DNA of 50,940 nucleotides. Source: Lentimicrobium sp. L6 (GTDB lineage: Bacteria > Bacteroidota > Bacteroidia > Bacteroidales > UBA12170). Positions 1 to 50,940 of this stretch are shown piece after piece. A program made the position numbers and the translations under genes. Each line of letters starts with the position of its first letter. Positions within the stretch are counted from its first letter, which is position 1. The stretch spans positions 1 to 50,940 of the forward strand of contig NZ_JABKCA010000037.1 in NCBI RefSeq assembly GCF_013166655.1, read 5' to 3'. The notes below the pieces were generated by a model that saw only the letters and a program-made list of their open reading frames with translations, ran no database searches and was not told where the DNA came from.

Positions 1-693
1 GGATATAACCCTAAGCCAGAGCAATTACAAGATATTGAAGCCGGAATGAGAGTGAATAGTCAAGCCTTTGCTTTCAATGTAAACTTCTTCTATATGAATT
101 ATAAAGATCAATTGGTAGCTACAGGTAAAATCAATGGTGTTGGCGAAGCTATTATGACCAATGTTCCTAAGAGTTATAGAATGGGTATTGAAATAAGCGG
201 GGGAGCTCAAATCATTGATCCACTGCGTTGGGATTTCAACCTTGCTTTAAGCAAGAATAAGATTAAAGATTTCACTATGTTCATTGACAATTGGGATACT
301 TGGGGACAAGAAGAAGTTGCTCTTGGAGAAACCAACCTTATCTTATCTCCAAATACCATTGCCAACAGTATAATCACCTATTCTCCTTTTAAGAATTTCG
401 ATATGCAGTGGGTGGCAAAATATGTAAGTCGTCAATATATCGACAATACCAGCTATGAGTATAATAGCATAGACCCCTATTTTGTAAATGATTTGAAGTT
501 TAGCTATGGGTTTTCAACAAGTTTCTTCAAAACTATTCGTTTACATTTAGATGTTCAGAATGTACTTAGCGAAAAGTATGAGTCTTATGCCTGGGTTTAT
601 AATTACCAATATGGTGGAGAAAGAGATGTAATTGATGGATATTTCCCAATGGCACCCATTAATGTTATGGGTGGGATAACTATTGAGTTTTAA
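1..693 (+). CDS. TonB-dependent receptor, C-terminal part (5' truncated by window edge)
   Basis: The frame is open from base 1, so the gene begins upstream of the window. The visible 230 residues alternate polar and hydrophobic stretches typical of outer-membrane beta strands. They include a QWVAKYVSRQYIDNT strand, the frequent receptor motif LHLDVQNVLSEKYES (roughly 50 residues before the end) and a terminal IEF with C-terminal Phe, the usual signal for barrel assembly. The family imports siderophores, cobalamin, glycans or peptides using TonB energy, but the plug domain is missing, so no substrate can be given. A strong hairpin terminator follows. Assignment to the TonB receptor superfamily is fairly secure; the subtype is not. 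Confidence 0.8.
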   Translation, partial: GYNPKPEQLQDIEAGMRVNSQAFAFNVNFFYMNYKDQLVATGKINGVGEAIMTNVPKSYRMGIEISGGAQIIDPLRWDFNLALSKNKIKDFTMFIDNWDTWGQEEVALGETNLILSPNTIANSIITYSPFKNFDMQWVAKYVSRQYIDNTSYEYNSIDPYFVNDLKFSYGFSTSFFKTIRLHLDVQNVLSEKYESYAWVYNYQYGGERDVIDGYFPMAPINVMGGITIEF

Positions 694-730
694 TTAGTCT
701 ATTCAATTATTCTAGGGCGTTAACAGCCTA

Positions 731-768
731 ACAAAAGCTTCTTAACACAAATGTTAAGAAGCTTTTGT
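731..768 (+). terminator. Strong intrinsic terminator after TonB receptor
   Basis: A perfect 17-bp inverted repeat (arms 731-747 and 752-768) with a 4-base CAAA loop lies 37 bases after the receptor stop. The T content at the 3' arm suits termination on the plus strand; because the arms begin ACAAAA and end TTTTGT it may also work on the other strand. Confidence 0.8.
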
Positions 769-901
769 CTATATATGGATTCCTTTTTCATGCTTAATAT
801 GAAAAGAATGTAGATTAAATATCGACCATCCCTTAGTTAAAGAGCTCTTTCCTTTAACAGCTTTTTAATAAACCTAAATCTCACCATTACAGAAACTTTA
901 T

Positions 902-909
902 TACTTTTG
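902..909 (+). promoter_or_regulatory. -7 promoter element TACTTTTG
   Basis: Exact match to the Bacteroidota housekeeping -7 consensus TAnnTTTG, 36 bases before the ATG of the DUF1295 gene. No clear TTG -33 element is visible at the usual spacing. Confidence 0.6.
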
Positions 910-945
910 TTTAAGTATTATAAATATACATTAAACAAATAAATA

Positions 946-1725
946 ATGGATTTTCAATCAATATATTTTCAAGGCTTAGCTCTTATTAAAGCATTTATGA
1001 CCATACTTTGGGTAATAAGTGTGATTAAGAAAAATGCCAGCATTGTTGATGCTTTCTGGGGCGCTGGTTTTGTTCTACTGGTCTGGTTTTACTTTTTCCA
1101 AACAGAAGGTTTAGGAGAACGCAAAATTTTAATCACCACTTTAGTGAGTATTTGGGGGCTGCGCTTATCGCTATTTATTGGCAAAAGGAACTGGGGGAAA
1201 CCTGAAGATTTTCGCTATCAAAAATTCAGACAGGACTATGGGGCACATAGATACTGGTGGGTGAGTTTCTTTCAAACCTTTATTTTACAAGGTGTTTTAT
1301 TATGGCTCATTTCTGCTCCTCTTCTAGGAGCTCAATCTGGAATAAACCAAGAATTAAACTTTATTGATTATGCAGCGGCTGTTATTTGGCTCATTGGTTT
1401 CGCTTTTGAAGCAGGTGGAGATTATCAATTAGCAAAATTTGAAAAAGAACCCAATAATAAGGGGAAAGTACTTAGTTCTGGTTTTTGGAAGTATACTCGT
1501 CATCCCAACTACTTTGGGGATGGTTTTCAATGGATAGCATTTGCATTATTTTCAATAGCTAATGCTTGTTACCTGCCCATCCTCAGTGCCGTTTTAATGA
1601 ATTTTCTTTTAGTAAAGATATCTGGTGTAGCCTTATTAGAAAAAACTTTAAGTAAAACAAAACCACAATATCAAAATTATATAAATAGAACTCCCGCTTA
1701 TATACCTTGGCTCCCAAAAAGTTAA
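946..1725 (+). CDS. DUF1295 / steroid 5-alpha-reductase-like membrane protein
   Basis: A 259-residue polytopic inner-membrane protein. It has hydrophobic segments from the N-terminus on, and near residue 183 the signature YTRHPNYFGDGFQW that is diagnostic of DUF1295, a family related to steroid 5-alpha reductases and isoprenylcysteine methyltransferases. WGLRLSLFIGKRNWG (about residue 65) and the N-terminal VDAFWGAGF are also family motifs. Members are presumed NADPH-dependent reductases of lipid or sterol-like substrates, but the true substrate is unknown. The length fits the family. The gene is followed after 2 bases by a small membrane protein gene, so the two are likely co-transcribed. 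Confidence 0.85.
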   Translation: MDFQSIYFQGLALIKAFMTILWVISVIKKNASIVDAFWGAGFVLLVWFYFFQTEGLGERKILITTLVSIWGLRLSLFIGKRNWGKPEDFRYQKFRQDYGAHRYWWVSFFQTFILQGVLLWLISAPLLGAQSGINQELNFIDYAAAVIWLIGFAFEAGGDYQLAKFEKEPNNKGKVLSSGFWKYTRHPNYFGDGFQWIAFALFSIANACYLPILSAVLMNFLLVKISGVALLEKTLSKTKPQYQNYINRTPAYIPWLPKS

Positions 1726-1727
1726 TT

Positions 1728-1997
1728 ATGGATTGGATATTAGATAACATATGGTTTCTACTCTTTCTAATTTGGGGATTTCCACTTGGGATTTATAGAA
1801 GTAAATTCAGAAAATGGGTTTATCAAACCGATAGCTGGACCATTAATATTAAACCCATATTTGTAAAAGAACTAAAAGCGCTATTTCAAAAAGCAAGTTC
1901 AGAAGAAGTTGAATTTGTTAGATTTCAAAAGTTCTATAGATTTTATTTAGTAGTATATATGATTTTGTGGATAGCTTATATTAGCTTAGAATTCTAA
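1728..1997 (+). CDS. Small two-helix membrane protein, unknown function
   Basis: Reading from ATG 1728, two bases after the DUF1295 stop, gives 89 residues. A longer frame would start at a TTG inside the upstream gene, which is less likely. The N-terminus has one hydrophobic helix (WILDNIWFLLFLIWGFPLG) and the C-terminus a second (FYLVVYMILWIAYISL). The basic, charged middle (about residues 24-65) is presumably cytoplasmic. I do not recognise the family. Tight coupling suggests a role with the DUF1295 protein, which is an inference only. Confidence 0.6.
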   Translation: MDWILDNIWFLLFLIWGFPLGIYRSKFRKWVYQTDSWTINIKPIFVKELKALFQKASSEEVEFVRFQKFYRFYLVVYMILWIAYISLEF

Positions 1998-2058
1998 TCA
2001 AATGTGCTCCCGCTTTCAACAAAGCACTTATTCATTTGTATAGTTAAAAAATTCTTAT

Positions 2059-2092
2059 TTTGAACAATTCTAAATAATCTTTGCTATTTTTG
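2059..2092 (+). promoter_or_regulatory. Promoter of superoxide dismutase gene
   Basis: TATTTTTG at 2085-2092 matches TAnnTTTG, with TTTG at 2059-2062 as a possible -33 element (spacing 22, slightly long). It lies 28 bases before the sodB ATG. Confidence 0.6.
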
Positions 2093-2120
2093 TATCCTAG
2101 TAAACTTAAAACAAACAATC

Positions 2121-2705
2121 ATGCATATATTACCTGAATTACCATTTGATAAAAAAGCGTTTGGCTCCTATATTAGTGAGGAAGGCTTCGATTATCATCA
2201 TGGCAAACACCATAACGCTTACGTTACCAATTTAAACAACTTAGTAAAAGATTCTGCTCTAGCTGAACTTTCTTTAGAGGAAGTGATCAAAAAGAGTGCT
2301 GCAGATGGACAAGTTGGAATTTTCAACAATGCTGCTCAGCATTTCAACCACGATTTCTTTTGGAATTGTCTTTCACCAAATAGTGGTGGACAGCCAACTG
2401 GAGAAGTGGCTGGATTAATCACCCGTGATTTTGGCAGCTTTGAAAATTTCAAAGAACAATTTTCAACTTCTGCTGTTAAATTATTTGGATCTGGTTGGGT
2501 TTGGTTAGTGGCTAATAAAGATGGTAAATTAGAAATTAAACCATTTGCAAATGCCGATACTCCTGTCACCTCAGATTTCAAACCTATTTTAACCCTAGAT
2601 GTTTGGGAACATGCCTACTATATCGATCATAGAAATGCACGTCCTAAATTTGTAGAAGGATATTGGGATATCGTAAATTGGGATTTCGCCAATAAAAACT
2701 TATAA
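2121..2705 (+). CDS. sodB: Superoxide dismutase [Fe]
   Basis: A 194-residue cytoplasmic enzyme that dismutates superoxide to oxygen and hydrogen peroxide. The metal ligands are visible: His in YHHGKHHNAYV (near residue 27), His in NAAQHFNHDFFW (near residue 75), and Asp and His in DVWEHAYYIDHRN (near residues 157-161). The Gln in NAAQHFNH together with GSGWVWLV points to the iron form, although cambialistic enzymes exist. Length and architecture match the family end to end. It has its own promoter and terminator, so it is monocistronic. Confidence 0.97.
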   Translation: MHILPELPFDKKAFGSYISEEGFDYHHGKHHNAYVTNLNNLVKDSALAELSLEEVIKKSAADGQVGIFNNAAQHFNHDFFWNCLSPNSGGQPTGEVAGLITRDFGSFENFKEQFSTSAVKLFGSGWVWLVANKDGKLEIKPFANADTPVTSDFKPILTLDVWEHAYYIDHRNARPKFVEGYWDIVNWDFANKNL

Positions 2706-2751
2706 TTCTAGGTACACCTAGTTTTTAAAGAACTATTCTATAACAATTTGA

Positions 2752-2783
2752 GCCTACATCTTACCTAAGGATGTGGGCTTTTT
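2752..2783 (+). terminator. Intrinsic terminator after sodB
   Basis: GCCTACATC (2752-2760) pairs with GATGTGGGC (2770-2778) with one G-T wobble, and is followed by a T tract. A smaller hairpin CTAGG-TACA-CCTAG plus five T lies just upstream (2708-2726), so termination may be in two steps. Confidence 0.75.
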
Positions 2784-2786
2784 CTT

Positions 2787-2794
2787 TATCTTTG
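2787..2794 (+). promoter_or_regulatory. -7 promoter element TATCTTTG
   Basis: Exact TAnnTTTG match, 20 bases before ATG 2815 and directly behind the sodB terminator. It supports ATG 2815 over a GTG at 2773 that sits inside the terminator hairpin. Confidence 0.65.
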
Positions 2795-2814
2795 ACCAAA
2801 CTAAATGCGTCATT

Positions 2815-3336
2815 ATGCAAAAGAAAACACTATACTTAATTATAACCATATCATTCCTCGCCGGAATCTTAGTACACAGCTACTTAAGCCCTAAAACCAC
2901 AGAGCTCAAAATAGAAAGAATAGCGATGGCTTCAGACACTAACGCTGTAATGGATATTGTGTTTAAGGATTTCCCCGAAGCTTATCAGAAAGGAGACTAT
3001 TCCTCTCAAAAGATAGCTGATTTATTTTGGGAAGAAGCTGATTTGGTGGTTCTAAGTTCCCCATGGTTAAAAGGACAAGATGCCGTTAGCGACCGCTTTA
3101 GTTATTTAAAAGATTTCCCGGAAGGAAGAAGTATTTACTTCGAGTTGGTATCTATCCGTTTCATTGGAGATTCTGCAGCATGGATTAATGTAAACTCATG
3201 TGATAAAGGAGGAAAAAACGAGGAGGGCGAAGCATTAGGAATATACTGCGACAGAGGAAGTTTTCTTATGGAAAAAAGAGCGCAGCAATGGAGAATATTA
3301 GCTGTACGAGCCTTTGAAGCTCCTTTAGAAGAATAA
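2815..3336 (+). CDS. Exported SnoaL/NTF2-like (DUF4440-type) protein
   Basis: From ATG 2815 the product has 173 residues. It starts with a signal anchor or signal peptide (about residues 5-22) followed by a region with the cone-shaped SnoaL/NTF2 pattern: FPEAYQKGDYSSQKIADLFWEEADL (quoted here only as its start, FPEAYQKGDY), then WINVNSCDKGG and a closing MEKRAQQWRILAVRAFE strand pair. This C-terminal pattern is typical of DUF4440/SnoaL proteins, which are small-molecule-binding or isomerase-like. No catalytic residue can be assigned. Likely extracytoplasmic and single-gene. Family assignment is moderate; function unknown. Confidence 0.6.
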   Translation: MQKKTLYLIITISFLAGILVHSYLSPKTTELKIERIAMASDTNAVMDIVFKDFPEAYQKGDYSSQKIADLFWEEADLVVLSSPWLKGQDAVSDRFSYLKDFPEGRSIYFELVSIRFIGDSAAWINVNSCDKGGKNEEGEALGIYCDRGSFLMEKRAQQWRILAVRAFEAPLEE

Positions 3337-3590
3337 ATAGCGTTCGTCTATAAAGTCCAATTTCGTCGTTATTGCTCAAAATCCAAATCCTCAAATACAC
3401 TAGTATTCTGCGGTTTGAATTCTTCACAGCCTAGAACCGACTGAAAGGAGCTCACGAACACAAAATAAATGTACTATTTGACTTGAACTTTATAGTTCAA
3501 ACACCTGACTTTATGGACAGACTCTAAATAGGGCTATTAGCTTTTTGCCCTTGGCCCTGGCCTTGGATAGTCTTCCTGCTTCCTGCTTAA
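3337..3590. other. Intergenic region between convergent genes
   Basis: No gene is seen. The stretch holds a hairpin TTGAAC-TTTATA-GTTCAA near 3482-3500 and, at about 3530-3575, a low-complexity run rich in GCC/GGC and TTGG words (for example GCCCTTGGCCCTGGCCTTGG). Similar degenerate word repeats recur near 29880-29905 and 32605-32625. Confidence 0.5.
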
Positions 3591-4250
3591 TTACACTTTA
3601 AATATTTCATCCAACACAAATACTTTCAAACCTTTATCTTCTTCCTTAAGATAAGCATTGAGCATTCCTCTAGCTACTTCTTCACCTTTTATGGGACGCC
3701 ACTTTCTCATGGGAGGAATGATTTTTGACAAAACCCGAATTACCTTCGCACTTGACTCCTCCCCACTCCTTTTCTCAGATCGCTCACCCACCAATACACT
3801 AGGCTGAAAAACATATAAGTTAGAGAAGTCCAATACTTTTATAGCCTCTTCTAATTCGCCTTTCATTCGGGAATAAAAAATCTTTGATTTGGCATTGGCT
3901 CCTGAGGAGGACACTAAAAAAAAAGAATCGATACCATTCTCTTTAGCTGCTTTGGCAACTCCATATTGATAAGTATAATCAATTTTCCACTGCACATCTT
4001 TACTACCGGCAGCTTTCAATGTTGTGCCCATACAAGAAAATACCACGTCAGCCTTAATCATTTCTTTAAACGAAGATATGTGATCAAAATCAACTACATG
4101 CTCTTCCAATTTGGGGTGAGATTTACCTGTATTTCGTCGTAAAAAAAGTATTACTTTGTCTATTTTTTCTTCCTCTAATAACTGATTAACAAGATGTCCA
4201 CCTACCAATCCTGTAGCTCCAATAACAATGGCTGTTTTTTTGTTTTCCAT
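3591..4250 (-). CDS. NAD(P)-binding short-chain oxidoreductase, HTATIP2/atypical SDR-like
   Basis: A 219-residue Rossmann protein. The N-terminus carries the dinucleotide motif VIGATGLVGGHLVNQL (about residues 9-24), followed by VDFDHISSF and the VFSCMGTT loop, the order seen in atypical short-chain dehydrogenases of the HTATIP2/YwnB type. FFLVSSSGANAKSKIFYSRMKGELE has the YxxxK dyad in the YSRMK segment. The substrate is unknown. The -7 box ends only 4 bases before ATG, so the transcript is probably leaderless. Divergent from the GH125 gene. Confidence 0.8.
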   Translation of the reverse strand: MENKKTAIVIGATGLVGGHLVNQLLEEEKIDKVILFLRRNTGKSHPKLEEHVVDFDHISSFKEMIKADVVFSCMGTTLKAAGSKDVQWKIDYTYQYGVAKAAKENGIDSFFLVSSSGANAKSKIFYSRMKGELEEAIKVLDFSNLYVFQPSVLVGERSEKRSGEESSAKVIRVLSKIIPPMRKWRPIKGEEVARGMLNAYLKEEDKGLKVFVLDEIFKV

Positions 4251-4254
4251 AACA

Positions 4255-4262
4255 CAAAGATA
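4255..4262 (-). promoter_or_regulatory. -7 element (TATCTTTG on minus strand), 4 bases from ATG
   Basis: The plus-strand CAAAGATA reads TATCTTTG on the minus strand. Its close distance to the start codon at 4250 predicts transcription starting at or next to the ATG. Confidence 0.6.
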
Positions 4263-4313
4263 AGTCTATAAATCAATTTTAATGCATATTTTTAAGCTTT
4301 CAAAACCATCACT

Positions 4314-5756
4314 ATGAACAGAAGAAATTTCATCATCAAAACGAGTTTAAGCTTAGGCGCATTAAGTTTCTTACCAAATATCGGTTATTCCTCCATTATG
4401 AGCTCCTCAAAAGGCTTCACAAGCAAAAGGCCCATGATATCAGATAGAACATATCATAGTGATGCTGTGGAGGATCTTTTATCAGAGGTAAAATCGAAAA
4501 TAGCTGATGAAGAATTGGGCTGGATGTTTGAAAACTGCTATCCTAATACCTTAGATACTACCGTTGATTTTGAAATGATTGATGGAAAAGAAGATACTTT
4601 CATCATCACCGGAGATATTGATGCCATGTGGCTTCGAGATTCTACGGCTCAAGTTTGGCCCTATATGCCATTAATTCCTAAAGATGAAAAAATCAGACTA
4701 CTCATCAAAGGATTAATCAACAGACAAGTAAAATGTATATTAAAAGACCCTTATGCCAATGCTTTTTATAAAGATTTAAAGAAAGAATCACATTGGAAAA
4801 GCGATAACCCAAACCCTATACCAGGAGTTCATGAACGTAAATGGGAAATTGATAGTCTTTGCTATGTGATTAGACTCTCACATGAGTACCATAGAATTTC
4901 GGGGGATGCTAGTATTTTTGATGACTCTTGGGATGAAGCCATGAAGTTGATTGTAAAAACTTTTAGAACAGAGCAATTAATTGATGAGCCCTCTCCTTAT
5001 CGTTTTTCTAGAACCACCAATCAAATGATTGATGCACCTATTTTTAATGGAACAGGAAGACCCGTTAAGCCCGTCGGACTCATTGCCTCTCAATTTCGCC
5101 CATCGGATGATGCCACGCTATTTCCTTTCCTCATCCCATCTAATATTTTTGCTATCCTTTCTCTAAATCAGTTAAATGATATCTATTCTAATATTTTTAA
5201 TGAGCCCGAATTTGCCAAAGAATGCGCTGACTTTGCCGAAGAAGTAGAAACGGCTGTAAGAAAATATGCCATTTTGGAACATCTCGATTTTGGCAAAATA
5301 TATGCTTACGAAGTGGATGGTTTTGGTAATGCATTATTTATGGATGATGCCAATGTGCCTTCTCTCATGTCTTTAGCCTATTTGGGTGCCCATCAACCTG
5401 AAGATGCTTTATATAAAAGAACCCGTCAATTTTTGTTGAGCGATAATAACCCTTATTTTTTAAAAGGAACAGTAGCCGAAGGACAAGGCAGTCCTCATAC
5501 TTGGAAGGAAAAAATCTGGCCCATGGGTATCATTCTAAGGGCGATGACAAGTACAGATGAGCAAGAAATAATACATTGCCTACAAATGCTTAAAGACAGC
5601 CATGCCGATACTGGGTTTATGCACGAAGCCTTCCATAAAGACGATCCCGCTGATTATAATAGAGCATGGTTCGCCTGGGCCAATACTCTATTTGGGGAAT
5701 TAATAATTAAGGTTTATCAGGAAAGACCAAGTGTTTTGGAGATGGTTTATAAATAA
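4314..5756 (+). CDS. Glycoside hydrolase family 125 (exo-alpha-1,6-mannosidase, formerly DUF1237)
   Basis: A 480-residue protein with an N-terminal Tat-like signal (NRRNFIIKTSLSLGALSF) directing export of a folded enzyme. The family signatures run in order: TGDIDAMWLRDSTAQVWPY (about residues 98-116), ERKWEIDSLCYVIRLSHEYH, GLIASQFRPSDDATLFPFL, NALFMDDANVPSLMSLAYLG, and GSPHTWKEKIWPMGIILRAM near the end. GH125 enzymes are metal-independent exo-alpha-1,6-mannosidases acting on N-glycan or yeast-mannan fragments. No other polysaccharide-utilisation genes (SusC/D) are adjacent, so it stands alone here. Only the promoter is weak: TATTTTTA upstream lacks the final G. Confidence 0.92.
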   Translation: MNRRNFIIKTSLSLGALSFLPNIGYSSIMSSSKGFTSKRPMISDRTYHSDAVEDLLSEVKSKIADEELGWMFENCYPNTLDTTVDFEMIDGKEDTFIITGDIDAMWLRDSTAQVWPYMPLIPKDEKIRLLIKGLINRQVKCILKDPYANAFYKDLKKESHWKSDNPNPIPGVHERKWEIDSLCYVIRLSHEYHRISGDASIFDDSWDEAMKLIVKTFRTEQLIDEPSPYRFSRTTNQMIDAPIFNGTGRPVKPVGLIASQFRPSDDATLFPFLIPSNIFAILSLNQLNDIYSNIFNEPEFAKECADFAEEVETAVRKYAILEHLDFGKIYAYEVDGFGNALFMDDANVPSLMSLAYLGAHQPEDALYKRTRQFLLSDNNPYFLKGTVAEGQGSPHTWKEKIWPMGIILRAMTSTDEQEIIHCLQMLKDSHADTGFMHEAFHKDDPADYNRAWFAWANTLFGELIIKVYQERPSVLEMVYK

Positions 5757-5816
5757 TAAGAAGACGGATATTGGATGACAGATGTGAGAAACAAACTATT
5801 CACATTTAGCTGTTAC

Positions 5817-6557
5817 CTATAAACTCTCAAAACCCAAGACATCACTCATATTATAGAAGCCTTTTTTTCCAACCAACCACTCGGCTGCTAAAACGGCTCC
5901 ACTGGCGAATCCTTTTCTATTTTTGGCTTCATGTCGGAGCATAATTTCATCAATATCACTGGTGTATCGAATCTCGTGAGTCCCCGGAACTTGTCCTTCT
6001 CGTGCATGGCTAATAGGTAAATAGGAAGATTCTATTTCGTGACCCTCCTCTAATTTCCAAGTATCTAGAAGTTCATTAGAGTCAATTATCCCATTGGCTA
6101 AACTGATAGCTGTGCCTGAAGGGGCATCTAATTTTTGGGTATGATGAATTTCGTGAATATGGACTTTATACTCAGGGAATCGAGCCATAGTTTTAGCCAA
6201 TAACTTATTGAAATGAAAGGTGATATTAACTCCAAGACTAAAATTACTAGCCCAGAGCAAACTCCCATTTTTCAGGTTAACCTCATCCTCTATTTCATTC
6301 ATTTGCTCATACCATCCTGTGGTGCCAATAACTAAAGGAATATTCAGTTTCAGGCACCTTTTCATGTTAGAAATAGCAATTTCAGGAATACTAAAATCTA
6401 TGGCGACATTAGAATTCAATAGTAATGATTTTTGTGTCACCCAATCTTCAAGGGTATCAATTCTGGCTTGAATGACATGTTCTTTAGATAAAGCCACCTT
6501 CTCGATTTCTTTACCCATTCTACCATAACCAATCAATGCTATTTTTAAATTATTCAT
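5817..6557 (-). CDS. dapB: 4-hydroxy-tetrahydrodipicolinate reductase
   Basis: A 246-residue cytoplasmic enzyme of the lysine/diaminopimelate pathway that reduces HTPA with NAD(P)H. Seen: the N-terminal nucleotide loop LIGYGRMGKEIE, GTTGWYEQM (about residue 78), ASNFSLGVNITFHFNKLLA, and the catalytic/substrate signature EIHHTQKLDAPSGTAISLA near residues 137-155. The C-terminal half has the GQVPGTHEIRY tract. It is the last gene of the minus-strand parA-parB-DUF5683-dapB run, 2 bases after the DUF5683 gene. Confidence 0.97.
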   Translation of the reverse strand: MNNLKIALIGYGRMGKEIEKVALSKEHVIQARIDTLEDWVTQKSLLLNSNVAIDFSIPEIAISNMKRCLKLNIPLVIGTTGWYEQMNEIEDEVNLKNGSLLWASNFSLGVNITFHFNKLLAKTMARFPEYKVHIHEIHHTQKLDAPSGTAISLANGIIDSNELLDTWKLEEGHEIESSYLPISHAREGQVPGTHEIRYTSDIDEIMLRHEAKNRKGFASGAVLAAEWLVGKKGFYNMSDVLGFESL

Positions 6558-6559
6558 CT

Positions 6560-7177
6560 CTAATCTACAGCTAGTTTATAACGTATTCCTATTCCTGGAG
6601 TCACTCGAGGGCCAAACTCAGTTGGTACTAATTGTGGTTCAAAGTGTATGCTTAAATCATCATCAATATCATAATCATATAAGTGAGCATCTACGGTAGC
6701 ATCAACGATTTGTAAAATATAAAATACTCCAGTTAAGATATAACTCAATTCCAAACTACTTTGGTAATACTCTCTTTGAGACAATAAATCAGCCTGTGAA
6801 TAATTCTCTACTAAAATATTATCAGAAGACTGCCCTTCAGGCAATTCGACTTTTATAGCATAAGCCTCTTTATACCTATTATACTCATATCTATTCTGAA
6901 TAACAAAAAATGCCATCGTACTAAAGCCAGCATAAATAATAGGAATCTTCCAATATTTCCCATTATAATACTGCCCTAAACCTGGTAAAGCCGCCGACAT
7001 CCAAGTAGCTTTCACAGGAGAATGAGCAGGAAAATAGCGATATACCGTATCTTGATGAAGATGAAGGTCAGCCGTTTCTTGTGCCATCACTGATGAACTT
7101 TCCCCAAATAGAAAAAGAAGTAACATTATTGTTACTCCCATTATTCTTATTAGTCTTTTGGAAAAACGATTAGGCAT
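6560..7177 (-). CDS. DUF5683 membrane protein
   Basis: A 205-residue envelope protein with an N-terminal signal/anchor helix (IMGVTIMLLLFLFG). A DUF5683 core follows, with AALPGLGQYYNGKYWKIPI and a hydrophobic AGFSTMAFFVIQNRYEYN segment, then a second hydrophobic segment SYILTGVFYILQIVDATVDAHLYDYD. That last motif, ending in alternate Asp/His, is characteristic of this Bacteroidota family. The function is unknown. Its start overlaps the end of parB by 8 bases. This position between parB and dapB is conserved in the phylum, as I know it, and argues against a chance neighbour. Confidence 0.88.
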   Translation of the reverse strand: MPNRFSKRLIRIMGVTIMLLLFLFGESSSVMAQETADLHLHQDTVYRYFPAHSPVKATWMSAALPGLGQYYNGKYWKIPIIYAGFSTMAFFVIQNRYEYNRYKEAYAIKVELPEGQSSDNILVENYSQADLLSQREYYQSSLELSYILTGVFYILQIVDATVDAHLYDYDIDDDLSIHFEPQLVPTEFGPRVTPGIGIRYKLAVD

Positions 7178-8063
7178 CTTCTCCTGAGATTATAAGCATT
7201 AAATTTCTCAACTCTTCCTCTGAATCAAAATCGATTAAGATTTTACCTTTTCCCTCTTTACCGGGTTTAAGCTGGATATCTCTTCCCAGTACCTGACTAA
7301 TTCTATTGGAATATTCAATCATAGCCGGAGTAGATTCCACAGGAACTTTTTCAGTGAGTTTGGCTAAAGGATTTATTAGTTCTTTCACTAATTTCTCAAC
7401 TTCTCTAACAGATAGCCCTTGTTCAATAACTTTCTCTAAAATCTTGAGTTGCGAGCCAATATTGTCAATATTTATTAGGGCTCGCGCATGTCCCATAGAA
7501 ATCTGGTTAGATCTCAAAGCCAATTGTACTTCTGCAGGAAGTTTTAACAAACGGATATAATTGGTGATGGTTGAGCGATTTTTACCTACTCGTCTACTTA
7601 GTTCCTCTTGCGTAATCTGACATTCATCTATCAACCTTTGATAACTGATACCGATTTCAATGGAGTTAAGGTTCTCTCTTTGAATATTTTCAACCAAAGC
7701 CATTTCTAGCATTTGCTCGTCATTAGCTACTCGAATATAGGCTGCAATAGTTGTTAATCCAGCTTTTTTACTAGCTCTAAATCTACGCTCTCCAGAGATT
7801 AATTGGTATTTATCAAAACCTAATTTACGGACAGTAATCGGTTGAATGATTCCTTGTTTTTTGATAGAGGTAGCTAATTCTTCTAAAGCTAATTCTTCAA
7901 ATTCGGAACGAGGTTGAAAAGGGTTGGTTTCTATTTTACTTAGTTCAAGTTCTGCTACAGCTCCAACCACATAATTACCTGATATATCGGACGATGTGAT
8001 ATCCGTATCAGGGCTAGATAAAATGGCATCTAAGCCTCTCCCTAATGCTCTCTTCTTACTCAT
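7170..8063 (-). CDS. parB: ParB/Spo0J chromosome-partition protein
   Basis: A 297-residue DNA-binding CTPase that loads on parS sites and spreads. The N-terminus has the ParA-interaction segment KKRALGRGLDAILS. The ParB/CTPase domain follows with IETNPFQPRSEFEE and the GERRFRASKKAG arginine patch (about residues 91-102), VENIQRENLNSIE, then a helix-turn-helix (about residues 150-185, TQEELSRRVGKNRSTITNYI). A C-terminal dimerisation region ends the protein. The gene starts 3 bases after parA. I could not find a canonical parS palindrome nearby by eye. Confidence 0.96.
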   Translation of the reverse strand: MSKKRALGRGLDAILSSPDTDITSSDISGNYVVGAVAELELSKIETNPFQPRSEFEELALEELATSIKKQGIIQPITVRKLGFDKYQLISGERRFRASKKAGLTTIAAYIRVANDEQMLEMALVENIQRENLNSIEIGISYQRLIDECQITQEELSRRVGKNRSTITNYIRLLKLPAEVQLALRSNQISMGHARALINIDNIGSQLKILEKVIEQGLSVREVEKLVKELINPLAKLTEKVPVESTPAMIEYSNRISQVLGRDIQLKPGKEGKGKILIDFDSEEELRNLMLIISGEDA

Positions 8064-8066
8064 TCG

Positions 8067-8864
8067 CTATAATTTTTTATCTTGATTTGACATTGCTGTC
8101 ATATTATTCTTCTGTAAAATTTCACGGGCTAAATTTAAATAATTTATAGCGCCAGTACTCGTTGCATCATGCATAATAGCAGTTTCACCAAAACTTGGTG
8201 CTTCACCTAATTTAATATTTCTATTAATCAAAGTTTTAAAAACCATTTTCTGAAAATGAGTTTTAACTTCTTTCACCACTTGTTTTGATAACCTCAAACG
8301 GCTATCATACATAGTTAAGAGGATGCCTTCGATATCTAAATTATTGTTTAAACGAGTCTGAACAATTTTTATAGTATTCAAAAGTTTTCCAAGTCCTTCG
8401 AGTGCAAAATACTCACATTGTACCGGGATTATCACCGAATCGCTGGCTACAAGTGCATTTACGGTCACTAAGCCTAAACTTGGAGAACAATCGATAATGA
8501 TAAATTCATAATCTTCTCTAACGCTTTCTAATGTTTTAGCAAGCATTTGCTCCCTATTGGGCATATTTATCATCTCTATTTCGGCTCCAACCAAATCGAT
8601 ATGAGCAGGAATGATATCTAAATTAGGAGTACTTGTTGAAGTAATGATGGTCTTAGGGTCAATATTATCCATAATACACTCATAAACACTTGTTTCCACA
8701 GATTTAGGATCAATACCTAATCCACTAGTGGCATTTGCCTGAGGATCTGCATCTATAATAAGTGTCTTTCTTTCTAAAACAGCAAAACCAGCACCTAAAT
8801 TGATAGCTGTAGTTGTTTTACCTACCCCGCCTTTTTGATTGGCAACAGAAATTATTTTAGCCAT
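8067..8864 (-). CDS. parA: ParA/Soj chromosome-partition ATPase
   Basis: A 265-residue Walker-type ATPase that segregates the chromosome origin region with ParB. Seen: the deviant Walker [17 protein letters not shown] (residues 8-23), Walker A' [15 protein letters not shown] (about residues 37-51), and Walker [19 protein letters not shown] (near residue 120). The length and C-terminal [16 protein letters not shown] motif match chromosomal Soj proteins, not plasmid ParA with an extra HTH domain. First gene of the operon; the -7 box at 8890-8897 precedes it. Confidence 0.96.
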
Positions 8865-8889
8865 TAAATTGAATAGATTTATGTTTCTA

Positions 8890-8897
8890 CAAAATTA
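8890..8897 (-). promoter_or_regulatory. -7 promoter element of the par operon
   Basis: CAAAATTA on the plus strand reads TAATTTTG on the minus strand, a TAnnTTTG match 25 bases before the parA ATG. Confidence 0.6.
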
Positions 8898-9072
8898 CAA
8901 TATTAAACCGAAACCACTTTATTTTTTTGTTAACAGTGATGTTTCGATATTATTATACCAAACAATGAAAATTAGGAGATTTTACGCTTTATCATGACCC
9001 AACAATGATCTAAAGAAGCATATCAACAATCATATAAAAGGATTATGGTAAAGATTTGTAGGCAAACTATTA

Positions 9073-9408
9073 TCAGCTATCTAAACTATCGAAATCTACC
9101 TCTTTAAGTTTTTCAAGGGTATGATCCTCTTCAATTTCTGTAATTAATTCACCGTTAATATAATTCACCGCGTTTTGAAACCCATCTAGGAACTTCTCAA
9201 AATCTTCTTTAAAAAGAAAAAGCTTATGCTTTTCATAGGAGAATTTACCACTTTCGTTATCGAAGCGTCTCTTACTTTCTGTGATTGTTATGTACTTATC
9301 ATCAGATTTAGTGGCTTTCACATCGAAAAAATAGGTCCTCTTTCCAGCTCTTACTGCCTTAGAATACAATTCTTCTCTTGATTCGTAATTGTCCCTTTTG
9401 CTTTCCAT
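9073..9408 (-). CDS. PUR-family nucleic-acid-binding protein (DUF3276)
   Basis: A 111-residue protein matching the bacterial single-repeat PUR-alpha family. It contains AGKRTYFFDVKATKSDDKYI and ITESKRRF (about residues 20-50), then YEKHKLFLFKEDFEKF and a helix DGFQNAVNYI. The acidic C-terminal tail is typical. In spirochaetes such proteins bind single-stranded DNA and RNA; the role in Bacteroidota is not established. Single gene with its own -7 box; its promoter and that of the downstream PKD lipoprotein diverge from the same 130-base gap. Confidence 0.9.
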   Translation of the reverse strand: MESKRDNYESREELYSKAVRAGKRTYFFDVKATKSDDKYITITESKRRFDNESGKFSYEKHKLFLFKEDFEKFLDGFQNAVNYINGELITEIEEDHTLEKLKEVDFDSLDS

Positions 9409-9445
9409 TCTCCGTTTATTTATAATATTCTTATTTAAAGTCGAG

Positions 9446-9453
9446 CAAAAATA
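9446..9453 (-). promoter_or_regulatory. -7 promoter element of the DUF3276 gene
   Basis: TATTTTTG on the minus strand, 37 bases before the start codon. Confidence 0.6.
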
Positions 9454-9511
9454 TAAAAACCTTAAAATAAATCATAAATTAATATACATTTCAAAAGAAA
9501 AAAAAACGACT

Positions 9512-9519
9512 TATATTTG
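9512..9519 (+). promoter_or_regulatory. -7 promoter element of the PKD lipoprotein gene
   Basis: TATATTTG, an exact consensus match 19 bases before ATG 9539. It shows that the longer frame beginning at 9389 is not used. Confidence 0.65.
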
Positions 9520-9538
9520 GCAGCTAAAAACTTTTACT

Positions 9539-9925
9539 ATGTTAAAAAAATCCATAGGCTCAGCTCTTCTTACAATAATGTCACTTTTTATTTTCTATGC
9601 CTGTTCTAATACAGATAAAGAAATCGAAGTTCCTGCTGGTTTAAACGACCCCATTGCATCATTTTCCTATTCGGGTAATGATGGACCCGCCCCCGTCACG
9701 ATTGTTTTCACCAACTCCTCTGAAACCATTATTGCAGATAGCGCAGAATACATTTGGACATTTGGTGAAAATGGTCAAACCTCCACTGAGAAAAATCCTA
9801 TTGAGACCTTTTATAATGCCACTAATAATGCTAAAGTTATGTTGGTAACATTGGAAGTACGAGATTTAGTGAGTGACAGGTACCAGCGTCGTTCTCAAGC
9901 CATTACAATTTTACCTAGCAAATAA
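9539..9925 (+). CDS. PKD-domain lipoprotein
   Basis: From ATG 9539 the product is 128 residues. Residues 1-20 form a lipoprotein signal ending SLFIFYAC, with Cys as the likely lipidated residue, followed by a polar Asn/Thr/Asp linker. The remaining part is a single PKD-type beta sandwich: PIASFSYSGNDGPAPVTIVF, then a YIWTFGENGQTSTEKNP strand-turn-strand (the WTFG equals the usual WDFGDG) and VTLEVRDLVSD. PKD domains mediate protein or glycan contacts on the cell surface. The exact partner is unknown. Not followed by a co-directional gene. Confidence 0.82.
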   Translation: MLKKSIGSALLTIMSLFIFYACSNTDKEIEVPAGLNDPIASFSYSGNDGPAPVTIVFTNSSETIIADSAEYIWTFGENGQTSTEKNPIETFYNATNNAKVMLVTLEVRDLVSDRYQRRSQAITILPSK

Positions 9926-10177
9926 TTGTTATCCCAAGATTATTTTGGCTATTTCATTTAGAAAGCATCCTACTTAACATAAAAAAAAAAAACACTTAAT
10001 AACTACCTTGATTACAAGGTCTTGTGGTTGCATTACGCCCTTTTATTACAAACTTTAATACGGTCACAAACTAAAAATGCTTGCCTAAATAGAAATCCCA
10101 AGCATCTTCAATTCATTTCATTATTCATAAAAAGGGACAGACATTCCAAAAGAATATCTTAGGAAACAGAATTTCTG
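9926..10177. other. Intergenic region between convergent genes
   Basis: No gene is visible. It contains a 6-bp hairpin ACCTTG-ATTA-CAAGGT (10005-10020) and a 12-A run at 9981-9992, which on the minus strand gives a hairpin followed by T-rich sequence and could terminate the barrel-SPOR gene weakly. Confidence 0.45.
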
Positions 10178-12202
10178 TTACCGCACTACCTTTAGCCAAT
10201 TTCCAGCTTTAGTTTCCACCAGATGGGCATCGGGTAGTGCGAATTGCATGCGGACGTATTTTAGGAAGGCTCTTGCAACCTGCTCGTTTTCAAACCTCCC
10301 AATGGTGTACCTGTAATCATCCCGATACGTCCACTCTGTAATTTTCTCTTTAGCTACCCAATTTTGAAGCTGTCGTAAGGGTATTGGATAGCCTGGAGAT
10401 ACTGCAATTTCAATGCGGTAAACAGAAATATTATCATAATTAGAAACCACTTCGAAGCTAGGCTTCTTGGGTTCTTTTATATCTTTTTCAGAATCTTTTT
10501 TCTTTTTGGTATTTAGTGGCCTTATGCTTTTTTTCTGGTAAGGTGATAATTTAGCCATCTTGGTTTCACCAGTCTCATCTTGGTAAGTAGTTATACTTCT
10601 TGATGGTTGTTCGGCAGGAACAGAACGTTCACCATTTTCAAATTCAACAATAAAAGCCTCTCTAATAAGGTGCTTGTTTCTTACCAGCAATAAAGCCTTC
10701 TCAGCTTCTTTAATACTGCCCAAATTATATATACTATAACGCCACCAGCCAGCAGATTCATAGGTATACACTTTTCTTTCTATCTGATGCTTTTTCAAAA
10801 ACTCGTTTACTCTATTACTGGGTTTCCTACAAGCCAATATCTGAATTCTATAGGTTTTATCTCCAGTAGACTCCTCCAATTTATCTGTAACATTAATCGG
10901 TGCAATATAATCAGGGTCTGCGCTTTCAGCTTTAGGTTCAACTGATCTCTGGTCTATGGGTAAATCATTATAATCGACTCCTGAAGAAATTTGAACATAT
11001 TGCGCATTTTTAATGGAAAACATCTTTCCGGCCTGATTCATCACTTCTCCTTCAATAAAGAAAGGATAAGTGCCATCTTCTCTTTCAGATATGTTGATTT
11101 CTATAGGAATGTTTAAGGTATCTTTATTCATAGGAAGATAGAAATCGAAGTCATAATTATATCCGATTCTTGTATAGGTCACCTCTTTCACCTTGGGTGC
11201 AACAGGATAGAAACCAGAAGGTAATGACATTCTAAAATATCCATTCCCTGTAATTCCACGTTTCTTAATGCTCACTAAAACTTGAAGTTTTTTATGATTG
11301 GCTTGACTTGGAACCCAAAATTCTACCCGATATGGATTAGTTGACATTACTATTTTCTCAGACTCCGCAGCTTCCTTTTGAAACATTTCCTTTTTAGTTA
11401 TCCTATCTACTTCTGGATCCTGAAACGGATCAAGACTCATATAATCCAATAACTCAATTTCATTAGATTTCTTCTTATTCATTAATGGTACATTTCGAAT
11501 AGCCGATTGTAGCATAAAATGGTAATTAATTCCAATGCCTGTATACCAATAATAATCAAATTCGATTCCTCCTGGTTTGGCATCTAAGAAATCGGAGCCT
11601 GAAATAGATAAAGAGGAATGAGCATCAACAGAAAAATTCTTATTGAGATAATACCGCATATATAAGCCTACTGGTATCACCACTGAAGTTTCATATTTCT
11701 TGGTTCCCCATTGGAGGAGATTGATGGTATCTTGAGTTGCGTAATTATAGAGAATGCTTTGCCATCGGATTCCTCCAACTCCTAATTCAGCCCAAACAGA
11801 GAGTTTATTGAGCCTTGCCCTTCTATTAAAGAGCTCAAAAATATTCACTTGCAAGTTCAGTGTAGCAACTTGAGTCTTGGCATCAAAAGTTCTAATTAGA
11901 GCATTGGTTTTCTTTGTTCCAGACAGTTTAGATAGGTTAACATCTAATTTTAATGAGGTTTTAGGAGAAAACTGTTTTCCTAAGTTAAAACCATAGCCAA
12001 AAGTAAGTTCGTTATATTTAAAGTTTGGAAGGTATTCTGTATATTTAATATCCCCAAAAAAGATATTAACACCACCTTTAGCTCCAATAAACCAAGCATT
12101 CTCATTGAGTTCTGCTTTTCGTTTTTTTTGGGCATAAACATAGTTAGTCATCCCAATAAGGATGACCAATATCATAGCCATATGGTGCCGATTCAGCTTC
12201 AT
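10178..12202 (-). CDS. Outer-membrane beta-barrel protein with C-terminal SPOR-like domains
   Basis: A 674-residue protein with a signal peptide (residues 1-24, cut after YVYA). The first about 220 residues look like a small outer-membrane barrel: WFIGAKGGVNIFFGDIKY, alternating strands, and TGIGINYHFML as a closing strand. The middle (about 280-420) is a beta-rich region of unknown fold. Two SPOR-like repeats follow: KTYRIQILACRKPSNRVNEF (about residues 450-525), and YRIEIAVSPGYPIPLRQL to the end. SPOR domains bind peptidoglycan lacking stem peptides, so the protein may link outer membrane and cell wall. The fusion is my reading of the strand pattern; no family name is certain. Confidence 0.65.
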   Translation of the reverse strand: MKLNRHHMAMILVILIGMTNYVYAQKKRKAELNENAWFIGAKGGVNIFFGDIKYTEYLPNFKYNELTFGYGFNLGKQFSPKTSLKLDVNLSKLSGTKKTNALIRTFDAKTQVATLNLQVNIFELFNRRARLNKLSVWAELGVGGIRWQSILYNYATQDTINLLQWGTKKYETSVVIPVGLYMRYYLNKNFSVDAHSSLSISGSDFLDAKPGGIEFDYYWYTGIGINYHFMLQSAIRNVPLMNKKKSNEIELLDYMSLDPFQDPEVDRITKKEMFQKEAAESEKIVMSTNPYRVEFWVPSQANHKKLQVLVSIKKRGITGNGYFRMSLPSGFYPVAPKVKEVTYTRIGYNYDFDFYLPMNKDTLNIPIEINISEREDGTYPFFIEGEVMNQAGKMFSIKNAQYVQISSGVDYNDLPIDQRSVEPKAESADPDYIAPINVTDKLEESTGDKTYRIQILACRKPSNRVNEFLKKHQIERKVYTYESAGWWRYSIYNLGSIKEAEKALLLVRNKHLIREAFIVEFENGERSVPAEQPSRSITTYQDETGETKMAKLSPYQKKSIRPLNTKKKKDSEKDIKEPKKPSFEVVSNYDNISVYRIEIAVSPGYPIPLRQLQNWVAKEKITEWTYRDDYRYTIGRFENEQVARAFLKYVRMQFALPDAHLVETKAGNWLKVVR

Positions 12203-12336
12203 ATAATTCTGGGATACGGAATTTTACAGGTACACCTTCCCCAGTTTTCTTCTTTTAATAACCAATTTTATACGTAGAACATGAGTATAAAGTTGTATTT
12301 TTTATATTTATTTCTCAATAACAAAAGCTAAATAGC

Positions 12337-13521
12337 TTATATATCTTTTAGCTTTCCCTTACAAAGCTTCTTGATATGCTTAATAGCTTCCTCATCAGAC
12401 AAACCTAACTTTTTCGATTTATTCATATCACGACAAGCATTTTCCTTGTCCTCCATAAAATATTTCGAAACTCCTCTATTATAGTAAATCCTAACCCAAG
12501 CAGGTTTTTGGGTAGGATCGGTTGGTTCAAATAAAATGGCTTTATCAAAAGCCCGCACTGCCATTGGGTAATTCTCCAACTCATGTTGAGTATTTCCTAA
12601 ATAAGCATACAGCATCATAAATCTATTTTCGGGCTCCAATTGAACAGCTCCATTGAAATCGCTCAAAGCACCTTCAAAATTTCCTCTATTATATCGAAGA
12701 ACTCCTCTCTTATAAAAATCCACAAAATTTTCAGGTTTATCAATATTAAAATCTGGAATAATTACTTCAACAGAACTAAAAAACTCTACGAAATCCTGAT
12801 AAGGAACTTCATAATATGATTTATCAAATAGCTTGTCTTTATTTTCTTCTAATAAATACTTTTGATATAGACTCTTCTTATTCAACAACTTAATGAGTCT
12901 AAAACGATAATACTTCTTCCCATTCGTAATCACAGGCATGAGATTAAGAATAGCTGTAAACTGAGCCTTACTATTTAATTCCCTAGTTCTTAATATATTA
13001 TATGATATTTTAGTATCTATTTCTTTTTTATCAAAATTGACTAAGTTATCGTAAGCAAATACTTCAAGGTTCACAGCATAAGGGTCATTAAAGTTTGCTT
13101 TAAGAGGAAGGATTTTATCAAGTTTTTTGGCATTAAACACAAAGTATTCTGCATTTTTTGTCTTTTTAAACCCCTGTTCCAGATCTGGAAAAGTATAATA
13201 CCCTCCTGTATAATAGCGAATGAGAACAACAAACTGCTCATCTCCAACCAAAACCTCTTTAATCAATAACTCTTGAAAATTACTCTTTCCCAACTTGTCC
13301 ATCGGACTAGGATTCCTATTTCTTTCACTATTTCCTAGTAATATCTTTCCTTGAGTAGAATTCCATAATCCATTGTCTTGTAATACCCAGCCTAAAGCAT
13401 TTTTTAGCTCACCTTTCGTTTCGCTAAGTATAGGCAAATTGGATTGACTCCTTTGAACACTTTGCCCAAAAAGAGTCAAATGACTAAAAATAATAACTAT
13501 GATAAATCCTATTCTATACAT
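12337..13521 (-). CDS. Secreted or periplasmic TPR-repeat protein
   Basis: A 394-residue protein with a signal peptide (residues 1-19, FIIVIIFSHLTLFGQ). The N-terminal 240 residues match no family I know. They are beta-rich and contain LLIKEVLVGDEQFVVLIRYYTGGYYTF. The C-terminal 130 residues hold about three TPR units: FYKRGVLRYNRGNFEGALSDF, MMLYAYLGNTQHELENYPMA, and IYYNRGVSKYFMEDKENACRD. This ends in a Cys-containing KKLCKGKLK tail. TPR arrays are protein-protein docking surfaces. It sits between two envelope barrel genes on the same strand, with intergenic gaps of over 80 bases, so co-transcription is uncertain. Confidence 0.7.
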   Translation of the reverse strand: MYRIGFIIVIIFSHLTLFGQSVQRSQSNLPILSETKGELKNALGWVLQDNGLWNSTQGKILLGNSERNRNPSPMDKLGKSNFQELLIKEVLVGDEQFVVLIRYYTGGYYTFPDLEQGFKKTKNAEYFVFNAKKLDKILPLKANFNDPYAVNLEVFAYDNLVNFDKKEIDTKISYNILRTRELNSKAQFTAILNLMPVITNGKKYYRFRLIKLLNKKSLYQKYLLEENKDKLFDKSYYEVPYQDFVEFFSSVEVIIPDFNIDKPENFVDFYKRGVLRYNRGNFEGALSDFNGAVQLEPENRFMMLYAYLGNTQHELENYPMAVRAFDKAILFEPTDPTQKPAWVRIYYNRGVSKYFMEDKENACRDMNKSKKLGLSDEEAIKHIKKLCKGKLKDI

Positions 13522-13603
13522 TTTTAAGCAATTTTATCTAAATATAATAAAAAATCAGCAATGCACAATCATCCTTAAAACGAAATTCAAAGCATTAAAA
13601 TCA

Positions 13604-14491
13604 TTACATAAAGAATCCAGTGAAGTTAAACCTAATATATGGCGCCCAATGCAAGCCCCAATCACTATAGTGCTCTAAACTGATATAACTATAATAAAAC
13701 TGAGAAAGTATATCAGCAGAAATACCATCAGCAAATTTTATTTGTAAGCCAGGGGTAGCATAAGCCCCATAACCTATTCCACCTTGTCTAAAATTATACT
13801 GCTGCACATTTCCTCCTGGCACATAATCACCAGGTCCTTTATATTTAATATCTAAGACTAAGCTATAAATCTCAATTTTATTCATAACCACAGTGGTATT
13901 ATTCAAATTGAAACCCACTTCAAATATAAAATTCATACGTTCATGTATTGGAAAGCTATTGACTAATCCAATATCTATATTCACTCTTTCTTCTTGTCCT
14001 GCTATATTTCCAAGTACATATTGATCTTCTTTGTTACTTGGTGGAATATCACCATCATTATAAATCACAAATTGGTCTTTGGTTACTAACCTTGAATAAT
14101 TCATAGAAGCTGAAATAGCCATTTTCCTATTCAGCCAATATCGACCAGTTAAACCAGCATAAATCGCTGGCTGATATGTCATGTTCTGAGGATATTCAGT
14201 ATGATATAATCCTTCTTCCAAAGGATAGCGATAACCATTCTGTTCGAGAACATCATTAATCATATTCAAGTAGTTAATATTATTAATGATTTTATCTGCA
14301 CTATTCATTCCATCTTCGTTACCAGCCCCATTATAAAAATTGGCTGTATTATTATTTCCAAAATAAGCTCCTATGTTTAAACCAGCTTCAAATCCACTGT
14401 ATTCATCATCTAAAGTTTCTGAAGTAACTTGAGCTAGCAAACCCGTATATAAAAAACAGATTAATAGAAGGCTTGTATATATTCTAATCAT
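13604..14491 (-). CDS. Outer-membrane beta-barrel protein
   Basis: A 295-residue protein with a signal peptide (residues 1-20, LLLICFLYTGLLAQ). The mature part alternates polar and aromatic residues, as in porin-family barrels: GLNIGAYFGNNNTANF (near residue 38), AGLTGRYWLNRKMAISASMNYS, VGFNLNNTTVVMNKI, and a final YIRFNFTGFFM strand ending in Met after Phe. No ligand motif is seen. A full -7 box lies 22-29 bases before the ATG, so it has its own promoter. Specific function is unknown. Confidence 0.7.
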   Translation of the reverse strand: MIRIYTSLLLICFLYTGLLAQVTSETLDDEYSGFEAGLNIGAYFGNNNTANFYNGAGNEDGMNSADKIINNINYLNMINDVLEQNGYRYPLEEGLYHTEYPQNMTYQPAIYAGLTGRYWLNRKMAISASMNYSRLVTKDQFVIYNDGDIPPSNKEDQYVLGNIAGQEERVNIDIGLVNSFPIHERMNFIFEVGFNLNNTTVVMNKIEIYSLVLDIKYKGPGDYVPGGNVQQYNFRQGGIGYGAYATPGLQIKFADGISADILSQFYYSYISLEHYSDWGLHWAPYIRFNFTGFFM

Positions 14492-14513
14492 GGAAAAAGG
14501 TTTTTAATTGCTA

Positions 14514-14521
14514 CAAATATA
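14514..14521 (-). promoter_or_regulatory. -7 promoter element (TATATTTG on minus strand)
   Basis: Exact consensus match, 22 bases before the barrel gene ATG at 14491. Confidence 0.6.
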
Positions 14522-14645
14522 AGGAAGCCTGCAAGAATATCACATAATTAATTACCACTGTGAATAAATAATAAAGAAATCCTGAATTTTTATGGATCTT
14601 CAATCATTTTATTCGTTTCTTTGCACACTTATTTATTACAAATAG

Positions 14646-16256
<1,611 letters not shown>

Positions 16257-16271
16257 GATATCCTTTGATAT

Positions 16272-16313
16272 AAAAAAATGCGCTTCCATATTCATTTGTG
16301 AGCGCATTTTTTT
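16272..16313. terminator. Bidirectional intrinsic terminator
   Basis: A perfect 13-bp stem (16272-16284 with 16301-16313) begins with seven A and ends with seven T, the symmetric form that works on both strands. It separates pyrG from the convergent DUF438 gene. Confidence 0.9.
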
Positions 16314-16333
16314 ATTTTTAAATTCATTCATTC

Positions 16334-17533
16334 CTACTCCCAATCCAATAATCGCTTGTCACCTTCGAGTTTTACAATCTCACTTATTTCTTGAGAAACC
16401 TCTACTACCCCTCTAAAAACACTGTCTTCATCACGAACTGCAAAATATTGGATGAGCACAAAATGAGGCCCCATGTGTATCCAAAAGCTGGCTTGGTCTT
16501 TCTCTCCTATTCTAAAAGCCTCCACAATTTTCTCTACCACATGAACTGAATCTGGAGGATGGCAATTACTCACATCACGCCCAAGTATAGCATTGGTTCT
16601 AGGAAAAATACGATGTTTCGGAGTCGAATAGTATTGTACCTTATTATGCTCGTCCACATAGGTAATGTCCACTGGTAAATGATTAAATACCATTTTAATT
16701 TGGTCTGGTCTCATGGCACCACTTCCCAATTGTACCAATCCACTTATCATATCTGATGCCTCCGATTCTTCTTGTTTACTGTTAAAATCTGGTTTCACGA
16801 AGGGAAATTCCAAATCTTTAGACTGACTCAATAATCCATCTACTTTTTCCGTAGAAATAGTATCCAATATATGAGGGAATAATATCTTCTCGTCTCTAAA
16901 TTTAATAGCCGTTATTCTAAAACTAACATCTCCAATCAAGCGATTAATTCTTGATAAATCAATTACCCCCTTAGCTTCAAGAATAGAAATGACTTCTTTA
17001 ATGTCTCTTTTTATATCATCATGAAAAGCCCACATCAGTTGAGAACATCTGAAGTCTGGCCACTCTTTCTCCAAAACTGGAAAAACTACATTTTCTTTAA
17101 TGGTATATATTTTAGTGAAAGCTAATAACTCTTTATAAATGGATAATAATTCTTGAACAGACTCCTCCCAGTTTTTCGAATTAAGTTTCTTGATGAGCTG
17201 CGAAGTATCCTCCAATAAACTAATGGCCTTGATATTATTTTGCTCCAAATACCAAAGGATATCTCCTTTTTTAACGGGAGTAGATGGAAAATCGTTAATT
17301 GGCTGATAAACTAAATTAAGCAGCTTGTTAATCGCTGTCTTCAAAGCTTCTAGCTCTATTTTCTCTTGCATTAAAGCATCAACAGCAGCAATGATATCAG
17401 AAGGCATCAGCTTTTGAATTCCCTCCAAATATTGCTTGTATAAGTCCCCTACGTTCTCCTTCTTCAGGATGGCTTTAGTAAGTTGGACGAGCATTTTCAC
17501 CCTATTTTGTTTGTGATGTGTGAATTCAGACAT
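16334..17533 (-). CDS. DUF438 / hemerythrin / PAS multidomain protein
   Basis: A 399-residue soluble protein. Residues about 1-95 match DUF438 (KILTKAILKKENVGDL-type helices; here QLTKAILKKENVGDLYKQYL, then IMPSDIIAAVDALMQE-like LMPSDIIAAVDALMQE). Residues about 115-240 look like a hemerythrin-type four-helix bundle, with KENVVFPVLEKEW, MWAFHDDIKRDIKEV and KFRDEKILFPHIL supplying His and acidic ligands. The C-terminal 120 residues form a PAS-like domain: VDITYVDEHNKVQYYSTPKH through FRGVVEVSQEISEI. Such fusions are thought to sense oxygen, NO or redox state via a diiron or haem site; the ligand here is inferred. Own -7 box at 17549-17556. Confidence 0.88.
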   Translation of the reverse strand: MSEFTHHKQNRVKMLVQLTKAILKKENVGDLYKQYLEGIQKLMPSDIIAAVDALMQEKIELEALKTAINKLLNLVYQPINDFPSTPVKKGDILWYLEQNNIKAISLLEDTSQLIKKLNSKNWEESVQELLSIYKELLAFTKIYTIKENVVFPVLEKEWPDFRCSQLMWAFHDDIKRDIKEVISILEAKGVIDLSRINRLIGDVSFRITAIKFRDEKILFPHILDTISTEKVDGLLSQSKDLEFPFVKPDFNSKQEESEASDMISGLVQLGSGAMRPDQIKMVFNHLPVDITYVDEHNKVQYYSTPKHRIFPRTNAILGRDVSNCHPPDSVHVVEKIVEAFRIGEKDQASFWIHMGPHFVLIQYFAVRDEDSVFRGVVEVSQEISEIVKLEGDKRLLDWE

Positions 17534-17548
17534 GATTATGATTTTTCA

Positions 17549-17556
17549 CAAATATA
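17549..17556 (-). promoter_or_regulatory. -7 promoter element (TATATTTG on minus strand)
   Basis: Exact consensus, 15 bases before the DUF438 gene ATG. Confidence 0.6.
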
Positions 17557-17615
17557 AGGAAAGATAGTTTTATTTATTAATGCCTATGGGGAATATATAC
17601 TTCTGTGATTTCTTC

Positions 17616-17623
17616 TATCTTTG
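17616..17623 (+). promoter_or_regulatory. -7 promoter element TATCTTTG
   Basis: Exact consensus. It overlaps or abuts the TTG at 17621 and ATG at 17624, which therefore would not be in the transcript; ATG 17645 is the likely start. Confidence 0.65.
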
Positions 17624-17644
17624 ATGAATAATCGAAAAGAAATT

Positions 17645-18133
17645 ATGAATATTGCTTTTATACAAACCGGTGGTACCATTGACAAAGATTATCCTCATTC
17701 CATAAAAGGATGGGCTTTTGAAATTGGAAGCCCTGCATTTATCGAGATTCTTAAAAATGCACAACATCAGCATGAGATTAGCTTTTATGAATTTTGCAAA
17801 AAAGACAGCATGGAATTGACTCTTGAAGACAGATCTGCTCTTAAGGAAAAATGCATAGCTCTTCAAGAAAAAGCCATCATCATTACCCATGGTTCTGATA
17901 CTTTAATTGAAACCGCCCAAGTTTTAAGTTCTATATCAAACAAAACTATCATCCTTACGGCTGCCATGCTGCCAGAAAAATTTAAGGATTCCGATGCTGC
18001 ATTCAATTTAGGAATGGCCGTGGCTGGCGTTCAAAGTTTAGAACCTGGATTATATATTGCCATTCATGGGTATTTAGCTCATTGGAATTCATTTGAGCGA
18101 GATATGGAAACAGGAAAGTATTTACTAATATAG
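17645..18133 (+). CDS. Stand-alone asparaginase N-terminal-domain protein
   Basis: A 162-residue protein covering only the N-terminal asparaginase/glutaminase Rossmann-like domain. The two nucleophile loops are present: FIQTGGTIDKDYP (about residues 5-17) and ITHGSDTLIETA (about residues 78-90), plus ILTAAMLPEKFKDSDAAFNLG, the following family motif. Ordinary asparaginases have about 330 residues and need the C-terminal domain for the active site. Short asparaginase-domain proteins of about 160 residues are a recognised group of unknown activity, so this is not clearly a truncation. The start is chosen because the -7 box covers the upstream alternatives. Confidence 0.82.
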   Translation: MNIAFIQTGGTIDKDYPHSIKGWAFEIGSPAFIEILKNAQHQHEISFYEFCKKDSMELTLEDRSALKEKCIALQEKAIIITHGSDTLIETAQVLSSISNKTIILTAAMLPEKFKDSDAAFNLGMAVAGVQSLEPGLYIAIHGYLAHWNSFERDMETGKYLLI

Positions 18134-18263
18134 GGTAATCATCCATTAATAAGTCGAAATCTTCTATTAAGAGTACTCAATAGAACACTAACTTCATTTT
18201 GGTTCATATAACTAGAGAATTAATATTGTGCATATATTATTGAGTTTATAATTAAAAAGATAT

Positions 18264-18479
18264 CTAATCTTCTAATAAGATGTATTTCACTCGTCCCACC
18301 TCTCCTGTCTCCAACATCACTTTTATGCCATGGGGATGATTTGGTGAATTGGTCAAAATCTTTTTCACAACACCTTCGGTGAGTTCTCCGCTCCTCTGAT
18401 CTTGCTTTTGTACGATTTCTACATCTGCACCGATTGCTATATTTTTTCTATTTTTTCCGTCTATTCTTTCTATTTCCAT
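18264..18479 (-). CDS. YwbE family (DUF2196) protein
   Basis: A 71-residue basic protein. The motif IAIGADVEIVQKQDQRSGEL, followed by VVKKILTNSPNHPHGIKVML and TGEVGRVKYIL, spans the full length of the YwbE family, a conserved single-domain protein of unknown function with an SH3-like beta barrel predicted. I chose ATG 18479 because the alternative TTG at 18497 lies inside the -7 element at 18495-18502. It sits 23 bases downstream of the esterase stop, on the same strand. Confidence 0.88.
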   Translation of the reverse strand: MEIERIDGKNRKNIAIGADVEIVQKQDQRSGELTEGVVKKILTNSPNHPHGIKVMLETGEVGRVKYILLED

Positions 18480-18494
18480 CTCAGTAATTTTCAG

Positions 18495-18502
18495 CAAATG
18501 TA
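18495..18502 (-). promoter_or_regulatory. -7 promoter element (TACATTTG on minus strand)
   Basis: TAnnTTTG match directly after the esterase stop codon and 15 bases before the YwbE ATG. The -33 region would lie inside the esterase gene. Confidence 0.55.
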
Positions 18503-19438
18503 CTATTTATTCTTTGTTCCCATGATAAATTCAAGAGGTGTTGTCAATCGTTTTTTCCAGGAGTTTTCCGAATGCTCTTCCCCTTCAAACTTGAGTGTTA
18601 TCCAATTCTCTTTAGTATATCCTTTTGCTTTCATCACCTCATCCATTCCTTTTTGCGGAAGTTCATAAAGAGCATCTAAAGTCTCCGTTCCATAGTCAAA
18701 ATAAATAAGGTGAGAGGAGGCTTCCGGAAGGTTTTCTTGCATATAATTTTGGAATGCATTGGGTACTGGATTATTCTCCATTTGGAAAATCCCAGGCCAA
18801 TGAGTCGACAAGCAAGCCGCTCCAGCAAATACATCAGGATACTCACAAATGGCATACATCGATATTAAACCTCCCATACTAGAACCAGCAACAAAAGTGT
18901 TTTCTTTTTCTATGTTGACAGAATAATGAGCATCTATATAAGGTTTAACTTCTTCCACGAGAAATTTCAAATAATTATCGGACTGCACAGCTTTTGAAAA
19001 CAAGGGATGTCCTTCATATCTTTCAACTCCCATTAATGAGTCTCTAAAATTTTCCGGAAGTGACTCAAATGGCTTTTGTGGAAAGAAATCGCTATGTCTA
19101 TCATTGGCATCATTAAATATCCCAACAACGATACATGGCTTAATTTTTCCTTCAGAAATTAATTCTGACATGCACTCATCAACTCCCCACTCCTGCTTAT
19201 TCCAAGTGGTATTGGCATCAAAAAGCATTTGCCCATCATGCATATATAGAACATTATATTTAGACTCCTCAGAATATCCTTCTGGAAGCCAAACATCTAT
19301 ATTTCTGTCATTTACATATTGAGATTTAAAATTCTCAATCCTTTCAATTTTCCCTGAGCTAACTTGAGGAAGATTTGTTTGTGCATTTGACACTATTATT
19401 CCAGTCAATAGTAAAAAAATAATTATTGTTTTTTTCAT
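18503..19438 (-). CDS. Secreted alpha/beta-hydrolase (putative esterase, Fes/esterase-D fold)
   Basis: A 311-residue protein with a signal peptide (residues 1-19, IIIFLLLTGIIVSNA). The mature protein has VDVWLPEGY-like NIDVWLPEGYSEESKYNVLY, HDGQMLFDANTTWNKQEWGV, and the nucleophile elbow VAGSSMGGLISMYA with Ser near residue 177. DYGTETLDALY is the acid segment and EGEEHSENSWKKRL supplies the His. The pattern is that of the Pfam putative esterase family, which includes feruloyl/acetylxylan esterases and enterochelin esterases. The substrate cannot be told. Predicted periplasmic or secreted. Confidence 0.85.
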   Translation of the reverse strand: MKKTIIIFLLLTGIIVSNAQTNLPQVSSGKIERIENFKSQYVNDRNIDVWLPEGYSEESKYNVLYMHDGQMLFDANTTWNKQEWGVDECMSELISEGKIKPCIVVGIFNDANDRHSDFFPQKPFESLPENFRDSLMGVERYEGHPLFSKAVQSDNYLKFLVEEVKPYIDAHYSVNIEKENTFVAGSSMGGLISMYAICEYPDVFAGAACLSTHWPGIFQMENNPVPNAFQNYMQENLPEASSHLIYFDYGTETLDALYELPQKGMDEVMKAKGYTKENWITLKFEGEEHSENSWKKRLTTPLEFIMGTKNK

Positions 19439-19556
19439 AAGTCATTTTTGAATGAGTAAAATTACAAAATACACTCTATCAAAAATATAAACTTATTCTT
19501 TTGTCAATATTTCTTTACTTCTGAAGTATAAAATCCTGTTAACAGTAAAAAATATC

Positions 19557-19586
19557 TTGCTCGAATAAAAAAACCTCCTATATTTG
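19557..19586 (+). promoter_or_regulatory. Near-consensus promoter of the methionine operon leader
   Basis: TTG (19557-19559), 19 bases of spacer, then TATATTTG (19579-19586). This matches the Bacteroidota -33/-7 promoter with ideal spacing. The first leader ATG is 9 bases after the -7 box, leaving a 5' leader of only a few bases. Confidence 0.75.
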
Positions 19587-19595
19587 CCCCCAGAA

Positions 19596-19667
19596 ATGAA
19601 TAATCAAAATACAAATATGTCCATGATGATGCGTATGCAAAGCAACGTAAAGGGACGAATTGTATAA
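19596..19667 (+). CDS. Methionine-rich leader peptide 1 (putative attenuator)
   Basis: A 23-codon open reading frame starting just after the promoter. Met occupies positions 1, 8, 10, 11, 12 and 14, so six of 23 codons are ATG and five lie within seven residues. This is far above expectation. A terminator begins 26 bases after the stop. The codons after the Met cluster (19650-19657, AAGGGACG) can pair with CGCCCTT of the terminator stem (19693-19699) with one bulged A. This arrangement matches amino-acid operon leader peptides such as trpL and hisL, but for Met. The function is inferred from sequence and position before metY-metX-thrA. Confidence 0.75.
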   Translation: MNNQNTNMSMMMRMQSNVKGRIV

Positions 19668-19693
19668 AAAACATAAAACAGATATACAAAGAC

Positions 19694-19722
19694 GCCCTTG
19701 CCAAACAGCAGGGGCTTTTTTT
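19694..19722 (+). terminator. Attenuator terminator 1 of the met leader
   Basis: GCCCTTGC (19694-19701) pairs with GCAGGGGC (19708-19715) with one G-T wobble and a 6-base loop, followed by seven T (19716-19722). No gene stop lies just upstream except leader peptide 1, so this is a premature terminator of the met operon transcript. Confidence 0.8.
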
Positions 19723-19742
19723 ATGATTTAAATTTACAAGAG

Positions 19743-19835
19743 ATGAAAATAATAATGGCAAATACAATGATGATGAACATGTTTATGATGATGTATATGA
19801 TGATGCAACACATGCTCCGGTATTGCCTAAAATGA
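19743..19835 (+). CDS. Methionine-rich leader peptide 2 (putative attenuator)
   Basis: A 30-codon frame with Met at positions 1, 5, 9-11, 13, 15-17, 19-21 and 24: 13 of 30 residues, including three runs of three ATG codons. It reads MKIIMANTMMMNMFMMMYMM and then ten more residues. A strong terminator starts 22 bases after the stop. The bases right after the last Met (CGGTATTGCC, 19818-19827) can pair over ten positions, two of them G-T, with 19867-19876 inside the terminator. A ribosome stalled in the Met clusters leaves that segment free, while one reaching the stop covers it. A regulatory, not structural, peptide is inferred. Confidence 0.8.
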   Translation: MKIIMANTMMMNMFMMMYMMMQHMLRYCLK

Positions 19836-19856
19836 CAAATAAAAAGAATCTCTTTT

Positions 19857-19895
19857 AAGTCCCTTTGGTAATATCGAAACCAAAGGGACTTTTTT
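19857..19895 (+). terminator. Attenuator terminator 2 of the met leader
   Basis: A 13-bp perfect stem (19857-19869 with 19879-19891), loop of 9 bases, then a T-rich tract to 19900. The 5' arm segment GTCCCTTT (19859-19866) is also complementary to AAAGGGAC (19649-19656) in leader 1. The gene downstream, metY, starts 258 bases later. Confidence 0.88.
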
Positions 19896-20046
19896 ATTTT
19901 ATGGCAAAAGAAACTTTATCTTTTCGTTGGATTCGAATGAAATATCAGTCATTTACCACAGTAAACTCCTGAAATTTCATTCTTTATCCGCCTCAACCTA
20001 AAGCTTCTTTGCTCAAAAAATCATTACAGAAAATAGATTAATAAAC

Positions 20047-20069
20047 CTTGTCATAGTGCCGTAGTGGCC
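20047..20069 (+). repeat. Interspersed repeat copy 1 (TAGTGCC..AGTGGCC word)
   Basis: CTTGTCATAGTGCCGTAGTG followed by GCC, then an A-rich tail. A second copy lies 54 bases downstream and a related one precedes the aspartokinase gene. Copies share TAGTGCC-n-GTGG and a following AAACAAnATATA-like tail. Confidence 0.6.
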
Positions 20070-20100
20070 CAAAAACAAAATATATAAAACAAACAATATC

Positions 20101-20125
20101 CTTTGTGACATAGTGCCTAGTGGCC
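20101..20125 (+). repeat. Interspersed repeat copy 2
   Basis: CTTTGTGACATAGTGCCTAG followed by TGGCC, then an A-rich tail that runs into the metY start codon 33 bases later. It matches copy 1 with small changes. Confidence 0.6.
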
Positions 20126-20157
20126 AACAAACAAGAAATATAAAAAAATAAATAATA

Positions 20158-21432
20158 ATGGGAAATTTAAAAATAGCAAGCAAAGCTTTACATGCAGGAC
20201 ACGATACCAATTTAACTCAAGGAACCAGAGCTGTTCCTATTTATCAAACCACTTCTTATGTATTTAGAGATACAGAACATGCTTCCAATCTGTTTGAACT
20301 AAAAGAGCCAGGATATATTTATACCCGACTTAACAACCCAACCAACGATGTACTAGAACAAAGACTGGCACAAATAGAAGGTGGCATTGGAGCTGCGGTT
20401 TTTGCTTCTGGAACAGCCGCCATCTCTACTTGTCTGCTCACCTTACTACAAACTGGCGACCATATTGTTTCTTCAAGCAGTCTTTATGGTGGAACCTATA
20501 ATCTTCTCAATGTGACCCTCCCCCGTTTTGGTATTACTACCCAATTTGTAAATCCAGATCAAATAGAAAATTTTGAGGAGGCTATTCAAGAAAACACCAA
20601 AGCTATATTTATTGAATCTATCGGCAATCCGAAACTCGATGTTTTAGATATTGAAGCCATAGCGAAAGTGGCACAAGCACATCAGATTCCATTAATTGTA
20701 GACAATACAGTAGCTTCTCCTAGCCTATTAAACCCCATAAAACATGGAGCAAACTTAGTGATTCACTCCCTCACCAAATATATAGCTGGACAAGGAAATT
20801 CACTAGGCGGCATTGTGATTGATGCCGGAACTTTCGATTGGGCCAGTGGGAAATTCCCAGAGTTTACGGAGCCTTCCAAAGGATATCATGGTTTAATTTA
20901 TGCTGAAGTACTTGGCGAGGCCGCATTTATCACCAAATTAAGAATAGAAGGATTGAGAGATTATGGTGGAGCTTTAAGTCCATTGAGTGCTTTCCAAATC
21001 ATTCAAGGATTGGAAACCTTAGAAGTCAGAATTAAACAACATTCTAAAAATGCATTAGAATTGGCTGAGTGGTTAGAAAGCTTAGAGGAAGTAGCTTGGG
21101 TGAATTATCCTGGATTAAAGAATAATAAATACTATCCCTTAGCCCAAAAATATCTTCCCAAAGGTCAAAGCGGAATTGTCACTTTCGGATTAAAAGGAGG
21201 ATTTGAAGCCGCTAGAAAATTCACCGACAGCACTCAACTTTTCTCACTTCTAGCCAATATTGGCGATACTAAATCATTAATCATTCACCCTGCCAGCACC
21301 ACGCATCAACAGTTAACCGAAGAGCAACAAGAATCAACTGGTGTCACAAAAGATTTAATTCGATTGTCAGTTGGTTTAGAAGATATTGTAGATTTGAAAG
21401 CAGATATTGAACAAGCCATAAAGAAAATCTAA
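20158..21432 (+). CDS. metY: O-acetylhomoserine aminocarboxypropyltransferase (O-acetylhomoserine sulfhydrylase)
   Basis: A 424-residue PLP enzyme of the Cys/Met-metabolism family that makes homocysteine directly from O-acetylhomoserine and sulfide. Seen: KALHAGHDTN (start motif), YTRLNNPTNDVLEQRLAQIEGG, ASGTAAISTCLLTL, SLYGGTYNL, FIESIGNPKLDVLDIEAIA, DNTVASP, and the PLP lysine K207 in HSLTKYIAGQG. The 424-residue length and the SGTAA region fit MetY better than the shorter MetB/MetC/MetZ enzymes. It is followed by metX, whose start codon overlaps the metY stop by one base. Expression probably depends on read-through of the two leader terminators. Confidence 0.93.
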   Translation: MGNLKIASKALHAGHDTNLTQGTRAVPIYQTTSYVFRDTEHASNLFELKEPGYIYTRLNNPTNDVLEQRLAQIEGGIGAAVFASGTAAISTCLLTLLQTGDHIVSSSSLYGGTYNLLNVTLPRFGITTQFVNPDQIENFEEAIQENTKAIFIESIGNPKLDVLDIEAIAKVAQAHQIPLIVDNTVASPSLLNPIKHGANLVIHSLTKYIAGQGNSLGGIVIDAGTFDWASGKFPEFTEPSKGYHGLIYAEVLGEAAFITKLRIEGLRDYGGALSPLSAFQIIQGLETLEVRIKQHSKNALELAEWLESLEEVAWVNYPGLKNNKYYPLAQKYLPKGQSGIVTFGLKGGFEAARKFTDSTQLFSLLANIGDTKSLIIHPASTTHQQLTEEQQESTGVTKDLIRLSVGLEDIVDLKADIEQAIKKI

Positions 21433-22400
21433 TGAGACCCGAATTAATCAGCTATAAAATTAAAGATTTCACCACCTCAAGCGGGGTTCTTCTCAATGAG
21501 TTGAACCTCACTTATGAGGTTTTTGGAAAACCTTTACATACTGCACCAATAGTAGTAATTAATCACGCATTGACTGGAAACTCTGATGTTTTAAGTGAAG
21601 AAAAAGGCTGGTGGAAAACCATCATTGGAGAAAATAAACTCATTGATACAAACAAATACACCATTCTAGCTTTTAATATCCCTGGAAATGCCTACGATGA
21701 TTTAATTATAGAAAACTATAAAGATTTCACAACTCGAGATATTGCAAGCTTGTTTTTAGAAGCCATTGATGGTTTAAAGATAGAGAAGCTTTTTGCAGTC
21801 ATCGGAGGCTCTTTAGGAGGTGGAATCGCTTGGGAAATGGCAGTGTTAAAACCAAAACTCATTGAAAACTTAATCCCCGTGGCTTGTCATTGGCAAAGCT
21901 CCGATTGGATTATTGGTTTTAATGAAGTGCAAATGCAAATTTTAGAATTCACTGATAAGCCTTTAGAAATTGCTAGAATGATGGCCATGTTATTTTATAG
22001 AACACCGGCCAGTTTAGAGTCTAAATTCAACAGAAGCCAAACTGCAGATGGAAAATTATTCAATATTGAATCTTGGCTTCGGCATCATGGAAATAAATTA
22101 AATGGCCGCTTTGAGGTTTCTGCCTATCGCTTGATGACTCATTTATTAACCACACTTGATATCACCAGCCATTTTGAGAATTTTGAGGAGGCTGTTAAAG
22201 AAATCGAGTCCAATATTATTCAAGTAGCTGTAGATACAGATTGGATATTTGTGAAGGATGAGACCATCGAGACCAAAAACAAGTTGGACAAGTTGGAGAT
22301 TAAAAACGAATACCATGAAATAAAATCCATACATGGCCACGATGCTTTCTTAATTGAATTTGAGCAACTTGAAAGTTTCTTGAAACCCATATTCAAATAG
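21432..22400 (+). CDS. metX: Homoserine O-acetyltransferase
   Basis: A 322-residue alpha/beta-hydrolase-fold acyltransferase that activates homoserine for homocysteine synthesis. Seen: LTYEVFGKPL, the oxyanion segment VVINHALTGNSDVL, NIPGNAYDD, the nucleophile elbow VIGGSLGGGIAWEMAV with Ser127, the Asp in VAVDTDWIF and His303 in IHGHDAFLIEF. At 322 residues it is a little shorter than typical MetX (about 350-380), mostly in the lid. Whether it uses acetyl- or succinyl-CoA cannot be told, but the partner MetY favours acetyl. Overlaps metY by one base. Confidence 0.9.
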   Translation: MRPELISYKIKDFTTSSGVLLNELNLTYEVFGKPLHTAPIVVINHALTGNSDVLSEEKGWWKTIIGENKLIDTNKYTILAFNIPGNAYDDLIIENYKDFTTRDIASLFLEAIDGLKIEKLFAVIGGSLGGGIAWEMAVLKPKLIENLIPVACHWQSSDWIIGFNEVQMQILEFTDKPLEIARMMAMLFYRTPASLESKFNRSQTADGKLFNIESWLRHHGNKLNGRFEVSAYRLMTHLLTTLDITSHFENFEEAVKEIESNIIQVAVDTDWIFVKDETIETKNKLDKLEIKNEYHEIKSIHGHDAFLIEFEQLESFLKPIFK

Positions 22401-22444
22401 AATCATCCTTCACTAGAATTTTACAAGTCAATAATTCACAACAA

Positions 22445-22480
22445 ACTTTGTGCAACTCTGTGTCTTAGTGCCTCTGTGGT
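22445..22480 (+). repeat. Interspersed repeat copy 3 (CTTTGTG..CTTAGTGCCTCTGTGG type)
   Basis: Located in the 95-base gap between metX and the aspartokinase gene. Related to the copies at 20047 and 20101 (shared TAGTGCCT-n-GTGG, then an A-rich tail to the next ATG). I recall this word family as a common dispersed Bacteroidota intergenic element, but cannot verify that here. Confidence 0.6.
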
Positions 22481-22495
22481 AAATAAAATAAAAAT

Positions 22496-24913
22496 ATGAA
22501 AATAATAAAATTCGGAGGGAAATCCCTCTCCAACGGAACCGGAATAAATGCTGTAATCAGCATCATACAAAATAAAATTAATAATAATGAGAAGTTTGTC
22601 GTTATAGTTTCTGCTAGAGGAAACGCCACAGATGAACTAGAAAACATCTTAGAACTAGCCAAACAAGGAAAGGAATATAAAACGCAATGGCAAGAATTTA
22701 AAAGTTACCAAATTTCACCTGCTCCTGCTATAGATTTCAGCAAAGAATTCCAGCTATTAGAAAAAATATTCGAAGGCGTTCAATTATTAGAGGAAGTGAG
22801 TTTAAAAATAAAAGACCTCGTATTAGCCCAAGGTGAATTACTCGCTGCCAAAATGATATCGAAGCTTCTAAATGACAAAGGAATTAAGGCAAAAAACATT
22901 GATAGCAGAAAAATTATTGTCACTGATGAGCAATATGGAAATGCAGTTGTCTTAGAAGAAGAATCAAAAAAAAGATGTCAAACTTTCATCGATGAATTAG
23001 AAGAAAACACCTTGGCTATTCTTACTGGTTTCATTGCCAATAATGAACAAGGTTCTACCACCACTTTGGGGAGAAATGGCAGCAATTATTCAGCTGCATT
23101 ATTTGCCAATTTCCTAAATGCAGAAGAATTACAAAACTATACACATGTAGATGGAATATACACTGCCAATCCTGATTTAGTAGAAGAGGCAAGAATTATT
23201 GATCAAATCAGCTTTCAAGAAGCCAATGAATTGGCCAGTTTTGGAGCTTCCATTTTACATGCCAAAACCATTATTCCACTTATTGAGAAAAACATTCCCC
23301 TTAGAATCCTCAACACTTTTAATTCTGAAAGCAAAGGAACACTCATCTGTAGGAATGGTCAGAAAAAAGGTGTAAAATCCATTTCTGTAAAATCAGGAGT
23401 GAGTCTGATTAATTTGGAAGGAAAAGGCTTATTGGGGAAAATAGGTGTAGATGCAAGAATATTCAACACTTTAGGAAGAGAAAATATTAATATAGGTGTC
23501 ATTTCCCAAGGAAGTTCAGAAAGAGGAATTGGATTTGTGGTAAATAGTAAAGATGACGACAGAGCAGTAAAATCTCTCCGTAAAGAATTTTCAAATGATT
23601 TTTCCAATAAAGATGTGAGCAATATCACTACCATTAATGATGTATCGGTGGTTAGTATTGTGGGTCAAAATTTACAAGGCTTTTCAAAACCCTATCAATC
23701 TTTGGTGAAAAATAATATTGAAATTCTATTGATTAATAATAATATTTCGGGGAATAATATCAGCTTATTAATCGATAACCAGCAGGTTCACAAAGCCATC
23801 AACATTATTCATTCTCAGATATTTGGGGTAGCTAAGAATATAAATATCGCTATTTTTGGAAAAGGAACAGTGGGCGGAAGTTTAATTGAACAGATTTTAA
23901 AAAGCCAAGAACAAATCTTAAGGAGAAAAGAAACTCGTCTAAATATTTTCGCGGTTGCCGGAAGTAAAAACCTTCTTCTCCAAAAAGAGGGCATTGGAAA
24001 TAATTGGAAATCTGAATTTAAGAATGCTAAGCAAACAAAAGATTCTATCAAAGAAGTTATTGCCTTTGCTGAACAACATCATTTAGAGAATTTAATAGCC
24101 ATTGATAATACTGCTTCTAGCGAATTTATCAAAAGCTATCCCCTCTTGATTGAGAATGGATTCGATTTGGTTTCCTCCAATAAAATAGCCAATACTGTAG
24201 GTTTTGATTTCTATAAATCATTAAGGAAAGAATTGAAGACTCATAACAAACAATATTTATACGAAACCAATGTGGGCGCAGGTTTACCGCTCATCGATAC
24301 CATCAAACTATTACACGATTCCGGAGAGAATATCACCAGAATTAAAGGCGTATTTTCAGGCTCACTGAGTTATATTTTTAATGCTTTTTCTGAATCTGAA
24401 GAAAGCTTCTCAAGCATTGTGAAACAAGCCATGGAAAAAGGATTTACAGAACCTGACCCAAGAGAAGATTTATGTGGAAACGATGTGGCTCGTAAATTAC
24501 TCATTTTGGCTCGTGAACTCGATTTGGAAAATGAACTAGACGAAGTTCAAATTAGAAACCTCATTCCTGAAAACTTAAGAGGAGGCCAAGTGGATAACTT
24601 CCTCCAAAGAATTGAAGAATTAGACCATCCTTTTGAATTACTAAAAGAAGCACAAGAAAAAGACCATGTTCTCAGGTATGTGGGCGATTTACATGGCGAC
24701 CTTCAACAAAGCAAAGGTGAGTTGGATGTGAGTTTGGTAAGTGTCCCAAAAAACAGCGCTTTAGGCCAATTGAGCGGAAGTAATTCCATCTTCGAAATCT
24801 ATACCGAAAGCTATGGGGAGAACCCAATTGTGATCCAAGGAGCCGGTGCTGGTGCGGCAGTAACTGCCCGTGGTGTATTTGGTGATTTGTTGAGGATTGC
24901 TGAGAAGAGGTAG
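22496..24913 (+). CDS. thrA: Bifunctional aspartate kinase / homoserine dehydrogenase
   Basis: An 805-residue fused enzyme catalysing steps one and three from aspartate to homoserine. The kinase half begins KIIKFGGKSL and has FVVIVSARGNATDELENIL, TTTLGRNGSNYSAALFAN and THVDGIYTANPDLV. An ACT-type regulatory region follows (about residues 300-450: INLEGKGLLGKIGVDARIF, VSIVGQNLQGF). The dehydrogenase half starts NIAIFGKGTVGGSLIEQIL (about residue 456), with SSNKIANT, ETNVGAGLPLIDTIK, GVFSGSLSYIFNAFSES and EPDPREDLCGNDVARKLL. Placement with metY and metX argues for a methionine-directed isozyme (metL-like); which amino acid inhibits it is unknown. Confidence 0.95.
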   Translation: MKIIKFGGKSLSNGTGINAVISIIQNKINNNEKFVVIVSARGNATDELENILELAKQGKEYKTQWQEFKSYQISPAPAIDFSKEFQLLEKIFEGVQLLEEVSLKIKDLVLAQGELLAAKMISKLLNDKGIKAKNIDSRKIIVTDEQYGNAVVLEEESKKRCQTFIDELEENTLAILTGFIANNEQGSTTTLGRNGSNYSAALFANFLNAEELQNYTHVDGIYTANPDLVEEARIIDQISFQEANELASFGASILHAKTIIPLIEKNIPLRILNTFNSESKGTLICRNGQKKGVKSISVKSGVSLINLEGKGLLGKIGVDARIFNTLGRENINIGVISQGSSERGIGFVVNSKDDDRAVKSLRKEFSNDFSNKDVSNITTINDVSVVSIVGQNLQGFSKPYQSLVKNNIEILLINNNISGNNISLLIDNQQVHKAINIIHSQIFGVAKNINIAIFGKGTVGGSLIEQILKSQEQILRRKETRLNIFAVAGSKNLLLQKEGIGNNWKSEFKNAKQTKDSIKEVIAFAEQHHLENLIAIDNTASSEFIKSYPLLIENGFDLVSSNKIANTVGFDFYKSLRKELKTHNKQYLYETNVGAGLPLIDTIKLLHDSGENITRIKGVFSGSLSYIFNAFSESEESFSSIVKQAMEKGFTEPDPREDLCGNDVARKLLILARELDLENELDEVQIRNLIPENLRGGQVDNFLQRIEELDHPFELLKEAQEKDHVLRYVGDLHGDLQQSKGELDVSLVSVPKNSALGQLSGSNSIFEIYTESYGENPIVIQGAGAGAAVTARGVFGDLLRIAEKR

Positions 24914-24938
24914 ACTTAATGACAAAATAAATATTCAG

Positions 24939-24946
24939 TATCTTTG
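24939..24946 (+). promoter_or_regulatory. -7 promoter element TATCTTTG
   Basis: Exact consensus match, 31 bases before the antitoxin ATG at 24978. Confidence 0.6.
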
Positions 24947-24977
24947 CTCTTTAATTATGATTATAAAAATCTGAAAT

Positions 24978-25229
24978 ATGAACTCAAAGACTTCTGAATT
25001 AAAAGAAATATTACATCAACTAGTTACTAATACTAATGATGAAGGTATTTTGAGTCAGGTTCAAGCCTATTTTTCAGCTTTGCAAAAAAAGCCAATCGAT
25101 TGGTGGGACTATTTAAGTGAAAATGATAAATCAACAATTGAATTAGGATTATCTCAATTGGAGAATAATGAAGGTCATTCTCATGAAATTATTCAATCAA
25201 AAGTTGACCATTTATTGGGCAGAAAATGA
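24978..25229 (+). CDS. Antitoxin-like protein of a type II toxin-antitoxin pair
   Basis: An 83-residue acidic, helical protein. The second half, WWDYLSENDKSTIELGLSQL followed by NNEGHSHEIIQSKVDHLLGRK, matches the C-terminal toxin-wrapping segment of Bacteroidota ParE/RelE antitoxins (addiction-module or DUF-type). The start of metal- or DNA-binding motifs is not evident, so DNA binding is uncertain. The stop overlaps the next start by 4 bases (ATGA), the usual antitoxin-first order. Confidence 0.8.
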   Translation: MNSKTSELKEILHQLVTNTNDEGILSQVQAYFSALQKKPIDWWDYLSENDKSTIELGLSQLENNEGHSHEIIQSKVDHLLGRK

Positions 25230-25516
25230 GACCACCTCATATCATATGGTCTCCAGTTGCAGAAGATTCATATTTAAAAACTATTGAATATATTCTAGCA
25301 AAATGGTCTCTTAGGGAAGCTGAAAAATTTGAATCTAAAGTTAACCATCTATTAAATAAATTGATGGTTCATCAAAAACTTTGTCCTGAATCAATAAGTT
25401 TCAATGGCTTAAGAAAATGCGTAATAAGCAGTCAGACTTCTTTAATTTATAGAGTTCATAAAAACTCCATTGAATTGATTGCGTTTATTGACAATAGAAG
25501 TAATCAAACGATTTAA
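25226..25516 (+). CDS. RelE/ParE-family toxin
   Basis: A 96-residue basic protein of the RelE/ParE fold. It starts with HIIWSPVAEDSYLKTIEYIL, then a long basic helix (KWSLREAEKFESKVNHLL), a CPESISFNGLRKCVISSQTS turn and closing strands LIYRVHKNSIELIAFIDNRS. The closing pattern (R-x-h-Y-R-V, then hhAFhDNR) is typical. ParE toxins act on gyrase and RelE cleave mRNA in ribosomes; without the catalytic set, ParE-like is the safer reading. It is directly followed by a structured repeat pair. Confidence 0.85.
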   Translation: MRPPHIIWSPVAEDSYLKTIEYILAKWSLREAEKFESKVNHLLNKLMVHQKLCPESISFNGLRKCVISSQTSLIYRVHKNSIELIAFIDNRSNQTI

Positions 25517-25531
25517 TTATCTGAATCTGAT

Positions 25532-25746
25532 TCTGTAGCTTGGCATATTTTTTTTGTGATACTTTTATAGAGGTCATCGAGGCTCTGTCCATTCTAATGA
25601 TTACCTTTTTTAGCTATTGTCTTTTAATTACAAACAAAAGGTGCAGAGCACCGAAACATCTATAGAAATTTGAATGCAATGATAATTTCAAAGTCACCAG
25701 ATAAGTCTCAGCAATTTGCTAACAGAGCAGCGACGACAACAGAAAT
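25532..25746 (+). repeat. Long direct repeat, copy A, with internal inverted arms
   Basis: Begins TCTGTAGCTTG and ends CAGAAAT. It contains an imperfect inverted repeat: arm 25564-25590 (TTTATAGAGGTCATCGAGGC and on to TCC) against arm 25640-25668 (begins GGTGCAGAGCACCG). The second arm also holds its own GGTGC-AGA-GCACC hairpin. The stretch 25631-25668 is identical in copy B. No coding potential seen. Confidence 0.75.
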
Positions 25747-25774
25747 CCCTAAAATACCTAAATTGTTTCGCTAC

Positions 25775-25991
25775 TCTGTAGCTTGATACCAAATTTTCTT
25801 ATTTCTTTTATAGAGGTAGACGGGTCTCTGCCCCTTGTTAATGATTGTTCTAAATTAGCTCATTATCTTTCAATTACAAACAAAAGGTGCAGAGCACCGA
25901 AACATCTATAGAAATAAGAACATCGTGAATATTTCAAAATCACCAGATATACCTATGTAACATAGCAATAGAACAGCAATAATATCAGAAA
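25775..25991 (+). repeat. Long direct repeat, copy B
   Basis: The same plan as copy A: TCTGTAGCTTG start, inverted arms 25807-25834 and 25886-25914, and a tail with ATTTCAAAATCACCAGATA corresponding to AATTTCAAAGTCACCAGATA in copy A. The region 25872-25915 is nearly identical to copy A, while the flanks have diverged. The two copies and the 28 bases between them fill the gap between the toxin and lipoprotein genes. Confidence 0.75.
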
Positions 25992-26498
25992 TTAATCATC
26001 AAATGGATTTACATCAATAGCCTCAAAATATACCTTTGTTTCTGTTGAAAGCTTTGGAACCTTAGCCCAATAAACAAAAGGTATTGAAATGATACCAGAG
26101 CCTGCACACTGATTTTCCATAGAGTATTTCACATACATTTTAACTTCATCTTTTTGTGTATTCCTACATACCCATGCCATTGTATTAATGCCTTGGCCAG
26201 AACCTCCCCCTCCCATGCCTAAAAGAGTGTGTTTTTCAAAATCTACCTCTATTGGCTTATGCTCTGACATTAAAGAATCATATTGAGTTTGTCTCCTTAT
26301 GACTATTGGAGAATTATTAAAGTCAAAACCAGTAATAGATCCTTCAATTATTTCAGCAACTGTCCATTCATTATAACCATTATCACAGAAAGGTTGGCCA
26401 AGTGATTTAGTATTACATTTACCACAGCTAAAAAACAAAGAAGAGATACAAAGAATAAATAGAATTAGTTTGATTGTGTTTCTATAGATTGATATCAT
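25992..26498 (-). CDS. Lipoprotein, unknown function
   Basis: From ATG 26498 the product has 168 residues. Residues 1-25 are a lipoprotein signal (LILFILCISSLFFSC, Cys lipidated). The mature part contains a second Cys cluster (CGKCNTK, QPFCDNGYNEW), GGGGSGQGINTMAW, and CRNTQKDEVKMYVKY. An upstream frame from 26579 is rejected because the -7 box at 26526-26533 lies inside it. Family unrecognised. It is divergent from the riboflavin operon. Confidence 0.7.
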   Translation of the reverse strand: MISIYRNTIKLILFILCISSLFFSCGKCNTKSLGQPFCDNGYNEWTVAEIIEGSITGFDFNNSPIVIRRQTQYDSLMSEHKPIEVDFEKHTLLGMGGGGSGQGINTMAWVCRNTQKDEVKMYVKYSMENQCAGSGIISIPFVYWAKVPKLSTETKVYFEAIDVNPFDD

Positions 26499-26525
26499 TC
26501 GAATCTGATTTTGGTTAATGATAAC

Positions 26526-26533
26526 CAAAGATA
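26526..26533 (-). promoter_or_regulatory. -7 promoter element of the lipoprotein gene
   Basis: TATCTTTG on the minus strand, 27 bases before ATG 26498. It decides the start codon. Confidence 0.6.
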
Positions 26534-26643
26534 TAACCTTTTTGCTATTGCTATAAATCGATTGGCTATTTAAACCCATTCCAAAATACCAACATTAAAT
26601 AGCTATTTTGCATTTGTTAACATCCATATCCATAAAAATGAGA

Positions 26644-26651
26644 TACTTTTG
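26644..26651 (+). promoter_or_regulatory. -7 promoter element of the riboflavin operon
   Basis: TACTTTTG, exact consensus, 16 bases before the first base of the riboswitch P1 stem. No good -33 box at the standard spacing. Confidence 0.6.
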
Positions 26652-26667
26652 CAACGTAATAAAAAAA

Positions 26668-26788
26668 TTCTTCAGGGCAGGGTGTAATTCCCGACCGGCG
26701 GTGATAGTCCGCGACTCATGACGATAATCGTCACGATTGATTTGGTGAAATTCCAATACCGACAGTAAAGTCTGGATGATAGAAGAAG
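26668..26788 (+). promoter_or_regulatory. FMN riboswitch (RFN element)
   Basis: The conserved RFN landmarks occur in order: TTCTTC (P1 5' side, 26668-26673), AGGGCAGGGTGTAATTCCCG, ACCGGCGGTGATAGTCCGCG, a variable hairpin (ATGACGATAATCGTCA), TTGATTTGGTGAAATTCCAA, ACCGACAGTAAAGTCTGGAT and GAAGAA closing P1 (26782-26787). FMN binding switches off the riboflavin genes. Together with the terminator at 26829-26861 it controls ribD-ribE-ribBA-ribH. Confidence 0.97.
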
Positions 26789-26828
26789 ATTTACAGATGA
26801 ATAGCCTATTTTGGCTTTTCTTTGCACT

Positions 26829-26861
26829 GCCCTGTCGACCAAAAATACGAGGGCTTTTTTT
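26829..26861 (+). terminator. Riboswitch expression-platform terminator
   Basis: GCCC and TCG of the 5' arm pair with CGA and GGGC of the 3' arm, with TG bulged; seven T follow and end at the ribD ATG. The T tract abuts the start codon, so the hairpin could block ribosome access as well as stop transcription. Confidence 0.72.
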
Positions 26862-27974
26862 ATGTCAAAGAAATCAGCAAACTTTAGCAAGTTTGACCAA
26901 AAAATGATGAAACGCTGCCTTGAGCTCGCTGCACAAGGAAGTGGTTTTACAGCTCCTAATCCTATGGTAGGTGCAGTTATCACAAAAGATGATGAAATCA
27001 TCTCAGAAGGTTTTCATGAGTATTATGGTGGGCCTCACGCCGAAATTAGAGCTATTGAAAATGCTAGCCAAGACTTAAAAGGAGCACATTTATATGTGAA
27101 CCTAGAACCCTGCTCCCATCAAGGCAAAACCCCTCCTTGCTCCCTTGCACTTGTCAAACAAGGATTTTCTAAAGTATTTATTGCCAATATCGACCCCAAC
27201 CCTTTAGTGTCTGGAAAAGGAATTAAAATATTAAAGAAAGCTGGCATTGAAGTGGTAACTGGCTTATTGGAAAAAGAGGGATTAAAACTGAATGAAAAAT
27301 TCTTCCATTTTATCCAATATAAAACTCCATTCATCGCCCTTAAAACGGCTACTAGTTTAGACGGTAAAATTGCCACTTATAGTGGGGAGAGTCAATGGAT
27401 TACCAGTGCTGAAAGCAGAAAAGTAGTTCATCAATTGAGACAAGATTATACAGCCATTTTAGTAGGAATAAATACCGTATTAAAAGACGATCCCGCCCTT
27501 ACAGTAAGATTAGACAAAGAAGTAAAAAACCCTATTAAAGTAGTGGTGGACACCACTTTAAAAACCCCTCATGGATTTAAAATACTCGATGACAAAGCTC
27601 CTTTGATTATTGCAACTACTCGTATGGCAAGCCAAGCTCGTATAGCTGAATTTGAAGAATACAAAAACGTTCAAGTTTGGGTTTGTCCATTAAAAGATGG
27701 AGTAGTAAACTTGGAGTACTTACTCGAAAAACTAGGAGAAGAAGGTATTGATAGTTTGATAGTTGAAGGTGGTGGCTCTATCAACTTCAGTGTTTTACAA
27801 CATCACCTTCCTCAAAAAATATATGCATTTATCGCTCCCAAAATTATAGGAGGAATGAATTCGAAATCATCTTTTACAGGTAAAGGAATCAAACATTTAG
27901 GCGATGTTCCAGAATTAAAAGAGGTTCATTATAAAACTATTGGAAACGATTTATTAATGGAGGGCTATTTTTAA
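26862..27974 (+). CDS. ribD: Bifunctional riboflavin deaminase/reductase
   Basis: A 370-residue enzyme for the second and third steps of riboflavin synthesis. The deaminase half carries the zinc site: HAEIRAIENA (His) and LEPCSHQGKTPPC (two Cys, about residues 80-92). The reductase half begins near residue 150 (PFIALKTATSLDGKIATYSG) with SQWITSAESRKVVHQLR and VEGGGSINFSVL. The start at ATG 26862 is used, since the longer frame would start inside the riboswitch expression platform. The stop overlaps ribE by one base. Confidence 0.96.
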   Translation: MSKKSANFSKFDQKMMKRCLELAAQGSGFTAPNPMVGAVITKDDEIISEGFHEYYGGPHAEIRAIENASQDLKGAHLYVNLEPCSHQGKTPPCSLALVKQGFSKVFIANIDPNPLVSGKGIKILKKAGIEVVTGLLEKEGLKLNEKFFHFIQYKTPFIALKTATSLDGKIATYSGESQWITSAESRKVVHQLRQDYTAILVGINTVLKDDPALTVRLDKEVKNPIKVVVDTTLKTPHGFKILDDKAPLIIATTRMASQARIAEFEEYKNVQVWVCPLKDGVVNLEYLLEKLGEEGIDSLIVEGGGSINFSVLQHHLPQKIYAFIAPKIIGGMNSKSSFTGKGIKHLGDVPELKEVHYKTIGNDLLMEGYF

Positions 27975-28636
27975 TGTTTACAGGATTAATAGAAGAAGTA
28001 GGAGAAATAAGTAGCATCAGAGCTGGCCAAAATTCTTATCAATTTACCATTAAAGCCAATAAAGTTTTAGAGGATGTAAAAATTGGAGATAGTGTCTGTA
28101 CCAATGGAGCATGTCTTACAGTTACAGCCATCACATCTCAAAGATTTACCGTCGACATAATGTCTGAAACGGTTGAAAAAACCAATTTCTCGGAATTAAA
28201 AATCGGTTCAAAAGTAAATCTAGAAAGAGCCTTAAGGCTATCCGATAGGTTAGGAGGTCACTTGGTTTCAGGACATATAGATGGCATTGGAAAAGTAAAA
28301 GCCATTCATAAAGATGATATTGCTTGGCGGATTCATATTAGTACTACAGCCTTTATTCTTCATCAAATTCTAGATAAAGGCTCCATTGCTATCGATGGAA
28401 TCTCTCTAACTATTATAAAAGTTGAAGACGATTCTTTTGAAGTTTCCATTATTCCACACACCGCACAAGAAACTACCCTTTTAGGAAAAAACATAAACGA
28501 TACTGTCAACCTGGAAACAGATATGATAGGAAAATATGTGCAGAGGTTTTTATCTCCAAGCACAGCACAAACCAAAAACCAACCAAAGAAATCATTCGAT
28601 ATGGATTTCTTAGCTAAAAATGGATTTTTATCATGA
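27974..28636 (+). CDS. ribE: Riboflavin synthase alpha chain
   Basis: A 220-residue enzyme that dismutates two 6,7-dimethyl-8-ribityllumazines to riboflavin. It begins with the diagnostic MFTGLIEEVGEI and contains two lumazine-binding repeats: GDSVCTNGACLTVTAI (about 38-53) and GHLVSGHIDGIGKV (about 95-108) followed by KGSIAIDGISLTI in the second. The C-terminal extension of about 20 residues (NQPKKSFDMDFLAKNGFLS) is typical. Overlaps ribBA by 4 bases. Confidence 0.97.
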   Translation: MFTGLIEEVGEISSIRAGQNSYQFTIKANKVLEDVKIGDSVCTNGACLTVTAITSQRFTVDIMSETVEKTNFSELKIGSKVNLERALRLSDRLGGHLVSGHIDGIGKVKAIHKDDIAWRIHISTTAFILHQILDKGSIAIDGISLTIIKVEDDSFEVSIIPHTAQETTLLGKNINDTVNLETDMIGKYVQRFLSPSTAQTKNQPKKSFDMDFLAKNGFLS

Positions 28637-29856
28637 ACAAGATATTCAACACCATAGAGGAAGCTATTGCCGACATAAAAATGGGCAAAATGGTCATTGT
28701 AGTCGATGACGAGCAGCGAGAGAACGAAGGTGATTTAATTATGGCCGCAGAAATGGTCAGCCCCGAAGCTATCAATTTTATGGCCAAAGAAGCTGGCGGA
28801 TTAATTTGTACACCTATGACCGGAGAAAGGCTACAAGCCTTGAAACTTGGTAAGATGGTGGAAAACAATACTGATTCCCATCAGACAGCTTTTACAGTAA
28901 GTGTTGATGCCATGGAAACTACCACAGGTATCAGTGCCCACGAAAGAGCTCATACCATTCAGCAATTAATTAATTCTGAGGCTTTTGCCGAGGATTTCAA
29001 AAGACCTGGTCATATTTTTCCTCTGGAAGCAAAATCTGGTGGAGTCATACAAAGAGCAGGCCATACCGAAGCAGCTGTTGACTTAGCAAGACTAGCTGGT
29101 CTTTATCCTGCTGGTGTCATTTGCGAAATCATGAACGAAGATGGTAGTATGGCTCGAGTTCCTGATTTGGAAATTTACAAGAAGAAACATGACTTAAAAT
29201 TAATCACCATTGCTGCCCTCATTGAATATCGTCGTCGGCACGAAAGCTCTGTGGAGAAAATCACAAGCGTAGAGCTCCCCAATAAATGGGGTGATTTTAT
29301 CGCTCACGGATTTCTAAGTAAGAATAATGGTGAAGAACATATTGCAGTTAGTTCAAAAGATTTTAATCCTGAAAAGGCTGTGTTAGTGCGAGTGCATTCT
29401 GAATGTTTAACAGGTGATGTTTTCGGAAGTCATCGATGTGATTGTGGTGAACAAAGAGACGAGTCTATGAAACGTATTGCTGCTGACTCCAATGGTGTTC
29501 TCATTTATTTAAGACAAGAAGGACGAGGAATTGGGCTCAATAATAAATTAAAAGCTTATAAACTTCAAGAAGCGGGAATGGATACCGTAGAAGCCAATGA
29601 AGCTTTAGGTTTTGCTCCAGATTTAAGAGATTATAAAGCCGCTGCAGACATGCTTAGAGAATTAAGGGTAAAAAAGGTTCGTTTACTTACCAATAACCCA
29701 GATAAAGTTCATTCTCTGGAAAACTATGGAATCGAAGTAGTAGAACGCGTTCATATTGAAGCTAATCACCATGAAAGAAATGCTTTTTACATGGCAACAA
29801 AGGCTAGTAAGATGGGACATGTTCTTAGAAATTTGGATGTGAAAGTGAAAAGTTAA
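28633..29856 (+). CDS. ribBA: Bifunctional DHBP synthase / GTP cyclohydrolase II
   Basis: A 407-residue fused enzyme that supplies both branches of riboflavin synthesis. The DHBP half has VDDEQRENEGDLIMAAEMV (about residues 24-42), AGGLICTPMTGERL and GHTEAAVDLARLAG. The GTP cyclohydrolase II half (about residue 205 on) has VRVHSECLTGDVFGSHRCDC with zinc Cys residues, YLRQEGRGIGL and a YGIEVVERV C-terminal motif. The family needs Mg and Zn. ATGA overlap with ribE implies translational coupling. Confidence 0.97.
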   Translation: MNKIFNTIEEAIADIKMGKMVIVVDDEQRENEGDLIMAAEMVSPEAINFMAKEAGGLICTPMTGERLQALKLGKMVENNTDSHQTAFTVSVDAMETTTGISAHERAHTIQQLINSEAFAEDFKRPGHIFPLEAKSGGVIQRAGHTEAAVDLARLAGLYPAGVICEIMNEDGSMARVPDLEIYKKKHDLKLITIAALIEYRRRHESSVEKITSVELPNKWGDFIAHGFLSKNNGEEHIAVSSKDFNPEKAVLVRVHSECLTGDVFGSHRCDCGEQRDESMKRIAADSNGVLIYLRQEGRGIGLNNKLKAYKLQEAGMDTVEANEALGFAPDLRDYKAAADMLRELRVKKVRLLTNNPDKVHSLENYGIEVVERVHIEANHHERNAFYMATKASKMGHVLRNLDVKVKS

Positions 29857-29938
29857 TAGTGAAAAACTAAAAGTTATTAGTTTCTAGCTACCAGCCATTT
29901 GCAAAAGCTAATTAAAAAAAAATAAATACATATACAAA

Positions 29939-30400
29939 ATGAAAATAATAGAAGGTAAATTAACAGCTGGAAATAACCGATTTGGTATTATTGTAGGTCG
30001 TTTCAATGAGTTTATAGGTGGCAAATTATTAGAAGGAGCGATTGATGCGCTAAAAAGACACGATGTCAATGAGGAGAATGTTGAAATTGCATGGGCTCCT
30101 GGTGCTTTTGAGATTCCATTGGTAGCACAAAAAATGGCTCAAACTGGTCGATTCGATGCCATTATCTGCTTGGGTGCTGTCATCCGTGGTTCAACCCCTC
30201 ACTTTGATTTTGTTTCTTCTGAAGTTTCTAAAGGAATAGCTTCTGTTTCTATGGCAGAAGGATTACCAGTTATCTTTGGTGTTCTTACTACAGATAGTAT
30301 TGAACAAGCTATTGAAAGAGCAGGAACAAAGGCTGGGAATAAAGGCTTTGAAGCAGCTATGGGAGCCATTGAGATGGTTAACTTATTGAATGAAATATAA
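29939..30400 (+). CDS. ribH: 6,7-Dimethyl-8-ribityllumazine synthase
   Basis: A 153-residue subunit of a large icosahedral or pentameric enzyme. It contains [39 protein letters not shown] (about residues 47-65), [20 protein letters not shown] and [20 protein letters not shown] with the [10 protein letters not shown] loop. The 82-base gap after ribBA contains degenerate TTAGC-like words and an A-rich tract but no promoter box. Terminator follows. Confidence 0.97.
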
Positions 30401-30433
30401 ACATTTAAAGAAGTTTTATCTAGTCAACGCTAT

Positions 30434-30464
30434 AAAACGCAAGCTTCGGTTTGCGTTTTTTTTT
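30434..30464 (+). terminator. Intrinsic terminator of the riboflavin operon
   Basis: AAAACGCAAG... pairs with ...TTGCGTTTT and closes on C-TTCG-G, a very stable tetraloop, then runs into nine T. It lies about 34 bases after the ribH stop. Confidence 0.9.
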
Positions 30465-30564
30465 AATTTAAGAATGTTCAAATATTCGAAGATAGGATTG
30501 AAAACTTCAAATTGCTATCCTACAATGACAATGAAAAACCTTATTTTTACACAAAATTTATTGC

Positions 30565-31362
30565 ATGCAAAAACAAATTATATTTCAAAATAAAAATATC
30601 AATTATCAAATTGAAGGTCAGGGAGAATGCATCGTATTATTACACGGATTTATGGAAGACCTTGGCATGTGGAATTACCACTCCGAGGAACTTTCGAAGA
30701 ATTATCAAGTTCTTTGCATCGACTTACCAGGGCATGGTGAAACAGGAATATGGAGCAAAAGTCATGGAATGGACTTTATGGCCGAAATAGTAGAACAAGT
30801 TTTACTTGCCGAAACCATTGAAAAATGTATCATGGTGGGACACAGCATGGGTGGATATACCACACTAGCTTTCGCTGAAAAGTATCCACAGCGCTTGAAT
30901 GGTTTTGGATTATTCCATAGCCACAGTATGGCGGATTCTGATGAAGCTAAAAAAAATAGAGAGCGGACTATAGAAATAGTAAAGCAAGAAAAAATGAGCT
31001 TCATCAATCAATTTATTCCTTCTCTTTTTGCGGAAAATAATCAGTTAATGTTTAAAAAGGAGATTGAGAATCAAATTGAAATGGCTAATGCCATGAATCC
31101 CAAAGGAATAATAGCTGCTTTAGCAGGTATGAAAGAGAGAACAATGCGTTTGGATGTAATAGCATTTTCAAAAGTTCCTGTATTGTTTATTCTAGGTAAG
31201 AAAGACAGTAGAATTGCTATTGATCATGCATTGGCTCAAGCTTCAATAGCTCCTTTAGCACAAATTACTATTTTAGGGAACTCTGGACATATGGGATGGC
31301 TAGAAGAAAAAAGCAAAACTACAACCGCCATCAAAGGTTTTTGTGAATTTTGCTTCAGTTAA
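30565..31362 (+). CDS. Alpha/beta-hydrolase, MenH/BioH-like size class
   Basis: A 265-residue cytoplasmic alpha/beta-hydrolase. It has GECIVLLHGFMEDLGMW (oxyanion loop, about residues 19-35), CIDLPGHGETG, the nucleophile elbow GHSMGGYTTLAFAEKYP with Ser near 96, FILGKKDSRI (Asp), and GNSGHMGWLEE (His near 247). This is the standard layout of class-I esterases, haloalkane-dehalogenase relatives and MenH; none can be singled out. Downstream of the riboflavin terminator and before a convergent small gene. Confidence 0.88.
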   Translation: MQKQIIFQNKNINYQIEGQGECIVLLHGFMEDLGMWNYHSEELSKNYQVLCIDLPGHGETGIWSKSHGMDFMAEIVEQVLLAETIEKCIMVGHSMGGYTTLAFAEKYPQRLNGFGLFHSHSMADSDEAKKNRERTIEIVKQEKMSFINQFIPSLFAENNQLMFKKEIENQIEMANAMNPKGIIAALAGMKERTMRLDVIAFSKVPVLFILGKKDSRIAIDHALAQASIAPLAQITILGNSGHMGWLEEKSKTTTAIKGFCEFCFS

Positions 31363-31445
31363 TTTCTTGTTTTAAGTAAAGACCCTAAGGGTCATTCTAT
31401 TATGCCCCTTATAATATACTTATTATTATAAAAACATATACAATA

Positions 31446-31658
31446 CTACATCGTAAACTTACTTTTTGTTTTATCCCAACGAATATATACAGCGTCTGGA
31501 TGTTTACCAATAAACTGTAAATATTGTTCTGCAATTGCTGGATTAACTTCTAAGTATTTTTGATAAGTGGTATATTTCCCCTTATGGATAGTCATGATTT
31601 TCTTACCACGTTCTGTATAATCCTTCCCTTGGAAAAGTTTGCCAAATAATTTACTCAT
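31446..31658 (-). CDS. Small conserved-looking basic protein, unknown function
   Basis: A 70-residue protein, MSKLFGKLFQGKDYTERGKK followed by a region of mixed helices and ending IRWDKTKSKFTM. Basic and without membrane segments. Coding is supported by a TAnnTTTG box 44 bases before ATG and by an undisturbed frame, though the length alone would not prove it. I do not recognise a family. Convergent with the hydrolase, with a GACCCTAAGGGTC hairpin between (31381-31393). Confidence 0.6.
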   Translation of the reverse strand: MSKLFGKLFQGKDYTERGKKIMTIHKGKYTTYQKYLEVNPAIAEQYLQFIGKHPDAVYIRWDKTKSKFTM

Positions 31659-31701
31659 ATTCTTTGTGTTTTGGTGTAATGTGTATTCAATTTGTGTGTG
31701 T

Positions 31702-31709
31702 CAAATTTA
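31702..31709 (-). promoter_or_regulatory. -7 promoter element (TAAATTTG on minus strand)
   Basis: TAnnTTTG match 43 bases before the 70-residue protein ATG. Confidence 0.55.
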
Positions 31710-31968
31710 TTAAAAAAGATATCTTTCAGAAAACTAAATCGTTTTAAATTTTCTGAGTTATGCACAAGACATGTTGATAAATAAAAAGTTGGCTATTTTC
31801 AAATATTTCACAACTCACTAAGTGCCATACACATAAATGCATAACCATAATGAAATTGAATAGAAACAAACAAAATGGCATAGAATTAACGAACCAATTC
31901 TCATTCTATTGTTTATAATTTCATTTTCCTCTAAAAAATTTTCAAAACGGAATAGAGAAGAATAATAC

Positions 31969-31976
31969 TACTTTTG
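31969..31976 (+). promoter_or_regulatory. -7 promoter element TACTTTTG
   Basis: Exact match. Its last bases overlap the TTG at 31974, which could otherwise be read as a start; ATG 31992 is downstream by 15 bases. Confidence 0.6.
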
Positions 31977-31991
31977 CAAAAAAACCTAATC

Positions 31992-32591
31992 ATGAATTTT
32001 TTGCAAAAATACTGGGTCAAACAAAAGAAGAAATCTTGGTGGGCTTGGGTGTCTGATATATTCTTTATTCTTTTATTCGCAGGCCTTTTAATTCCTGCTA
32101 CTCGAACTCCCATCATGGTATTCATTAAAGAATTAACCAATTTTGCACCTTCAGTTTCAGCTGACGATCAGTATGGTGAATTATCACCTATTGATTATCA
32201 ATGGACCTTATTAAATGGTGATAATCAAAAAATCCAACTAAAAGAATTATCAGACAAACCCATTCTTATTAATTTCTGGGCAACTTGGTGTCCACCTTGT
32301 ATTGCTGAAATGCCTTCTTTTGAGAGATTGCAAAATGATTATGGCGACAAAGTATATTTTCTATTTATCAGTAATGAAAACCAAAGTATTACAAGAAATT
32401 TTTTAAAAGACAAGAATTGGGATTTAAAATCTTACCGCCCACTAGATCAAGAACCTAGTCAACTTTCTAGCACAAGTCTTCCAACCACCTATATTATAAA
32501 TAAAGAAGGTATCATCGTTGTGAAAGAAACTGGAAATAAAAAATGGGACAGCCAAAAAGTAAGGGATTTACTTGATGAACTTATAAAGTAA
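31992..32591 (+). CDS. TlpA/ResA-like membrane-anchored thioredoxin
   Basis: A 199-residue protein with a positively charged N-terminus and a signal anchor (about residues 18-36, WVSDIFFILLFAGLLIP). The extracytoplasmic thioredoxin domain follows, with PILINFWATWCPPCIAEMP (CxxC near residue 92), YFLFISNENQS and a cis-Pro region SLPTTYIINKEGIIV. Family members maintain reduced cysteines in cytochrome c maturation or other periplasmic redox tasks. No ccm genes are adjacent. Start chosen after the -7 box. Confidence 0.88.
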   Translation: MNFLQKYWVKQKKKSWWAWVSDIFFILLFAGLLIPATRTPIMVFIKELTNFAPSVSADDQYGELSPIDYQWTLLNGDNQKIQLKELSDKPILINFWATWCPPCIAEMPSFERLQNDYGDKVYFLFISNENQSITRNFLKDKNWDLKSYRPLDQEPSQLSSTSLPTTYIINKEGIIVVKETGNKKWDSQKVRDLLDELIK

Positions 32592-32664
32592 CACCCCAAA
32601 TTGATGGAGGCCAAAAGCCAAAACCCAATATCAAATTTCGACTTCTTACCCCTAAATGATATCA

Positions 32665-33054
32665 TCAATCGTTATACTGCGAACAAGATTCACTTAAAGA
32701 AAGTGAGGAGCTAGCTGAATTCCCAGTTATACTAATAGAAATACTTCCATTTGTGGTAGTAGCATCTGCTGTAAGCGCTATAGTACTTCCAGCTTCTCCT
32801 GAAGCACTTAGGGTCCATGGAAGTGTAGGATTAGTGAGTATTTGTTCTGATCCTGCAATAGAATAAGTGATTTTAGTACAATTAGCATCCCCAGTTTTAA
32901 CAACAGTGAAGACCAGTCCCATATCCGTATCGAGGGTATCACTCTTTATAAGGTTGCATGTTTTTGTTTCTGGGTCATCGTCTTTTTTGCAAGAGTTAGT
33001 TAATAAAGCAAAGCCGATAAGGAGAATGCTCAATAGTAAAATATTCTTTTTCAT
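32665..33054 (-). CDS. Small lipoprotein, unknown function
   Basis: A 129-residue protein. Its signal peptide ends in the lipobox LLTNSC (Cys near residue 22), followed by an acidic KKDDDPETKT linker. The mature part is rich in Ser and Thr (ISISITGNSASSSLSLSES), with three Cys residues, and has a beta-sandwich look (VFTVVKTGDANCTKITYSI). No family recognised. The upstream TAACTTTA is one base off the -7 consensus. Confidence 0.75.
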   Translation of the reverse strand: MKKNILLLSILLIGFALLTNSCKKDDDPETKTCNLIKSDTLDTDMGLVFTVVKTGDANCTKITYSIAGSEQILTNPTLPWTLSASGEAGSTIALTADATTTNGSISISITGNSASSSLSLSESCSQYND

Positions 33055-33340
33055 TATTTAAAAGTTTAATGTGTTGCATAGTAAAGTTAAGGAAAAATAT
33101 AGCTCTCACTCCTTATTATCCATATTTTCTTTGAACGAATAAACACACTTCTCAAAAGAAATTTCATTCATATAGCAAGACTCTGATTACGAATATGATC
33201 ATAAACGCAATGTTTCGCTTCGTCAAAAAAACTAGAAAATAGAATTACCTAAATACAGCAAAAACTACTGAAATAATAAGAGTTAAGCCAAATAAAGTGA
33301 TCAATTAGGAGCAATATATAGAATGATATTCCATAAAAGG
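33055..33340. other. Intergenic region, 286 bases
   Basis: No gene or strong hairpin seen. Weak AT-rich promoter-like words only. Confidence 0.4.
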
Positions 33341-34384
33341 TTAAAAATCCTCCTCTTCCTTTCGTTTCACCAATTCTTTGGTAGAAAGAAGTCCACAAGC
33401 CGCAAAAATGTCTTGTCCACGAGAAGCTCTAATGGTAGTCATGATGCCTTTTTTCTTAAGGTCTGCTTGGAATTTGAGGATGGTTTCATCATCGGAACCC
33501 AATAGAGGAGTTCCTGGAATGGGATGAAATCTTATTAGATTGATTCGAGATTTAATACCATTTAGAATTCTGGCCAATTGGTCAACTTGAGTTTTTCCAT
33601 CGTTGAAATCTTTGAACATGATATACTCAAAACTCACTCGTCTTTGCCCACCAAACTCAAAATTACTAATCACTTCCAATAATTTCGGTAGATTATATAC
33701 ATTTTCTATGGGCATAATCTTTTTACGTTCCTCTTCAAAAGGAGAATGCAGACTAATAGCCAAATGCGCTTCTGATTTCTCCAAGAAAGTTTTCATTGCA
33801 GGAATGATACCAATGGTAGAAACGGTAATTCTCCTTGGACTCCAAGCCATTCCATAATCAGCAGTAAGAATCTCAATACTTCTCAAAACATTATCTAGAT
33901 TATCAAAAGGCTCTCCCATTCCCATATATACCACATTGGTCAATTGGTCGAATTCTGGAAGACTATAAATTTGATTCAAGATTTCGCCAGTTGATAAGTT
34001 AGCTTGGAAACCTTGTTTTCCCGTCATACAGAATAAACAGCCCATTTTACAGCCTACTTGAGAAGAAACACAAAGTGTTGCACGGTCTCTATCTGGAATA
34101 AAAGCAGCCTCAATAAAATGGCTACCTCTTACATGAAAAAGATATTTCTTAGTTCCGTCAACTGATTTTTGTACAGTTCCATGCTCCACTCTTTCCAATT
34201 GATATTTCTCATCTAATAAAGCCTTGGCCTTTTTAGAGATATTATGCATATCCTCAAATGTTCGAGCATTATTTTTATACATCCACTCTGCTAATTGAGT
34301 TCCAATAAACTTTGCCAAACCTAAGCCTACAACCAGTTCTTGTAATTCTTTTTTCGTTTTACCGAATATATTTTCTTTTACCAT
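33341..34384 (-). CDS. rlmN: 23S rRNA (A2503-C2)/tRNA (A37-C2) methyltransferase
   Basis: A 347-residue radical SAM enzyme. The cluster motif CKMGCLFCMTGKQGF (three Cys, about residues 112-119) binds the 4Fe-4S cluster. The N-terminal helical domain starts FGKTKKELQELVVGLG and the C-terminal RGQDIFAACGLLSTKE supplies the methylated Cys. Other motifs: VVYMGMGEPFDN, RRITVSTIGI and LIRFHPIPGTP. Members improve decoding fidelity. Its ATG shares a base with the ferredoxin reductase stop, so the two form an operon, fitting because the radical SAM cluster must be reduced. Confidence 0.97.
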   Translation of the reverse strand: MVKENIFGKTKKELQELVVGLGLAKFIGTQLAEWMYKNNARTFEDMHNISKKAKALLDEKYQLERVEHGTVQKSVDGTKKYLFHVRGSHFIEAAFIPDRDRATLCVSSQVGCKMGCLFCMTGKQGFQANLSTGEILNQIYSLPEFDQLTNVVYMGMGEPFDNLDNVLRSIEILTADYGMAWSPRRITVSTIGIIPAMKTFLEKSEAHLAISLHSPFEEERKKIMPIENVYNLPKLLEVISNFEFGGQRRVSFEYIMFKDFNDGKTQVDQLARILNGIKSRINLIRFHPIPGTPLLGSDDETILKFQADLKKKGIMTTIRASRGQDIFAACGLLSTKELVKRKEEEDF

Positions 34385-35061
34385 TAAAAGTATATTTCTG
34401 CTATGATTTTATCGTAATCTACTCCCCTATCTATCAATATATCTCGAACTTGCACCACCATTTCAGAGCTACCACAAATGAAGAATGTTCTATCTAATTC
34501 CAGCTCTTCAGTTTTTAAGTATTCTGTAAGTCTTCCACTATAAAAGCCTTCCTTCTCCATGGTAGAACTACAAGGAATATATTTCAATGAATCATCCTTA
34601 ATAAACAATGAATCAAAGTAAAAGGATTTTTCAGCTCTCCCACCATGTATCAGAGTCTTCTGAGGAGCTAAACCACTTTTTTGCATAGATACAAATGGAG
34701 CAATTCCTGTTCCTACAGCTATCCAATAATCAGCTCCTTTACTACCATAAAAGGCCCCAAAAGGCTGGCTAACTAATATGGTGCCGCCTATTTTAACTTC
34801 AGCCAAACGAGGTGTTAAAAAACCATCAGGTTTTACCTTAAACAAAATAGCTACCTCTTCATTTTTAGGTTCACTCGCAATACTATAAAGCCTAGGAGGC
34901 TCATCTTTTTGTAATGAAATAGCCACCACCTGCCCTGGTTTAAAATCGAAAAACCGTTTGAAATAATAGACAAAAGCATTCTCACCTAAATCATCTATTC
35001 TGGTCACTTTTGCTTTGAATAATTCTATTTCACCTAAGCTATGTTTATCTGCGTAATGCAT
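34384..35061 (-). CDS. fpr: Ferredoxin/flavodoxin--NADP reductase
   Basis: A 225-residue flavoprotein. The FAD-binding motif is RLYSIAS (about residue 54, fits RxYS), then DFKPGQVVAISL, the NADPH-binding pocket VGTGIAPFVSM (about residue 118) and a terminal ICGSSEMVVQVRDIL followed by IAEIYF. It would pass electrons from NADPH to ferredoxin or flavodoxin. Pairing with rlmN, a radical SAM enzyme that needs reduction, is sensible. Own -7 box at 35076-35083. Confidence 0.9.
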   Translation of the reverse strand: MHYADKHSLGEIELFKAKVTRIDDLGENAFVYYFKRFFDFKPGQVVAISLQKDEPPRLYSIASEPKNEEVAILFKVKPDGFLTPRLAEVKIGGTILVSQPFGAFYGSKGADYWIAVGTGIAPFVSMQKSGLAPQKTLIHGGRAEKSFYFDSLFIKDDSLKYIPCSSTMEKEGFYSGRLTEYLKTEELELDRTFFICGSSEMVVQVRDILIDRGVDYDKIIAEIYF

Positions 35062-35075
35062 AAATTAAATTTGTG

Positions 35076-35083
35076 CAAAGGTA
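35076..35083 (-). promoter_or_regulatory. -7 promoter element of fpr-rlmN
   Basis: TACCTTTG on the minus strand, 14 bases before the fpr ATG. Confidence 0.6.
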
Positions 35084-35166
35084 GCATTCCCATGAAATCT
35101 AATTTGAAGCAATGGTTCTTAAAGTTTTTATTTTTTGTTAAAATTATTTTTAATTCCTCAAACCCT

Positions 35167-35174
35167 TATATTTG
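35167..35174 (+). promoter_or_regulatory. -7 promoter element TATATTTG
   Basis: Exact consensus, 64 bases before the porin-family ATG at 35239. Confidence 0.6.
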
Positions 35175-35238
35175 CTATAAATAACGCTAAGAAATCTTCA
35201 TTTTATTTCTGAAGGTTCTGGATCAAAACTAAACTCAA

Positions 35239-35871
35239 ATGAAAAAACTAATACTCATTGCCCTTCTATTTACAGGTTTATCCACCTATTCACAAGTAGA
35301 ACTCTCTCCAATGGTTGGATATTTCTTTGGTGGAAAAAGTAATTTCTACGAAGGAAGCCTAAAGATAAAAGACAATATAAACTATGGCCTTCACTTAGGT
35401 TTCGACGCTGGTGGGCATAGTATGCTGGAACTTTCCTATGCAGTTAGTTCTTCAGATGCACAATGGCGACCAAACTTTAGTTACATAGACTTATTACCTT
35501 CTAGAGAATTTGATATACAAACTCATATGTTTCTTATTGGAGGAACAAAAGGGGTAGAATTATCTAATCCTCAGCTTATTGGTTTTGGTACTTTTAAAGC
35601 TGGAGCAGTATATTATAATGCTACGAATGGCGATATTACTGATGTGTGGCGTTTTATGATCAATTTGGGTGCAGGAATAAAATACTATTTTACAGATAAA
35701 GTTGGAATCAAATTCCAAGGAAATATGTATATGCCTATGTACTTTAATGGAGGAGGGATTTACTGTGGTATTGGAAGTGGAGGAAGTAATTGTGGTGCTA
35801 GTGTAAGCAGTACAGTGGTTATTTTCCAAGGTGATTTAACTGCTGGTTTGATATTCAAATTGGGACAGTAG
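35239..35871 (+). CDS. Porin-family outer-membrane barrel (OmpA-like N-terminal barrel fold)
   Basis: A 210-residue secreted protein with a signal peptide (residues 1-18, LIALLFTGLSTYS). Small alternating strands follow: VELSPMVGYFFGGKSNFYEG, YGLHLGFDAGGHSMLELSYA, FMINLGAGIKYYFTDKVGIK and a closing GDLTAGLIFKLGQ. The Cys-containing segment GGGIYCGIGSGGSNCG lies in a surface-loop position. Standard small-barrel plan with eight strands is likely. Substrate unknown. It ends at a probable terminator before a convergent gene. Confidence 0.75.
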   Translation: MKKLILIALLFTGLSTYSQVELSPMVGYFFGGKSNFYEGSLKIKDNINYGLHLGFDAGGHSMLELSYAVSSSDAQWRPNFSYIDLLPSREFDIQTHMFLIGGTKGVELSNPQLIGFGTFKAGAVYYNATNGDITDVWRFMINLGAGIKYYFTDKVGIKFQGNMYMPMYFNGGGIYCGIGSGGSNCGASVSSTVVIFQGDLTAGLIFKLGQ

Positions 35872-35900
35872 GGTCATAAATCCTAGTTAATAAAATAAAT

Positions 35901-35938
35901 AGCCATTAGATTTGATTTTATCGAACTAAAGGCTTTTT
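35901..35938 (+). terminator. Probable intrinsic terminator
   Basis: AGCC..TTAG..TT pairs with AA..TAA..GGCT with an internal mismatch and a bulge, and is followed by five T. Weaker than other terminators in the window. Confidence 0.5.
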
Positions 35939-35949
35939 GGATCTCCTAT

Positions 35950-37011
35950 TTATCTCTTTTCTTGAAAATAAATAGCCTTTCTTAGCGCGATATTTGCCTG
36001 CAAATTTCTATAGAAGAATAGATAATCATAGATATGATATTCGCCTTCTTTAAAAATAGGCAGTATTGGAGGATAATCCTCAGGAAGAATATCGATGACT
36101 TTAAGGGTTCCCCTAGAAGGAGAAATATAGGCTCCAGAAAACTCTTTTATTTCCCTATTTATACCTCCAGCATAATCGGTGAAACAAGCCCCTAAATTTA
36201 AGCTTTTATCAGCAAGCACTGAATCAATTCTCCAATTTAATGGATTGATAGACAGACTAAATTTGGGAACAATAATAGAGGAAGCTATACCCTCTGATTC
36301 ACTGCTATAACAGATAATCACTCCTAAATCCCTATCGTTTTGAGCAGGTTTTAAATGAGGATATTCCATGACCTCCTCTTCCTCTAAACGCCAACCAATA
36401 GCATAGGCGGCGATTAATCGGTTTTGCAATCCCTCATTTTGAAAACGATGCTTTAACAGCTTCATTATCATCTCACTCCCTTGACTAAACCCTGCTAAAA
36501 TAAAAGGCTTATCACTTTGAGAAAGATAATAATCAAAAGCCTCCTCCACATCAGAATATGCCAATTTAAAAGCCATATTTACTGAAGGATTTTCAGATTC
36601 CTCTGCATATCCTCTGCTCATATAAGCTGTTAAACTAGCTTGACGATAATAAGGCGCATAAAAATTAGCTTCAGCATCATAAATACCTTTTTCCATATTT
36701 ATGGCACCTATAAAGTTCCCTTTTAGATCCTCATTCTCAAGCGAAAGATTAAAACTCACACTGTCGCCACTATATACAGTTGGAGCAATAAAGAATATAT
36801 CCATATCATCCTGATTAGAAACCGGATAACAAGCCCAATTTTGGTTTAAGGAATAGTCTATTTTAATAAAGCCTTGCTTGACTTTTCTTTGAGTACAGGA
36901 ATTTATAAAAAGTAAAAAACTCAATAGAATAATCAACTTTGAAAAAACTAAAATCTTTGGACTTTGGGGAAATAGTTCGATTTGATGGTTATAGTTCCTT
37001 AGTGCTTTCAT
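35950..37011 (-). CDS. DUF3089 lipoprotein (alpha/beta-hydrolase-like)
   Basis: A 353-residue protein with a lipoprotein signal near residues 24-40 (IILLSFLLFINSC). The DUF3089 core contains DMDIFFIAPTVYSGDSV, YAPYYRQASLTAYM, and a nucleophile-like FILAGFSQGSEMIMKLL (about residue 185), then AAYAIGW and GVIICYSSESEG. It ends VIDILPEDYPPILPI. The family is hydrolase-like with unknown substrate. The N-terminal about 23 residues before the signal core are charged; a later start within MKALRNYNHQ is not available as ATG. Confidence 0.85.
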   Translation of the reverse strand: MKALRNYNHQIELFPQSPKILVFSKLIILLSFLLFINSCTQRKVKQGFIKIDYSLNQNWACYPVSNQDDMDIFFIAPTVYSGDSVSFNLSLENEDLKGNFIGAINMEKGIYDAEANFYAPYYRQASLTAYMSRGYAEESENPSVNMAFKLAYSDVEEAFDYYLSQSDKPFILAGFSQGSEMIMKLLKHRFQNEGLQNRLIAAYAIGWRLEEEEVMEYPHLKPAQNDRDLGVIICYSSESEGIASSIIVPKFSLSINPLNWRIDSVLADKSLNLGACFTDYAGGINREIKEFSGAYISPSRGTLKVIDILPEDYPPILPIFKEGEYHIYDYLFFYRNLQANIALRKAIYFQEKR

Positions 37012-37043
37012 ATGAAAAAATAGACTTATTTAAATGTTTATAC

Positions 37044-37051
37044 CAAAGGTA
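37044..37051 (-). promoter_or_regulatory. -7 promoter element of the DUF3089 gene
   Basis: TACCTTTG on the minus strand, 32 bases before the ATG. Confidence 0.55.
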
Positions 37052-37149
37052 ATATAAATCTAATATAGGAGATTTAATTAAGGCAATAGGATAAATAGGA
37101 GATTCAACTTAACCATAGAAATCTAAAGAAAAAGCTCAAATGAGAATCA

Positions 37150-37440
37150 TTAAGTCTGCTCACATAATTTTTGTAACTCTTCTTTCTTCTCTTGTGGGAG
37201 CTCTATGTTTGGAGAGGTATTATTAAGCTTTAATTTTTCAAGATTGACTAAATTTTTATCAATAAAATCGCTCTGAATTTTAAAACGACGACATAATTCA
37301 CATCCTGCCAAATGCATTTTTAATTGCACTCGCTTGATGCAGCCCACCTTAGTCATCTCCGACTTGGTAATTAAGTATGTAGCTTCTTCGCAACTCAACA
37401 TGATGGCATCCATCCCTCTTATCATCATTTTCTTCATCAT
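37150..37440 (-). CDS. Anti-sigma-factor-like zinc-binding protein
   Basis: A 96-residue cytoplasmic-looking protein. The motif HLAGCELCRRF (about residue 47) is the HxxxCxxC zinc site of the zinc-finger anti-sigma family, with a Cys a few residues earlier (VGCIKR). The start is the ATG overlapping the sigma factor stop by 4 bases (ATGA); a start about 4 codons further upstream is in frame but less natural. No transmembrane segment follows, so this would be a soluble anti-sigma factor. Co-transcribed with the sigma gene. Confidence 0.75.
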   Translation of the reverse strand: MMKKMMIRGMDAIMLSCEEATYLITKSEMTKVGCIKRVQLKMHLAGCELCRRFKIQSDFIDKNLVNLEKLKLNNTSPNIELPQEKKEELQKLCEQT

Positions 37441-38009
37441 ACTTCTAACCAATTTTTTTCAATACAAGCTCTCATCTTCAACTTTGCTCGATGCATAATC
37501 ACCCACAAATTAGACGAAGTAATATTTAAGTCCTTACAAATTTCTTCTCCACTACACTCCTCCATCATCTTCATATGAAAAACCTCACGCCATTGAGGAG
37601 GTAGAAGACTCAAGCATAAGTCTAAAGCTTTTTGAAATTCATCTTTTTCCAGATCATTTGATTGATCAATATTCCATTGTCCAGGTTCACCATCATCACT
37701 CCAATGGTTCTTAAAAGCTCCATCGGCATTAAAAGGAAGACTGAAATCTGTATTTGTTGTGTTTTTCCTAACTGAAGATTTGCGATAATGATCGATAACT
37801 TTTCGCTTCAAAATAGATACCAACCAGGTGCGCTCCGTGCTATTTCCCTTAAAAGAATCTTTACCCTTAAGGCCAGCAATAAAAGTGTCTTGAACCAAAT
37901 CTTGAGCAATCACATCATCACTAACTTTATATACAGCGTAATTATAAAGGTAGTCGGAATGGTTTTGCACCCATTTCTCAGGATTTAATATATTGGCAGT
38001 TTTGCTCAT
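37437..38009 (-). CDS. ECF-type RNA polymerase sigma factor
   Basis: A 190-residue sigma factor. Region 2 reads DYLYNYAVYKVSDDVIAQDL with QDTFIAGLKG and ERTWLVSILKRKVIDHYRKS. Region 4 reads LLPPQWREVFHMKMMEECSG and EEICKDLNITSSNLWVIMHR. ATG 38009 is chosen because an in-frame TTG at 38018 lies inside the -7 box at 38016-38023. The -7 box ends only 6 bases before the ATG, so the transcript may be leaderless. No target promoter or regulon can be named. Confidence 0.95.
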   Translation of the reverse strand: MSKTANILNPEKWVQNHSDYLYNYAVYKVSDDVIAQDLVQDTFIAGLKGKDSFKGNSTERTWLVSILKRKVIDHYRKSSVRKNTTNTDFSLPFNADGAFKNHWSDDGEPGQWNIDQSNDLEKDEFQKALDLCLSLLPPQWREVFHMKMMEECSGEEICKDLNITSSNLWVIMHRAKLKMRACIEKNWLEV

Positions 38010-38290
38010 ATCTAGCAAAAATACTCAAAGTTTATAGCTATCAAAATATTTTGGAAACAATAAATATTCACTGCTTTAAAATAGTATTTACTATTCTTCT
38101 CTACGAATGAATTATATAGTTTGAACTGGACAAACATATTGACGTCCTAAGGTAGTATGTTTAGCACAACAACTAATAAATGATAACGAAACTCAACTTC
38201 AAATATAAATAGAGATAAAAGTAACAGAAGCCAGAGCCTGTTATTCACTTTGTGCCTCAATTTTATCAGCTATATTGCAAAGTCTTTCAA
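38010..38290. other. Intergenic region, no gene seen
   Basis: Contains the sigma-gene promoter at the left end. I see nothing that resembles a gene; the 3' end leads into the terminator below. Confidence 0.4.
38016..38023 (-). promoter_or_regulatory. -7 promoter element of the sigma/anti-sigma operon
   Basis: TATTTTTG on the minus strand. Very close to the start codon, 6 bases. Confidence 0.6.
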
Positions 38291-38328
38291 AGAAAAACCA
38301 TGAACAATAAAACTGCTCATGGTTTTCT
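38291..38328 (-). terminator. Intrinsic terminator of the cyclophilin gene
   Basis: AGAAAAACCATGA (38291-38303) pairs with TCATGGTTTTCT (38317-38328), loop 13 bases. On the minus strand, T-rich sequence follows, 24 bases after the cyclophilin stop. Confidence 0.65.
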
Positions 38329-38351
38329 AAATCTTTCTGTTCTATGTCAAT

Positions 38352-40010
38352 TTACATCTTTATAAACTTCAAACTACTCTCCTTTTTATCAGTTTTTACA
38401 TTGATGAAATAAATGCCCTGAGGAAGTTTTTGAGCATCTAAAATTGTTTGATTATTTTGTATTTCCTCAGTTTTCATTTCTTGTTCTAATACAACCTGAC
38501 CATTAGAATTATAGATTTTGATGGTGGCTTTCTCTTTTCCAGAAATCACATTTTTCAAATCAATATGGATATAATCGTTTACTGGATTTGGAGATATTGT
38601 AAATGCTTGTTCATTTAGTTCATCAACAGTCCATAATATATCTATTCCAAATTTCTCACTAATTGAGTAAATATCAGAATTACTAGGATATGATAATCTA
38701 AGATAGCAGTCTTGTGAATTAGCATCAGGGACCAACCAGCTATACACCTGATTATCTGCTGGTAAGCTAGTTTCCAACACTGACCAATTATCACCATTAT
38801 CCGATGAAAACTCTATTTTAACATTTGAAATCACCTCACTATTCCATGTAATATCATACTCATATTCTGGCATCAATAACTCACCATCCATAGGCGTTAA
38901 AACATCCAATAAATAAACAAAGAACCTAAAATCAGACTCATCATTCAAATCTGGGAAAGCAGTTTCTTCTAGTTTTACTTTACACCAATCTGTGGCTGTT
39001 TCTGGAGTCCACATATAGGAACCGCTTGCTGCATCAATACCATCGGCTACAAATACCCAATCACCTCCATCGGAAGCTTGATAGTATAAACTCAAATCAC
39101 CTATCAACTCACCTGACCATGTCACCTCATATTCTCTTCCCACTTGGTAAGTAACGAAGCCATTAGGTTCTAATAACTCGAGAGATGCAAAGGTGAAAGC
39201 CTCCTCATTCATACTCATGATATCTGGATAAGCTACATCAGAAATTCTTACAAAACAGGCATCTGATGTTACATTTGGGGCGTCCCACTCGTAAGCACGA
39301 GTATTGGCAGAAATAGACTCCTCTATGGTTTCCCAAGTAGTTCCATTATCCGATGAAAACTCCAATTTCACATCTGCAATAAAAGCACTATTCCAAGTAA
39401 TGATGCTTGTTCCAGCGGCATTCCATTTTCCATTAGAAACGGGTGCTGTTAGTTCTATTGTTCTGTCTCCAGTAACCACTCTAATGCTATCAATCACTAC
39501 ATCAATTAATGGCTTGTCATTGGCATTGGTTTCCACTTCACTTATGGCATAAACCACATCCATTCCATCTATAATTTTTCCAAATACAGCATGAGCATCA
39601 TCGAGCCATTCTGTTGGAGCCACAGTTATAAAATACTGTGAACCATTGGTATTTGGTCCTGAATTAGCCATAGAAAGTATACCAGGCTCATCATGACGTA
39701 AATCAGGATGAAACTCATCATCAAAAGAATACCCTGGTCCACCGGTACCAGTACCATAAGGACAACCATCTTGAATCATAAATCCACTAATGACTCTATG
39801 GAAAATTAAATCAGTATAAAAATGATCGTTACAAAGGTTGATAAAGTTCTGACCTGTTTCAGGCACAAGATCCTCGCGCAATTCGGCTCTAAAATCGCCC
39901 ATAGAGGTATACCATTGCACAACAGTTTGGGATTTGCTTTCATTAGAGATTCCAAGAATCAATAGGATTAAAAAGACTGAAACAAAGGAAGTAAATTTTA
40001 ATGCTTTCAT
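38352..40010 (-). CDS. Secreted cyclophilin-type peptidyl-prolyl isomerase with Ig-like repeats and T9SS sorting domain
   Basis: A 552-residue protein: signal peptide (residues 1-28), cyclophilin domain (about 30-180), three beta-sandwich modules of about 85 residues, and a C-terminal type A sorting domain. Cyclophilin motifs: NFINLCNDHFYTDLIFHRVI, FMIQDGCPYGTGTGGPGYSF, LSMANSGPNTNGSQYFITVA and the catalytic-site HAVFGKIIDGMDVV. The repeats carry WNSAFIADVKLEFSSDNG and similar. The sorting domain has SPNPVNDYIHIDL and LPQGIYFINV, ending in FIKM. It would be exported to the surface by the Por system. Confidence 0.92.
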   Translation of the reverse strand: MKALKFTSFVSVFLILLILGISNESKSQTVVQWYTSMGDFRAELREDLVPETGQNFINLCNDHFYTDLIFHRVISGFMIQDGCPYGTGTGGPGYSFDDEFHPDLRHDEPGILSMANSGPNTNGSQYFITVAPTEWLDDAHAVFGKIIDGMDVVYAISEVETNANDKPLIDVVIDSIRVVTGDRTIELTAPVSNGKWNAAGTSIITWNSAFIADVKLEFSSDNGTTWETIEESISANTRAYEWDAPNVTSDACFVRISDVAYPDIMSMNEEAFTFASLELLEPNGFVTYQVGREYEVTWSGELIGDLSLYYQASDGGDWVFVADGIDAASGSYMWTPETATDWCKVKLEETAFPDLNDESDFRFFVYLLDVLTPMDGELLMPEYEYDITWNSEVISNVKIEFSSDNGDNWSVLETSLPADNQVYSWLVPDANSQDCYLRLSYPSNSDIYSISEKFGIDILWTVDELNEQAFTISPNPVNDYIHIDLKNVISGKEKATIKIYNSNGQVVLEQEMKTEEIQNNQTILDAQKLPQGIYFINVKTDKKESSLKFIKM

Positions 40011-40088
40011 AAATGAGTTTTAGGTTAGGAAATGAATAAAGAAGAAAATCGCTAGCATCTATAGAAATACCAGCTCATTTCGTTTGCT

Positions 40089-40096
40089 CAAAAATA
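40089..40096 (-). promoter_or_regulatory. -7 promoter element of the cyclophilin gene
   Basis: TATTTTTG on the minus strand, 78 bases before the ATG. A word GCATCTATAGAAAT lies at about 40058-40072 and resembles the 3' end of the long repeat at 25640-25668. Confidence 0.5.
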
Positions 40097-40174
40097 CAGA
40101 ATAAAAATAATACAATGGTATAGAACACAGAATCAATCTGTACTTTTTTTTGTAAATATTTAAGGGGGAAAGCT

Positions 40175-43100
40175 TTAGTTTTTTAGTTTTCCTTTTATAG
40201 GAAGTGTAAAAATAAACTCTGTACCTTTATGCTTGCACGATTTAAGTTCTATACTTCCTCCTAAAAGTTCTACATAAGCTTTGGTAATAGACAAACCCAA
40301 ACCAGCGCCTTCGGTAACTTTATTATCCACCTTCTCTGCCTGTACAAAACGTTCAAAGATGAGTTTTTGCTTAGGCTCAGAAATTCCAATTCCCGTATCT
40401 TTCACAAAGAACTTGATGGTTTTACCAAGAATTGAATATCCAAAAGATATTTGTCCTTCTTTGGTGTATTTAATAGAATTCTTGATTAGGTTGGTAAAAA
40501 TATCAGCAATTTTTGTGGAATCAGACCAAATATTTAATTCGCCAATATTGGGTGTTTCAAGCTTTAATTCTAAACCATTTCTTTCTGCCTCGGGTGAAAA
40601 AAAAGCATATTGAAAATACAATAATTCATTCACGTTTACTTCGCTATAATCTACATTCATTTGCCCCGATTCTATTCTGGAAATATCAATGATATTATTA
40701 ATTAAACGTAACATCTTACCACCACTTCGTTCAATAACACTAATATACAAACCCTTTTCTTTTTCTGATAAATCTTCTTCTTTTAATAAATCTGCAAAAC
40801 CCATAATTCCATTCATAGGAGTTCGAATCTCGTGACTCATGTTTGCTAAAAAATAAGATTTCATTCTATTATTCTCTTCTGCCTGATTTTTCGCTATCAA
40901 TAATAATTGCTGTGTTCTTTCTCGTTCTGAAACATCTTTAGAAACCACAGATGCTCCAGAGATATGCTGCCCATAAACAATAGGATTAATGGTAATTTCA
41001 AAATAATAGGGTTTATGATCTATCTCGAATTGATCAATTTCTACAACAGACTCGCCTGAAAAAACCCTTAAATATCGAGATTTCCATAAATCTGCAGTCT
41101 CTTTGGATACAAAATCCAAAATACAATTCCCTTTATTGAGTTTAACACCATAATTATAATGAAATTCATTTCTAAACTTTGAATTGATCGTCAGTAGTTT
41201 GTATTCCCTATCAACCGACCAAATGGCATCTTGAGAACTCTCTAAAACAGACATTAAATTGGCTTCACTATCAATTAGAGCCAACTCTACTTTTTTTCTT
41301 TCAGTGATGTTTCTATTGATACTTAAAATGGCCTTATTTCCCTGATAGTTTATTAAGGAAGCATTAATCTCAAAATGCAATTCCCTGCCCTCTTTATTAT
41401 ATTGTGTGGTTTCGAAATTGGTATAAACTCCATCTTTTAGGGTTTGCTCTATCCTTAATTTCCCTTTTTTTGGATTCTTTGAAAAATTAGTGATAGAACT
41501 TCCTACAAATTCTTGATAAGAATATCCATAAACTTCACAAGCCGCTTTATTGGCCTCCAGTATCACTCCATCTTCAGGATTAAAAATAAGGATAGCATCA
41601 TGGGCTTGTTCAAATAATTGTTTATAATCCTCTTTTGATTTGATGAGGTGATCTATGGTCTTCTTTTCTTTGGTGATATCCGTATGTGCACCAAACATCC
41701 TAATGACATTAGCATTTTTATCTAAAACAGCTGCTGCTTTATTATGAATCCATCTATAAGTCTCATCCTTATGCTTCATTCTAAATTCCTCAATAAAGAA
41801 GTTTTTAGGCTTCTCTAAAAAGGCTTGCACTGTATTTATCATTCTTTCCTTATCATCAGGATGAAGTAAATCCTCCCAAGTAGAAAACTCATTGCCCAAT
41901 TCGTGAGCTTGATAACCTAAAAGTCCTTTCCATTGATCACTATAAAAAACAGAGTTGTCTTTTAATTTCCAATCCCAAATACCACTTTCGGAAGCAGCAG
42001 TTGCCAATTGATATCTTTCCTCACTTTCTTTTAATGCCTGGGTAGCTAAAACCGAATCTGTAATATCAATAATAAATCCATTTGAATACTCTAACAATTC
42101 AGCTTCTTGCCGATATGCGATTCCTGTGGCTTCTAGTTTAAAATATCGTATTCCTCTTTCAGGATGTACTATTCTAAACTTCATTTGATGTTTAAAAGGA
42201 GGCTTTAAATTCCTATATATTTCTCTAAATACTGTTTTAATATCTTTAGGATGAACATTTTCAAACCAGCTGGCAAAAGTATTTTTCTCCTGAGGTGAAA
42301 TTCCAAATAAATGAATAATAGAATCACTAATCATTAGAACCTCAGCATTATTAGTCTGAAGGTCTATCTTTAATCTAAAAAGTGCATAATCTTTTGGACT
42401 GTCTACAATGGATTTTAAATGAAGGTTTAGATCTTCAATTTGCAAACGTCTCTCCTTTTCCTCAGTAATATCAACAGCTAATTCTAACCTTACATTTTTG
42501 CCATTGAACCACTCTATTACTCTGTCATAACAACGATACCAATGATTATTCTGCTTGTTTTGAAATTCCCAAACATAAGAATCATTTTTTTTATTATTGA
42601 ATATAATAGGATTAGTACAAAATGAACAAGGACTATCTAAACCTTGCATAACTTGATAACACTTCTTTCCGATAATACTTTGTTCAACACCCAAAGAATC
42701 TATAAGCTCTTGATTGGCAAATAGTATTTCGAAACTGAATGGGTCGCTTACATAGACTATTCCATCTAAAGCACTGAATATTTTTAATGAGGCCTGTTGT
42801 TGTAAAGCTAATTTCTGCTGGGATTCTTTAAGTTCACTAACATCCCTAGATTGAGTATAAACAGCTTTAGCCCCTTTATAAGCTATCACTTTTGCAATAA
42901 CCTCTACTGGCAATTCACTTCCATCTTTACAAAGAAATAGGCTTTCGAATTTTGCTTCACCTTTTTCCATCAGTTTTTGGGTGATGCCTTCTAATTCTTC
43001 TAAGGAATACTTTTTTTGAATTTTTGAAATAGGTTGTCCCAATACCTCACTGGCTTGATATCCTATCTTTTTTAAACCTTCCTCGTTTACATCCAAAATT

Positions 43101-43192
43101 TCATGATGGAAATTTTGAATCGCTAAAATATCTGAAGACGTATTGAATAAAAAATGATAAAGCTCATCTTCGGTATGTCTTCCCTTGCCCAT
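40175..43192 (-). CDS. Multi-PAS sensor histidine kinase
   Basis: A 1005-residue cytoplasmic-looking sensor kinase with no obvious membrane segment. Around six PAS-type sensor modules run from the N-terminus to about residue 760; clear ones begin FNTSSDILAIQNFHHEILDV, GIVYVSDPFSFEILFANQEL, ASESGIWDWKLKDNSVFYS and AHDAILIFNPEDGVILEANK. The HisKA box is FLANMSHEIRTPMNGIMGF with phospho-acceptor His787. ATP lid motifs follow: IKNSIKYTKEG (N box), KDTGIGI (G1) and EGAGLGLSI (G2). There is no receiver or output domain and no regulator gene adjacent, so it is an orphan. The second PAS has three close Cys (CYQVMQGLDSPCSFC). Confidence 0.93.
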   Translation of the reverse strand: MGKGRHTEDELYHFLFNTSSDILAIQNFHHEILDVNEEGLKKIGYQASEVLGQPISKIQKKYSLEELEGITQKLMEKGEAKFESLFLCKDGSELPVEVIAKVIAYKGAKAVYTQSRDVSELKESQQKLALQQQASLKIFSALDGIVYVSDPFSFEILFANQELIDSLGVEQSIIGKKCYQVMQGLDSPCSFCTNPIIFNNKKNDSYVWEFQNKQNNHWYRCYDRVIEWFNGKNVRLELAVDITEEKERRLQIEDLNLHLKSIVDSPKDYALFRLKIDLQTNNAEVLMISDSIIHLFGISPQEKNTFASWFENVHPKDIKTVFREIYRNLKPPFKHQMKFRIVHPERGIRYFKLEATGIAYRQEAELLEYSNGFIIDITDSVLATQALKESEERYQLATAASESGIWDWKLKDNSVFYSDQWKGLLGYQAHELGNEFSTWEDLLHPDDKERMINTVQAFLEKPKNFFIEEFRMKHKDETYRWIHNKAAAVLDKNANVIRMFGAHTDITKEKKTIDHLIKSKEDYKQLFEQAHDAILIFNPEDGVILEANKAACEVYGYSYQEFVGSSITNFSKNPKKGKLRIEQTLKDGVYTNFETTQYNKEGRELHFEINASLINYQGNKAILSINRNITERKKVELALIDSEANLMSVLESSQDAIWSVDREYKLLTINSKFRNEFHYNYGVKLNKGNCILDFVSKETADLWKSRYLRVFSGESVVEIDQFEIDHKPYYFEITINPIVYGQHISGASVVSKDVSERERTQQLLLIAKNQAEENNRMKSYFLANMSHEIRTPMNGIMGFADLLKEEDLSEKEKGLYISVIERSGGKMLRLINNIIDISRIESGQMNVDYSEVNVNELLYFQYAFFSPEAERNGLELKLETPNIGELNIWSDSTKIADIFTNLIKNSIKYTKEGQISFGYSILGKTIKFFVKDTGIGISEPKQKLIFERFVQAEKVDNKVTEGAGLGLSITKAYVELLGGSIELKSCKHKGTEFIFTLPIKGKLKN

Positions 43193-43390
43193 ATAGAATA
43201 TTCGTTTATTTGGTTCTATCTAATAATTAAATCCGAAAACAGAATGCAGAGAAAGAGAAATGACTGATGCGATGCTATATAATCCCAAATGTAATGATAA
43301 TTCCGGATTAAACCACAAAATTAACATTCCCATAAAATACTAAATATCAACAAACAAAGCAGCTAACGTGCTTTTATTTTCAAAAGCAAA

Positions 43391-43858
43391 CTAGTCTATA
43401 TTATATAACTGAAATGGTGTAATACTTGATTTCACATGAGATTCTTTCATGAATATGTTTATTGTTTTTATGATTTCAGGGTGAAGCTCAGCTACATTAT
43501 TCTGTTCTTGTGGATCGCTGAGTAAATGATATAACTCAAGCTCTAAGTTTCCATTCTGAATATTTTTTCGAATCGCCTTCCAATCTCCAAACCGAATGGC
43601 TTGTTGACCATTATACTCAGGAAACTCCCAATACAAATACTCATGATTTACTTGATGCTGCAGATTTAAAATAGTCGGCAAAAAACTTATTCCATCAGAC
43701 TCCTCAGGAATATCTATTTGTGCAATATCACAGAAGGTGGGCATCATATCACTAAATGAAGAAATATATTCAGAAACAGAAGCAGAATCCAATTCATCAG
43801 GCCAAGAAACTATTAATGGAACTCTTATTCCTCCTTCGTGCACAAATCCTTTGGTATA
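43391..43858 (-). pseudogene. Decayed sulfatase C-terminal fragment
   Basis: An open frame matches the sulfatase C-terminal third: KGFVHEGGIRVPLIVSWPDE, with the conserved KGxxxEGGIRVP, then DMMPTFCDIAQIDIPEESDG, GISFLPTIL, QAIRFGDWKAIRKN and LYHLLSDPQEQNNVAELHPE. Stop codons interrupt the frame immediately upstream (TGA near 43859 and 43867), and the N-terminal two-thirds with the CxPxR formylglycine motif is missing. A second frame (43825-44040) continues but does not give the sulfatase motifs. I call it a truncated remnant. Other evidence of function is lacking. Confidence 0.8.
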
Positions 43859-44044
43859 TCATAATCATTTAGAAAAGTGGAAAGTCCTTTGTGGATTAGA
43901 CTTGCTGAGCAGTTTTCTGAGTAAGCCTTTGTATACTCCCAATAATTTTCAATGTGACCCATATGATGCGCTATGAATTGAACTTTATCCTTATTGGCAA
44001 AGCAATGGATGGAGAAAAAATACAAATATTTAAAAAGCACAAAA

Positions 44045-44078
44045 AAAATCGGATTCCATAAATATGAAATCCGATTTT
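44045..44078 (-). terminator. Intrinsic terminator after the BNR-like T9SS gene
   Basis: AAAATCGGATT (44045-44055) pairs with AATCCGATTTT (44068-44078), an 11-bp perfect stem, and on the minus strand a run of T follows. It separates the gene from the sulfatase remnant. Confidence 0.85.
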
Positions 44079-44097
44079 ATAAGAGTAAAGAAATTGA

Positions 44098-46014
44098 CTA
44101 TTCGATAATCATTTTCTTTGTTATGCTTTCGTTACCAATAGTAACCGTGTAAAAATAAACACCAGACTCTAAGTTCTCAGCATTAATTTCAACATTCTGA
44201 CTACCATTAATGATACCAGCATTCATGCTATAAACAGTTTGTCCTAAAAGGCTAGTTACTTCAATAGAAGCTGGACTAACAGTTTGAGTAGTAATTTCTA
44301 TTATAGTAGAACCTGTGAATGGATTAGGTTGGTTTTGAGAAATTTTGAAGCTTGCTTGATTTTGCATATCACTAACACCATCAACAATTAAATTTACCAA
44401 ATTAATTCCTGTAATATAATTAACAGTTATAGGATCTGTACCACCATTAGATGCAAATTCACCAGGTGTTACACATTGCATATAAGGAATGGTATAGCTA
44501 CCTTCTTCATTTAAATAGGCTATCTCAGAACCATAAGTAAAATAATAGAATTTTTCATATAATGTTCCTTCTGTTAAACATATTGGGTCAATAGATTCGT
44601 AATATACTAAATCTCTAGTCCAGCCAAAAACATCTGGCTCTACATTTAATTCATTTGCAACGTCTCTTGTATCAGTCCATGTCAAGAAAATTTGACTTCC
44701 ATTTTCATTTCTTGCAGCACTTAATCTGTGGTTCCATCCATTACCAGCATAGTTTCCTTCGTCGTCATCACCTAAATTTGAAGTAAATAAAGAATCAATC
44801 CAAATGATATCTGTTAAACCATTATCATTAACCACCAAATTCATTAAATCACCAGGATAAGTCCAACCCCAACCTAAAGAATCCGGATAATTATAAATAT
44901 CAGCAGAATGCGAACCTGTTGCAGCAAATATTTGAAGATCTCCATGCATATCAACAACACTAGCAGATTCAAAAACAGAAGGAATCATATCACCTTTCCA
45001 GTTTTCAATAATAAATGGCTCCAATAAAGCTTGCATCTCGTCAGTAGTGAAATCTAATTCAATAAGGTCCCAGTTATCACCAGCATCTTCTGTTCTATAA
45101 ACGATAGGTTGATATCCTGAAGGAAAATCATTAGTAGCTCCTACCATATACATATAACCAATTTGTCCATCTTCGGACCATGCCATATCAATACCACCAT
45201 CGTGAGCTTGATAAGAACCAATCCAAGCCATTTGACCATCTTCAGAACTTTGAGATAAATCCATTTCAATTAACATAGATTCATCCCACAAAAAATCAGT
45301 TCCTTCAAAATCACCAAATATAGGCTGTAATTCAGCAGATTGATAATTTCCCCAATCACCTTGAGGTAACATATTTAAACAACGAACTTGATCTTCAATT
45401 TGTGTTAAACCGTATTGGTTCCAATATCCATCTTCAATATTATCTGGGTTATGACTAATTTCAATAGCATGGTTTTCACCACCTAAAGTCATACTTCCCC
45501 ACATTTTATAACCCCAGTCACCTCCAACATGAGAAATGTTTTGCATAACTCCATAAGCATCCTCAACAGCGGTATTACCATCGGGATTAAAAACGATTCC
45601 AGAAGGATAATCATTTGTATAAGAATTACCATTGTCAAATATTACTAATGGCTCAGACCAAGTTGCTCCTCTATCAGTAGAATAAACCATACCCATATCT
45701 GTTCCATTGGTTCCGTAGGTAGCAGGATCTAAAACATAAACAATAGAAATAATGTCTAATTCAGGGTTATAAGATATAGCTCGTGTATCTTCTTTACGAA
45801 CCGTACGAAAATCTTTAGCCTTTCCGACATAAATACGGTTGATATCTTCTGCTACTGCTTTATCTGCATTAATTACTGGGGCAGGAAGGTTATTCTTTTG
45901 AGAAACCTCAATGTCTTTTGATTTTTTTAAATTTTTAATGTTTACAGTTTCATATTGCGCCATAGAAGCCAATGAAAAACTGAAAAGCATTGCAAAAAGT
46001 AGAATTTTTTTCAT
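44098..46014 (-). CDS. Secreted T9SS-sorted protein with BNR/sialidase-like repeats
   Basis: A 638-residue protein from the ATG 46014, which gives a clear signal peptide (residues 1-19, LLFAMLFSFSLASMA) and is preceded by a TATATTTG box. Aspartate-box-like repeats occur, such as MGMVYSTDRGATWSEPL, and YRTEDAGDNWDLIE. The region then alternates acidic and aromatic residues. The C-terminal about 75 residues are a type A sorting domain: QNQPNPFTGSTIIEI, IEVTSLLGQTVY, GVYFYTV and KKMIIE. The BNR-like fold may bind glycans or act as a hydrolase; the catalytic residues cannot be identified. Exported to the surface and probably attached or released. Confidence 0.8.
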   Translation of the reverse strand: MKKILLFAMLFSFSLASMAQYETVNIKNLKKSKDIEVSQKNNLPAPVINADKAVAEDINRIYVGKAKDFRTVRKEDTRAISYNPELDIISIVYVLDPATYGTNGTDMGMVYSTDRGATWSEPLVIFDNGNSYTNDYPSGIVFNPDGNTAVEDAYGVMQNISHVGGDWGYKMWGSMTLGGENHAIEISHNPDNIEDGYWNQYGLTQIEDQVRCLNMLPQGDWGNYQSAELQPIFGDFEGTDFLWDESMLIEMDLSQSSEDGQMAWIGSYQAHDGGIDMAWSEDGQIGYMYMVGATNDFPSGYQPIVYRTEDAGDNWDLIELDFTTDEMQALLEPFIIENWKGDMIPSVFESASVVDMHGDLQIFAATGSHSADIYNYPDSLGWGWTYPGDLMNLVVNDNGLTDIIWIDSLFTSNLGDDDEGNYAGNGWNHRLSAARNENGSQIFLTWTDTRDVANELNVEPDVFGWTRDLVYYESIDPICLTEGTLYEKFYYFTYGSEIAYLNEEGSYTIPYMQCVTPGEFASNGGTDPITVNYITGINLVNLIVDGVSDMQNQASFKISQNQPNPFTGSTIIEITTQTVSPASIEVTSLLGQTVYSMNAGIINGSQNVEINAENLESGVYFYTVTIGNESITKKMIIE

Positions 46015-46042
46015 AGTATGTGATTTTATTAATGTTAGAGAG

Positions 46043-46050
46043 CAAATATA
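46043..46050 (-). promoter_or_regulatory. -7 promoter element (TATATTTG on minus strand)
   Basis: Exact consensus, 28 bases before the ATG at 46014. Excludes the longer frame beginning at 46089. Confidence 0.65.
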
Positions 46051-46199
46051 GGAAATTTTAAAATGAATAAAAACCAATAAAATCAACATTTATTTTCTCT
46101 TAATCATTTCCAATGAAAAAATACAATTCTTAAACCATTGTATTTTTTTTGACTAAGGTATTTGACTTAAAGCTTAATACTTGAATTAAATTCTAAAGC

Positions 46200-47453
46200 C
46201 TATTCCTTTTCAATTTTCAGAGGAGCTTTTCTAAGGAAATAATCCAAATACAAATTAGACATATTACTCTGAATAACAGAGGAATGCTGAAATTTTAGAT
46301 ATTGATTAAAAAACTCGGATATGTATAGATTTAAACTATTAAAAACCAAAGCCCCATCAATATCACCTATCATTCTCACTTCATTATCTCTGTCGGGATA
46401 GGGTAATACTGCCCCATCACTAAAAACAAAATGGCTGGACTTTGGAAAGCGTAAAAAGGCAAAATCACCATCTGTATGACTAAAGTTAACGGTGTTCCCA
46501 AGGTTCCAATCGGCGTTATAATCACTTTCAATCAGCATAAATGGCTGTTTAAGGGGCTGGTCTATAGCATTCCCAAATTGAAAACAATCTAGATTAATTC
46601 CGGCCTTTACTCTATCATCCTGAACACATAATTCTCCGATTACTGAACCACCAACCGACTGTCCAAAAGCGCCAATGGCGTTTAAATCCATGGCTTGCAA
46701 TAAGGCATGTTCAACTTGTCTATCTTGTTCTTCCTCCAGATAATCTATAAAGAAACGAGTGTCTTCTACCCAAAAATTCACAATCTTTTTAAACCTCCTC
46801 AACATCTTATGATAATATCGAGTGATTTCAATATTTTTCTCTGGGCTGTCTTTTTTCTTCCATTGAAACCAGTTGGCAAAAACCAATTGCATATAGGACC
46901 ATTGGGCCCTTTTCTTTTTTAAATAGATTTCTTCACCATCGGGGAATTTTATGTAAGGCTGCTCATAAGGATGGTTTATACTACATACTATATATCCTTG
47001 ACTAGCCAGCGCTTCCATCATTCCTGTATACAAATCGGCCATTCCAAAATAGAAGCCAGGATTAAACAATATCACTGGAAAACCATTTTTCTGAGCAATC
47101 AATTCTGCCTCTGGATAAGAATGCGTAGGATATTCTTGAATTGAGGCTATCCATTCCTTTGAGAATTTCTTGATTTTAAAGGCATTATAGATAAGGTCTG
47201 TGGGATAACTTTCTAAATACAATTCTGGCTTTTCTGTACTCTTAATTTGAGCTGGATACCATATTTTTATATACAGTCTCCTCTTGTCACGCTTTTTAAA
47301 GGGATCTTGCCTTGAACTATCGGTTATAAACCATTCTGTTGTTCCTACTTGATAAGGTCCAGAAGGCATAGGTAAAAAGCTGGTATCTTGCTGTGCAATA
47401 AGTGATATTGTATAAAATATCAGCAGTAAACTGAAATAATATTTTAGCCTCAT
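46200..47453 (-). CDS. Platelet-activating-factor acetylhydrolase-like alpha/beta-hydrolase
   Basis: A 417-residue protein with a signal peptide (residues 1-20, YYFSLLLIFYTISLIA). Motifs of the PAF-AH type II family: GPYQVGTTEWFITD, YIKIWYPAQIKS, PVILFNPGFYFGM (oxyanion), IVCSINHPYEQP, the nucleophile elbow AFGQSVGGSVIGELC with Ser near 267, and a His in SSHFVFSDG. Members hydrolyse short acyl chains of oxidised lipids or cutin-like esters. Its start shares one base with the phosphatase stop, so the two genes form a bicistronic operon. Confidence 0.85.
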   Translation of the reverse strand: MRLKYYFSLLLIFYTISLIAQQDTSFLPMPSGPYQVGTTEWFITDSSRQDPFKKRDKRRLYIKIWYPAQIKSTEKPELYLESYPTDLIYNAFKIKKFSKEWIASIQEYPTHSYPEAELIAQKNGFPVILFNPGFYFGMADLYTGMMEALASQGYIVCSINHPYEQPYIKFPDGEEIYLKKKRAQWSYMQLVFANWFQWKKKDSPEKNIEITRYYHKMLRRFKKIVNFWVEDTRFFIDYLEEEQDRQVEHALLQAMDLNAIGAFGQSVGGSVIGELCVQDDRVKAGINLDCFQFGNAIDQPLKQPFMLIESDYNADWNLGNTVNFSHTDGDFAFLRFPKSSHFVFSDGAVLPYPDRDNEVRMIGDIDGALVFNSLNLYISEFFNQYLKFQHSSVIQSNMSNLYLDYFLRKAPLKIEKE

Positions 47454-48169
47454 TATTCGTCTTCGTTGTGCTGAGTGATGAGAAGTCTTTTATTTATTTC
47501 AAAAGCCACCAAATTACCAAATCCGGGTTTTTGACTCAAAAAAACTCCATTATCCAAATCTATAAATTCTTGTTTTTCTTGATTGATACAATGATGAATG
47601 TATTCCAAATCCACCGGAGTATGTCCATGAATCAACTGTCTATTTCCAATTTTTGAAGAATCAATATTGAATTCTTTAAGCCATAACATGGCATGTTTAT
47701 CTTGAAATACATTTTGAAGATTAAAATTCAATCCAGCATGAACAATAACACAATCATTCATTTCCAAATAATATTTCAAATTACGCATCCATTCAATATA
47801 TTTCTGGGGGATATTAATAATAGAACGGGTTGCAAATGATTTCATGGTGTCCTTACCGCCAAACTCGTACCACTCCTTTTTTATTTTATTAGGCTTTAGT
47901 TTTTGCAAAAACCCACTATTCTCCAAAGCATAATCGTAATTTCTAAGAAAATACTCCTCATGATTTCCCATCAAGGGAGTCACATGGTAACCATTATTCT
48001 GAAGGTTTAAAATCTCGTCAATCACCCCTTTTGAATCGGGGCCACGATCAATATAATCACCTAAAAAGATTAAATGGTCTTCTTTAGAAGGACGAATTTG
48101 AGCCAGTAAGGACTTCAAAGTCTTTACATAACCATGTATATCGGGTATTACCCAGCGCTTTTGCTCCAT
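47453..48169 (-). CDS. Metallophosphoesterase (ApaH/PrpA-like serine/threonine phosphatase)
   Basis: A 238-residue calcineurin-fold phosphatase. The dinuclear-metal motifs occur in order: PDIHGYVKTL (residue 9 on, D and H), FLGDYIDRGPDSKGVI (D, near residue 37), LMGNHEEYFL (N and H, near residue 68), VIVHAGLNF (H) and LIHGHTPVDL (H). The full set is present. Substrate may be protein phosphate or diadenosine tetraphosphate; the size matches symmetric Ap4A hydrolase-type proteins. First gene of the operon with the PAF-AH-like gene. Confidence 0.9.
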   Translation of the reverse strand: MEQKRWVIPDIHGYVKTLKSLLAQIRPSKEDHLIFLGDYIDRGPDSKGVIDEILNLQNNGYHVTPLMGNHEEYFLRNYDYALENSGFLQKLKPNKIKKEWYEFGGKDTMKSFATRSIINIPQKYIEWMRNLKYYLEMNDCVIVHAGLNFNLQNVFQDKHAMLWLKEFNIDSSKIGNRQLIHGHTPVDLEYIHHCINQEKQEFIDLDNGVFLSQKPGFGNLVAFEINKRLLITQHNEDE

Positions 48170-48195
48170 GCCAATAATTTGTACGGGCTAAAATA

Positions 48196-48203
48196 CAAAA
48201 ATA
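48196..48203 (-). promoter_or_regulatory. -7 element of the phosphatase/PAF-AH operon
   Basis: TATTTTTG on the minus strand, 26 bases before the phosphatase ATG at 48169. It is 3 bases from a plus-strand box at 48207-48214, so the two promoters are back to back. Confidence 0.6.
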
Positions 48204-48206
48204 CTT

Positions 48207-48214
48207 TACTTTTG
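48207..48214 (+). promoter_or_regulatory. -7 element of the deacetylase gene
   Basis: TACTTTTG, exact match, 5 bases before ATG 48220, suggesting a leaderless mRNA. Confidence 0.6.
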
Positions 48215-48219
48215 CTTTT

Positions 48220-48852
48220 ATGTATTTAGTTAAAACTCCTATTCTCATCTCCAAATTAATGAGTAAATCATTGATATGGAAGATTCCTACAAATGAAAAA
48301 AAAATCTATTTAACTTTTGATGATGGGCCCATCCCAAATCTCACCATGGAAATTTTAGCAATTCTCGCGGATTACCAAGCCAAAGCCACTTTCTTTTGTG
48401 TGGGTGAAAATGCCAAGAATTATCCAGAATTAATACATAGAATACAAAAAGATGGCCATTTAATAGGTAATCATTCTCATAATCATCTCAGCGGGTGGAA
48501 AACCCCAGCGAAGGATTATATTAACAATGTAAAAAAAGCTTCAGAATATATTGATTCCTATTTATTTCGCCCACCCTATGGACAAATCAATTATCAACAA
48601 ATCAAACATTTAAAAGATGATTACCGAATCATCATGTGGAATATTCTAAGTGGAGATTTCGACAAGCAACTGAGTAATGAGCAATGCTTATTTAATGTAC
48701 TACAAAGCAAAGCTGGTGACATTGTCGTTTTTCATGATAATGAGAAATCGAGAGAGAAAGTTTTAGATGTTTTACCTCAATATTTGGCCCATTTCACCAA
48801 ATTAGGATATGAATTTTGTTCGCTAACACCGCTTTTGAAAACTAAAAAATGA
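48220..48852 (+). CDS. Polysaccharide deacetylase (NodB homology domain)
   Basis: A 210-residue carbohydrate-esterase family 4 enzyme. The NodB motifs are all visible: LTFDDGP (about residues 32-38, catalytic Asp), HSHNHLSGW (two His, about 88-95), RPPYGQINY (Arg, about 121), a DWN/DF-like WNILSGDF and VVFHDNEKS near the C-terminus. No signal peptide is apparent, so a cytoplasmic or membrane-associated role is possible. Likely substrate is a peptidoglycan or chitin-like N-acetyl sugar. It may be leaderless. Confidence 0.92.
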   Translation: MYLVKTPILISKLMSKSLIWKIPTNEKKIYLTFDDGPIPNLTMEILAILADYQAKATFFCVGENAKNYPELIHRIQKDGHLIGNHSHNHLSGWKTPAKDYINNVKKASEYIDSYLFRPPYGQINYQQIKHLKDDYRIIMWNILSGDFDKQLSNEQCLFNVLQSKAGDIVVFHDNEKSREKVLDVLPQYLAHFTKLGYEFCSLTPLLKTKK

Positions 48853-48883
48853 TTAAAATAAGGACTTCATAAGAAATGATGTT

Positions 48884-48891
48884 TATTTTTG
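48884..48891 (+). promoter_or_regulatory. -7 promoter element TATTTTTG
   Basis: Exact match, 22 bases before the TTG start codon at 48914. Confidence 0.6.
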
Positions 48892-48913
48892 CTTCAGAAA
48901 AAAATGATTTGAT

Positions 48914-50764
48914 TTGAGATTTCTAAAAAAATACCAGCTACTGGTCTTCTTGCTTCTCGCAATGAGCCTGCAATATTGTGCTTCTCCAGGCCCCCTTGGA
49001 GGAGGGCCAAAAGATGAAGAGCCACCTGTGTTTTTAGGTAGCGATCCCGTAAAATATAGTCGCAATACCCGCCCGCGAAAAATCCAATTGCAGTTCGACG
49101 AGTTTTTAGTTTTAAAGGATCTACAACAAAATTTGATTATTTCACCTCCTTTAAATGAAGATCCTGATATAAAACTGAAAGGGAAAAAAGTGGTCATCAA
49201 AAATGATAAAGACCTTATCCTTGGAGAAAACACTACCTATACCTATTATTTTGGTGATGCCATATGCGATTTGCACGAGGACAATCCCATTGAAAATTTT
49301 GAATATGTTTTTAGTACAGGTCCATCATTGGATAGCTTAAGCATTAGAGGAAAAATTTTACAATCAGAATATCTCACTCCTGAGGAGTCTGTTTATGTTT
49401 GTTTGTATAAAAAAGGAATGAACGATACCATTCCATTTGATAGCCTCCCCTATTTTGTAAGACCTTATTATGTATCCAGAACAAATGAACTGGGTGAATA
49501 CAAACTCAACAACCTCAGACTTGATGATTACTTGATGTTTGCCATAAAAGATGTGAATAGCAATTATTATTTCGATATGCCCAATGAAGAAATTTCATTT
49601 CTAGATTCTTTAATATTTCCTGAGGATGTCTTCGATTTTATTCCGGATTCTATTCCTATCAACCTCAACGATACTGCTCTAATGGACAGTATTTGGGAAT
49701 ATCATTCCTATTCTATGGTTCAGAATCCAGTTGATTTATATTTGTTCACTCAGCATGATTCCATACCTCGATTAGCCGAAACAGCAGTAGAGCTTAATCA
49801 GAAAATTGATTTCTTTTTTAAATTCCCTATACAAGATAGTATTCACTTTAATCTATTTAATGACAGTACTGATGAAAACTGGTATATTGAAGAATTCTCT
49901 AAGTATAGAGACACCTTAACACTTTGGCTCCCAGACTTAAAATACGATACGCTTTTCTTAAGTATGCAGGTAGACACATTGGCTATCGACACTATGGACT
50001 TTGTAGTAAGAACAGCTAAAAAGGAAGTAGATAAACCCAAACGCCGAAGAAAGAAAAAAGAAGACAAGAGTACAAAGAAAAAGGAAGATAAAAAGGTATT
50101 AAAGTTTAGCAATAATGTAAAGAAACCCTTTCCTTTTTACAAATCTGTGCTATTAGAATTTGAAACTCCATTGGCCTATGCTAATCTTAAAAACTTAGTA
50201 GCTTTAGAAGATACAATGGAAATAAATGTAGAAGCCTATTTCCTAGATAGTCTAAAAAGAAAACTAAGAATTGAATATCCTTGGAAAGAAGAAACTAATT
50301 ATAAAATAAGTATTCCACAAGAAGCCTTGGTAGATATTTTCGGATTAGAAAACGACAGTATCAATTTAAGCATGACCACTTCAACAATTGATGATTATTC
50401 AAATATTAATGTCAGTATTCAAGTTGATTCAAACTGTGTATCTCCTGTGGTTATCACCTTGGTTAAAGGAGAAGCTGATAAAGAAATAGTGATTCAGAAA
50501 CATGTAATCTATGGTGACTCTCTCTTGGTACTACCCTATGTTGTAGAAGGAGACTATTACTTGAAAGCCTTGGAAGACTTTAATGGAAACGGAAGATGGA
50601 ATACAGGAAATTACGGACTAAACCTTTTATCAGAACCTGTTTATTACTTCCCACTTCCACTTTCTGCAAAATCCGGTTGGAATATAGAAGAAACTTGGAA
50701 GATCACCATTAAAGACCGAAAAAGGCCAGAGGTGATTAAGAAAGAGAAAAAAGAAAAGAAGTAA
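48914..50764 (+). CDS. Ig-like (SbsA-type) domain lipoprotein
   Basis: A 616-residue outer-surface lipoprotein. The lipobox is SLQYC, with Cys near residue 22, followed by a Gly/Pro linker (PGPLGGGPKDEEPPVF). The region just after it is an SbsA Ig-like domain: RKIQLQFDEFLVLKDLQQNL, LKGKKVVIKNDKDL and the YTYYFGDAI end. Fibronectin/CNA-B-like prealbumin modules follow (ELGEYKLNNLRLDDYLMFA). A Lys/Arg-rich linker (PKRRRKKKEDKSTKKK) precedes a C-terminal Ig-like part. The start is TTG: the frame upstream is closed by a TGA at 48905 and there is no ATG before the signal peptide. Confidence 0.82.
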   Translation: MRFLKKYQLLVFLLLAMSLQYCASPGPLGGGPKDEEPPVFLGSDPVKYSRNTRPRKIQLQFDEFLVLKDLQQNLIISPPLNEDPDIKLKGKKVVIKNDKDLILGENTTYTYYFGDAICDLHEDNPIENFEYVFSTGPSLDSLSIRGKILQSEYLTPEESVYVCLYKKGMNDTIPFDSLPYFVRPYYVSRTNELGEYKLNNLRLDDYLMFAIKDVNSNYYFDMPNEEISFLDSLIFPEDVFDFIPDSIPINLNDTALMDSIWEYHSYSMVQNPVDLYLFTQHDSIPRLAETAVELNQKIDFFFKFPIQDSIHFNLFNDSTDENWYIEEFSKYRDTLTLWLPDLKYDTLFLSMQVDTLAIDTMDFVVRTAKKEVDKPKRRRKKKEDKSTKKKEDKKVLKFSNNVKKPFPFYKSVLLEFETPLAYANLKNLVALEDTMEINVEAYFLDSLKRKLRIEYPWKEETNYKISIPQEALVDIFGLENDSINLSMTTSTIDDYSNINVSIQVDSNCVSPVVITLVKGEADKEIVIQKHVIYGDSLLVLPYVVEGDYYLKALEDFNGNGRWNTGNYGLNLLSEPVYYFPLPLSAKSGWNIEETWKITIKDRKRPEVIKKEKKEKK

Positions 50765-50940
50765 TTACAACTGTTGTCCAAAATATGCTTAAAACAAGTT
50801 TAATCATTTTTGGGCAATCGTCTTTTTATTAAACAGGCAAAACATGGATCAACGTGTTTTTCTGGGGGATGGACAATCTAGTCATTTTTTTTCTCTTGTT
50901 AATTTAGGAAGCTATTATTAATAAATATATTACTCAAATG
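50765..50940. other. Right edge, no supported gene
   Basis: No clear gene. A 23-codon ATG frame at 50844 ends in TAA and has no supporting feature. The last bases may be the 5' end of a gene beyond the window. Confidence 0.4.

Follow-up and report, generated by a model that had tools for sequence, protein, structure and literature searches.

Two candidate methionine-codon attenuators in series ahead of the metY-metX-thrA operon of Lentimicrobium sp. L6

The metY-metX-thrA operon of Lentimicrobium sp. L6 is preceded by two very short open reading frames (ORFs) crowded with methionine codons, each followed by an intrinsic terminator, which raises the question of whether the operon is governed by leader-peptide attenuation. 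Methionine operons are known to be controlled by riboswitches, T-boxes and repressors, and to our knowledge none of the textbook leader-peptide attenuators reads AUG codons. We analyzed the window, that is, the whole stretch of 50,940 nucleotides that holds this locus, together with related loci from other genomes. Our results suggest, with a probability of roughly 0.88, that metY-metX-thrA is controlled by two ribosome-mediated transcription attenuators of the trp/his type, arranged in series and sensing methionine supply.

To begin with the ORFs, only two in the window combine a length of 10 to 60 codons with a Met content of 6 or more residues and no less than 25%, namely ORF1 and ORF2 (Table 1), against an average of 0.02 in 200 shuffled windows. 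Among 2000 shuffles of the 719-nt intergenic region, one such ORF arose in 1 and two in none, and 13 Met were reached in none; moreover, all 13 Met of ORF2 are present in the related locus L006 as well. Chance or low-complexity ATG repeats as the source of the ORFs are thus ruled out by the shuffles and by conservation, and the two Met-rich frames claimed in a preliminary description of this DNA, with their Met counts and three triplet runs, hold at their positions. The same search on both strands of all collected loci returned 37 ORFs, which belong to leader cassettes (ORF plus terminator) except those in L023 and L068, with some cassettes counted repeatedly owing to overlapping loci. A host-genome search with one Met-run pattern gave 15 matches, 3 of them inside ORF1 and ORF2 and the rest, judged by eye, in very short or unremarkable frames.

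The promoter ahead of ORF1 is of the Bacteroidota type (TTG and TATATTTG, judged by what we take to be the consensus for this phylum) and does not appear in the sigma-70 scan listing of this DNA. TAnnTTTG occurs once between 19440 and 20157, 5' of ORF1. Such an element lies within 60 nt upstream of the first-leader ATG in 35 of 39 loci, compared with 364 of 7800 random 57-nt windows from the same loci. The first leader starts 5-21 nt past the element in 33 of the 39, suggesting that it would be translated almost from the 5' end of the RNA. Both terminators are supported by their hairpins, T runs and folding energies; a simple terminator scan misses terminator 2 because its loop is 9 nt and the scan maximum is 8. 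Downstream, metY, metX and thrA jointly lead to homocysteine, the methionine precursor, so that the operon makes the amino acid that would be sensed; the assignment of metX is a best match below the cut-off. The promoter, the terminators and the homocysteine operon of the preliminary description are therefore all confirmed, as is its statement that the leader contains no SAM riboswitch, because neither a riboswitch aptamer nor a T-box was matched there at Rfam gathering score, and both were rejected as the leader regulator at this score. At Rfam gathering score the window as a whole gives a single match, an FMN riboswitch (26664-26791, 114 bits), directly 5' of ribD at 26811 (TIGR00326, over cut-off).

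Table 1. Features of the leader region and operon in the window, with antiterminators as predicted from the sequence
Feature	Positions	Strand	Details
Promoter, Bacteroidota type	19557-19586	+	TTG 19557-19559, TATATTTG 19579-19586, 9 nt 5' of ORF1 ATG
Leader ORF 1	19596-19667	+	MNNQNTNMSMMMRMQSNVKGRIV; Met 6 of 23 codons; counterparts in relatives
Antiterminator 1, 5' strand	19650-19666	+	AAGGG.CG..TTGTATA, within ORF1 end
Antiterminator 1, 3' strand	19683-19699	+	TATACAA...CG.CCCTT, extends into terminator 1 5' arm
Intrinsic terminator 1	19694-19722	+	hairpin 19694-19715, T run to 19722; -15.2 kcal/mol
Leader ORF 2	19743-19835	+	MKIIMANTMMMNMFMMMYMMMQHMLRYCLK; Met 13 of 30 codons, three MMM runs
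Antiterminator 2, 5' strand	19818-19831	+	CGGTATTGCC.AAA, within ORF2 end
Intrinsic terminator 2	19857-19895	+	perfect 13-nt arms 19857-19869/19879-19891, 9-nt loop, T run; -19.8 kcal/mol
Antiterminator 2, 3' strand	19864-19876	+	TTTGGTAATATCG, terminator 2 upper stem and loop
Spacer, terminator 2 to metY	19896-20157	+	AT-rich inverted repeat 19935-19982, two short-repeat copies
metY, O-acetylhomoserine sulfhydrylase	20158-21432	+	TIGR01326, 639 bits, over cut-off
metX, homoserine O-acetyltransferase	21432-22400	+	best match TIGR01392, 208 bits, below curated cut-off
thrA, bifunctional aspartate kinase/homoserine dehydrogenase	22496-24913	+	NF006959, 777 bits, over cut-off

The spacer between terminator 2 and metY is probably not part of the switch. 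In 12 of 16 loci terminator 2 ends no more than 45 nt away from metY, and the inverted repeat in the spacer recurs as partial copies at three further sites of the host genome (83-91% identity over 33-40 nt), which make it probably a dispersed repeat. An extra regulatory element between terminator 2 and metY is accordingly disfavored. A short repeat, TGWCATAGTGCC, has copies at 20049-20060 and 20106-20117 upstream of metY, and a stretch resembling it was seen by eye ahead of metY and elsewhere in L006. A 24-base consensus of this repeat, with up to three mismatches allowed, has no match in the window and misses even its own two sites.

In both cassettes, the last part of the ORF can base-pair with the 5' side of the terminator that follows it. 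For cassette 2, the nascent RNA (19804-19879) folds at -17.7 kcal/mol. We aligned this cassette from 16 loci collected without any RNA model, and found that 98.6% of the cells in a nine-pair helix are paired, with changes on both sides at three of the nine pairs, whereas controls in which the helix was slid gave 27-62%. The covariation score was reached by none of 500 shuffles and the number of doubly changed pairs by 12 of 500. In a wider set of 27 anchored rows out of 70 cassettes, pair 1 occurs as G-C, C-G, T-A and A-T, and all nine pairs are formed in 25 of the 27 loci, against 149 of 602 combinations with terminators swapped between loci. It should be borne in mind that 21 of the 39 cassette loci were found through model R1, which includes the cassette 2 helix, so that their cassette 2 pairing is partly selected; the remaining 18 comprise the window and 17 loci that were identified from the MetY protein alone. 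The loop of terminator 2 is also conserved, a constraint that the antiterminator helix would impose and the terminator stem would not.

For cassette 1, the antiterminator in the window consists of 5 bp (AAGGG/CCCTT) and an inner stem (TTGTATA/TATACAA), with the nascent RNA at -11.1 kcal/mol. Among 17 loci, 90% of the cells of this antiterminator are paired, as are 100% of those of the terminator helix, and 1 of 500 shuffles attained the covariation score. One pair shows a double change, in six sequences; neither the number of doubly changed pairs (1) nor that of pair types (4) exceeds the shuffles. ORF tail, 5' arm and 3' arm co-vary at two positions, as seen in CAAAGG/CCTTTG/CAAAGG, CAGAGG/CCTCTG/CAGAGG and CAGCGG/CCGCTG/CAGCGG. 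With the strand anchored at a constant spacing from the stop codon, 33 cassettes divide evenly into six pairs (11), five pairs (11) and four or fewer (11); 34 cassettes were tried, L119 having no motif, and some rows were mis-anchored so that the strand was missed. The compensatory changes that the preliminary description had put forward as a check are hence present between ORF tails and terminators. Its suggestion of a duplication fares worse: the antiterminator and terminator motifs of the two cassettes differ and each recurs in other genera, so the pair does not resemble a recent duplication of one cassette, and this origin is not favored.

We compared these folds with shuffles of the ORF tails. 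When the nascent RNA is folded as far as the terminator loop, 67 of 70 cassettes are more stable than at least 95 of 100 tail shuffles, the exceptions being L014 cassette 1, L138 cassette 2 and L106; these statistics use a fixed start, and a version begun at the best helix was biased and set aside. Of the second or single cassettes, 37 of 39 have a helix score above the 95th percentile of their own tail shuffles; of the first cassettes, 13 of 31 do. Sequence support for the antiterminator thus appears strong for cassette 2 and weaker per locus for cassette 1. At least five pairs between tail and terminator arm are found in all 70 leaders, but also in 62% of the tail shuffles and at 25 of 60 ordinary gene ends, and this count was therefore rejected as sole proof.

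The geometry is consistent with a ribosome-controlled switch. From the end of the pairing strand to the stop codon there are 8-14 nt in 26 of 31 first cassettes; for second or single cassettes the figure is 2-16 nt in 38 of 39. At least three Met or Cys codons lie at least 15 nt upstream of the strand in 66 of 70 cassettes. Taking the customary size of the ribosome footprint, the pairing strand would be hidden beneath a ribosome that has reached the stop codon and left exposed by one halted in the Met cluster. The 70 cassettes, which had been selected for Met/Cys richness, contain 376 Met and 143 Cys among 1882 leader codons after the start. The minimum-energy fold of the whole leader is the terminator at every ribosome stall position tried, and the switch must therefore be kinetic.

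The DNA itself thus displays the ORFs, the terminators, the promoter motif, the alternative helices, their coevolution and the gene context, and with them the marks of a trp/his-type attenuator: a codon-rich leader ORF, a terminator, an antiterminator that excludes it, a suitable geometry and a biosynthetic operon. The attenuation layout of the preliminary description gains support from antiterminators that had escaped it, while attenuation itself continues to be deduced from sequence. We infer the rest, namely where transcription starts, that the ORFs are translated, that ribosomes stall in them, that the cell's transcripts are terminated or antiterminated accordingly, and which signal is read, and propose the following scheme. 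Transcription would start only a few nucleotides upstream of ORF1. With ample methionyl-tRNA, a translating ribosome would clear the Met codons, reach the stop codon and cover the ORF end, and the following terminator would form and stop transcription. When methionine is short, the ribosome would stall in the Met clusters and leave the ORF end free to pair with the 5' side of the terminator before the 3' arm is made, allowing RNA polymerase to continue. The decision would be repeated at ORF2, and the full operon transcript would be made only past both terminators. The preliminary description regarded the system as specific to methionine, and this suits the Met-rich leaders of the window, but many relatives use Met and Cys codons; in those with added Cys codons, the signal is probably the supply of both sulfur amino acids.

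Could the ribosome instead be stalled by the nascent peptide, with a Met-rich chain responding to a small molecule such as S-adenosylmethionine (SAM) rather than to uncharged tRNA? The biased composition of the leader frames and the constraint on their downstream ends would agree with this. An arrest peptide is expected to keep a motif, however, and the upstream parts of the leaders vary between genera in sequence, spacing and length beyond Met and Cys; the RNA helix already explains the conserved tail; and a stall caused by abundant SAM would turn the operon on in times of plenty, which is the wrong sign. We consider this explanation very unlikely.

To see how widely the leaders occur, we examined a metY set of 85 loci (80 relatives, four relatives from the host genus, and the window itself). 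In 19 of them a Met/Cys-rich ORF with a terminator behind it lies upstream of metY, so that the comparative check proposed at the outset, for Met-rich ORFs with terminators upstream of met genes, succeeds in that they recur before metY in other Bacteroidota. Both cassettes are present in 16 of the 19 (the window, L006-L016, L018, L078, L085 and L088). The tandem carriers include the host genus, Lutibacter, other Flavobacteriaceae, Kordia and a Bacteroidales MAG, and the tandem recurs in further genera of several families; a single cassette is found in L083 and L084 (Flavobacterium) and L082 (Flavicella). Behind the single cassette of L083, past 2883, a second short Cys-rich ORF without a terminator was seen by eye, and may be what is left of a decayed second cassette.

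Within the host genus, model R1 hits 5 of 11 genomes, and it is precisely these five in which this metY is found at E 1e-100. Samples of wider groups, which overlap, contain hits in 5 of 393 genomes (order), 32 of 397 (the family to which L016 belongs), 8 of 395 (class) and 13 of 395 (phylum); because the filters are stricter for large samples, these counts are lower bounds. Leaders are present at 4 of the 5 matches in the order (the host's own, L104, L105 and L106), G235 being a bare terminator by eye; at 25 of the 32 in the family, with 5 bare terminators and the remaining 2 left out (G539 is counted via L149, whose coordinates are identical to G868); at 5 of the 8 in the class, with 3 bare terminators; and at 11 of the 13 in the phylum, where L180 is a bare terminator and L178 was assigned to neither group. 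The host-genus match L103 is, by eye, also a bare terminator without a leader. For L117, L142-L149 and L171-L181 the examination covered the ORFs and the next gene.

Nearly all the leaders found precede metY or a few mostly sulfur-related genes. One lies before a metX-like gene (L119) and one before a homoserine dehydrogenase fragment (L173). Others precede OsmC-like genes (L127, L143 and L145, and L131 below cut-off), which suggests a role of these OsmC-like proteins in sulfur metabolism. In L181, two Met/Cys-rich ORFs precede an EamA-family transporter about 0.9 kb from the metY leader and divergent to it on the same contig; this protein is perhaps a Met or Cys transporter. L106 has a Cys/Met-rich leader ORF and terminator (1410-1520) upstream of glutamyl-tRNA reductase, and a further frame there resembles the N-terminal domain of siroheme synthase, below cut-off. 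It is also evident that the window MetY shares 77-79% identity with its counterparts in the Lutibacter-labelled loci, compared with 67-69% for PyrG in the four Lutibacter-type genomes searched, and that this metY is missing from 6 of 11 host-genus genomes, some of them incomplete; from these identities and the patchy distribution, the operon and its switch may move horizontally.

This gene context also bears on whether the ORFs encode working Met/Cys-rich peptides, for example metal-binding ones, with terminators that just end their transcripts and metY read from another promoter. Such ORFs do recur across families and the terminators are strong, but the peptides vary outside Met and Cys between genera, the ORF ends coevolve with the terminators, and the leaders keep almost exclusively to metY and the few genes above. 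In addition, as far as promoters of the TAnnTTTG type are concerned, the sole one from 19440 to metY precedes ORF1. This explanation is slightly less credible still than that of an arrest peptide.

Returning to the attenuators, we compared their position with that of the SAM-I riboswitch. At the metY loci of the 80 relatives, SAM-I lies just upstream in 63, Met/Cys leaders in 14, both in 0 and neither in 3 (L039, L066 and L069; the 5' region of L069 matches model R1 at 43.8 bits). On the best reading, the leader switch would stand in some relatives where others have SAM-I. The host genome has a SAM-I riboswitch before metH, which was counted against the best reading. SAM-I is found just downstream of metY in L014, L015, L016, L018, L039 and L069, in L016 ahead of a metX-like frame. 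The Lutibacter loci L014, L015, L016 and L018 have Met leaders before metY and SAM-I after it (4352, 4363, 4350 and 3835, respectively), giving two sensors in one gene cluster. SAM-II lies on the opposite strand upstream of many metY loci (e.g., L016 1989-2048, minus strand, before a metK-like frame), and thus adjoins SAM-I or Met leaders in many of them. The least probable of the alternatives, that the Met clusters are clustered AUG starts whose repeated initiation couples translation to transcription without sensing methionine, draws on AUG being both start and Met codon and on the plentiful runs such as ATGATGATG in the leaders, but is very unlikely because the enriched codons of relatives include Cys, which is not a start codon, and because SAM-I in the same position at other metY loci favors sensing of a pathway product.

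Beyond this locus, we lean towards the view that Bacteroidota have an old class of sulfur-amino-acid leader attenuators of their own, made of two non-identical switches in series that trade places with SAM-I before metY and serve a small regulon (metY, metX, homoserine dehydrogenase, OsmC-like genes, the EamA transporter and possibly hemA), and that the two leaders, which differ in Met codon number and helix strength, may together sense Met-tRNA charging with two thresholds or multiplicatively. With an apparent charged-tRNA sensor replacing a SAM sensor at the same gene, the question of what methionine control should sense becomes directly testable. A tandem attenuator is moreover a natural test of attenuation-sensitivity theory, an example of which is given in part of Elf and Ehrenberg 2005 (PMC1183508), because AUG is the sole Met codon and ORF2 is packed with it.

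Attenuators are reportedly predicted in further phyla by earlier comparative work of the Lyubetsky group. The remark that methionine attenuation is not a textbook system agrees with the open-licence full text in PubMed Central, in which we found no methionine leader-peptide attenuator, though subscription papers may hold one. No methionine leader appears in the relevant parts of Seliverstov et al. 2005 (PMC1262725), of Naville and Gautheret 2010 (PMC2965389) or of a 2016 paper on leader peptides and reinitiation (PMC4833913). Part of a transcriptome paper on B. thetaiotaomicron (PMC7366714) describes short ORFs in 5' UTRs as reminiscent of attenuation leaders, in that part not linked to methionine.

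The comparison with known systems can be made as follows. The Met T-box senses Met-tRNA charging and controls met genes; it binds the tRNA directly without an ORF, unlike the leaders of the window, where no T-box is matched at gathering score. SAM-I (S-box, RF00162), which occupies the corresponding position 5' of metY at 63 of the 80 related loci, senses SAM directly, whereas this leader has no aptamer at Rfam gathering score. Cys-rich leader ORFs before cys operons of Mycobacterium and Propionibacterium, described in part of Seliverstov et al. 2005 (PMC1262725), share with ours an ORF rich in codons for a sulfur amino acid before sulfur genes, but in that account they have no conserved terminator, unlike the window leaders; the same section reports no conserved upstream RNA structure for methionine operons of Actinobacteria. 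Closest are the trp, his, leu, ilv, thr and phe attenuators of Proteobacteria and Actinobacteria and that of hisS in Bacilli, which likewise have a leader ORF rich in codons for the product, a terminator, an antiterminator and a biosynthetic operon; according to part of Naville and Gautheret 2010 (PMC2965389), hisS in Bacilli was to their knowledge the first to be demonstrated in bacteria other than Proteobacteria and Actinobacteria. Compared with these, the candidate attenuators here read Met codons (Met and Cys in relatives), place the antiterminator strand within the ORF end, form two complete switches in series and belong to the Bacteroidota.
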